A stretch of DNA of 64,000 nucleotides, taken from NCBI RefSeq assembly GCF_000189635.1, contig NW_002476434.1, positions 1,240,001 through 1,304,000 on the forward strand, read 5' to 3'. The DNA is from Tetrahymena thermophila SB210. Its lineage: Eukaryota; Ciliophora; Oligohymenophorea; Hymenostomatida; Tetrahymenidae. This document shows, in pieces, positions 1 to 64,000 of the stretch. Under the pieces are notes generated by a model that saw only the letters and a list, made by a program, of their open reading frames with translations, ran no database searches and was not told where the DNA came from. The translations under genes were made by a program, and so were the position numbers. Numbering within the stretch: the first letter of the stretch is position 1; each line of letters opens with the position of its first letter.

Positions 1-844
1 GTCAATGATTCTAAAAGAGAAATCTTACTTAAATAACTAATTTTAATTAAATTAACATTTTTTGATTAATTTGTAATATGATATATTAATTTATTTTATA
101 TAATTCTCATTAAATATTAATAACTAATTAAAACTACTTCATCATATAAAAAACTACCTATTGCTATTTTCTGCATAATAAAATAATTAATTAACAATAT
201 ATATATTTAAACACTATTGTATTCTTTGTAAAAAATAATGAATTGCTTAATTGTAAATTAAAATATTAAAAATAGCAAATTAATATGTAAAATTTAGTAA
301 ATTTATATTTAAAAAAAATTGCATTAATTAAACAAAATAGTTAACTTATTTGTAGATATAAAGATAAATTGATAGATAAATTGATTTATTAATAAATTGT
401 ATGGTAAACACTCTGTATATGATTGATGATTGGATATTTTATAAAAACATGCATAATAGTTGACAATAAGCAATCAATGTAATTTTTTTAACTTGTTTGT
501 AAAAAAAATAATTAATTATTGTTAAACTTAATTGAATTCTTTTAAAATTATAAATTTCTGATATTATTGTTAATTAATTTAATTAAGTGTAGGAAGTTAT
601 TTAAAATCTATAGATAGGTCAGCTGTAAATCATATCGAAGTAATAGATTTCTATTGATTTATATAAAACTTAGCAAGGATCCATTAACATTTATCTGGCA
701 AGTCTTTATCTTGCAAACAATTGGCTAATAATCATATTATTCTGCATCCAAATAAAATATAAATACGTTGAAAATTAAATTGTTTTTCAATAATAGGATA
801 AGCAAAGTAGTTAACAAATATAATCAGAAAAATACAAATAAGGT
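1..844. other. A+T-rich spacer upstream of the kinase gene
   Basis: Very A+T-rich DNA with short homopolymer runs and no reading frame that looks coding under the ciliate code. The last 100 bases or so should hold the promoter and 5' leader of the kinase gene that starts at 845. I see nothing else in it. Confidence 0.6.
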
Positions 845-3800
845 ATGAGCAGTTCTGAAAAATAAAAGGAATATGTAGTACAGAAATCCATAGATAGCTT
901 AAATACAGATAGGAGGGAGTCTGATTAGAGTAAAAAATTGAAGAATTTATATATCATGTTGCATATTTTATCATGGTTGCGTTTAATTTACTTTAAATAA
1001 TATACAAATAAATATTGTTTAAAAAAATTTATTAAACACAAATGAGTAATTTCATTGATACTGACTTTCTTCAAGCAAAAGTTTACTAATATTTTTTAAG
1101 TAATATTATCTTGTTTATATACTGTTAAGGTGCGAAGTAGACTGGATTACCTGAAATTCTGAAGCGTCCAAAAGAGAGAAAGTATGGTTAAGATGTTTTA
1201 ATAGAACAATAGTAGAAATTAAGATCATCTTACAATGGTCGATTACTCACTCAAAGCGAAAAGCTAAATATTTAATCGTCTAACCCAAACTTTTCAGAAA
1301 AATAAGATGATAATTTATACTCACAATTAAATATCTCTTAAGGATATGTAGTATAGAGTTGCCAACAAGAAAAAAATAGAGATAGTATAAGTTTAGCTAA
1401 TGATGATGTTTCTCTTTTGAAAAGAGGAAACTAGAGTAGTGCGACATTTTTAAAGCAAGAGCAAGATTTTGAAAACGAATCATTACTAACAAGAACAAAC
1501 GATAAGAGCTCAAAGGCTCAAAAATCATACACATCTTTTGCATAGTAGGTGAAAGGTGGAGCTTACTCTCTCAATAGAAACAATAACTCATCTTATGGAT
1601 AAAGAAAACTTGGTTATTCTTCTAACTAAATTTAAAAGTTGGATGAAAATATTAGAATGCTAGAATAAAATTTATAACAACTGAAAAAAAGCCAGGTCAA
1701 GACGCAATAAAATAAGAAACTTTCTAGTAGCCCTTATAAAGCAAGACCTATAACAGCTTCAGCTGAAAAGAAAATAAATGAAGAAAAAATAGAAGCCTAC
1801 AATAGGCTTTATAACATTGATGAAAATCTACAAGATTAAGATCATTTAATTGTGAATTTCAATGCCAACTATTATAATAAGAAAAAACCTGCTCGCCTTG
1901 GAATAAACAACGTAAAATCCAACAACTTGTATTTAAACATTTTTTAAATAATATTTTCCATTAAGTTGATTTAAACTATTTAAAAATAAATTCATTATTC
2001 ACAATTAAACAAAAGCTTGATAAAAAAGCACAAATATCTCCTCAAGTTATCCAAGAAGCCATTAAATATGAAGAAAAGCTAATCTAAAATAAAAAGCAGC
2101 AAGAAGCGAAAAAATTTTCTGGTTCAGGCCAAAACAATTTAAGAATCAGAAAATTAGAAACAACAAAAATGATAAAAGAAACACCTCTATCAAACAGCAA
2201 AAGAATAAATACAATCGAAGAATCTAATTAAAATGTACCGTTTTCAACAGTAAAAAATTAATTTTTATTCATCATAAAATATTTTTTATTTAAAAAAATA
2301 AAATAATTACTTTGGTTTCTCTGTAAACAATGTTAAAATTTATAATAAAAATAGCTATATAAACCTTTCTATAGACTTTAAAAAATATTTTATTTATATT
2401 ATGTAGAAAGGAAATTTAATAAAGAAACTTTACATTAAATTTATTGATAAAATAAATAAAAAAATTAGAATAGTAAAATATAACTAAAAAGCTATATTTT
2501 TTGAAAATAGCTTATTATAGTTATTTAAAATATTTTTAAACTTAATGGTAAAAAGTATTTATCTAATAAAAGACTGCTGCAAAATCTACAAAGCCAGAGC
2601 TTTCTGAAAAGAGGGATTTTAGTGATACTCAAAATTTCAGTTTGTAAGATGTAACAGCTAATAATTAATCTACAAAAAGTAAAAATGAACTTGATAACTA
2701 CAAATTAGGTCCTTTAATAGGTATTTTATAGTTAGATGTCTTATTTAAATTACTAATGAACATTATCATATATTAGGAAAAGGATCATATGCAACAGTAA
2801 GACTTGCAACAGACTTGGCAACAAATGAATAAGTTGCTATTAAATTCTATGAGAAATTTAAGCTATTTGACCCTCAAAAAAAGAAAAATGTTCAAAGAGA
2901 AATCTCTATCCTTAAAAAAATTTCTCACCCACATTGCATTGGAATGCAAAAAACATTTGAAAATAGCAAAAATGTAATTAAAGTGTTTATTCATAATTTA
3001 TTGCTTTAGAAGGATCTTTTTTAAAATTAATCTAGATTACATTTAATAATTATTTTTAATTTAAATGTATTACTTTAAAATTTAATAACTAAATAACTAT
3101 TAAAATTAATATAAAGATATGTGTTGTGATGGAATATGTTGGTAAAGATTCTCTTTATACCTATTTGAAGAGCTTTGAGGGAAGAAAGTTACCTGAAGAG
3201 GAAGCTAAAAGAATTTTTAAGTAAATAATAAAAGGAGTTAGTTATCTCCATACAAACAATATAATTCATAGAGACATGAAGCTTGAAAATTTATTAATGG
3301 ATGATACTAAAAATATAAAAATTATAGATTTTGGATTTTCAATAATGATACCTCCAGATAAAAAACTAAACATATTCTGTGGTACTCCAAGTAAAATTAA
3401 TTTATTTTTTCAAAGCATAAAACTATGTTTCATAATTTTATTTTATAAAACCTTAATAACTTATTAAAATTTAAATTATAAATAATAAAGGCTATATGGC
3501 ACCAGAAATAGTTAGTAAAAAGGAGTATTATGGTCCTCCAGTAGATATTTGGGCGTGCGGTATATTGTTGTATGTAATGCTTGTTGGTACTTTTCCTTTT
3601 AAAGCAGCTGATGATAAGACATTATATTTTAAGATTAGAAACGGTAATTATGATTTACCACCACATGTAAGTGTAGGTGCAAGATAAATTTTAAAGAAAA
3701 TTTTAAACGTTAATTATCATGAAAGAGCAACAGCTGAAGAGGTAATTAAGTTTTTCTGACATTTTAGAATACTCTAAATATTAATTTTTATCATATTAAT

Positions 3801-3937
3801 AGATTCTTATGGATACATGGGTTAGCCCTATGAATATAGTAAGAAAAATAGATGAGTTAAGAGCTTAAATTAAATAAAAATAAAATGTAAATTCAATTAA
3901 TGACGAAGAAGAAGTAAATCAAAATAAAGAGCATTGA
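845..3937 (+). CDS. Ser/Thr protein kinase, CAMK/SNF1-MARK-like, C-terminal kinase domain
   Basis: Predicted cytosolic Ser/Thr kinase of 701 residues. Exons: 845-929, 1130-1911, 2016-2249, 2573-2720, 2777-2973, 3117-3390, 3491-3741 and 3803-3937, ending in TGA. Residues 1-410 are low-complexity, rich in Q/N/S/K. The kinase domain spans about 412-664: glycine loop GKGSYATV (417-424), VAIK lysine near 439, HRDMKLEN (533-540), DFG (553-555), then GTPSYMAPE and [10 protein letters not shown]. The HRDxKxEN form and the WACGILLY segment point to the CAMK group (SNF1/MARK/SIK-like). I see no UBA or KA1 domain, so the subfamily is inferred. The start at 845 was chosen because splicing 929 to 1130 keeps the frame, while the ATG at 1042 runs into TGA. 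About 30 glutamines are written TAA/TAG, which confirms the code. Confidence 0.85.
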
Positions 3938-6229
3938 ATTAAAAAAAAGATCTTCCCAATTTCACAAGTTTTTTTTGATGAGGAGAAATTTATTATAAAA
4001 TATTTGACAAACAAATAATACTTTAATTTTCATAACTTTAATTAATAAAAATACCACAAAAAGCTATTCATTCAATTAATCAATAATAAATAGATGAATA
4101 AAATTAAATATTAAAAATAAAAATTTACTTTCTCACACTGATTTGAAATATCAATTATTTAACTAATATCACTTTTATAAGGATTAATATATGTATTTAT
4201 ATATAATTACTGTGTGTACTCTCAATTTTGAGAAAATATTCGGATTTCATGTAAGCCCTCAAAATTAACAAAATATTTTATAAATTACAACTATTTGATT
4301 TTGTATTATAGATTATATTTCCTGATTGAATACAATATACTTTTAATATAAAGCACTCTTCAAATATAAATTGAAGAAAATGTTTTTTATATATTTTTAT
4401 AAAAGATAATATTTTAATTCATAATTTTTAAAAATAGAATTCACATCTTACTATTATTTGATAGTAATTAAAATATTTTACTAATATTTTATTTTATTTA
4501 ATAAAAAAATATTTACTATTTTAGTTTGCTTATGTTAACATTATAAAATTAAAATCATAAAGTACACTGCTGATTCAAAATTCTCTTAAAATTATCTTTT
4601 TATATTAACGAGATTAAGTAGAATGTGTGAATTAAATATAAATACATACTATTTATATTTTCAGGCAAAATAATTCTTTTATGGAATTACTGAATATATG
4701 AAGCAATTAATATACCTCTTCGTTTATAAAATATTTTGTATAATAGAGGTACCTAAACATCTTTTAATCTTACTGATATTACATTAATATTATTAAATTC
4801 TATTATAATAAAGGCTAATTGTAAAAATGATATTTAAATATAAATATTTCTTGATAAAGATACAAATAATCTAAGTAAATGTGAAATTATATCAAATAGA
4901 AAAAATTTAATTTTATTAATTGATTTTAAGAAAGATACTCATTTATTTATTTAGGTAGTTGAAAAATTGTTTTTTATTTTTCTTCTTTTAATAAAAGATT
5001 TTGTAACAAATTCTTCTTGCAAACACTTTTTATTTTATTCAGATATTCTAAAATAAATTTAAAATGCAAATTAAAATAATTTTAAGAAGAAACTTCATTT
5101 AATAAAAAATAAATCAGTTTCTCATTTTTGCTATAAAAATATCATGTTAAAGTCATTTTATTTTTATCACCACTTATTTGTGAGGTTTCAAAAATAAATA
5201 TCTTTTTATTGTATTTTTAATTTATCACCACAAACAAATTAAATTACTTAAACATTCATGTATTATACAAGAATTTTTTGAATAAATACAAGTAGTGATT
5301 TTTAGGAAAGAACAATTAAAAATTTTGAGTTTCTAATTGATAATTCAATCAATCAATAAATCAAATTACCCTATTTAATATTAAAATAAATTACAAATTT
5401 CATTTTTAAATTTTTAGTTTTAAAATATCTTAGAGGAGCATTTATTTTGTTATATATAAATTAGAGAATCATTTAAATATATTGAGGTTTTATGGTATGA
5501 TACTTAATTAGCAATACAAATATTAAAAGATATTAAGCAAGTAAGTGTAATTTATATACCAAATTTAGCAAATAAAATTTTTTTAAATATCAAATAGATT
5601 TGATTGGTGATAACTGAATGTTACATGAATCTTTTGTTAAAAGGTGTAATTGGATATAGATTTTTTTATTCTTTTTCTATTAAAATTTGAATATGGGGAA
5701 ATAGTTTTTGATTGCTATTTTTATTTGATTTTAAAAGATTATGTAAATTACATTTGAGGAATAATTAACATTAGAGTTGAAAGCACCTTAATTAGAAAAT
5801 ATAAATTACACTATTTTTCCCACATCTTTTAATTTAAGAATTTGTAAGTATTATTGATAATTCGAACTCATTAGAAAGCAAAATATGATGTAAATTTTAC
5901 CAATTCTTAAATCATTTTTAATTAATTATTATCCGCAAATTTAGAAAATAGAGTATTTCGAATCTTTTCTTTTTCTTTTGGTCATTTGAACTTAAAAAGG
6001 TTGAAAACAAAAAAAATATTTACTATTTTATGTTAATTAAATTATTATAATGAGATGAGGCAAAAATTTATTATTAAATAAATCTATTTGCTTATTTATT
6101 TTTAAATTTTCTTTTAATTTTTTTTAATATATTTGTAAATTTTGCTTATTTAAATTTATTTGATAATGTGCAATTTATTTTTCCTCTTCATCAATATATG
6201 TTTTGATTGAAAATATAATAGTAAGAACT

Positions 6230-6600
6230 AAGGGGAATTATTTTGAAATTATAAATTTTAAGCACATTCAAGCAAATTTAATAATTGAGGAGACAAGTTA
6301 CAGAGGCAAATCAATTTTATTTATATGAATTTTTCTTGTAATATTCATGACATTATCAAGGAGATTCCATCATTTAAATACAATAAATTGAAAAAATCTA
6401 TTTATATTTTTTAATTTTTGTAAAAATTATAATTTACAATAGATTAAAATATAAAGATAGATGATTAAAAATGAAAGAATAAGCACTGGATTTTCTTTTA
6501 TTTTCAATAAATTTTTTAATAAAGAATTTTTAAAACTAATTTTTGTTCAGCTTATAGTTTGTTCGATCAAATTTTAGTAAGGTCTTCAATAATTTAAGGA
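6230..6600. repeat. Copy A of a duplicated segment upstream of the IDO genes
   Basis: Diverged direct copy of 12900-13290. Landmarks in the same order in both: a G-rich 'aaggggaa' tract, the 15-mer gttacagaggcaaat (6297 here, 12964 there), a 'catgata/catgaca' word, a 'taatttttgtaaaaat' tract, a 'gatagatga' word and a 'gtttg(t/c)tc' word. It shows that the IDO duplication unit included at least about 1 kb of upstream DNA. Confidence 0.65.
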
Positions 6601-7154
6601 TGAATCAGCACAAACCTAACAGCTTAACAAAATTTTAACTCATTTACAAAGTAAAGTAATAGTAAATTTAAAAAAAAAATAGTGCTTAGAAGCCTGTAAA
6701 AGAAGCAAATCTTAATGATTGGTAAAGAGTAATATACTTCTGCAATCAAAAAATCAACAAATTAAGTTTTTAAAATATAAAAGCCTTAAAAGAAGTTTAA
6801 GTTACGACAGTAAATTGAGAAAGCTTTTAAAAAATTAAGCTATTTAGGTAATGTATTCAATAAATTAAAGATTATATTCTTATAATTAACTCAGTTTAAG
6901 TAGTAAAATCTTTTAATTAACAAATACATTTTAGGTGAATTTAAAAAGTCTTTTAATTGCTGGAAAAATCATAAAAATGTTTTATTTAATGTTTATGTTT
7001 TTCATCTTACATTCCTAAAAAAATACTTACAAAATTATGATTAGATTTATTTTAAATGTTTAAAAGGAAAAAAGAAAAATTAAATTTTTTTACCCCAAAC
7101 AAATGATGTATGGAATTTAAGAGAGTTAGTCATAATTAATATTAAATCTAAATC

Positions 7155-7258
7155 ACGTCAGCTTTGCTTTATAATAAAAATTGATGACAACAATTAAATC
7201 TAAAATAGATTATATACTTAAAATTTTGAAATTGTTTCTAAGAAGGTAAAGCTGACGT
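7155..7258. repeat. Perfect 11-bp inverted repeat (ACGTCAGCTTT / AAAGCTGACGT)
   Basis: Arms at 7155-7165 and 7248-7258, separated by 82 A+T-rich bases. Each arm contains a TGACGT core, the half-site known for CREB/ATF-type bZIP factors. The pair lies about 0.9 kb upstream of the first IDO start, in DNA that the second copy appears to lack. A regulatory role is only a guess. Confidence 0.45.
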
Positions 7259-8138
7259 AATAATCTTTTTTTTTATTTCTAAATAGAATTTTTTGTAAAT
7301 ATTAATGAGGAAATAGTTTATAAAAAAAAAGATCTACACGAATTTGAATATAAAATTTTTATTACTCGCTTACAGTATGCATCTTTTTTTAAAGGAAAAA
7401 GGAAACTTTTGATTTGTTGCTGATATGAATATTATTTAAAAGCAATTATAGTTTCGTTTTTGTTTTTGGCATCAAAAAAAATAAATGAAAAAGATATATA
7501 TGATAACAAACAATTCTATTTAGATTCTCTTTTTATAACCTTAAGAAAAAAATTGGATTGATAACAAGATGAATTTTAAAAGAATTAACAATATACTCAA
7601 ACATAAAGATGTATTATGCATAAAATAAATTATTAGAATAGAAACGTAATGCAATTATACTTTTCATGAATTTTGTAACATAGAATTAAAGGAGTTATAA
7701 TAAGTGATTTATTATAGAAATAAAAATAAGAAGTAAAAAATTAATAAATAAATATTCGGTGAAACCTAGAGATTGAAAAGAGTTTTGATTTTATAGTTGG
7801 TCTGTTTAATTCTGAAATCAATGAAAACACAAACCAATTTATGAGGAATTCTGATAGAATATAAAAATTTATCATCATATATTATATGAAATTTATTGAA
7901 ATAAAGCAAAGAATTATTTTCTGATTACTTTAAAAAAGTAATATTTACCAAAAAAAAAAAAGATCAATCAAATTAATCAAAAAACAATTCATAAAATCAA
8001 ATTTTAAGAAAAAAAGTCACATTAAAATAGGTAAAAATTACATCATTTGAACGAATATTTTAAAAACTAGTACCTATTAAGTTATTAAAATATATTTTTT
8101 TTTAACAGCAAAAGTAATTAAAAAAAGTCAAAGCAACT

Positions 8139-9665
8139 ATGTTCCTATCAAGATTTACTAATTCATCTAAAATGCTTCACTGCATCTCAAGAATGAACTC
8201 CTCAACTTTCAAAATTCTTAATGACATTCCCAAAGATAATACTGTTCCTTAATTTACTGTTGGTCGCAAAAATGGTTTCCTTCCTTGGGGTGCTCCTTTA
8301 GCTCGTCTTCCTGAACCATTCTAAATCATAGATGAAATCCTTGACGAAGCTCCCTACTACAAACGTGACGGAACTCCAGGTAAATTAGCTACTGGTAGCT
8401 TTGGAGAGTACGTCAGAGAAAAGCTTCCTCTCCTCGATGTTTCTAACATTAAGGATTCAGCTCTTTTATTTGCTCTTTATCGTGACTACACTTTCTTGAC
8501 TAGTTAATATATCCTTGAACCTTGCCATCTTCATTATATCGCTACTAAATCCAAAGACTATGGACTTGGTCGTAGTAGACTTCCAGCAAATATTGCTATT
8601 CCCCTTGTTAGTTTAGCTAAATAACTTGGAGCCAAGCCCTTCATGGAATACACTTGTTATGCTACTTATAACTGGTAGAAGATTGATCCTACAGGTAACT
8701 GCGATGCTCAAAATATCAAACTTGTTCGTCATTTAGAAGGTTCATAGCACGAAACTGGGTTTGTTGCAGTACACATTGCCATGGTCCAACACTCTGGCGA
8801 ACTTGTATCAAATGTTTAAGACGTTCTTGACGCTGTTGAAAAGAGAGACAGAGAAGAATTTGACATCTGTCTTAAGAAGATGTTGACAACCACCAAAATT
8901 ATTAATGTTAAGATGGATACTATGTGGGAGTATTCTTCACCAAAAGCTTATAATAACTTCCGTACCTACATCATGGGCACAAAAAGTTAACCTATGTTCC
9001 CTAATGGTGTTGTCTATGAAGGTGTTTCTGAAGAACCAACCTTTTATCGTGGAGAAAGTGGTGCAAATGATTCTATAGTTCCTACTATTGATAACCTCCT
9101 AGAACTTACTGATACTATGCCTGATAATCCCTTCACTGCTATCTTAAAGGATTTCCGTACATACCGTCCAGTAAATCACAATGCTTATTTGAGCTATGTT
9201 GAAGAAAAAGCCAAATCAATTGGTGTCCGTGCATTCGCCACCTAGGATTCTAACTCTACTGTTCTTTACTAGGCACTTCTTGATTAAGTATCTGAATTCA
9301 GAGAAAGACATTGGAGATTCACAAAGAATTATATATTAAAGTACTCCAAACACCCTCGTGCCACTGGTGGCTCTCCCATCATTACCTGGCTACCAAACTA
9401 ATTAGCAACAGTTATGCAAGCCATAGTTAATATCTAAAATTTCATAAAAGAAGACGAATTAAGCCACGAAAATAAGCAATTATATGTAGAACTTACCAAA
9501 AAAGCAGATACTTAATTACGTATCTTAAGGAGAGAAGTAGAAGAACTTAAAAAGGATTATCCTGGATAAGACATTGACTTCTAAGAAGTCGAAGGATACA
9601 AACCTAAAAAAGTAGAAACCTAATCAGCAGCTACTTTTGGATAAGCAAAACCAGCAGTAGCTTGA
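8139..9665 (+). CDS. IDO: Indoleamine 2,3-dioxygenase, copy A
   Basis: Heme dioxygenase of 508 residues, single exon, expected to oxidise L-tryptophan with O2 to N-formylkynurenine, the first step of the kynurenine pathway. Family landmarks appear in order: SFGEYVRE, SRLPANIAIPLVSLAKQLG, FMEYTCYATYNW, VVYEGVSEEPTFYRG followed by a GANDS loop, DFRTYRPVNHNAYL, ERHWRFTKNYIL and RATGGSPIITWLPNQL. The histidine in PVNHNAYL (His347) aligns with the proximal heme ligand of animal IDO (His346). The last 70 residues or so are charged and probably helical, beyond the usual IDO end. A tandem paralogue of identical length starts at 13908. Having no introns is unlike most neighbours. The N-terminus (MFLSRFTNSSK...) might be a weak mitochondrial presequence; I cannot decide. 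IDO versus TDO: the motifs are IDO. Confidence 0.92.
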
Positions 9666-9919
9666 TTATCAATATCATCTATATTTATTAAATTTTGTAT
9701 ATTTTATTAGTATTTAGTATTATTAAAATTCTAAAGTCAGCTTTTAATCAATCAATTAATTATTAATTAAGTAAAATTTACATTCAAAAGATTTGCCATT
9801 TGATTTTTTTGTTTTCTTTAAACAATTTTTTTTAATTACATAAAAATTCAATAATTTCAACAAAAAAAAATTGATTTCCATAAAGAGAGAAGGTTAAGTT
9901 TTTGGTTCCATTTCCTAAA

Positions 9920-10570
9920 AAATAAAATTAAAAAGATTTTAGAATCTGTATTATAAAATAATTATATTTTTAAAAATCAGAATATTTTTTTTAAAATTAA
10001 TATGAGTTTATGAGTTAATTAATTAAATATTTTTAAAAAAAATAGTTGATTCCTGGAAAAATTTAATATGATTTTTATAGGTTAAATAAATAAAATTATA
10101 CTAAAATTATTTAAAATTAATTATTAATTTAAAAAAAGAAAATTATAGATTTTACAATCTTTATTAGAAAATTAATATATTTTTAAAAACCAGAAAATCA
10201 TTTTTAAAAATTTAAATGAAAGAATGAATTAATTAATTAAATATTTAAAAAAAAATAGTTGATTCCTGGAAAAATTTGATAATATTTTTTTAAAAAGGTT
10301 AAATAAATAAAAATTATTCTAAAAAGACTTAAAATTTATTATTAATTTAAAAAAAGAAAATTCACAAGATTTTACAACCTGTATTAGAAATTATTATATT
10401 ATTAAAATCAGAATATCATTTTTAAAAATTAAAATGAAAGAATGAATTTATGAATTAATTAAATATTTAAAAAAAAGTAGTTGATTTATGGAAAAATTTA
10501 ATATGATTTTTATAAGTTAAATAAAAGAATTATTATAAAATTTAAAATTAATTATTAATTTAAAAAAGAA
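9920..10570. repeat. Tandem repeat, about 3 copies of 213-222 bp
   Basis: The anchor ttgattcctggaaaaattt recurs at 10046, 10259 and, as ttgatttatggaaaaattt, at 10481, giving periods of 213 and 222. Each unit also carries an 'agattttacaat/ctgtattag' block, a 'cagaatatcattttt' block and a 'gaatgaatta' block in the same order. The copies are clearly diverged, so the array is not recent. Non-coding. Confidence 0.8.
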
Positions 10571-10779
10571 AATTCAATAAACTATCCAATTAATTGTTGA
10601 GTTAATATTTTTAAATAATATTCTTTATAGTAGAAATAAGGTAAATGAAATAATCTAACTGTAAAGTTAATAAATTAAAGAAGTTATAATAATACAAATT
10701 TTTTATAATTTTTTCTTTAATGAGTATTTAAAATTTTTTAATTTATATGTATTTATGATTAATTAAAATTTAAAAAAGG

Positions 10780-11560
10780 AAATACACCTCAATTATCAGG
10801 TTGTAATAGTATGCTAATGAATATAATTATTAATATGATTATTTAATATTAAAAAAATAGAAAATTCACCAAAGCTATATATTTGTTTAGTAAATAACGT
10901 AAATTAATCAATAAAATTACAAAATTATTAAATTAATAAAATTCGTTAGCACACAAATTTTTTATGATCCTCTAATGAATAATAAAAGTTTATAAATGAA
11001 TTTATATATTATTATGATTAATTACAACTTAAAACAAAAAAGAAATACATATCAATAATCTGATTGTAATAATATCTTAATGACTATAATTATTAATATG
11101 ATTATTTAATATTAGTTGTAAATTAAATAATAGAAAATTTATCAAAGCTATTAAATTGCTGAGTAATATTTTAATATAATATTTTTTATAGTAGAAATAA
11201 TATAAATTAATCGTGAGTTACAAAGTTAACAAATTAAAAAACTCAATTAATTGTTTGTTAGTAGTACACAATTTTTTTTGATGATCCTCCAAGGAATAAT
11301 TAAAGCTTTTAAATGAATTTAAATATTATTAGTTATTACAATGTAAAAAAAAAAAATTCACGCGTATTATCAAGCTAAAGGTTATAGAAATATATTTATG
11401 ATATTTAACGTTAATTCAAAAAAACAAAATTCACTTTTGCCTTCAAATTGTAAAATTAATATCTTTTTAAATTATATTCTTTAGAGTTGAAAAAAAATTA
11501 ACCAGTTAAAATAGAAAGAAAATTAATTAAAGAGTTCATTAGCATACAGATTTTGGTCAA
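10780..11560. repeat. Diverged ~300-bp tandem repeat family
   Basis: A block built around 'ttagcacacaaattttttatgatcctc' (near 10945) recurs near 11256 and, further decayed, near 11537. It is accompanied by 'attatcaggttgtaatagta' and 'ttcaccaaagctat' blocks. Related sequence occurs at 15886-16440 and weakly at about 21120-21480. Confidence 0.55.
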
Positions 11561-12899
11561 AAATATCTATTTAAGCATCAATATTATATATATATATTTA
11601 TTGATTTAAATACCTACTTTCTATCAACTGAAACTGACACCACTTTTTAAATTCTCTTACCTCTCATTTAAATTTTTGACACCTTTATTTTTATTAGTAT
11701 TTACATTTACAATATAGCAACTTCCATGAATTAATAAGATTAAAAGGAAAATTGAATACATACTGAGTACTACTTTGAATTATATATTGCGATGTTATAA
11801 ATCATCATTTATTTAAACTCCAATTAATCTAAAGGATTATAAAATTCTTATATTAATAGTTATCATTAATTTAAATTTTTCATTTCTTAATTTTATTAAT
11901 ATTTTGAAAAAGAAATAGAAAAAATAAGCTTTTTCAAAATCTCTCTTTGTCCAAAATATTATCCTTAGTAAAAGTTTTTTTTATTAATAAGCTGAGACGT
12001 TAATTTAGAATTTGCTCATTATTAGCTTATGTAGATTCTAAATTTGTAAATACTCACTTCATTTTAGTTTGAGCACATTAACTTAATTTATAAAAAAAAA
12101 TATGACTAAAATATTGAAATTTTATAGATTCATTTCTTATTCCTTTATCTATGAACAATTTTAAATAAATTATTATTTATAGAGTTGAGTGAATGATGTT
12201 AGTAAATTATCTATGCTAAATGATACATTAATTATAAATAATTAAATTTTTTGAATCTTTATAAAGATATTTCTTTTTTTCGATATAGATTTGTAAGAAA
12301 AAAAATTTTTTTCTTTCATTTATAGTGTGCAATAACCAATAGATTTTTGTTCAAAACGATAAATTAAATTTAAGCATTTGCGTCTCCACAACCTCTTTTT
12401 TCGAAAAATATTCAATATAAATGTGAAGTATAGAATGATTGATTTAATTTTATTTTAGCATATAATTTTTTCTATTTTATTTAAACTAACGAAAAAAATA
12501 AAATTAGGAAAATATTTTTTTAGAAAATAAATAAATTATTAAATATTTTTTTTTTAAATACAATAAAATATCATTTTATTTTAATAAGAGTCTTAAAATA
12601 TCTTAGATTACATCATGTTGAGCTTTTTGTTAAATGATATTTTATGGGTAACTGGTACTTACCAAAAAAATCATGAAAAAATAAAAGTGGGTGACTTACT
12701 TTCTTTTTGTATGGACGGAGTTAGCAATGTCTTATTTGAGGAAAAACTTAATTACTTTAAGTAAAAAAAATTCAAGTTGAAAATTAATTCTGAAATTTCT
12801 TTTCAATTTTTTTAGGAAAATTGCTGATTTTATGTTTGTTTTTTCTTCAATTTATTTCATAATTTTGTTATTTTTTGTTTGATTAGAAAGTAAAATTAG

Positions 12900-13290
12900 A
12901 TATTCGTAGTTGTTAAGGGGAAATTTTGGAAAATAAATTCAAGTCTCTTCAATTAAAAAAAAAGTTACAGAGGCAAATAAATTTTATTTTTTAGAACTTT
13001 TTAGTAAAATATCCATGATACTCTACTTATCAGTCAAATTTCACCAACTAAAAATAAAAAATTGAATTAATTTTATTTATAATTATTTAATTTTTGTAAA
13101 AATGTATATTGATTGTAATAGATTAAAGTATAGTGATAGATGAATATAAAATGGAAGAAAAAGCCTCTAAATTTATTATTTTACAAATAAATTTATTAAT
13201 ATAGATTTTTCATATTTCACTTTAGTTTGCTCAACCAAATATAAATAAGGTATATCTATATACTAAAGAATTATCAGCGTTAAATTCAAT
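12900..13290. repeat. Copy B of the duplicated segment upstream of the IDO genes
   Basis: Diverged partner of 6230-6600, with the shared landmarks in the same order. Its distance to the following ATG is about 0.9 kb shorter than in copy A (944 versus 1842 bases from the shared 15-mer), so one copy has gained or lost about 900 bp. Confidence 0.65.
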
Positions 13291-13907
13291 AATACTGCAC
13301 CATTAAATACAATTTATCAAGCTAACTAAAATAATAGGAATATAAAGAAAAACTAAGCTAAGAAAAATTTTATTTAAAAGCAAAGTATGTTGGTAAACAT
13401 AACTAGATATCTCAATTAAAAAAAATAATAAAAGAATTTAATTTTCTGATACCAACGCCTAGAAATAAAATTTATGTTATTCAATTAAATTACCACTTTT
13501 AGAAAGTTAAGCAATTAATATAATAGATTCCACAAATCACTGACTGATTGATATTTATAGTACCTTCAACTTTATAATGGTAATTTTTTTTATATCAAAT
13601 ACAATTTATGCAAATTTGAAATTTTTATTTTTTATTTACTGACAATAAGATATTAAATACAAAATTAGGTGTTTTTATTTTTCAATTTTTACACAATAAA
13701 ACTTATACTCTCTTTATATTATTATAAGGAGGGTATTTTAAATGGTTAAAAATTGTATAATTTTTTATAAATTTCCTAATACTTGCGTTACTTATTTATT
13801 TTTTAAAAAATTAATTGAAAAAACACCCCTCCTCTATTTTTAAAACAGAAACAATTGTACAAAGTATTTTTTTTAATAGAAAATAAAAATCAAAAATTTA
13901 AAAAGAT

Positions 13908-15434
13908 ATGTTCCTTTCTAGATATACAAATTCATCTAAAATGCTTCACTGCATCTCAAGGATGAATTCTTCAACTTTCAAAATCCTTAATGATATTCCA
14001 ACTGATAACACTGTTCCTCAATTCACTGTTGGTCGCAAAAATGGTTTCCTTCCTTGGGGTACTCCTCTGGCACGCCTCCCTGAACCCTTCAAAATTATAG
14101 ACCAAATTCTTGACGAAGCTCCCTATTACAAACGTGATGGTACTCCAGGCTTGTTAGCTACTGGTAGCTTTGGAGAATATGTGAGAGAAAATCTACCTCT
14201 CCTTGATGTTTCCAACATTAAGGACTCAGCTCTTTTATTTGCTCTTTATCGTGATTATACTTTTTTGACCAGTTAATATCTCCTTGAGCCTTGTCATCTT
14301 CACTATCTTGCAACTAAATCCAAAGACTATGGCCTTGGTCGTAGTAGACTCCCAGCAAATATCTCTGTCCCCCTTGTTAGTTTAGCTAAATAGCTTGATG
14401 CAAAGCCTTTCATGGAATACTCTTGTTATGCCACTTTTAACTGGGAGAAGATTGATCCTACAAGTAACTTAGATCCTTAAAATATCAGACTTATTCGCCA
14501 TTTAGAAGGTTCATAGCACGAAACTGGGTTTGCTGCTGTTCATATTGCTATGGTCTAACATTCTGGCGAACTTGTATCAAATGTTTAAGATATTCTTGAC
14601 TCAGTTGAAAAAAAAGACAGAGAAGAATTTGATATTTGCCTTAAAAAGATGTTGGAAACCACCAAAATTATCAATGTTAAGATGGACACTATGTGGGAAT
14701 ACTCTTCACCAAAAGCATTTAATAATTTCCGTTCCTATATGATGGGCATAAAGAGCTAACCAATGTTCCCTAAAGGTGTTGTTTACGAAGGTGTTTCCAA
14801 AGAACCAACATTTTATCGTGGAGTAAGTGCTGCTAATGATTCTATAATCCCTACTATCGATAATCTCTTAGAGCTTACTAATAATCTACCTGATAACAGT
14901 TTCACTGATATGTTAAGGGATTTTCGTACCTATCGCCCAGTAAATCACAATGCCTATTTGAGCTATGTTGAGGAAAAAGCTAAATCGATTGGTGTCCATG
15001 CGTTTGCCACCTTGGATTCTAACTCCACTGTTCTCTACTAGGCCCTTCTTGATCAAGTATCTGAATTCAGAGAAAGACATTGGAGATTCACAAAGAATTA
15101 TATATTAAAGCACTCCAAGCATCCTCGCGCTACTGGCGGCACTCCCATCATTACATGGCTTCCAAATTAATTAGCAACAGTTATGTAATCTATAGTTAAT
15201 ATTCAAAGCTTTATAAAAGAAGACAAATTAAGCCACGAAAACAAGCAATTATATGTAGAACTTACCAAAAAGGCAAATACTTAGTTGCGTATATTAAATA
15301 GAGAAGTAGAAGAACTTAAAAAAGAATATCATGGATAAGACATGGACTTCTAAGAAGTCGAAGGATAAATGTCTAAAATAGCACAAAGCTAATCAGAAAC
15401 TACTTATGGATAAGCAAAATCAGCAGTGGCTTGA
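13908..15434 (+). CDS. IDO: Indoleamine 2,3-dioxygenase, copy B
   Basis: Second 508-residue IDO, collinear with copy A without any length change and differing at scattered positions, mostly conservative ones. All landmarks are kept: SFGEYVRE, SRLPANISVPLVSLAKQL, FMEYSCYATFNW, VVYEGVSKEPTFYRG, DFRTYRPVNHNAYL with the heme-ligand histidine at 347, HWRFTKNYIL and RATGGTPIITWLPNQL. The loop after FYRG reads VSAANDS instead of ESGANDS; in the family this stretch lies by the substrate pocket, so a change in affinity is possible. The extra C-terminal helical tail is also present but more diverged near its end. No introns and no in-frame TGA; both copies look functional. It is probably also a tryptophan-degrading enzyme of the kynurenine pathway. 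Confidence 0.92.
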
Positions 15435-15770
15435 TTTGTAACAAATTAATTTATAATTAAGATTTTTATTTATTTTATTTATATTCTGTTTAATTAAATT
15501 AGTCGTGTTTATATTATAACGAATTATTATCCAAAATTTATTATCAAAGTAGTTTGTTTGGCATTTTTTGCTTCTTTTAAAAGCTTTAAGTTTACCTTAG
15601 ATTTAAAATTTATGGATAGTCAAAATAAATTCTTATTTTTATATTTACTGAACGAAGCCTTGAAATTACGTCTTCCAAATTAAAAACTAATAAAAATTTT
15701 GAAATTATTTTAAAACGCAGGCAGTATATTTTTTTCATAGTATTTCTTACAATCAAACAATAACAATTAT

Positions 15771-15814
15771 TGCACTAGGTAACTAGGTAGCGCAACAGGC
15801 AGTTAGTTAGTGCA
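15771..15814. repeat. Imperfect 14-bp inverted repeat in a G+C-richer island
   Basis: TGCACTAGGTAACT at 15771-15784 pairs with AGTTAGTTAGTGCA at 15801-15814 (12 of 14 positions), with a 16-base loop. The patch 15771-15830 has markedly more G and C than its flanks. It does not fold as a tRNA and lacks a B box. Function unknown. Confidence 0.4.
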
Positions 15815-15885
15815 CCTACCAGTTATTACCACAATAATTTATAAAAATTTAAAACAAAATAAAAAAATAAAGAATTAAAGAGTGA

Positions 15886-16440
15886 TAAAATAATAAAAAG
15901 GATTATTCATTAGCTTACAAAATCTAAATGGATTAATTATAAATTAGATAGATATAATTTAATATTAATTATTACAAATTAAAAAAAAGAAAATAGGCAA
16001 AGCTTGCAAATTACAAATTTAATTTGTTTTTAGATAAATTTTTTTTATCAAAATCTATAAAGTAAATTAAAAGAGATAAATAAATAAAAAAATAATTTAA
16101 AATAATTATAAATTTTATGAAGCAAATATTAATTGAAATCTATTGCAAATTTCAAAAAAAAGAAATTCACATAAATTATCAAAGTAAACTAAAATATATA
16201 TTTGGTAATAAATAATATTACTATTAGAGAGATTTAAATAATCATCATTTGTTAAAAATATTAGTGAAATATCATCAAGGAAAATAATTAGAAAATTAGT
16301 TTATGAAATTTTTCGTTAGCTAGCATCCAAACTTTATGATCTTTTATGAAATAATTAGAAATACTTTAGCTTATCATTCATTAATTAGATTATTTCAAAA
16401 ATTTTGAAATAATTTTAATCAACATAACACAATATTAGGT
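15886..16440. repeat. Diverged copies of the ~300-bp IDO-flanking repeat family
   Basis: Two decayed units share 'cattagcttacaaaa/cgttagctagcatccaaac', 'atgatcttttatgaaataatta' and 'attcacataaattatcaaa' blocks with the array at 10780-11560. The family therefore brackets the second IDO gene on both sides. Confidence 0.45.
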
Positions 16441-17076
16441 TTTATTTTTAGGCGCATATATATTGATAAATGTTTAAGGCATTTATTGTTATAAATTTAA
16501 AGGAAAAAGAATTTCTCCAAATTTAAGCATAAATTAATCTCTAATAATACTCTTCTTATTGATTGAAGTCATTATTATGTAAAAATAATGAAAGGAAAAT
16601 TTATATAAAAAAAATAATATATGAATGAATAAATAAATAAATAAAAGTAAATTTTATAAAATTGATAATTAAATAGCGTACAAATATTTGTATGAAATAG
16701 TTAGAAAATAATTAATTAATTTATTTATTTATTTATTATTTTATATAATTTTGAATTATAAATATTCTTTTTTTAATCTTGCTACAATTTGTTATAAGTT
16801 ATTTTGTATTTATTTAATTTGTAGTTTTACAATAAACTCCTTAAGAAATATAGTTATTATCATTTTTATTATAGAGCATAATTAATTTCAAATATGATTT
16901 AAAAAAAGGAATAACTTTTAAGCTTATCCCTTAATAAATAAACTTAAACAGTTTATTTTCCAAATATTTATTTGCTTTTAAGTAATTATTTCTCATTAAT
17001 AATAATATAAATTATTTCATGTTTTTTAAATTCAAATAGTTAGTTTTATAAGACTTAGAAATTAATTTTGCTACAA

Positions 17077-20000
17077 TCAAGATAAACTATTTGGGACAGT
17101 TTATATTTTGGTATTCTTATATGACTCATCTAGGTCAGGGTTATTCTAAAAAGTATTGATATTATTTTTTATTTTTGTCTATGTCTATTTAGGTTATTGT
17201 TAAAAGCTATTTTCTGTACCTTCTTCTTATTACCAGTCAAACTCAGCACAGTCTTCTTAAAAATCTTGCTAATAATATTAATTTAATTTTGATGCAGATC
17301 TATTGTTACTCATGTTATCATCATATCCTGATAAATTATTTTTGCTTTCATTATTTTTTTGGCTTTTTGTTCCTATTAAAATCGTTTGACCTTTTCCTGA
17401 TCCATTAGTTTAAATGCTTGCATTAAGGAACTACTCTCTTGTAAAGCCTAATATTCCACCAGCCGAGTTAGTGTGTTTTACTAATGGGCGATCATAGTAG
17501 TTGCTACCGCCTTTTAAATTCATTATGCTTGCTCTGAATTCCTATTCATCGTAAACATCAGTAGATTAGTTGAAGTAGATTCCATTACTGAATTGAGGAC
17601 GCAAACTGTTATTTTCACTACCCTCTGAATCAATTAATTAGTTTGTTTCGTAGGAGCAAGAATAAATAATTTTAGGAATGCTGTCTCCATAGTCTTCATC
17701 ATTATATTGACTAGTATGGTATTCATATTCGTTATGATTTTCGCTAAGATTATCTTCACTTTAATTATTTTAATTGTTTCCTGCATTTTAATTATTATTA
17801 CTTAAATCACTATTTTTAAATCCTTTACTCATTATACTATTATTTTGCTCACTTTTTTTCAATTGTTGGACAGTGTTCTTATTTAACCCCTTTACTTATT
17901 TCTTGGTAAGTGCACTTTTAATAAGAGATTAGCTACTAGAATTATCATGGGCTGTTTCTTGCATACTTTAGTTAAATTAAGCCTTTTTTTTAGGCTTTCC
18001 ATTAAACTTATTACTTCCTTCAAAATCAAACTTGTAATTGTAACTTCCTAAGTCTTCATTACTAGAAGGACTTTAAGATTTAAAGTTACTTTTTTAATTA
18101 GCGGATAATATATCGTCAATATCTCTTATAAGTTGCTTTAGTGATTTATCAGTAGTTACTATACTATCAGCTTCGAACTGTAAATTACCACTGCTTCTGA
18201 TCCTTCCTTTTTTTTCACTTAAGCAATCATAAAACTCTTGGAATAAAGTTTTTCTGTTTTGCTGAGAGGCTACAGATTTTTCACAATTTTCGATTAACTA
18301 AGAAACTCCTTTGATTTTACTTGTATGCATTATATGCACTAGAATACTCTTGATCTTGTTCATGAATATTTAATTTTAAACATCTGAACTTTCGTATAAT
18401 AATTTTGTATAATACTCTACAACTTCTTCCTTGCTTACCTAAAGTTTTCATTAAAATTTATTAATAACTTTTCAGGATTATTTAAAATTTTTAAGAAAAA
18501 TAAATATTTTTTTAATTCAAGATAAAAAAAATAAATTGAATTAATAAAATTCTTAATTTTTAAAATTTACTTGGGCAATATCTCCAAGAAAAACGAGAGC
18601 AAGGTTGAATTTTCTGTCAATATGCATTAGTTCGATTTCAACAGCGAATTTTTTATATGGACTTTAAATAAATTTTAAAACTAAATATTTTTTACAAAGC
18701 GAATAAATTGTTTTACTAATTAGCTTGCTCTAATACTTGAGGGAGCTGTTGGATATCACAACTTTTTTAAAGTATGATTACAACACTGTCTGAAATTTTA
18801 AATGAGAGTTTAAGAGCTTCTACGAGATTTGGCTATACTTCTGTAAGTAGGTTAATTGAATTATCAATACCTTAGGAAGAAGAAATTGAGTTATCAAATT
18901 TTTTGTAGTCAGGATGAAGAACTACTGTATCCGCTTTCAACTTTTTCATTTGAAGGAAATCAGATTAAATTACTTCAACTTTATGCTGTTATTTGAATGA
19001 TTCAATATTGTATTTAGCATGGCTTACTTTAACCTAATTGCAATCAATAGCAATCACTTAGCTAGCTTCTTTAGCAAACTTTTTTTATAAAATTATAATT
19101 TTATTCCAATTTTTTTGTAATGCTGCAAATAAATAAAAAAATAAATAAGCCAATAATAAATATTAATCTTCTCATAAAATAATTTTTTTTTCTTTCTAGC
19201 TTATATAAGATAATAAAATTAATTTTGAAAAGTCAATATAAAAGCTTACTTAGACTGTATTGTAACCTACTCCACAAAAGGCGTCTACAACAATTTGATT
19301 TTTTAATCTAGATGAAAGATATTAGCAAATCGGCTCAGGAATTGCATTAAATTAGCTGTCAAAATCACTTTTGAAATTTCTGTTGTAAAAGTAACTATTT
19401 GGATCAGTAGAAACTACTCCTTTTTAGCAGATACTTTGCTTGCTGGGGTTTTGATTTACCTGAGAATTCAAGAATGAGTTACTCTAGAAATTCTTTTCCA
19501 AGGTTTTGACTAATAAATAGCTTTCTTTCTTTTTACAATACAGATGGAAAAGATCAGTTTATTGCTGCTTGTATTATTACAAAAACGCTTTTATATTGTA
19601 CTTAGCTTTCTTAACTGAGTTTTTGAGATTATTTTTGCTTTACAAAGAATGGTTTAAATCTGCATTTAATGCTTGGCTGCTCTAATCGAAATTCAAATAA
19701 GTATCATGCTCATTTGTATATGATTACTCTGTGGATTTTTTATGAGATTATATTTTTAACGTATTTTTACTCATAGCATTTTACTATGGATTAGGGGTAT
19801 TATACTCATTTATGTTCTAATTTTAAGACTTTTGGTAATTTTATTATTAATTATTTGTGGAATTACTTGAACTGCTGCTATTATTTTCTTCCCCTTACTC
19901 TTTTATCACGCGGCTGTTATGAGAAGAAGATTGCATATCTCTCTTTCTTTCTTTTTGTGGAGAGTTTTTAGCTTTACTTTATTAAGCGTAACCTTAACTT

Positions 20001-20434
20001 GTATAGATTTCGCTATTTGGCTATGAAATATTACTCATACAAGGAATTGTTGTTGTATTATTTACATCCTAACTATTTTGCTAAAAATAATTAGGTTCTT
20101 ATTAACCTTAATGATGATGTTATTCTTCATCAGTTTCTACATCGTCTCCTCCGCCAAAACAACAGCAAAATACTTATTTTTTTTTTCTTGGTTAAGACTA
20201 CTACTTTTCTTGATGATGTTATTCTTCATCAGTTTCTACATCGTCTCCTCCGCCAAAACAACAGCAAAATACTTATTTTTTTTTTCTTGGTTAAGACTAC
20301 TACTTTTCTTGATGATGTTATTCTTCATCAGTTTCTACATCGTCTCCTCCGCCAAAACAACAGCAAAATACTTATTTTTTTTTTCTTGGTTAAGACTACT
20401 ACTTTTCTTATTTATTAAGCAACGACTATTCCAT
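17077..20434 (-). CDS. TGS1-like RNA cap methyltransferase with triple-repeat N-terminus
   Basis: Protein of 1006 residues. Exons, minus strand: 20434-19250, 19078-18696, 18661-18571, 18438-17077. Residues 10-108 are three 33-residue modules with a basic RKKK, CysCysCys, GGGDD and acidic run, encoded by 99-bp DNA repeats. Residues 350-553 resemble the trimethylguanosine synthase fold: FNAIPEPICQYLSSRL, VVDAFCGVGYNTVQ (SAM motif I, 382-395), VIAIDCNQVKVSHAKYN, VEVIQSDFL and a C-terminal VEIELMHIDRKFNLALVFLGD. In known TGS1 the next motif is SPPWGG, which holds the m7G cap; here it is LHPDYKKFDN (449-458). Residues 554-1006 are disordered, rich in N/S/Q. TGS1 makes the 2,2,7-trimethylguanosine cap of snRNA and snoRNA; whether this one does is doubtful. 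The second intron is only 34 nt. The start at 20434 was chosen because the frame stays open through the repeats to that ATG; Met at 20038 is an alternative start without them. Confidence 0.8.
20112..20408 (-). repeat. Three tandem 99-bp in-frame coding repeats
   Basis: The words tgatgatgttattcttcatc and cgccaaaacaacagcaaaat recur at exact 99-base spacing (20112, 20211, 20310) with no visible difference between units. On the minus strand each encodes a 33-residue module of the methyltransferase N-terminus. Because 99 is divisible by 3, other frames also stay open, so plus-strand open frames here are artefacts. Confidence 0.9.
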
Positions 20435-22449
20435 CTTTTTATACTAAATACAAATGTCTCTAAATATTAAGAATTTGCTGTTATTAATGTATGTCCCTAT
20501 GTATTATTGATATGTTTAATTCTAAATTTATAAAATATTCTAATGTTTCTTCTTAAGTATGAGTATTTAAGATTGTCTATTTAAAAAAAGCAATTACTTT
20601 CTTTAATCAATAGAAATTCTTTGCCTTTTAATTTTGTTTGAAAAATTGTGTTTTAATGAACAATCAATCTAATAATTGCTTCTTTTTTATTAAATTTTAG
20701 CTATAATCCCTATCTAATGAAAGAAATCCAATGCTTAGTTGTCTTATCAACATATGCAAAAATTGACTATAATTAAGATACGAAAAATAGATAAACTAAT
20801 TGACACTAATTAGAACTATTTAATATAATTAAGAGTAAGAAATTATTAATTCAAATAAGCCATTTAATCATAAATTTATTATTTTTTATTTCAAATTACT
20901 TCTTCTTTTTCAATATCATCACCATACTAGTTAGGAGTAATACAATTTAATCATATGGATATTACGAAATCTATGACACATTTTATTAATAATTCATTAC
21001 TCCTATAAAAGAATAATCAATCCTCTACCTTTACTATAAAAGCTAAATAATATTTCTAATAAATATTCAACTTAAAAAATCATCATCCATTCATTTTAAT
21101 TATTAATTATTAAAAATATTTTTTGATCTTTTATGAATTAATTAATTAAATTAACAATTTAGTTTGTATTTTAATAGCACACCACTAAGCTTTTAATATT
21201 TATTTCAAGTTGAAGTATAAGTAGATCTACAAATTACATATTTATTAATTGGTTTTAAGATAAACTCCAAATAATGTAGAATGAAATTTGAGAAATAAAT
21301 TATCATATTATAAATATTTAATTAATTCTGGGAAGTATTCAATAAATATAAGTAAATTAAATTCTTACCTTAGTTAGCAAATAAAATTTTAAAGTGTCAT
21401 GTTACACTTCTTCTTTAATAAGTTATTTAATTTAATTTGATATTATTTTTATCAAATAAAAATTAATATTAAAAAATAATATTGTTTATTAATTATATAT
21501 TTTTATTTTACAGTTTTTTGTTTAAAATAATATAAATATGTTGCAATCTGTAACTAGCATTTACTAAAGTTTAACAAATTAGTTATTAATTTTATATTTA
21601 TAACTTTTATCAAAAATATTAACTATAATCATTTAATTTTATAATAGTTAAAAATAAATCATAATAGATATGATAAAATTAATTTTTTCAGATCTTCTAA
21701 AAATATATAAATATATTCATTGATTTCTCATATTGAAAAGCTATATTTTTTATCACAAAAATATATTTGCAAGATTGAATTAGTTTTTTTTTATTTTAAA
21801 GTAGTTAAAGTTAAACCAATTTGTCTTTAAAACATTTTTGAGAAATTTAGGTTTTTTATATGGATTCATCAAAAAAAGCTTACTATTCGGAGTAATCATA
21901 CACTACAAATAGGATAAATATTTTTCCTATTAAATTCAACAAAAGGAAAATTGTATTTTTAATGAAATTAAAAAAATATTTAAGAAAAATAATTTTCACT
22001 AAATCAATTTAAAAAAGAAATTTTTATTTCAATCCTTGTTGTTGTTGAAAAGAAAAATTAAAATTAAGAATATTATTTTTAATCCTGTTGACTGAGCTAA
22101 ATTATGTGTTAAATATAAAGTAAATGTTATTTTATAATGTTATACACATAAATTTATGATGTATTAAACTTACTTTGGCTTCTCTCTTTTGCCATTTAGT
22201 ATAATTAATTATTTTTGTTTTTTAAATTAATGAAATAAGACTTAACATTTCATTTTTTTCAAAATAAATATAAGCCTTTTTGGTTGTTTGTTTTACTTAG
22301 TTATCTTTGTTTTTTTTTGTTTTTTTAAGTTTTTTATGGATGACAAAGCAAAATAAATTAAAAACTTAAAATAAATAAATTAATAAACAATAATCTTTTG
22401 TGAAAAGAAAATTAAAAAAAGAAACACAAAAAATAATAAATAGGAAACG
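20435..22449. other. 2-kb divergent intergenic region
   Basis: Lies between the starts of the methyltransferase gene (minus) and the NDR kinase gene (plus), so it should carry both promoters. It is A+T-rich without a coding frame. At about 21120-21480 there is weak similarity to the ~300-bp repeat family seen near the IDO genes (for example a 'caaattac..atttatt..ggttttaagataaa' block). No other structure seen. Confidence 0.55.
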
Positions 22450-26586
<4,137 letters not shown>

Positions 26587-29459
26587 GAGAGAGTTATCTG
26601 CTGATATAAAAAATAATACTTTTAAGGAATTATAATAAAAAAAATGAATTATTCACTCAAATACTAAGACTATGCCTTGCCAGCCAAATTTAGATAGGTA
26701 AATAAAAATGGCTGAAAAGAAATCAACTAAAATAAATAGAGTTTAATGAAAAAATCTTCCTAATAATAAAGCCAAGCATTATCCATCCATCCATCTATCC
26801 TTCTATCATCTACTGAAACTAAAAGGGAATTTTAAATAATAATATAATATATAAATTAAATACCAAAAATAATGAATAAAAAGAATTAAATAAATAAATA
26901 AAATATTATACTTATGATTTTAATGTAATACAGTAAAATAATCAAAATAAACAATTTTATCTCAAGTATTATTTCAAACAACAATCAATCAATCAACTAA
27001 ATGAGCAAAAAGTATTAGTTAGAAATACATGAAACAGTTGTGAGAGTCTTTTTATATTTTTAAATAAACGATACTTATATGTTTATCTGTCTGTCTATCT
27101 ATCTATCTGTCTCACTGGCTTATATTTATATTAAATTTTATTACTTGCTATTATTATCACTAAATTTCTAAATCAAAATATTCATTTTCATTCAAATTTT
27201 TTATATAAATTTAGTTTATTTGATATCATAAATTTAAAACTACTTTTGTAAATAAATAAAAGAGATTAAAAATAATTAAATTATTATTCATAATATGATA
27301 TTTTCGTCACTAAGTGTTTTAAATTAACTTTAAATATTTTTGTTTCAAATTTTCTTACTTTAGATTTTAACTAATTAAATATTTTACCAAATAAGTTTAC
27401 ATTCATTTAAATTTAATGTAATTTCTCAAATAATAATTGAGACTAAATAGGAAAATAAATTTTCATTCAAATTTCGTCTAATTTTTAAGAATTTTTTTAC
27501 TTTGTTTTATGTGATTTGGTCTAAATATTTGATTTATTAATTAAATAAAACTAAACTTTTAACTTTACATTTTTATTTTAAATTAATTTTTTAAGTTCGT
27601 TGAATTTTCAATTTTATAAAAATCTATTTCATATTATTGGTTAAATTGATATTTAAATAGACTATATTCTATTTAGTTATTAAGCTCTTCAAATTATTAA
27701 TTTGTTAATAAATCCTCTATTTAAATTTTTTGATGCTAAAGTAAAGCTAAATATTTTAAATGTAACAAAATAAACCAAATAAAAACATAAACATTATTTA
27801 AATAATTGAAATAAATTTTTCAAAATTTTTTTTATTTTAAATCATTTTTAAAATAAATATTTAATTTTTAATTAAAAGAATTATTGTTATGAATATTTTA
27901 AAAATAGAAATAAAAGTATCTTTATGTTAACTGAAATATCTTATGAACTATTTTAATGGGTAAGTTTAAATGTTTGGATTTTATTTTATTTTAAGATTGT
28001 TTACTATTTTTAAAGTCTAAAAAATAATTATTAATAAAATCATTTATATTAATTATAAAAAGGGATATTGTTGTAGAAGTTAAAGAGTCTATTTATAGAA
28101 TTGTTCATAACTTAATTTAAATAATATTCACTATGATTTATTAATTGAAATAATGAGCAAGTATTCAACTTCAGTATGTATTTTCCAAAAAAATAGAAAG
28201 TATTTCTTATTACTTCTTGAAAAATATTTTACTAGAATTTTAAAATAATTCTATCTTCTTGCTTGATGATTTTTTATGAGAAATATTCTTAACTCCTATT
28301 TTATCCTTAATTATTTACTTACTAGTTTTTAAAATAAACAAACACTGTTCCAAATAAATGGCAAAACCTATTTAATTTTTGTTACTGATTACCTATAATA
28401 TACAATACTTATTTTTAATTCAGAATATTAATACTTTATTATTGTTGCCTTTTTCTATTACACTTTATTCAATAACTAAATGTTAAAAAATAAAAATGAT
28501 CAATTGAAAAACGTGTTTTTGATGACTTCTTGCGACAATAAAATTTAATAAAAATATTGAAATGGTATGAAGCTCTTTTTTTGTACTTGTTTCTTTACAA
28601 TTCTCAAAATAAACACATTATCATAATTATACCTAGCAAGTAAAATTTTATTTTTGCAACATATTAGTAACTATATATCTTAAAACTCTATAATAATGTA
28701 TTAATTAATTTCTCTTTGATAGAAAATGTTTTTTAAGGGCTATATCAGGCTTTCACCTTGTTAGATTGAGACAAAACCTAATGACTACTTTATTTTTGAA
28801 ATATCTATACATTTATTAATAATTCTTACCATTTTTAGAAAATAAAATTGCTAAAATGAAGATGGAACATAGTGGCTACGAGTAATATTTTTATATGGAA
28901 TTAAAACAAAATATTTTTTTGATTGGATTTTTTGAGTTAATACTCCTAGATTGATCACTGATAATTCGTGGATGAAGAATTGCAATTAATATTTTATGAA
29001 AGATACTAAAAGAATTATGGGAATTAGCTAATTAATAGTTTATATAAAAAAATTAATCGATGTGGGAGAGTGAGTTCAGTGTTTGAAATTTGATGATGTG
29101 GGTGTTAAAATAATTAGAAATATCTTAATAAAAATGAATGAATGAATTTTAACAAAAACGAAGTATTTGTTTTTGAATGAAAGAATGAATGAATTGATCT
29201 AATTATTAACTCATTATTTTTTTCATTCAAAATGAATATGTAATTAAGAATTCGTATGCATTTTTCATTTATTTAGACTAATCAATTAAAATCACTCCCA
29301 TAACACGTGTGTTTTCTTTTAAGTTAACGTGCATTCATTTTGCGAGTACATTGTTTTGAGCGCATATTTTAAAACAATAGCAAATCTTTTTTAATAAATA
29401 TAAAGAAAAAAATAAAAATATTACAATACATAAAAAAAAGAAAAACAATTAAACAAAAT
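26587..29459. other. 2.9-kb spacer with simple-sequence tracts
   Basis: No gene seen. It has an ATCC/TCTA-type tract near 26780-26812, a CTGT/CTAT microsatellite at about 27081-27113, and AATG repeats near 29136-29195. The last 200 bases contain a patch with more G/C (near 29300-29370) and probably the SEC61 promoter. Confidence 0.55.
27081..27113. repeat. CTAT/CTGT microsatellite
   Basis: Interrupted tetranucleotide repeat, ctgtctgtctatctatctat and flanks, in non-coding DNA downstream of the NDR kinase gene. Confidence 0.7.
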
Positions 29460-32400
29460 ATGAGTAGAATTCTTGAAATTTTAGCTCCTGCTATCAATCT
29501 TATTCCTGAAGTCGAAAAGCCTATCAAGAAGGTATGCACAAGTTCCTTTTAAAAAGCATGCTTCCTCATCTCTCCTATAAATGCCTGCCTATTTTCATAT
29601 CCCCTCACCTTCACACAAAAACAACATTTTTGCATTTTACATCCTTTTCATGCATGAAAACGATCAAGATCTTAAAAAGTTAAATTCCTTTTGATCGAGA
29701 TGCAATTTTTTCTGTCATGAAGAGCATAAAGAAAAGCAGGTCATTGCTAGGTTTATCTTATAGGAAATTAGAGATGAGAGAAGATTAATCAAAGCTCTAC
29801 ATTCTATTATTTGCAAACTCTTACAGCATATGAAGAAAGCATAATAGAATAACGAGATTACAAAACAAAACAAAAAATATATATATACTAATTCTTATTT
29901 ATAAATAACATTAGATCCTCCCCTTCAGAAGTAGAGCTATGTGGACTGCTATTGTCATTTTGATCTATTTAGTTGCCAGTCAAATCCCCTTGTTTGGTGT
30001 TGTCAGCAATGCTGGTGCTGATCCTTTCTACTGGTTGAGAGTTATCTTGGCTTCTAACAGAGGTACCATCATGGAATTGGGTATTTCTCCCACAGTTACT
30101 GCTGGTATGGTTATGTAATTACTTGTTGGTGCTCAAATCCTTAACATCGATCAAAACGATCCCGTCCAAAGATCCCTTTACGAAGGTTCCCAAAAGCGTA
30201 ATAAATTTAAATAATTTAATATATTTTATTTCTTATTAATGAGCCTATCTATCCAGAAATACTTACTTACTATCTACCTAACTACACTACTTAACATTCA
30301 ATCAAGTATATAATTTAAATGTCTACTCTCTCCCTATAGTATCTCAGTTTGTTAATATTAAACATGCTTTAAATCCACTACACAGACAAACAATTTATTT
30401 TGATTTTTTTTGTAGCAAGTATCCTAGAAAATAATAAACAAACTTTTCAAACAAACAGCGATTTAGGAAAACATTTAAAGAATTACATACAAGATTTTAT
30501 AATTTTTAGCATTAGCATAGCAAGCAGAAAGCGTATTTGACAGATAAGAAAAAGAATAAGCTTTCAGCCATCAAAAATATTTAGGATAAATACAAAAAAT
30601 TGTTTTTGATGAAAGCAAGAGACAGTGTATTAATTGAGGAGACAAAGAGAGAGAAAGAGACAACAATTAAAAATTGTTAAGATAGTTTACTTGATGAAAA
30701 AGAAGATATAATTAAGTATCTTATTTGATAAGACACGCGCACCAAAATTTCAATAAAGAATAAATAACTAGATAAATAAATTAATAAACCACTTAATATT
30801 AAATTTTAAAGAGAGTTTTTAATTAAGGTCCATCAATTAATTGAAAGATACTTTTTTGAACAATAGCACAATTATATCTAATAATTCTAATTCTCGCACA
30901 CTCAATAATCCTTTTTGATCAACAAAATATAAATAACAACTTTTTGATAATTCGCAAACATTTTTTGAATAATAATGTGTCAATCATTACTTCTATCTAC
31001 CAACATAGATAGTTCATTAATTAAATGATTCATTCATTGAATTTTAATCAATAAACAATCATTCAAAAATTTCAATAAAATTAATTAAAAACACACATTC
31101 ATTTTTATTTATTTATTTATCTTTCATTTTAAAAAAATTAGTTTTGGGTTTAATTATCGCCTTCTTTGAAGCTGTCGCTTACGTCTGGTCTGGTATGTAC
31201 GGTGACATTGAAAAGGTTGGTTACGGTAACGCTTTATTAATTGTCCTCCAATTAACTTTCGCTGGTATTATCGTTATCCTTTTAGATGACTTACTCTCCA
31301 AGGGTCACGGTTTGGGTAACTCTGCCATCTCCGTCTTCATCGCTATTAACATTTGCGAAACCATCATCTGGAAATCTTTCTCCCCCATCACCTACCCTAT
31401 CCCTGGTTTCGAAAAGGAATAATACGAAGGTGCTATCTTGAATCTTTTCCACAGCTTGTTTGCCATTGACAACAAGTTTGTTGCTTTACAAAACGCTTTC
31501 TACAGATCTCACCTCCCCAACTTGGCTAGTTTGATTTCAACTGCTCTTATTTTTATTGTTGTCGTCTACTTCCAAGGTTTCAAGGTTGATATCGCCCTCA
31601 AGAACGACAGAGTCAGAGGTGCCATCTAATCTTATCCCATCAAGCTTTTCTACACCTCTAACATGCCCATCATCCTCCAAAGTGCCCTTATTTCTAACCT
31701 TTACTTCTTCTCTCAAATTCTTTACAGAAACTTCAACGGTAACTTCATCGTTGGTCTTTTGGGTAAATGGAGTATTCCTGAAGCTGGTGGTTCTCACATG
31801 GTCCCTGTTGGTGGTCTTGTCTACTACTTATCTCCTCCCCACGGTATGATTGAAGTTATTTCTGATCCCCTCCACACCATCCTCTACGTTGTATTCATCC
31901 TCACCACTTGCGCTCTTTTCTCTAAGACTTGGATCCAAGTTTCTGGTTCTTCAGTCAAGGATGTTGCTAAGCAACTTAAGGAACAAGGTATGGGTCTTGT
32001 TGGATCTAGAGACTCTGGTCTTAAGAGCCACTTAAAGAGATATATTCCTATTGCTGCCACTTTCGGTGGTTTGTGCATTGGTGCCCTCTCTGTTGTCGCT
32101 GATTTCATTGGTGTCATCGGTTCTGGTAATTATTTACTCAATCAATCAATAAATATATCATTTTAAATTTTCTTTTACCATTCTGGCTAATCTTAAAGAT
32201 TATATATATCCATTAGGCTCTCAACTACAAAATTTTCTTATCAAATAATTTTGATCAAAGCCAGTGGATAAAGCATCTCAGATGGTTTTTTATTCTTTTC
32301 TCTATATGAGATTGCGAATTATACGCCCATCTTACAACTAACTATTAAAATCGAACTAAAATTTTCATTGATTTTTATTTAAAAATTTTAAAGAATTTTT

Positions 32401-32547
32401 GTATTTTTGAACATCAATAAAAAATAATTTAATTAATTATTTATTTATTTAAATAAAGGTACTGGTATCTTATTAGCTGTTAATATTGTTTATGGTTACT
32501 TCGAACAATTCAAGAGAGAAAAGGAACAAGGTACCTTAACTTTCTGA
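29460..32547 (+). CDS. SEC61A: SEC61 alpha, ER translocon channel subunit
   Basis: 475 residues, matching the usual 476 of the family. Exons: 29460-29531, 29915-30197, 31142-32125, 32459-32547. It is the pore-forming multi-pass subunit of the ER protein-conducting channel, partner of SEC61 beta/gamma and the ribosome. Conserved stretches: [20 protein letters not shown] at the N-terminus, [19 protein letters not shown] (TM1), the plug region, [89 protein letters not shown] and [12 protein letters not shown]. Codon use is biased (CAA, CTC, ATC, GGT, AAG; very few TAA/TAG glutamines), as expected for a highly expressed gene and unlike its neighbours. The second intron, 944 nt, is the longest in the window. 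Confidence 0.97.
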
Positions 32548-33282
32548 AAAAGTTGAAATATTTAAAAATCTCTTGCCTCAGTTTTTCTTAAATTATTGCT
32601 GTGTTATTTGAACACATCAAAAAATCAATCAATCAATCAAACAAACACACTAACTGCTTTATTTTAAATACACATTTAATTAATCTCATTATATTGTGAG
32701 TATGTTTATTATATAAATACTTCATTTACTTTTAAGTTGTATTTATAAGTATTTCTATATCACATATACCTTATCTGTGTTTACTTACATCTTTTCAGTT
32801 TTTATTACTTTCCCTTCATTTATTTCTCATTCATTTTGGTTTATTATTCTCCTTAATTAAACTAATAAATAACATAAAACAAACAAAACACCAAAACAAA
32901 TTATAAAAATCACACTCTTTCAAATAGGAAACTATCAGCAACAATAATACAAAACTATAAATTTTTTGAATAAATCTGATAAAAATAATGTTATAAATAC
33001 TACATAATTTATATTGACCAATTGCAAATAATCTTTTTACATTTTAATTATTTAACTCTTATATTTATTTAACTGTTATTCAGTATAAAATTTACAAAAG
33101 TATTTACGTAAATATTAAAAGAATGAATATTATCTTTACTTTAAAAGACTTAGTCTTAACATGCTAGAAAAATAGCATCTAATATATAAAAAATCAAAAG
33201 AAAGGTGAAATTTTAAAGAATGCTTATTAAAATATGTTTATGAATATTTGTTGTTTATTTTTAATAGATAAATAAAGTTGAA
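32548..33282. other. Spacer between SEC61 alpha and the F-box-like gene
   Basis: Extremely A+T-rich, with 3' UTR-like sequence after the SEC61 stop and no coding frame. Nothing else seen. Confidence 0.5.
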
Positions 33283-35213
33283 ATGAAAATGAGTGATTTT
33301 AATTTTAACATTATTCAACAACAAATTATCTTTCTTTTTGATTAAAAAATTTACTTAGATAACGAATTTGTGTTTTTAATTGCTTAAAATAATGTGAGTA
33401 GAGCCAATGATTTTTTTGAGAAGAGATAATAATACAAATATTTAAAAAGCCTTTTCTGATAGAAATATCAAATAAACTTGGTATAATTCTTAAATTAAAA
33501 CTGAACGTGCTTTAAAAGATTGGAGAGATATAAATAGCTAATAATAATATATTGAAAAAATTACAAAGCTTTTAATAAACAAATGGACATTAGCTTATAT
33601 CAACAATTCAATATACAGTCTATTATCAATCCTTACCGCTTTAATCATTAAAATATTATTCTCTATCCTAAAACTTCAGAGAAAGTGTTTACAAATAATG
33701 AAATTTTAATACATATTTGTGGATTTCTTGAAGAAAAAGATATTTTAATCTTGATGCGCGTAACAAATTTTATGTTATTTATTATACATTTATGTAATTT
33801 AAAATAAATTACTTTAATGCAAATAAAATTCAAAAATTTAATTCTATTTTTATGTATGAATGAATAGGTTAACAAATATTTATCAAAACTTGCAGAGAAC
33901 ATTCCCAAATTGGAAATTCGACTTCTAAAATACCAGCTTAAATCTGCTAATAACAAATTAGTATAACATATTTTTAATCATTATTTATTACTTATCAAAA
34001 AAAAATTGTATAACTAACTTAGAATGAGTAAAAAAATAAATAATCAAATAGAAGCTAAGGCATTAACGGGTTTCCTTTTCCTCTATCTACTGATTAAATG
34101 GTAAACAAATAATATATAAAATTCATTCTTGAAATTAAAAAAAATTATATCTAGTAATTAAAGGGTACTACGAGTCGTCTATCACCTTTTTTCAAATTAT
34201 TAAATGGAAAAAAACCAGAACTTTCCAAAAGTAATGTGTTTGTTTGCTAAAATTAATTGAATAATATCAAAAGTTATTTTTAGTATTATTTTTTTTCAAA
34301 TAAAATTTTTTATAAAAAAAATTTTGATTTAATCGTTTTTTTTATCAAGGCAAATCGGAGTGCTAAAACTAAGGTGAAGATCATGTTTTCCATATGAGTG
34401 TTCCTCCTTAATTTTTAAAAGAAGTTGAAAATATGCAAGAAATAAATAAGCAATAATCTTTAAATAATTTCTTTTTATACAATTAAATGAAAAATGGAAC
34501 TCTCGATTCTGATACTAAACTCGTTCTTGAACTCAAAAAAGAAATTTATGACTGCTTAAGAGAGGTATTCTTGCTATTAATAAGTCAACCTATAAATTAG
34601 TCAAATTTTTGAACAAATAGGACTATGAAGAAAAGTAAAGTAACAGCAAGCTCAAAGTAATACCAAAGCTGCTATTTTCTAATCCTTAGAAAAATACTGA
34701 AGAATATGTCAAAGCTTAATGTATAAAATATAAATATTTATAAAATCATAAGCTTCAATTTTTTAATTGCTTGCATAATAAACAGTGGAATGGATTGAAG
34801 TTAAATCTGAGCTCAAAGATAAAACAGGGAAAATATTAGTAATTAATACAATTATTTAGTTAACTAAAATGTTAATTTAATTTATTATTATAAAAATTAT
34901 AAAAAGAAACAAACAGGAAAAATGCTCTGTCCAGCAGTTCATGTTAAAAAAATCATTAATAAGTTCAAAAAAAATGATTAAAGCTGTTCCTAGTGAATTA
35001 AATTAGCAACAATAAATAAATAATATAATTGATATTAAATTATAATTTAAAGTAAATTACTTATAAGTGTTGCTTTCTATCTTAGAAAATCATTTTGATT
35101 TGTCTTATTAAATCTTTAAGTTAATTTAAATTTTATAATTTTCCATTTTCACCAAAAAATTAAGCAAGAACTAAAATTTTCAATTCATAAAAACACTACA
35201 TATTTATTATTGA
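33283..35213 (+). CDS. F-box-like protein, many small exons (model uncertain at both ends)
   Basis: Secure core exons: up to 33759, 33868-33960, 34023-34100, 34155-34230, 34350-34564, 34621-34720 and 34786-34838; phases agree throughout. The segment TNNEILIHICGFLEEKDILILMR followed by VNKYLSKLAENI after an intron fits the F-box pattern (NEIL..I..FL...D.L...V.K....). F-box proteins bind SKP1 and pick substrates for SCF ubiquitin ligases. The rest has no recognised repeat. Start: Met at 33583 is safe. A longer model joins 33283-33397 and 33450-33480 to 33594 through introns of 52 and 113 nt and gives about 407 residues. The last exon (34917-35213) is the weakest part; its final 60 codons look poorly coding. 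F-box assignment is an inference from a short motif. Confidence 0.5.
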
Positions 35214-35885
35214 TTGAACATTTTAACTATCTCTCTCTAAAAATAATAAAAAATAATTATTTTTTTCTAAACTTAATTGAATCAAAATTTATATTAAACA
35301 TATTTTTAAATATATTTTTAATCATCAAAAAAAAATAAATAAAGAATACAATTTAAAAATTTCAATATTTACTTGTTAATAAACTGAAATCTTAAAATTT
35401 GAAACAAATTTCATAATATTTATTTTTTACTATACCCCAAATATCGCAACTAGCAATAGACTAATCAATAAAGCTATTAAAAAATATATAAATTGACCTT
35501 TGATGCTAAATACTTCATTTATCTTTGCAGCAATATATTAAATAATTTTTTTATAAAAAATGCAATTTTTATTTATCAATTTGTGAAAAGTGAGTAATTT
35601 CATTTAAATTTTTAAATAGATTCTTTAATTTATTTATTTGTTTTAGTATTTTTTTAGTAAAATAATTTAAATTAAAGAAAATTAATTTATTTAAAAATTA
35701 ATTGAAAGTAATCAAAATATTTAAATTTTTTTTTGTTATAAGGAGGATTTGTTAGATAAATTATAATTTCAGAATAAGGGATATTCATTAATTAATTAAT
35801 AATAAATGATTATTATTTTTACAGATAGGTTGAGAGATTTTATAATTAATTACTTTAAATTAATACAAATTAAATTAATTAGAGT
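35214..35885. other. A+T-rich spacer
   Basis: No coding frame or repeat seen; probably holds the promoter of the gene starting at 35886. Confidence 0.5.
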
Positions 35886-38363
35886 ATGAATCCGACAGAA
35901 AAAAAAGTAAAAGCAAGAACAAAATCTACTTAGCAACAAGCATAGCAATCTTCAAAGACTGAGAAAACTAGTAAGTTTATTATTAAAATTTTTAAGGCAG
36001 AGAGATTAGTATTCAAGAGAGATAAGCAAGCATTTTTAATATAAAAGAAGTCTTCTTCTTGCTTAATTTATAAAGTTATTTTTTATTTTATCTTCTGCTT
36101 TATAACTTTTCTTTGGAACTGATCTCTAATTACCACGTATAAGAATTAAATTTATTATTGCCATAGAAAGATTTGGAAGAGTCAAATGAGAAAGATAAAC
36201 AATAATTAGGAATTTCACGATTGATTAGTAGTAGCTCAACATCAACTACATAACCTCCCCGCTAAACATCCTCGCAGCTACTTAATTAGCAATCTTAATC
36301 TTTAAATTCGATAAATAGTTAGGTTCCTTAGTTGCAATCATAATCATCTCAGAATTAGCAGTAGGCAGCTAAAATCGATTATAAAAAATAAAATGCAGGG
36401 AAATATAAGCCTCTTTATTCAACAGATTCTGATGATGATTTTATTCCCATAAAAAAGAAGAAAATTGAAGTAGAGCAGAAACCTGTACAACAAGTATAAA
36501 CTAAAAACGAAGAAATCAAGCAATCTAATGTTATTATTATTCCCGTTGCACCTCTAAATATAAATAAAGTAAATATTTCATTTAGCAAGTCTTAATTAAA
36601 CTGGTTGGTTTGTTTCATGATATTAATGAAAAGCTAATTATATTATTGTTTAAATGAGATTTTTAACAAATTGTTTAAAAGTTTTAAATCTTGGAAACAT
36701 CATTATAAAAATTAATAAATAGTGCTTTTAAGATATATTGCTGCAAACATCAAAAGACTAATACTTATTGACCATGATTAAAACCATCCTTTCAGCAGGA
36801 AGTAAGAAATTAGCAGATAAATAAAGTGTTTTCAAAAAAACATGGACTTAATTGAGAAATTCAAATTGCTCCCATGAAGAATATTTAAAATGGGAGGAAT
36901 AGCTTAAAAGAAATGAGGCATATGAGATTAAAGATATAAAGGAAACGACTATTTAAAGATTGATAAACAGCAAAATTAGAGGTAATTATTTTCTTTGAGC
37001 ATTCATCTTTATGCTTCTAAAGTCAAACAAATAAATAAAAATATCTTATGTCTATATTTTAATTGATGGAGATAAATAATGCGATTTTTAGCGCCAAATT
37101 TACAAGAAAAGTTAAAAATCAACAAGCTTGCTTCATTTAAACATAACTACTACTTTTTAACTTATTCTAGACATAATTTATATATTTTATTAAAAATAAA
37201 TTAATGAAAGAATTTATTTAAAAGTTTATTTGAAAAAGACATTTTTATTTACTATAATGATTTTAAAATATTTATTTTGAACAATTAGGTTTTGTAAGTT
37301 ACGATTAGCTATTAGAGAAAGGTAAAAAGGAATATATTATCAGAAATAAATTAGAAGAAGATTCGCCTATTTTATCTAAAGAATTCAAGCTGGATGAGAA
37401 ATCATACGATGAATTTAGAAATGATTAGTTTACTTTACTAGAAAAATTAATGAAAGAAAATAATTTAGTGGCTATTGATATGCTAAAACCAGATATGATG
37501 AAGTAAGCCAGAGAATTAGGCAGTCATGTTTCTATTAATCCATAACTGATAGATGAAGCACTACTTGATTAAGACCTACTACTTCCTGGACATATAGATA
37601 AAAGTGATGTGGAAAAGTAGTTAGAATTCTTAGAAGAAGAGGAAAATATTGTTTAAAAAGTTAGCTTATGTAAATATTTTGAAAATAAATAAAAAAATGA
37701 GCAATCTGCACTAACATAAAATCAATCCACAGACAATGGTAGCAAGTTTTCTTCATCTTTTACCTCTCCTAATCAAAATAGCAGTAGCAATAACGATCCT
37801 TACGAAATAGAAAAAAACATAGAAAAGTATTCATTCTAGAAAATTTTTAAGAGCTATGATGATTTTATTCATTTGCAACCTTCTGACAACTGTTTGATTG
37901 CAAAAAGAGTAAAATCTCTTCTTTTAGATATAAAATCTGATGAACTGTTCACAGATGCCAAATTTTAGAAAGAACAATTTGAAAAATACTAAAAAATGCT
38001 GAAATAGATAAATGTAATTTAGAATTTATTAATAATATTTTCCATCCATCGATCCATCCTTTTAAACTAATATTTAAAAATAAATAGGATATAGATTAAT
38101 TTGATATTAATAAAGTAAGTGAAGAAACTCTTAAAAATTTAGTGGAAATAGCCGCTTACATTATGAATAATGTACATTATTTCTAAAAATTTAATTTAAA
38201 ATGCGATTTACTACATCCTTTAGATTTATTATATGTGACTGAAAAATTTTTAAAATAATCCAACAACCAAAACTCTTCATCTTCAGGGTCATCTTCATCA
38301 TCTAATTCCTCTACAAACTCTAACTAAGCTGCTACAGTAAATATATAAAATCAAAAAAGCTGA
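35886..38363 (+). CDS. Hypothetical protein, probably nuclear, family not recognised
   Basis: 580 residues. Exons: 35886-35970, 36171-36568, 36723-36981, 37289-38013, 38088-38363 (TGA). I do not recognise the family. The N-terminal 160 residues are disordered and rich in Q, S and K, with an acidic TDSDDDF run followed by a basic IPIKKKKIE patch that could be a nuclear localisation signal. From about residue 165 on, the protein looks folded and helical: a segment LTMIKTILSAGSKKLADKQ, an aromatic, charged stretch (HEEYLKWEEQLKRNEAYE), then acidic helices (LEFLEEEEN). A serine-rich tail (SSSSGSSSSSNSS) closes it. Intron 1 offers two AGs four bases apart at its 3' end; only the second (after 36170) keeps the frame. 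Coding status is well supported by continuous frame and phase; function unknown. Confidence 0.75.
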
Positions 38364-39912
38364 AAATAGATTAAATATTTAAAATATTTATTAAAACTCT
38401 ATTTATTTTATGAATAATGTAATCAATATTTATCTGCCTTTTTATCTATCTTCTAATTTATTATAGATAATTATTCTTACTATTCATATAGCTCATATTT
38501 AAATAGTATTATTGTTTCTATTTATTCATAGACTTGATACTTTTATTTCATTATTATGGTTATCTCTATTTGTTATAAAAATGAAACTAATTACTAATTT
38601 AAAAAGCTGTAAAAATGATAAATAAATATATATTTTAATTATATTTGCTACATAAATATTATGTGCTTTTTTATGTAATTTATTATTTTTAAAGTTATAT
38701 TTAAATAAAGTAATCATTTTTTAATTAGTAGCTAATACAATCAGCATATATAATTACAATCAAATAATTTAAAAATGAATAAAATTAATTTAAAATTATT
38801 ATTCAAAACTTATTTATTTCATAAAAATGTAAGAATATGGATTTATTTTTTATGTATCATTGGCAATTAATTAATTTATTATAGTTATCTCTATTTATTT
38901 TATAAATTAAACCAATAAAAAAATTAAAAGATGTAAAATGATTAAATAAATTTATAATACTTATTTAAATTATATTTGCTACATAAATATTATATCCTTT
39001 TTTTATTATTCTAACTTATTATTTTTAAAGTTTTATTTAAATATATTAATAGTTTTTTAATTCGTAGCTTATACATTCAGTAGATATATGTATAATTTGA
39101 AAAAAAATAATATTTACAATTATTTTTCAAATTTATTTATTTCATAAAAATGTAAGAATGTGGTTTTTGTTTTATTTTATCATACTTAAATAAATTTTAT
39201 ATAAATACTCATTTAATTGTATTATTTTATAAAATGTTTGTTTTGTTAATTAATTAATACATTTCCTTATTATTTTATTTGTTAAATCTAAAAAAAAAAT
39301 GTTTAATTGATTAAATAATTTCTTTTTTATTAAATGAAAAAAAATTTATTTGATTTAGGATTATTTAAATTAGAATTTTTTTAAAAAATTAAAGGTTTTA
39401 ATTTGTTTTTATTTACTTACAGCTTTAATAAAGAGGAAACTTAAAAAATTGATTGAAAATATTTTTTATTTGCTAATATCTTTAGAAAAATTGTAACAGA
39501 AGGTAGGTTTAGTGTAATTTAGGATTATGTTTATACTTTTTTGCCTGAATTTTTAGAATATTTGATTTCTTTTATAATTTTAGACTTTTTTTTGACTAAA
39601 CACAGTTGAAAATAAATATTAAGTTAAGTATGAATGGTTATTATAGTTATTTCTATTGAATAATTATTTAGAGAAAATAATAATTTTTTAATATTTAGTG
39701 GTAATTATTAATTAATTATATGACAAAAGCTAAGTATTCTTAACTTCCAGAATCAATATTAATTATATCTCAAATATTATATATTTTTTAATATTAATAT
39801 TATTCTTTATTACTCTTTAGGTTTTTACTTTTCATTACTAAAAGCAGCAAAAGCTACATTATATTTTACTATTGAGTAATTATTTAGCATTCTTTCATAG
39901 TCTTTATTAAGA
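38364..39912. other. 1.5-kb spacer with a ~324-bp tandem duplication
   Basis: No gene seen. It contains two direct copies of a ~324-bp unit (38551-38872 and about 38876-39165); the remainder is low-complexity A/T. Confidence 0.6.
38551..39165. repeat. Two tandem copies of a ~324-bp non-coding unit
   Basis: ttatctctattt at 38560 and 38885 (325 apart), atatttgctacataaatatta in both, and ataaaaatgtaagaat at 38821 and 39144 (323 apart) show a collinear but diverged tandem pair. Open frames inside are not conserved between copies. Confidence 0.75.
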
Positions 39913-42900
39913 ATGAGTTAATCGCCTTTGTAGAAAGTATTTTTATAAAAATTATTTTATTGTTAACATCATGCATTTTTAAATATTAATGTTATAGCAA
40001 GAAAATAAACCTAAGTCTATTTTAGAAGACTCACTGAAAGTAATATAAGAAAGAGCTAAAAAGTAGCATGGTGCTGTAGACAAATAGTAGGATAATGATT
40101 CTTAATAAATCCTAGAAACTAGTGTTGAATAAAAAAAGTAATTTCCTACTGATGATAATCCATTAAAAAATGCTTAATTAGATATCAATTCACTATAACT
40201 GAGAGCTAATGTAATATAATCTACAAACTAAAATACAAACTAGTCAACTAATTTAAGCAGTCAGAAAAGCTAGAATTAATATTAAATTGAATAAGCAGGA
40301 GATATTTAGAGTAAAAGTCTTTTGGATAGCTAGAATGAATTTACAAAGTAAAATCAATAGAGTGATGGCTTATAAAAGATCATCTTAACAAGTCCTTTAA
40401 GTTATCAAAAGAAAAATGAATCTAATAGGTATATTTAAGAAATTTAATTGAATAATCATGATAATAACATTAATTAAGATAAAAATAAATCTTTTGATTT
40501 TAATATGCCTAAAAATCATCCTTAAATCGAAATCAAATAATATGAATAGTATATTGGAGTATAAAGCCTAGATAATTAGGATTTTAAAGAAAAAAGATTA
40601 ATTTCACCTATTATAAATGATTAAAAAAGTAATTCAAATTAATCTAAAACATAAAATGAATTTGATGTCATCAGCAATCAGAATAGTAACCAATACATAT
40701 TAACTCCTATGTAAGAAAATAATTTTAGGAATAATGACACTGAATAAATTAAATAGTGCAGTTCAAGGTTCTTAACACCTGTCAAAACTGACTAGAATAA
40801 ATGCAAGTTGTAATAAAAGTATTCATAAAAAGAAAAAGTAACCAAATAGATAAATGCAATAAGATAAAATTAAAGTTTAAGTGCTGCAGAAATCAACTAA
40901 TCATCTCCTAATTAGGAAGAAAATAAGACCTCTTCCAAAAAAATTAATCATCAGCACTTTAGGGTTGATATATATTTATTTATTTATATAAATAGTTAAA
41001 TAATTGTATTTTTAATAAAAGATGGATGGAAATTATTATCAAAGTAATAGTCCAGAAGATATGTCTTAGGTAAATGAATTACATCATTTATAATTTATTT
41101 TTTTATAAATTTATAAAACAATCAATAAAATATATTTGTTTAAGAAATGTTCATTCTTTTTTTATGATTAAAAGCACTCAAAAAATTAATTTGTCATTAG
41201 AAAATAAAGTAGTAGATTGTCTGGCTAAATAATAGAGAGAAAAAAAATTGGTGAAGAATAAGATCTCTAAAATTAAAAAAGAAGTATAGACTATAATAAT
41301 AGAAATAATTAAAGATCAAATTCAGGAAAAAAATAGATATTTACAAAGAGCTACTACGATGATGAGAGCCATAAAAAGTTTATAATATAGAAAATAAAGG
41401 AAAGAAAATAGCTTTAAATGAAAAGAGAAAAATAATTCTTAGAATAGCAAGAACATCTAAAAAAGCAGGAAATTGAGGAACTTGAAGAGCAAAATAAAAA
41501 AAAAGAATAAGCAATCTAGTAAAGAGCAATTATTATTTAAGAAAGAATGAAAAAGAGTAAGTAATATAGAGAAAGTTTGGAAGCAAACAAATCATCAAGC
41601 AGAGAAAAATCTCCAATATTCGAGCATAGATAGAAACCGTTATATAAAGAATTACAAGAAAAATTTTAGCAAAACTAACAGTAAGAAATCGAAGAAAGAA
41701 AGAAGATTCTGGAAGCATAAAAAGCCAAAAAGTAAAACTATAAGATAGAGGACATAATTAAGCATCAAAAAGAATTGAGTCAGCAATTAAATGAGAGATA
41801 AAATTCTCAACAAAGTATCTATTTATTTATTAATTAAAAATTTATTGTCGACCTATTAAATAATTAATTAATTAATTAAAAGTTTTTATTTTATTTATTT
41901 AATAATTAATATGATTTACAGATTAAATAAATAATTCTAATTTAATATCTTTGTTTTTATTAAATTATTGAATTGGTTATTTAAAGTCAATATGTTTTTT
42001 AATCATAGAATAAAAAAATTAAAAATAAATTATAATTAACATTTTTATTATAAAAGAAAAAAGTTAATAATTAGACTGGCATTATGAAAAACCTAAATAT
42101 TAATCAAAACTTTGGGAGATTTGTGAGTAAGAAAAGAATGAATCATACAAAAAAGAATAAGAAAAATAAATTATGAGAAGGTTAAGAGAAGAAAGAAGAC
42201 ATAAATTTGGCTAATAAATTAGGGAAGATAATAGCTAAAATAAAAACTAAATTAAATAAAATTAAAATAATGATAGTTAAAATGAGAATATGGATAACGA
42301 TACAATTGATGACCATTTTTTAAGTTAAAGTAAATATTATCAACGAAATAGCCCTCACTAAATGGAAGCAGAAGGCAATTTAATAGAGATTAAAGATGAA
42401 AAAATAAATAAATCATAATAGAAAAATAAAAAATACTAAAATCATTCATACATAAATAAGCATCAATAAAGCGTCAACAGCTTTAATGAAAATAGCATAA
42501 ATACTATCGAATTTAATTAAGAACATTAAAATTAGAAATACACGGAAAATTAAGTACTCAATAAAATCTCTAGTTCTTAGCATAATCTTTACCATCTTAG
42601 TAACAGGTTCAGAGGAAATAAATTAATTTAAAGGTAGTACACTGCAGATTAACTATTGATTTCTCATGATATGGGGAAGGAAAAAAATGAAAATTTAAAC
42701 TAAAATAAATAAAATAAAAATATTAATTTTATGAAGCAAGATTAAAAAAATGAAAGCTAATTTGAGAAAAATAACTTCTTAAATTAATACTCCGTTTAAA
42801 ACTTTCCAAATGTTTCAAAAAATTTTAGTCGAGAATTCTATCCAGATCTAAAATAAAAAAATCATCCTAAAAAAATATATTCTGCTAAAGAAAGACTAAA

Positions 42901-43471
42901 TAGTGTTATAAGTAGCAACCAAAGTTTTAACAATCACAGAAATTATTCTAAAAATAGAAGCGAAAAAACGAATGATTCTAAAAGTACCTCAGAAATATAC
43001 TAAGACTTAATTTAATTACATGATTAGAACTTAACTTAAAAATTAAATAATAAAAGCAAGAGTGTTCATGAAAGAGTAGAAGATGTCAAAGTCGAAACTA
43101 AAAAAATGGAACAAATTGCTAATAAATAACAAAAACTATTAAAGGTTTCTTCTAATGAAGAAATAGATAGAGTTTTTATATCAGAAATATATATTAAATC
43201 TATAAAAGCTAAATTAGCTGTGCTGGATGAGATTGTTCCTTTTTACAATTAGAATAACATAAATAATAACAACCACTCTAAGTCTTAGCAATAAGATATT
43301 CAAAAATAAGAAAATATTAACCAAAATATAAATCAAAATTCTTAAATAGTAAATAAAGAATAGTAAGATTCTTATATGTAAACCTAGTTTAGTTAAAATC
43401 ATAGTAACAGCAACAAAAAAACATTAAGATTCGTTGATACATTATAAATATAGCAATAAGACAATTAATGA
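39913..43471 (+). CDS. Large coiled-coil, Q/N-rich protein, function unknown
   Basis: 1030 residues. Exons: 39913-39936, 39998-40963, 41022-41069, 41175-41814, 42057-43471. The first exon encodes only MSQSPLQK. The first third is disordered. Around residues 400-560 there is a long charged helix, surely coiled coil (LKKQEIEELEEQNKKKEQ, then RKKILEAQKAKKQ). Next comes WHYEKPKYQSKLWEICEQE and RRLREERRHKFGQQI, which look like short conserved linear motifs. A second helical region near the C-terminus reads DRVFISEIYIKSIKAKLAVL. Asn/Gln tracts separate these parts. Many ciliate cytoskeletal and basal-body proteins have this make-up, but I recognise no family and assign no function. One intron starts GTTGAT rather than GTA. 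The C-terminal end is not fully certain: see the unassigned open block at 43759. Confidence 0.7.
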
Positions 43472-45121
43472 ATTTACTTTTTACAAATAATCAAGAAATT
43501 CTATTTCAATCAAATAATCAAATTAGAATATTATTGTTTTTAGAGATTTAAAGAGTAAAAATTTTATGTACATATCAATAAAAATTTTATTTTATTTTTA
43601 AGAAATTTAATCAATAAATTAATCCAATTTTAAAAAATAAAATTATTTTAGATTTATATAATAAATAAATTATTAAGAAAATAAAAAATAGTTCATAAAA
43701 AAATTAAAAAGTTATTTTTTACAAATATATTTTATAATCATAAAAATGTTTATTACAGGGAAGATAAGGAATATTGAATGACTTATTTAAATTTCCTGAG
43801 TTTAATACAAAATTTGAATATGATAAAATAATAATTGATCAGGATGTTTTAAAGTAGATAATAAAAAAGCTAATAAATGAAAGATCAATTTCTAAGAATT
43901 AATTCTAAATAATTAATTTTTTAATACAATTTTATGAATTAATTTAATTTATTTAAGATTTCAAAAAATAATCAATTCAATATTAATTATTCAAATTTTA
44001 TCATTATCCTTCAAATATTGACAAATAAATAAACTCAAGCGTTTTTACTTTATTTCTTAAATAAGATTCAAGATATTTCAAAAGATCCAGTTTTAATACC
44101 AAAAAAATCCAAATATATTTTTTAATTATTTTAAGTAATTTTTATTAAAATAATTTTGAATTGCACTTTGATGTTGTTAAAAATTAGAGGTGAAGGACTA
44201 AGTTACTTAACTACTTTAAATCAAATAAATAAACACTTGAATTATTTAAAGATTTTATTTTACAATTATTTAATACTTATTATGGCCAAATAATTTTATA
44301 TTGAGCTAATATAATAAATTTTATCATTATTTTAATTTAATTTTTTATTATTTAAATGAGATTGCGTTTGATGATTATTTATTTATTTGAAAATGTTATA
44401 CTTTTTATTTGCTTTTATAAATATAAGTCTGATTTATGTTAGTCCAAACTGCATTTTATGTATTAACGTTTAGCTAACAAGTAAATCAGAAAATAAAAGA
44501 ATTATATATTTAATTCCACTCAATCAATAAATTGTAGTTTTTAAAAATATAGCAACTTAATTGTTTTAATTGTTGATTATGTTGGCGTTTACAGATTTAT
44601 TAAAGAACAAAGAGTTATTTTTTAATGGGGAAACTAGCAAACAAGATTTTTATTTATTTTTTAATTTATTTATTTATTTATCTATTATTTGTTAACAAAT
44701 TATGATGAAATAATAAATAAATTACTTTTTATTTACTAATTACTCAAAAAAAATTGAATTAAGCTAAACCAAATTTGAGAAAGTTGTATTAAATATCAAC
44801 TAAAAAGTAAATGAATGGAGAAGGATAGTTGAATTTTGTCTCTGATTTTCAATAGCTTGAATAAAAAGAGAGACTAGATTTAAATTTTGGTATTTTTAAA
44901 ATAAAATTTTTATATACAAATAATTTTCTTATTTTATTGTTGCTAGAGTTGTTTTGTTTTTTTTTTTTTGCATTTGTGTTTTATCAAGAGAAGACTTAAT
45001 AATTAATCCTACTTGCTTTTTCTAAGCTTAATAAAAGCTATTTTTATAACCAACAACAAGTTGCTTAAAAACAAATCATTTTTTCTTTAAGCTGAGTTCT
45101 TACTAATCATATTTTATTTTT
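43472..45121. other. 1.65-kb spacer with a possible unassigned exon
   Basis: Mostly A+T-rich non-coding DNA. An AG acceptor after a T/A tract at 43758 is followed by about 140 bases with normal coding composition (43759-43900), described separately. Nothing else recognised. Confidence 0.5.
43759..43901 (+). other. Possible orphan exon
   Basis: After 'tattacag' the frame reads GRQGILNDLFKFPEFNTKFE and then a helical DQDVLKQIIKKLINERSI, much more protein-like than the surroundings. It could be an alternative last exon of the 39913 gene: a GTTGAT donor after TTC near 43428 would be in phase, and the same gene uses such a donor elsewhere. It could also be a relic or a small unrelated gene. Confidence 0.3.
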
Positions 45122-47464
45122 ATGTTAGACTCCTTACTAGATGATCAAGAGAAGGCAGACGCGGAGTTGAATAACAGTGTTTTCACTTTTGCATAATAAC
45201 ATAATAGTATGATTGATGATTAACTTTAACTTGCATAAAACACAAATTAGTAACCATCTAGTTAATAAAACTCAGCATTTCCTTCTAAGGTCCTGTTAGA
45301 GACTAACTAAAATTTCTAAACTTATGAAACTTGTAATAATTGTAACCGCTAATTCTTCTAGGGTCGCCTTAATCTTCATTAAAAATCTTGCAAACCATAG
45401 AATCCATTAAAGCCTCTAAATATGTTGAAAATAAATAATATTCTATCCAACTCTAATGAATAAAGTGGCTTAGGTTCAAAAGTAACTTTTAATATATAAC
45501 ATTTGATTTATTTTATGCAAGCAAATAACATAAAAAATATTTATTATTTCGATTTAAGTGGACATAAGTGCCATCAAGTAGTTAAATTTTTGTTGATGCA
45601 CTTTTTAACATTTTAAATGTCACTGCTAAAATTTAATTTTCAAATCTAAAAAGTAAGGTAAAAAAAAGAAATTAGGTTATAGAGAAGTTTTAAGTTCTAG
45701 ACTAAGTGCAACACCTACAACTGCTGGAAGTGTTGAAGTAATTAAATCTATAATTTATAAAATTATTTTTTGTGAACTTTTAAGTAGATATGTAATATAA
45801 GAATAAATATTATTGTAAAAATTCAAATAATTATACAAGAAATTTGGTGAATAAAACTATTATACTATTTAAACAACTAAACAATTTATACAATTTTCAA
45901 TTATTCGTTCGTTTATATGCAATAAATAATTCTAACAAAATTTTGTATTAATAGAAATCCGTTAATAACTAGAATGATTTGAAATTTGTGCAACCAGATG
46001 AATAAGTATCTACAAACTTAACTACAATTCCGAAGTGGAAAATTGAGCATTAGAGCTTACTATTAAGTATCAAGCCTGCTTAAATGAATGTAATTTAATT
46101 ACTTAAATAAAAGATTAATCAATAAATAAATTTATTTAATTTTTTTGTTGTATAAATTTTTAGTCTTCAGATTTCATATATTAATAGTATGTTTAGTGCC
46201 AATATTGTTTGAGGAAATTCAAACCATGTAATAATTAATATCTAAATTATAATAATAAATTAAAGATTATATAATTAAATATAGAAGTAGCTGAATAGCA
46301 TATACCTAATTGCAAGAATATCTTTAATCGCCCAAAACCACCTAAAAAATAGTAAGAAAAAGAGAATGAAGGTAAAATGTAAAATGAAAGAAGCTCAAAT
46401 AAGCTCAAAATTAGAAAAGAGCTAACTGAAAAAGAAGAAGAAATCAAAAATATATCATCTTATGAAAATAGTGAAAGAGTTAATTTGAAAGAAAAACTTT
46501 TTTAAATTAATGACTCGTTTGATAAATCTATTACACAAATTAAAGAAATTGAAATATTTTAAATAAATCCTCAAACTTTAAGCAAAAATTTGCTTGAAAA
46601 GAGCTCAAAAAATACTTCAATTGCTACAAAAAAAAAGTTCAAACACATTGACAGAAAACTTTCCTTTTTTAATTCATCTATTAGGGATTCACACTATTTT
46701 GATTTGGAAAAAAATAATGTTTAAAATTAAAGTTTAAAGACATTGAATAAGGTAGGAAATATAGAACTCCACAGAAATAAATCAGTTTAAAATTAATTGT
46801 ATGACGCTTCTTTATTTGGCTGTGATCACTTAGAATAAGCAGACTCTCAAATTAAGGTATTAAACCAATCATCCTCTGCTACTCAGCTTCCATTTATTTA
46901 AGACAAAAGAATTTCTAACAAACTTAATTAACTCTAAGGTAAAATAAATATACTTTTTATTTCCTTATAAATTAAATAAATTACTTAAAAAGAAATAAGA
47001 GAAAATTAGGGAGGTTTTAATTATGAGAACGTAATAAATAGAAGTAAAAACTATTCACAAGTTACTTGCCCTCATTGTGAAAGAATATTTTCAAAAAATG
47101 CAGCTCCACGTCACATACCAATTTGTAAAACTATCTTAAATAAACCAGCCCGTCCTTTAAAAAAGTAAACTTTAATACTAATTTTTTAAAAAAATGTTAT
47201 TTAGCTAACTAACTAAATAAAAAATTAACAACTAGATCTTCATCAAGCTAGTTGTAAACTTTGATCAAATAAAACTCTTCTTATGGAGACATTTTCAAAA
47301 CAAACTATGAGTAAAAAGGAAAGAATAAGTCAACTACCATTTAAGAATAATAGTCTCTTTCGGTGTTCTAAAATTAGTAAATTAGTTGTTTTTGCACTTA
47401 GTGTGGAAGTTAACTTTTTTACAGCTTCAAATATTGTAGTAGTTGTGGCAAAAAGAGATCTTGA
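45122..47464 (+). CDS. ZC2HC1-like protein with three C2HC zinc fingers and a C-terminal zinc ribbon
   Basis: 565 residues. Exons: 45122-45481, 45654-45737, 45955-46089, 46164-46227, 46285-46938, 46993-47164, 47236-47464. Three fingers share the pattern CxxCxRxF...HxxxC: CNNCNRQFFQGRLNLHQKSC (71-90), CQYCLRKFKPQVAEQHIPNC (205-224, split by a 57-nt intron) and CPHCERIFSKNAAPRHIPIC (458-477), the last followed by KTILNKPARPLKK. This is the zf-C2HC_2/ZC2HC1 (FAM164) type. Between fingers 1 and 2, PKWKIEHQSLLLSIK matches the conserved W..KHE.F...I segment of that family. The C-terminus has a CxxC(10)CxxC ribbon (cysteines 543, 546, 557, 560), not usual for ZC2HC1 as far as I know. Family members are conserved in ciliated eukaryotes; their molecular role is poorly known. 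Splicing restores exact finger spacing, which supports the model. Confidence 0.85.
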
Positions 47465-48673
47465 AAAATCAGTTGTTTATTAATATAAAAAGAATATTTT
47501 ATGAACAATTTTTTAATTTACATGATAATGAATGAATGAGTGATGTTATATTTATATTTATAAGATAGTTTATTTATTAATTTATTTTGAATTTTCATTT
47601 TTCAAGTTAAATTGAAAGAAAGAATCAAAAAATTTCTTTAATAATATTTTAAAAATAATTTTAGGTTTATTTTTATTAGATTTGTTTAATATTAACCAAA
47701 TTACTCATTTAAGGGGGTAAAAGAATTACCAAAAAATAATTTTATTTTTGTTTAAAATTTTTAAAAAATTACTTTATCAAAAAAATATTATTTTTTAGTA
47801 CATTAATTAATTAGGATTTACAGTAAACTAAACTAATTTTAATCTTATTACTTAATTATGAAATAATATAATGATATAAGTATAATTTATTTTTTACATA
47901 ATAAAAATAAATTGAGATAAGTAATTAATAGAAATTTTATTTTCTAAATACTAATTTTAAAATGTTTATCATAAAAATATATTTTAAATACTGCTTAGAC
48001 AAATTTATCATAAAATTCTATATGAGCAGTAATCATATTTATGTTTTTAAATTCATTGATTTGGTAATAAAAAAAGGAATTTTATTGATCATAAAACAAT
48101 TATTATTTCAAATTTTAAGAAATAAAATATTTCATTTATTTTTATGTATAAATAAAGCAGGCTTATGTTTTTTAAATTCATATTTTATTTTTTGATAATT
48201 TCATAATCTATTAAGTTTATGATTGCAGGCAAATCCTATTTAATTAAATTAGTAGGCAATACTTTATGAATGTATAATTATGAGAAATTATTTGATGAAA
48301 TAAAGTACTTACTTACTAATAAATAAATATGTGAATAATATTTGTGTCATATAAAATTTATTTTTAATTTTAAGAATTCGTTATAAACGACTCTAACTAT
48401 AAAATATAAAGAGTGTTTATTCTTTAATATATCCCTTAGATATTTGTTAATATTTTCTGATAAATAAGCTAATAGTCCATACAAGTTAAGTGCAATTATC
48501 TTTATTAAAAACTAATAAAAATTTTTTTCTTAAATTTAACTAATATTTACAAGCAAATATACACACACACACCAATTTCTATAAAGCTTATTTATTGCTT
48601 TTAAAAACAAATAAAGAAAATAATTTTTTCTTAAGTTTCTAAACTAAAAATATAAAACAAGGCGATACTTTTA
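47465..48673. other. 1.2-kb A+T-rich spacer
   Basis: No coding frame under the ciliate code and no clear repeat. Open stretches near 47960-48200 have only A/T-rich codons and no conserved content. A short (ac)n tract sits near 48560. Confidence 0.55.
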
Positions 48674-49895
48674 ATGAGCAAAATGTCATTTTCAAACAGA
48701 TTTAATTCAAGTAAAAGAGTTTATTTTTATTCATAAAAATTTATTATGATAATTTATCCATAAATAGATTAAGAAGGAGAGGAGGAGGACATAGAATATA
48801 ATTAAATGGAAACTAATAATTATTATGATAATTAATATGAGTAGCAAAATAGCAATTAATTCAACTAAGTAGGGTCTTTCAAATAGACCTATGCTTTAGA
48901 TAACTATAATAATGAAGAATCAGATCATGGATTTGAGTCAACTGATTAATTTAGACATAATAACTTTGATTTATTTGTTGTAAAAAAGAATGAAAATATA
49001 AAAAAATCACCTCTCCAGCCATATTAAAATCAAGAAAACTACAATTACAATAAACAAACTAGAAGCAAAAGTCCTTCTATATCACAATTACCTGATTTTC
49101 TAAAAAATCAAGCAGAGAGAAGCAGTTCATATATAAAATTAGGTAGCAGTCAACAATAATCTAAGCAATAAATATAAAATGAAAGGTGTTAAAAGTTATA
49201 TGAATTGGGTGAGAAAAAAAGATAAGAGCTAATGTAAAAAAAGAGAGACAGCGACATCCTTAAAGAAAATTAATCTCAATGCACTTTTAGACCTTAATCT
49301 TTCACTAAAAAATCTATCTACAGTGCATAAACATAATCTTCATTGAATATATTTGAAAGGACTAATCTGTGGAATGAATAAAAGAAGTTAAAAATAGACT
49401 CCATAAAAGAAGCTGATAAGGATAAAGATTTGGAAGAGTGCACTTTCTAGCCCTAAATTGTAAAAAAAATTAAATTCATTAATTTTTTAATAAAAATAAT
49501 ATTATTTTAATCAAGAAAAATAGCAAGCAATCACATTTAGTAAATATGTCTATATACCCAAATCAGAATGGTATAGGATTAAAGGGAGTAGATAAATTTT
49601 TAAAAAGGTAAATATTAGCTCGTCGTGCAAAGGAAGAGCTTGAAGCTTAAAAGGAAAACCCTTTTTGCCATGTAGAAAATAAAAATGTAAACAAGAATAT
49701 AGACCAAATTCCAATACAAACATTAACTAAAAGAGTAATTCTTAAAATTAGAAATATATATTTATTTACTCAATAATAAAATTGTAATTAAAATAGGCAA
49801 AAATATAAGAACAAGTATGTCAATCTCAAGATTATCAAAATTTTAATTAAGCTATAAAGAATTTAAGATATCAATTACATAATATAGAAATTTGA
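48674..49895 (+). CDS. Protein with 'CTFxPxI' repeats, ciliate cytoskeleton-associated type
   Basis: 348 residues. Exons: 48674-48710, 48768-49459, 49516-49734, 49797-49895. The N-terminal half is acidic and N/Q/Y-rich. Two repeats follow: KLYELGEKKRQELMQKK ... CTFRPQ and FERTNLWNEQKKLKIDS ... ECTFQPQI. Next comes GVDKFLKRQILARRAKEELE and a short C-terminal helix. From general knowledge, 'LY..G......ECTFxPxI' and 'V..RL..W...K..KL' blocks are widespread in ciliate and other alveolate proteins, some located in cilia or basal bodies; placement of this one is inferred. It follows two other cytoskeleton-like genes on the same strand (39913 and 45122), which may be chance. The frame and phases are clean. 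Confidence 0.75.
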
Positions 49896-51619
49896 TGAAG
49901 GCATTGAATTAGTAAGTTTATGAAATAAGATAATAAAATTAATTTTATTAATATCATTAATTAATTAAAAGATTTAAAATATATATTATATCATTGTTAT
50001 TCCAATTAAAATAATAATAAAAACATAAATAAATAGCTCTTAACTATCGTTTCTTATTTAAAACTTTCTGATTTTAGAATTCTCAATTCTACAAAACTCA
50101 ATTAATTTTTTAAGGGATAATAAAAATAAAACTTTAATGTGCTTGCTTTTATATATAACTTTCAATATTAAGTAAATATTTATGAGCAGAATATTGAGAT
50201 AGATACATAAATGATATTATTAAATGTTAAAAGTAAGTTTCATATTTTCTTTAGATAATTGTAAAAAAAAATTAATAAATACTTAATACTTTGATTGATT
50301 GATTTATTTATTTATATTTTTCTCAAGATTATTTTAATTTTTTTCTATAATACATTTTAAGTTTGGAAAAAGCTCCAAAATTTTTATATTAAAAGAATCT
50401 TTTTTAAAATATTTTTTATTTATTTTAACATAAATGTGAAAAAAAATAATTAAAACAAATTACATTTTTTATTTATATCCATTTTATTTAATTCTATGTT
50501 ATGTCTTTTTTTTTATATATTTTCTTAAATTTGGTATGTGAATATAACTCATTGATTAATTTATACATAATAATTAATTTAAAATTTTAAAATTGCCTAA
50601 AAAATATTTTCTCTTGCCTAATTTTTGTTAAATATATTTTTAAATTATTTTTATTAAAAGAAGATGGTAAATTCTTAAATAAACCTAAATATTTGCATAC
50701 TCTATTATTCTGAATAGCTTCTTTAAAGCCAAATAACACTTTGTTTTTTGATCACTTAAAACCAAAAAATAATTTTACATTTTTATTTGAAATTGCTTCT
50801 TTCTTTTAATAAATTATAGATAAATAAAATTGAATGAAATGTAAATAAATGAATAACCAAGTTTTTAATAAATTTTTTGTTTAGAAAAAAATAATAAAAA
50901 ATGAAAAAATTGTAAATTATTTATTTATTTATTTGGTTAATTGAAGAATGAAAAAAATTAATTATTTTTTTTTAAATAAATACATTCGAAAATAAAATAT
51001 TTAAATTTAATTAATATTATTGTAAATCTAATTAGAACAGTATTGGATAACTAAAGCTGAGTAAAAGATAAATTTACAAGGAAATTAAATTTTTGATTTG
51101 ATTTAGCTTATTTACCTAATTTTACAGTCTAGTTTACAAAGAATAATTACAAGTGAGGCAAATTTTTATTATTTAAAAGCCCATAGATTTTTTCTAAATA
51201 GTTCCAATTGTAAATTTTATTGTTTTAGGATTAAAACTGATCTTATACTAGTTAAGGTTCTAAAAGACTAATGGACAGAAAAAAATTTAGAAAAAGGAGA
51301 TGGAGAAAAATTGCGTACTAGCTGACTAATTATCTGAAAATATGACAGCATTTTAGACTATAAGGTAGTAATTTTAACTAAAAATATTAAAGTTCGAGCA
51401 AAATCTGTGAGTTAAACAAAAATAATGTAATATATTCACAAAATTACAAACAAATATCAACATATAACAAATAAAAATTTCTATTAACAAAGGAGAAAGA
51501 TTAAGAATACTCTCTCTATCATATATTTATATATTAATTAAATCATAAAAAAATATTCAAGTAAATTAAGTTCATATAATAAAGAAGTAAATCACAAACA
51601 AGTTGGCATAAACTATAAT
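49896..51619. other. 1.7-kb A+T-rich spacer
   Basis: No coding frame or clear repeat recognised. The stretch 51200-51420 has slightly higher G/C but folds into no tRNA I can see and has no coding signature. The promoter of the carrier gene should lie at the right end. Confidence 0.5.
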
Positions 51620-53380
51620 ATGTAAGCAACAGTCAAAAATTAGTAAAAACCCAAAAGCTAAATTGAAAGCTTTAAGTATTCTTTTGCAGCATTTTGCTCT
51701 ACCTTTTGCGTTTAGATTTTGCACCCATTTGACTTAATTAAGACAAGATTTTAGAGTAATTCATTATTTTTAGCTTTATAAGAATACCATTAAAAAAAGA
51801 ATAACAATAGAACTAAGCTCATTTTAAAATAGAATTAATTATGAATCATCATATTAATTAAAATAAAATTAGAGAAACAAATTAATTTGTTTTTAAAAAT
51901 AAAAAATAGGCCATGATGGAATGAAAGGTGGAAATAATATAGTTCCTTAGTACAAAAATATAAGAAATGCCTTTTAGACTATATACAGTCAAGAAGGTGT
52001 AAGAGGATTATATAAAGGATTTGGATGGACTTTATTTGCTCAGTCTGTTTCAAGAGTTCTCTTTTTCACATTGTAAAAATACTTCCTTAATAATTCTAGG
52101 TCATGTTTTAAATGCATATTTTATTCAAAAGATATGAAAAGAGCAGAGATTTCTATGAGAAGATTTTATAGCATCAAAGCAAAGAATTTCAAATCTTTGT
52201 GGCTTCTACACAGAGTGGAGTTATTGCAACATTTATCACAACTCCTATGTGGATATTGAAAACAAGAATGCTTTTGAACACCAAATAAAATATATCTGTA
52301 AATAAAATTTATTTTATTTAGTGATATTATAAATTTTATCACTTACTTACTTACACACACATGCAAAATAAATGATTTGTTTGATATTAATTTTCGGAGT
52401 TTTAATCTTAATAAGACTTTAAATCTATTTAATAATTTTGAAGGATTTCATACTACTGAAAATAAATAGTATTGCATGGTAAAAATTTAATAAGCTGAGT
52501 TTTTTAGTTGTCTAAATTTATGCCAAAATTTTAATAATTTATTCCTTATTTTTTAGCACAAAATATTTATCTATTTGTCTCTGGAAAGAATATACTTTTG
52601 TTCTATACTATCTATTTTTTTTCTAATAAATACTAACAATAAACTACGAAAATTTGTGGATTTTCCAGAATATTTCTAGTTATTTATTTTTACATCAAAT
52701 ATTTAATTGAATAAATTTTTATAATTAATAGGGGTATTAGAATCTTAACAGCGCTATATTATCAATTTACAATGAACACGGTATTCTAGGTTTCTGGAGA
52801 GGTTTAAGTGTTTCACTTCCTTTGTGTTTCCATGGCACAATTTAAATGTCAGTATTTGAGAAGGTTATGCAAATCACTCGGTAAAATTTTATACATTAAT
52901 TGCATTTATTTTCTTAAAACGTAAAAAATAAAGAAAGGGAGATAAGAGTTTTTAAAATTGAAAAACGATATTAATTTTCTAATTATTAATTTAATTTGTC
53001 TTATAAATTATATTATAACTAATAGACCTATTGCCTAAGACGACACATATAATATTCGACCCGCTTTCGCGGGATTTTTCAGTAAATTATGTGCTATTTT
53101 AGCTACATATCCGTTGTAAACCCTGAGAACTAGAATATAGTAGAATCAATATATTCATACTAGTGATGGACACTTAAAGTCTCCTAAATATAAAAATGTA
53201 AGAGATGTAGTCTACAAATTGTATTAAAAAGAAGGTATATTAAGTTTATATAAGGGCGTTAAACCTTCTCTAATTATGAATTTACCTTCTAACTCAATTT
53301 ACTTCTTCTGCTATGAATTTTTCAAAAAAGCTTTAAATATTTCAAGAGATCAAAAAGAAATCAAAAATCAAAAACACTGA
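51620..53380 (+). CDS. Mitochondrial carrier, FAD/folate/pyrimidine-nucleotide subgroup
   Basis: 327 residues, the typical length of the SLC25 family. Exons: 51620-51755, 51910-52099, 52144-52297, 52732-52880, 53026-53380. It has three carrier repeats with signature P-x-D/E-x-x-K/R-x-R: PFDLIKTR (36-43), PMWILKTR (143-150) and PLQTLRTR (239-246). These are followed by the YKGFGW/WRGLSV/YKGVKP blocks. Tryptophan in the second signature (PMW, compare PIW) marks the subgroup that includes FAD (Flx1), folate (SLC25A32), NAD and pyrimidine-nucleotide carriers. The exact substrate cannot be told from the sequence. It should sit in the mitochondrial inner membrane and exchange a nucleotide-like solute. 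Intron 2 has a GTCATG donor and two close AGs; only the one ending at 52143 keeps the frame. No truncation. Confidence 0.9.
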
Positions 53381-54448
53381 AAGAAATTCTAATCATAACT
53401 AAAGATTTAATAAATCATAAAAATTAAATTATTTATAATAGCATAAATGTAAATAAAATGTTTAATATCAATCTATTCATCCATCTTTTAATTATTGATG
53501 TATTTACTTTATATTAATTTTATAAAACCCTAGTAAAAATAGATTCATAATTTTTAAAATTATTAAATAGATTGTATTCAATTATAATTTACTCTTTATT
53601 TGTATTTGTTTTTAGTAGGTTTTTTCAATGGTTAGGTTCTTCAAAGAATCATTGAAAATATTTTTAATTGTCAATTATTAAATATATTGTATACAATTAT
53701 AATTTACTCTTTATTTTTATTTGTTGTTAGTTGGTTTTTTCTTAAATGGTTAGGTTTATACAAAAAAACATTGAAAATATTTTTAATTGTCATTCAATAT
53801 TAAATTAATTTAATTTCAATATTTACTTAAAGGTTTTAATTAATTTAAAAATTTTAAAAATATTTTTAATTCTAATTTTAGTAAATATTTTTAAAAGAAT
53901 GATTTTTGTTTTTTTTAAAAAAAAATATGTTAATAGAGTTTAAAGATTTAATTTATTTAAAAGAAATGTCTTATTTTGTAATAAAAACATTTTTTTAAAT
54001 GAAAATAAATTAATTTTTTTAAAAAAATGAAAGTAAATTATTTTTAAAAATTGTTTTGGTTAGTTTGTTTTGCAAGATAATTATATAGATATATTTTGAA
54101 TTTATTAATAAGTAGAAAGTAGGATTTTTAACAGAAAAATAAAAAGACTGAAAATTAGGTAAAAGAAGGATTGTCCTACTTTTATTAAGTAGTAGTAGCA
54201 AAAAGATGGGCAATTATCAAATGGAAGATTAATAGAGAGAGACTGGTCAAATTTAATAAATATCAAAAAAATAAAAACCAAATCAAAGAGGAGTGAATAT
54301 AATTAATAAAAATAGTGAAGTAATAAGATATAGATCTATTGAATCTATCTGATTGATAAAATATATTAAGCTTATTTTATAAAAAAACTAAATTAAAGAA
54401 ACAAGCAATACATATATATAATTTGATATTAATAGTTACTAAATAAAA
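53381..54448. other. 1-kb spacer with a 115-bp tandem pair
   Basis: Non-coding. It contains the repeat at 53559-53790 and poly-A/T runs near 53880-54050. The RPF2 promoter should be in the last 150 bases. Confidence 0.55.
53559..53790. repeat. Two tandem copies of a 115-bp unit
   Basis: attattaaata starts copies at 53559 and 53674. Both contain caattataatttactctttatt, a 'gttagt(a/t)ggttttttc' word, 'atggttaggtt' and 'cattgaaaatatttttaattgtca' in the same order. Confidence 0.8.
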
Positions 54449-55779
54449 ATGGAAATTGTTGATAAAGAATAGAATTTAGCCAAAATTGATAAGGAAATTC
54501 GTACTCCTAAAACTGCTAGAGGTCGTAGACTCTTAAAGAAGAGAGAGCCTCAACTCGAAGAAGGCAGCAAAAAGACAATTTTCATTAAAGGAAAAAAAAC
54601 TTCAGAAGATGTTTCAAAGATAATGAAGGACATTGTAATTAATTAATTAAATATTTTGATTGCTTTCTTTTTGAATATTAACTTCTGCTACTAAAAAAAT
54701 AAATTTATGATCTTGGAATAGCAAATATGAACTTTCTTTTTTAAATTAAAATAGTACACTTTGAAAAAAATCAATTCTGTCAATTTTTCTAATAGACATG
54801 ATGTTTTACCTTTTGAAAATGTTTAACCTATTGAAAATTATTGCAGCAAGCAAGATTGCAGTCTCTTCGTTTTTGGGTATTTATTATTTTATTACATTTT
54901 AGCAAGCAATGATTACAATTTTTTTATACTAAATCAAGCTCCCACAATAAAAAGAGACCTGATAATCTCATTCTTGGTAGATTATTTGATGGACATCTTC
55001 TTGATATGGTAGAATTTGGAGTCAGCAACATGAAATCTCAATCTAGCTTCACAAGTATTATCGATATTCCTTCTTAAGCTCGTCCTGTTTTAGTTTTCTA
55101 AGGTCCTCTCTTCGATTCTGAACCTACCTTTATGAAAATTAAGAACCTTTTAAATGGTAATTAAGCAAAATGAATACATAAAATTTATAAAAAAAAAGAA
55201 TTATTTTTTAAAGATTGAACTTGGAGCAAAAAAATTTCAAAATGAAAATATTAATATTTTTTAATTTATTTTTTAGATTTCTTTGTCGAAAACATCAACG
55301 TAGCTGAAATAGATATTATGACTGGTATGAGATATACAATAGTTTTTACTGCTAATGAAAAAAATATTTTGATGAGAACTTATGCTATAAATATCAATAA
55401 AAGTGAAGTTAATAAGGAAGATTTATAATCAAATAGTAATGCATCTGCAATATAATTAACTGAAATAGGGCCCTCTGCTGACCTTACAGTTAGAAGAGAA
55501 TAATGGGCTTCTGATGAAACTATGAAAGTTGCCTGCAAACAACCTAAAGTAGTCAAGAAGAAACAAGTATATATTTTTTAATAACTTAAACAAATAAATA
55601 AATAAATTACTTTTTTTAAATCAAATTAGGATAAAAATAAATTCACAGATGCATTGGGCAATACAGTTGCTAAAATCTATACTAACCATCAAAACTTTAA
55701 TGTGTTAGCTCTTAAAAAGAGAAAGAAACTAAAAACTAACAGCGGAGAAGAAAAAACTATCGATGTCGACGATTTGTGA
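54449..55779 (+). CDS. RPF2: Ribosome production factor 2 (Brix domain)
   Basis: 321 residues. Exons: 54449-54634, 54755-54876, 54939-55156, 55277-55566, 55630-55779. RPF2 works in the nucleolus with RRS1 to load the 5S rRNP (5S rRNA, uL18, uL5) onto pre-60S particles. The Brix domain lies at about 30-235: EGSKKTIFIKGKKTSEDVSK, the NRHDVLPFEN stretch, then GSHNKKRPDNLILGRLFDGH followed by LDMVEFG, which is diagnostic for RPF2 rather than other Brix proteins. Later come QARPVLVFQGPLFDSE and GPSADLTVRREQWASDE. The C-terminus is basic and then acidic (KKRKKLKTNSGEEK). Length matches the family (about 305-345). Splice phases agree at all four introns. Confidence 0.95.
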
Positions 55780-57121
55780 AAAACCTGAATTTATATTTTA
55801 AAATATTTTAGTAATAATTATAAATAAAAAGATTATTCTTAGCTATAAAAGAATAAAAGTAACTCAACTCTAGCACATTTTAGCAATAAACTGATAAAAG
55901 GAAAAGCATTTAATAATAAATAATTTTATAAAAGCCTTAAAATAATTTACCCTGCTTTATTTTAAGATAGTCTCAACAAAATTGCTCTAATCATACAAAT
56001 TAATTTCATTTTTATTCATTATATAAAATTGTTAAATAATTAAACTAAACAATGTAAATCTCTATTATTTATATCACCTTGTTGAGTATCTTAAATATTT
56101 CATTTTATCACCTAATTAAATCTTTTTAATATAATTATTTACAGAATCCAATTTCAAATTAGTCAAAATTTTCTCAAAAAAAATTAATTTACTTTTTATC
56201 AAAAAAGAAACAAAAAAACCTAGATTATTTATTTTTATTAAATTATTAAAATTTTAAACTTTTAAAATTCAGTTTTATAATAAGCCAAAAAAAATAAATA
56301 AATTATATTTCATTATCATGTAGTTATACATTTTATCTAAAAGCATAAAATTGTTTAATAAAGCAACAAAAAAACATAGATTTTTTATTTTTATTGAAAT
56401 TTTAAGCTTTTAAAATTAAGTTTTATAATAAGCCAAAATAAAAAAATAAATATATTTCATTATTGTGGTTATTGATTTTATCTAATATTATGAGTAGAAA
56501 AATTGCTTAATAAAGCAACAAAAAAACCTAAATTATTTATTTTTATTGAAATATAAAACTTTTAAAATTCAGTTTTATAATAAACCAAAAAAAAAAAAAA
56601 AATTATACTTCATTATTATGTAGTTATTGATTTTATCTAATATAGTTAAATTGTTTAATAAAGCAACAAAAAAACTAAGATTATAAATTTTTATTGAAAT
56701 TTAAAACTTTTAAAATTCAGTTTTTTTATAAGCCAAAATAAAAAAATAAATTAATTTTAATTATTGTGGCTATTGATTTTATCTAATATTTTAAGTAGTA
56801 AAATTGTTTGTTTGCACAAAAAGTGGTTAAGTGGAAATTAAATTATAGTAAATTTTAGATTTTTTAAAAATTGTAAGAAAATAAATGGTTGCTATGACTA
56901 CTCTCTTAACAAAATTTTTTGCTTAAATTTTATATTTAATTTACTTTGAAAAAAAAATGAGTGAATTAGGATAGTAATTTTTTTTTTTGAATATATTTTT
57001 ATTGCTTGTTAATTACCTTAATTAATTTTATATAATTTTTTGAATACTATTAGTATATTAGGAAAATAATTATTTTTTTATTTATTTATTACATTTATTT
57101 TTGATTAGTTTTATTACTATA
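55780..57121. other. 1.3-kb convergent spacer with a ~150-bp tandem repeat
   Basis: Between the 3' ends of RPF2 and the NACHT-WD40 gene. The middle (56195-56820) is a tandem array; the flanks are A+T-rich with nothing recognised. Confidence 0.6.
56195..56820. repeat. Tandem repeat, about 4 copies of ~150 bp
   Basis: The word aaagcaacaaaaaaac recurs at 56360, 56512 and 56660, with a variant at about 56205. It is followed each time by 'attatttatttttattgaaat', 'acttttaaaattcagttttataataagccaaa' and a 'gtagttattgattttatctaa' block. Periods are about 148-152. The copies differ by substitutions and small indels. Confidence 0.8.
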
Positions 57122-60100
57122 TCAGATCTAATATAAAATATTATCTCTTTCTATATATTTTTAAAAATCCCATACTTTGCACATGCTTGCTTTGAATCCT
57201 AATGCTAGAAATTTGTAGTCTTTAGTTATGTCCATACAGGTTATTTCTTTTTCATGCACTTTGCACTCTGATACTTATTTAAAATTTTGATATGGATCTA
57301 AAATTACTAGACCTTTATCTGCATCTACCAAGATTAAGTATTTGTCAGTGAAAGTAGCAATTTTTGATTTAAATTAAAATTCTAATTCAATCTTATCATA
57401 GTTTTAAAATAGATCCCATAAATATATACTTTTAGCACAAACTGCTATCAGATACTATCCATTTGGACTTATGGCTATTTAACCTAAATTATCTTCTGAG
57501 ATAAGCACTCTCATTAAGAATTTTGTTTCGAAAGAATAAACACCTACAAGCCCACTAGATGTAGCTACTGCAAATAAATTATTTTGGCTTTATACAGCTA
57601 TTGATTTCACTTATTTATAAAACTACTGCTGATAAATAGACTCGAAATCTTTAGTTATATCAAAAATGTTTAGCTGCCCATTTTAAGTACCTGTAATTAA
57701 GTAGTGGTCTTAATGACTAAATAAGGCAGTGATTATACTATCACCATCAAATTAAATTTCTTTTATTTTTTCAAAATTATTATTTAAATCTAAAATTATG
57801 CATTTTTATTTCCCATAAAGGGCAATGTATCTATTATTCTGAGAAAATTGCACTTCTGTCTCTCTAGAATCTAACTTTATTTCAATCAATAGCTTAAAAT
57901 TCTTTTATAAATTCCAAATAGAATATTTATATTCTGAAGTGCAAGTTATCAAATATTTGCAGTCTTTGCTAAATGCTAAAGAAGTAAGGCGATCTGCTAT
58001 TATTGGTAAGTTAGTGATGTGGAAGTCCAAATTAAAATTTAGAATTTTGATTTTGTTAATATTGACTTCACATAAATATTTGGTGTCTTAGCTATAATAA
58101 TATTATTATACAATTGTTAGTCCATCTTCTAAATCTTTGTTATTTAAATTACTGTAATTTGAATCTGGATAAGTGATTATATGTTGTAGTTTATTATCTA
58201 TCATTTCCCAAACACACATATAATAATCTTTTTCATACATTAATCTATTTAAACGAACATCAAATGTAAACAAGAACATCGAATTCTCCTAAATAGACTC
58301 AACCATTGACAAGTTATTTGAAAAGTCAAAAACGTTGATTTTGTATTTATCTTAGCTAAGAAAGCTTTCCTATTCCACTGTGAATAAGTATTTAAAGTCC
58401 TGACTAATTTTAAAGCAGCGGGTTTTTGCTGAAATTTACTTTTTGATAACATTTTTAAATCTGTCATTTAAATCCCAACACTTTATTTCTTACTCATGCA
58501 GGGTGACTAAATAGTTATTTTTGAGACATATATCCATTTGCAAAGCATTCAAATCAATAGCATAATATAATTTAAAGTTTGAGCGAATAGAATAAATATT
58601 AATTGCTGCCTGTTCACATATGATTAGTTATTATAAGTTGCTATTAAATTTTATGTCTATAATTTGATTACAAGGAATTGTGGCCTTGCATTAGAAATAT
58701 TTTCCAACATCCCACACTTTACAGATATTTGTTTACTCTTTAGTTTGTAGTGAAGTAGCAAAGTACTTATCGTCCTAACTAAAAAGAGCTTGTTCTAAAA
58801 TTTATTCTCTTACTTCAACCTCTTTGATGTATTTAAATCCATAGGTAATTTCATAAATTTAATAGTTATTATTTGAAAGAGTGACGAAATACTTTAACTA
58901 ATTACTAAATATTGCTTTGAGAATATTAGAAGCTTTGTTCTGTACTAAGAGTGGGATGTTGCTTTTTAAATTATCAACAATAAATAAATCACCTTTTTTA
59001 ATTATTATTTTGTTATCTTTGAAGAATTCTATTGATTTGATATAATCATATGATCCTACGCATTTAAAATCATTATGAATATCAAGGAAAATGTCTTAGT
59101 GCTTTTATCCCCATCTATTAAATATTTTTAATTGCAAAAATTTACTATCGTAGCTGAACTTTGGATACCATCTAAATAAATATGTTATTACAAATCTTTT
59201 GATCAAATTACATTTAATATCAAAGAGTGAAAGATATCTCTCATCATTTTTATAATTCTTTTAGTAGAGTATAAAGTATTTCTCATCAAAACTAAACTAA
59301 ACAAACTTAGAGCGCAAGAATTCTTTTATTTGAATGAAATTTTGTCCATCAAGTAGGTAAGTGCTATTATCTTTTTATGTAATTGCAACAAAGTTACACT
59401 GAGAGCTAAAAACTGCAGATTCAAACTACTGAGGCCATTCCTAAACTTTATAGATTTAGAATTTTTGCCTGATATCCCAAATATTAATTTTATATCCTTT
59501 TGAATTGATTGTCAGCAAATAAGGATTTCCAAAACTTAAAATACTTATGTTGTCTATATAAATCTTATTTTAATTGCTTTTCTTTTACATGTCTTAAGTG
59601 CTGTAATCATCGTCTTATGCATTCAAAAGTATAAATTTTTTTTCTTTAATGCTCCAAATATCACCTTTTTTTGTAATGTAATACTTGTTACACTGAGTGA
59701 ACCCTGATTATATTTTATATTTTTCTTTTTTTTAGTAATAATTACCCTCAAATGACTAAATTAGACTGAATTTTTTTGTATATTTCCATATTTGCAATTG
59801 TTATTAATTATAAAATGCAAAATAGCTACAATCAATAGAGAATTCAAAGTCATCAACTTCCATATGATTGAATTTGTAGTACTGTGAATCAACAATACTA
59901 CCGATAGTTTTTCTTATCTTTGCATTTTTAGTGTCTATTAAGCTGTCAATTATCAAGGCATATTTTAAGTGGCAATTACTAAAATTAATTGTGCTTTTGT
60001 TAGATTAAAATAAATAAGCATAAGGAAATTTACAATCAGATAAATCTAAATTGTCGAAAGCAAAATTATTTTAAAATAAAGCAGAAAGCAAATTAGAAGA

Positions 60101-63100
60101 ACCAATATTCAAGCTTGAGTAAAACCTAGTCATAAAAATATATTCTAAATAGAATACAATTGCTTGGCGCTGGTGTTTGTATGTGTATTTGTTAATATTT
60201 TCTGATATGATTGAGTTTAAAATATGACTTAGTTTGATTAATATTTCGGGCTCAGATTAATTCTAAATATTAATCATGATAAGTCTTTGATTGATATTAA
60301 ACTGTTATAGATCTTCTTCGCTTAAAGAGCTTAATCTAATTCCTTTTTTTTCATAATTAATGAAATCATTAATCATCGCTCTAGCTACAAAATATTCATA
60401 AATTGACTTATGTTTAAACTCAAGCTGTTAATTAACATATTTCTAAGAGTTAGATGAGCCGATTCTGCTACTTTGATTAATCAGAATGTTAATTATCTAA
60501 TTATTTATATAATTTTGTATTCTTTTGATTAATATTTATTGATCTTCTTCTTCTTTCAAACTATTTTTAAGGTCTTCAGAAATTATAACAGGTATGTCTT
60601 TCTAATTAACAACTAAAAATTAAGTAACTTGGCCTTTTTACAAGAACATTTTCATCGCTACACTTTAGAAGTAATCGAAATATTATTCCAAAATAAGATT
60701 TTATATAGAAATAAGTTCAGTTTTCTGATAAGTGTTTGTGTTCATCAATATTTCAACCATATTTTAGGCCTCTCTCTTAAAGTACTACTTAAAAAATAGC
60801 TAATATAGAGAAACTTAATCAAAATACTTTATTTGATTAATTTAATCTTAATCGATTTCATGTATAATCCTTGTAAGTAGGTAGAGATTTATTGGTAGTT
60901 TCACTATGTTATAGATGTTTCCTTAATCTAATATATTGAAAAGTGCTTCTTAGACATTAGCAAGATGATCCTCTAACTCTTTAGTGCCTTACTCTTTAAC
61001 TTAATCTTTTTAAGACTTTTTCGTTTTATTGAAAAAATGCTTTGTAGTGTCTTTATCAGGAGTGGGCATAAGTGATTATCTGTATTTTTCAATGTAGTTT
61101 TAGCAATATATTTGAATGTCATCGTCATTAAAAGGCAATAAATCTAATATACAAAAAGAAGCTTCAGGGTTATTATTTTTTTCTTTGACTTGAACAAATT
61201 AAACTATGCTATGCTCATCTAACTTTTCTTTCCTTGAAGTTAGAATAACTTTTGTGTTGTTCCATTCACTTAAATTCAAATCCTTGTAGATATTGAAGTT
61301 GTCTCCAGTGTACTCATCATAGCCGTCTAAGAGAATAACTTTCTGCCTTTTGGAAGATTTTTTTATAGCAATTATGTCAAAATTACTGATAGAATACTCA
61401 TCTGAAGAAAGAACTGCCTCTATTGTTGGATATTTTTAATTTAATTGATTGCATTTTATGAAAATAGGGAAATAAAGTTGAGATGAATCATGAGTTAAAT
61501 CTATTTGTATTTTTTTTAGCAGCATCGATTTTCCGCTACCACCTTCTGCAAGAATTACCAAAACAACACAATCAGATTGTTTTAAAAAATTATCTCTAAT
61601 CAATTTGATTGTTGTTGTGTTTTGTTAATCTTATATTTTATTTGTTTTAAAGAAATTTTTGATCTTGTCCACAGTTGTTATCTTCGTCTCATTACCAGGT
61701 GTCGAAATTTCTAATTACTCCTCATCTCCTTACTCCTTTGAAAATATGTTATTACCCTTTAAATATTTAAATCTCTGATTGATGTACATATCCTAGACAT
61801 CATGCAAAAGGTCATCTTTGAGCTCTAATCCTTCGACCTTTCTCTCTGAAACAAACTTATCCCACAAATTAATTAACTTTTCCACACATTTTTATTCGAA
61901 TTCCATAAAAGAAACATTGAATTTCTATTAAAGTTTTTCAATGTTTTTCTACTTTTCCAAGTAGTCAGACATAAAACAGCAAAAATTATTACCTGCAAAC
62001 TCAAATATGGTCTGCAACTCTAATCTTCTTGTCGTGATAAAGATATAACAAATATGCTACCAGAGATTCTGGAGAAGGATATTTGAATAATCTTCTAAGT
62101 AAACTATCTCCATCATGTCATCTATCTTCTTAGCTGAAAATATCTTGAAGAACTTTACCATAATACTTGTTATTATGTAAACTATTCTAAGCTTGTAGAC
62201 TTCGCTGTCAATAATAAACATTTTAATTTCATTGAATTCCGTATCAAACAAATCACAAATGTACTCAATAAATTTTATTACTAATTTATTCGACAAATTG
62301 AATTATTCGTTTTGACAGTTTTACTAAAACTAAACCAAAAAAAATTTTTGGTGGTTTTATAAGAAATTGAGTGTTAAGAGGTAATCTATCTTATTTAAAA
62401 CATACATCAAAGACATTTCATTGTGATCTTTGATATATTTTAAATTCCATTCTTAGTTAACTATCAGTGAAATGTAGAATAAGATCTCGTGGGAATCAAA
62501 ACCTTCATAGCACTGTCCAAAACATTTTGATAAGTGTTACCCATAAATGTTCTCACACTCTTGAGTATTCTTTGTTTTAGTGAAGTTTTAAATTTTAAAT
62601 ATTTCTATGTAGAGTAGAGCATTAAATATCCCTTGAGAAGAGAAAGCATCCATCTTTTTATAGACAAAGTTGATAATATTCACTAACTCTAAAGCAGCAT
62701 CAGCTATATTTATTTTAAATCCGTAGTATCCTAGCTTTAAAAGGTTCGAAGTTAAGGTTATTGCTTCAGTCAAACCATCGTATTTCTCATAATATATTTC
62801 CAAATTCACCTCCTAAATCTTTATCATGAGAGAAATGTAGAATAAGATATCTTAAACTGGGTATTTTGCTGAAAGATCAAGACAAATTCTTTCAAATTTT
62901 CTCAGTTTTTCTATCTACTTATTGATATCTTTTTTATTTGAGTAAATTTCATAATCGGAAAGTCTTAGAAGACAATCGAGGTACTTCTCAAACAAATCTA
63001 TAAAATAGAGCTTGTTTCCAACAAAATTTAAGCGATCTCCAGTCAACAACTTGATGTAGATGTCACAAAATAATATCTTTTCAATTTTTAACTGATACTT

Positions 63101-63637
63101 TCTGACATTGCTTTGCTGCAATTTTTTAACTTTTTATTCCTATTGTATTAACTCTCCTTACTTCTACTCTTTTTTAAGCTACTTCATTCTATATATCTCT
63201 GCTTAAAGCTGCTATGTCCCTTGCTGCAACTCCATTTACTAAAACTATAAGACCTCTTAATAGTCAGCAATTAAGTTATCGTTTTCATTTTATTCTACAT
63301 AATCTAATTCATTTTTAGAAAGAGTTTATAGCTTTTCATTGATCTTTTATGTATTAATTTTTGTATTTCCGCTACCACCTCCTCTGAGAAAAATATTTTA
63401 TTGAAACTGCTATATTCTAAACGCATAGTAATTTTCAAATAAATATTTTTTCAATAAGCTTTTACTGAATTGTCCTGATCTAAAAATCTTCGCTATATGA
63501 TGTTTTTTTGTGAAATTAATTTCTGATTTTGTTGAAGTTTTTTAGTTTAAAAAGAGAATTGTAATATTGCCTGCATCATCTATTTTAAACTCTATAGACT
63601 TGCCTTTTGCTAGCTATATTTCAATCTTTTAATTCAT
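57122..63637 (-). CDS. NACHT-WD40 STAND NTPase, NLR-like, single exon
   Basis: 2171 residues in one uninterrupted frame. Order: residues 1-150, a Q/N/K-rich start with a coiled coil; about 170-690, helical repeats in which ILFYISL occurs twice in similar surroundings; NACHT domain from about 690 with P-loop AEGGSGKSMLL (GGSGKS at 699-704) and Walker B VILLDGYDEY (LLDGYDE at 769-775; the DGxDE form is the NACHT hallmark), then WNNTKVILTSR, a sensor-1-like segment. Roughly residues 1180-2171 form one or more beta-propellers, with blade ends such as CKVWD, IKCWD, YSIWNL, LNIFD and IYLWD. STAND proteins of this design (HET-E, NLRs, bacterial Avs-like proteins) oligomerise on ligand binding by the sensor repeats; here the effector would be the unrecognised N-terminus. 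What it senses is unknown. No introns, unlike most neighbours. The start is the first ATG after an upstream in-frame TGA. Confidence 0.9.
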
Positions 63638-64000
63638 AAATGTTCGCTATTAGCACCCCTTTAAGATTTTGTTTGAGAGCTTTAATGTTGATGCAAAATA
63701 GTACACTATTTTAAAAAACAAATATACAAAATTGAACTAATTTATGCAAACAATTTATTATTATATATGAATGTATGATTTATACTTTTTGATGATAGAT
63801 CAATTAAATAAATAAAAAATTACTGTATCTATAGATTGCTTAAATTACTTTAGTAATAAACTTTCATACAAAACAATATGATCGTACTTCTATAATAGCA
63901 CCACTTTATTTATTACAATATTTAAAAATTAGAATAAAATTTTAATGATTTAAAATATTAGAATTCTAATCGTAAATCTTAGAATAAAAAGATTGCTTAT
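63638..64000. other. Upstream region of the NACHT-WD40 gene
   Basis: A+T-rich, with an in-frame TGA on the minus strand before the gene start and no other feature seen. It should hold the promoter of the minus-strand gene. Confidence 0.5.

Follow-up and report, generated by a model that had tools for sequence, protein, structure and literature searches.

The DNA analysed here, a stretch of 64,000 nucleotides from Tetrahymena thermophila SB210 (contig NW_002476434.1; hereafter the window), has a G+C content of 23%, and the ciliate code leaves its long frames open. The gene under study runs on the minus strand from an ATG at 20434 to a stop at 18638, and with one inferred 171-nt intron it encodes a predicted protein of 541 residues that joins a triple N-terminal repeat to a TGS1-like methyltransferase domain (Table 1). 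Its reading frame is open under the ciliate code and broken under the standard code.

Several other features were recorded in the window. Two plus-strand frames (7890-9665 and 13620-15434) match indoleamine 2,3-dioxygenase (PF01231, E = 2.9e-51 and 8.2e-51) and appear to be a tandem duplication, and a single minus-strand frame of 2,225 codons (57122-63799) combines a NACHT match (E = 2.9e-7) with C-terminal WD40 repeats, an NLR-like layout in a ciliate. TRF reported two tandem arrays longer than the focal one, at 9917-10574 (218-bp unit, 3.1 copies) and 56243-56789 (148-bp unit, 3.7 copies). The one Rfam match above the gathering score in the window is the H/ACA snoRNA TtnuHACA17 (32222-32339, plus strand), which is full length, scores 146.4 bits and shows a few differences from the model consensus. 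It lies inside a TGA-free frame on the same strand (30919-32547) that encodes a SecY/Sec61 protein; since it falls beyond the SecY-matching part, it is probably located in an intron or at the 3' end of the SecY/Sec61 gene.

Table 1. Features of the focal gene, with positions counted from the first letter of the window
Feature	Position	Strand	Basis
Exon 1: start codon 20434-20432, modules, linker, first part of the TGS1-like domain to NTVQ	19250-20434	-	Reading frame
Module 1, QEKQQSQPRKKKQVFCCCFGGGDDVETDEEQHH	20312-20410	-	TRF and period identity
Module 2, peptide identical to module 1	20213-20311	-	TRF and period identity
Module 3, peptide identical to module 1	20114-20212	-	TRF and period identity
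Motif I (SAM site), DAFCGVGYN; human DAFCGVGGN	19259-19285	-	Alignment; motif name as in PMC3278928
Inferred intron, 171 nt, phase 0, GTAAGC...AAAAAAAG	19079-19249	-	Sequence
Motif IV position, HPDYKK where human has SPPWGG	18899-18916	-	Alignment
Exon 2: remaining TGS1-like domain, stop TGA 18640-18638	18638-19078	-	Reading frame and homology

The repeat array and the start of the methyltransferase domain share one exon, in which they are connected by a long, low-complexity linker rich in Gln, Ser and Asn. The coding frame of exon 1 contains 0 TGA in 395 codons, with 7.6 expected from base composition (P ~ 0.0005, with the repeats entering three times), and the other two minus-strand frames over the same exon contain 5 and 14 TGA. 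Reading on from the nearest upstream in-frame TGA, the first ATG is the one at 20434, which shares its frame with the modules and has an A at -3, whereas the downstream Met at codon 133 (20038) has a T at this position. We placed the intron at 19249-19079 because the frame beyond it picks up the homology precisely at the NTIQ-FA of human TGS1; in the C214 paralogue described below, an intron of 89 nt is predicted at this very position, between NTVQ and F. Both the splicing and the start codons used here are what we infer for this gene.

TRF identified a 99-bp unit in 3.0 copies at 20112-20409 (100% matches, score 596), and the identity at period 99 covers exactly these 298 bp without a difference. 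Divided into whole codons, the units show a single base difference, the first codon being TAA in the N-terminal unit and CAA in the other two; as both codons specify Gln, the 33-residue peptides of the three units are identical. The array begins at residue 9 of the protein, and each module carries RKKKQVFCCCFGGGDDVETDEEQHH. Translation with code 6 places RKKK (preceded by Pro, hence PRKKK), FCCCF, GGGDD and DEEQHH in the modules, and each 33-residue unit contains three Cys, all adjacent, seven acidic residues and two His. As the unit length is divisible by three, one more minus-strand frame and two plus-strand frames also stay open across the whole array; the coding frame was chosen by downstream homology and TGA counts. 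Since the 298 bp show no difference, the units are best explained if a single, older module was recently multiplied in tandem and in frame. The original prediction had described three such 99-bp units in frame with a TGS1-like domain and had proposed recent expansion or ongoing homogenisation; the units and their frame were confirmed and recent expansion is supported, the two parts belonging to the same predicted gene, whose one inferred intron falls inside the TGS1-like domain.

The array was found once in the 101-Mb, 445-contig assembly, and a protein query with the 33-residue unit matched the three units only. Likewise, a strict DNA pattern (three basic codons, xx, Phe-Cys-Cys-Cys) had three matches, all in the array and none elsewhere in the 101-Mb assembly (0 for the reversed control), so the exact module sequence is specific to the window gene. 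A known Pfam domain was also considered for the module and rejected: 10 families matched the in-frame N-terminal stretch at E <= 1, none of them above its cut-off, the best reached E = 0.015 (14.7 bits against a cut-off of 25), and 0 families were found at E <= 0.01.

The C-terminal third of the protein matches human TGS1. Residues 351-512 of the spliced protein matched the human TGS1/PIMT structures 3egi (E = 1.1e-21) and 3gdh (E = 1.6e-21), about 160 residues of a C-terminal class I methyltransferase domain being alignable, and the spliced domain scored 54.5 bits against PF09445 (cut-off 22), the best of the 15 families listed. The unspliced 171-residue frame, comprising exon 2 and a little of the intron, still scored 29.2 bits against the same cut-off of 22. 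Common to TGS1 and the window protein are motif I (DAFCGVG.NT.QFA) and motif II (VIAID); in the window protein, motif I reads VVDAFCGVGYN, with one Gly of the human sequence changed to Tyr, and the post-I acidic residue is kept, VIAID being aligned to human VIAID. As described in the motif account of PMC3278928, human TGS1 has VVVDAFCGVGGN as motif I and VVFLSPPWGGPDYA as motif IV, and its Trp766 stacks on m7G with Ser671 of motif X on the other side. Unlike the human enzyme, the window protein carries the triple basic-Cys3-acidic module at its N-terminus, has HPDYKK for SPPWGG (the motif IV segment reads VVLHPDYKKFDNS) and has Asn for Ser671. The programs align HPDY under SPPW, and PDY can alternatively be placed under a later human PDY with a gap; SPPWGG is missing under either alignment. 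The Tyr of HPDY could replace the cap-stacking Trp, which would leave activity possible.

Two paralogues were found in the assembly, one at C214:811498 with the exon 2 frame as query (E = 1.3e-5) and one at C270:473353 in a PF09445 search. PF09445 was the best Pfam family for the spliced domains of both C214 (54.3 bits) and C270 (47.7 bits; cut-off 22), and they matched human TGS1 with 2.6e-15 and 5e-18, respectively. In each of them motif IV is replaced, by INPQIDM in C214 and by IAPHLLS, across an inferred intron, in C270; the motif is therefore missing in 3/3 family members found, one Pro staying in place. The residue aligned with human Ser671 is Asn in C214, as in the window protein, and Phe in C270, whose motif I is degraded (DVSCAVGQF).

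Two segments of human TGS1 searched against the assembly matched the window gene, C214 and C270 and nothing else, and for the 113-residue C-terminal segment the window gene was the sole match (E = 2.0e-9). The pattern CGxGGNT was found in the assembly at C214 only, and PPWGGP and PPWGG had 0 exact DNA matches in the 101 Mb. No canonical TGS1 was found in the assembly by a search that ignores introns and scores the best first-look candidates only; the assembly Pfam search missed the window gene and C214, so the absence of a canonical TGS1 is not proven by it. Two further candidates were rejected. At C300:178037, PF09445 was above its cut-off (24 bits in the assembly search), but general methyltransferase families fit far better, the ORF scoring best with Methyltransf_31 (50.5 bits) and PF09445 coming seventh of 11 (25.4 bits). 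C114:182403 scored 15.2 bits, below the PF09445 cut-off, and was not retained, its long frame looking by eye like low-complexity sequence rich in Thr and Ser. Among viral and prokaryote contigs, 8 and 97 pattern matches, respectively, were obtained for relatives of exon 2, none of which was confirmed by tblastn.

Clustered cysteines beside basic residues near the terminus were found in 3/3 family members. With starts inferred as the first in-frame ATG after a TGA, the N-terminus of C214 is MFNCCLKNNQKHDDDDNGNKKKDKR and that of C270 is MIIENGELSSPLMNANEQKNNQQQKQRKKSLFQKIFGCCLERT, with EDDD further on; Cys-Cys lies at residue 24 in the window protein, 4 in C214 and 38 in C270. We then compared this layout with a background of 83 coding-like ORFs (38,354 residues, 70-residue windows) from 200 kb of the same genome and the 64-kb window, the focal gene excluded. 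Cys-Cys with [KR]3 within 20 and [DE]3 within 30 residues occurred in 3/3 family members and in 0/83 background ORFs, the criterion having been chosen after the three sequences had been seen and the background consisting of ORF pieces, not true N-termini. Distances of 30 and 45 likewise gave 0/83, as did a tighter first criterion (16 before, 18 after) applied to the background alone, which would miss C214 by one residue. For comparison, plain Cys-Cys occurred in 587 of 33,374 60-residue windows (1.8%) and in 10 of the 83 ORFs, and CCC in none of the 83. The layout varies among the members: in C214 the basic run (KKKDKR, with no Pro) comes after the cysteines, not before them, and neither paralogue N-terminus keeps the His pair or the Gly run of the modules. 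Given that the strict module form is absent elsewhere, the three N-termini are alike in plan and not in alignable sequence. The difference between 3/3 family members and 0/83 background ORFs makes the module plan look like a family feature and the triplication private to the window gene, and the plan appears to be older than the triplication.

These comparisons bear on two other views of the repeats. The first is that they are neutral, produced by replication slippage in a functionless, disordered tail, or in part an assembly artefact. The units are identical at all synonymous sites but one and the N-terminal part is Gln-rich and low-complexity, both of which speak for it; however, a single occurrence of the array turned up in the assembly, and the module plan is the very part common to both paralogues and absent from the background ORFs, and we consider this view quite unlikely. 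In the second, Cys3, His2 and acidic residues of the modules would coordinate metal, and multimerisation would depend on it. CCC clusters occur in ciliate metallothioneins, and three Cys, seven acidic residues and two His per unit would suit such a role, but the paralogue N-termini have no His pair, three adjacent Phe-flanked Cys generally make a poor chelating geometry for one site, and Cys, at 9% of the unit, is far below the level of metallothionein; metal binding is thus very unlikely. Metallothionein itself was rejected as a model for the module, since its very high cysteine content is spread over the whole protein and the module has three adjacent Cys in 33 residues. The three members have in common the Cys-Cys and its neighbouring basic and acidic runs, whereas neither the His pair nor the Gly run is shared, and this favours lipid attachment over metal. 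Of the three roles put forward in the original prediction, membrane tethering is accordingly the best.

Our preferred reading, at roughly even odds (probability about 0.5), is that the gene encodes a membrane-associated, S-acylated protein whose non-canonical TGS1-type methyltransferase fold probably no longer hypermethylates caps. The N-terminus would be drawn to acidic lipid by the basic cluster, a DHHC transferase would S-acylate the Cys-Cys(-Cys), and the membrane would hold the protein with its domain on a flexible tether. This domain may still bind SAM, probably makes no trimethylguanosine caps, and would work either as a scaffolding pseudo-enzyme or on a different substrate. The triplication would raise the number of potentially acylated cysteines from 3 to 9, and attachment should be firmer. 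We infer acylation, membrane site, SAM binding and loss of activity from sequence.

Parts of this arrangement have counterparts in known proteins. The GAP-43-type N-terminus has Cys-Cys and then basic residues, and the start of C214 (MFNCCLK...KKKDKR) resembles it, a likeness of layout. Short terminal cysteine clusters are also found in another group of alveolate proteins, the apicomplexan alveolins (IMC1a and kin), and in Plasmodium alveolins they are predicted to be palmitoylated, a prediction that palmitome data back for two of them (PMC5223771). Alveolins are a different protein, and they have single and double Cys where the window modules have three adjacent; according to that paper, such terminal motifs had not been identified in ciliate alveolins (PMC5223771). 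Titles and abstract beginnings in open PMC (Tetrahymena, Paramecium, Toxoplasma, ciliates) did not describe a membrane-bound TGS1, and the open PMC literature yielded nothing on trimethylguanosine synthase with the inner membrane complex, or with cilia and the basal body.

The basic cluster can also be read differently. PRKKK matches the consensus of a nuclear import signal and fits such a signal equally well as membrane contact; it might alternatively serve nuclear import when the protein is not acylated. Taken further, the three copies could be import signals of a working divergent cap hypermethylase or a nuclear RNA-binding factor, the cysteines being secondary or an acyl toggle between membrane and nucleus as in PLSCR1, a possibility that we regard as somewhat unlikely. 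P. falciparum TGS1 offers a precedent in its classical nuclear signal bound by importin alpha, which sits elsewhere in the protein than the PRKKK of the window protein (PMC9695642). In PLSCR1, palmitoylation of CCCPCC controls nuclear location (PMC9158361), an example of how an import signal may be combined with a cysteine cluster to make a switch. The window protein shares a cysteine cluster with PLSCR1, but the two are unrelated, and in the former a basic cluster immediately precedes the cysteines within a repeated unit. The sole match of the C-terminal human TGS1 segment to the window gene, and a Tyr of HPDY that might stand for Trp, also argue for a nuclear enzyme. On the other hand, none of the three family members found has motif IV, the N-terminal Cys-Cys is kept in the paralogues, and the basic stretch of C214 has no Pro. 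With the cap-holding residues missing in the window protein and both relatives, the picture of a cap methyltransferase is weakened, and the nuclear RNA-modifying enzyme of the original prediction was not supported.

The window protein belongs to a known fold family and has an unusual N-terminal part. TGS1 is regarded as a conserved nuclear enzyme, and Tetrahymena snRNAs presumably carry trimethylguanosine caps. It is possible, although we think it unlikely, that in this Tetrahymena lineage every detectable member of the TGS1 family has given up cap hypermethylation, the three members being acyl-anchored, cap-blind membrane proteins with a methyltransferase fold (e.g., of the cell cortex), with an unrelated enzyme completing the snRNA caps or the caps lacking trimethylation, and the number of anchor copies tuning the membrane hold. 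If the only detectable TGS1-like genes of a genome all lack the cap motif and have an anchor-like N-terminus, either ciliates would make trimethylguanosine caps otherwise, or the cap pocket would have been rebuilt. Such a genome would also offer an unambiguous example of an RNA-modification fold taken into service at a membrane, and both the cap-synthesis and the membrane questions are testable in a genetically tractable ciliate.
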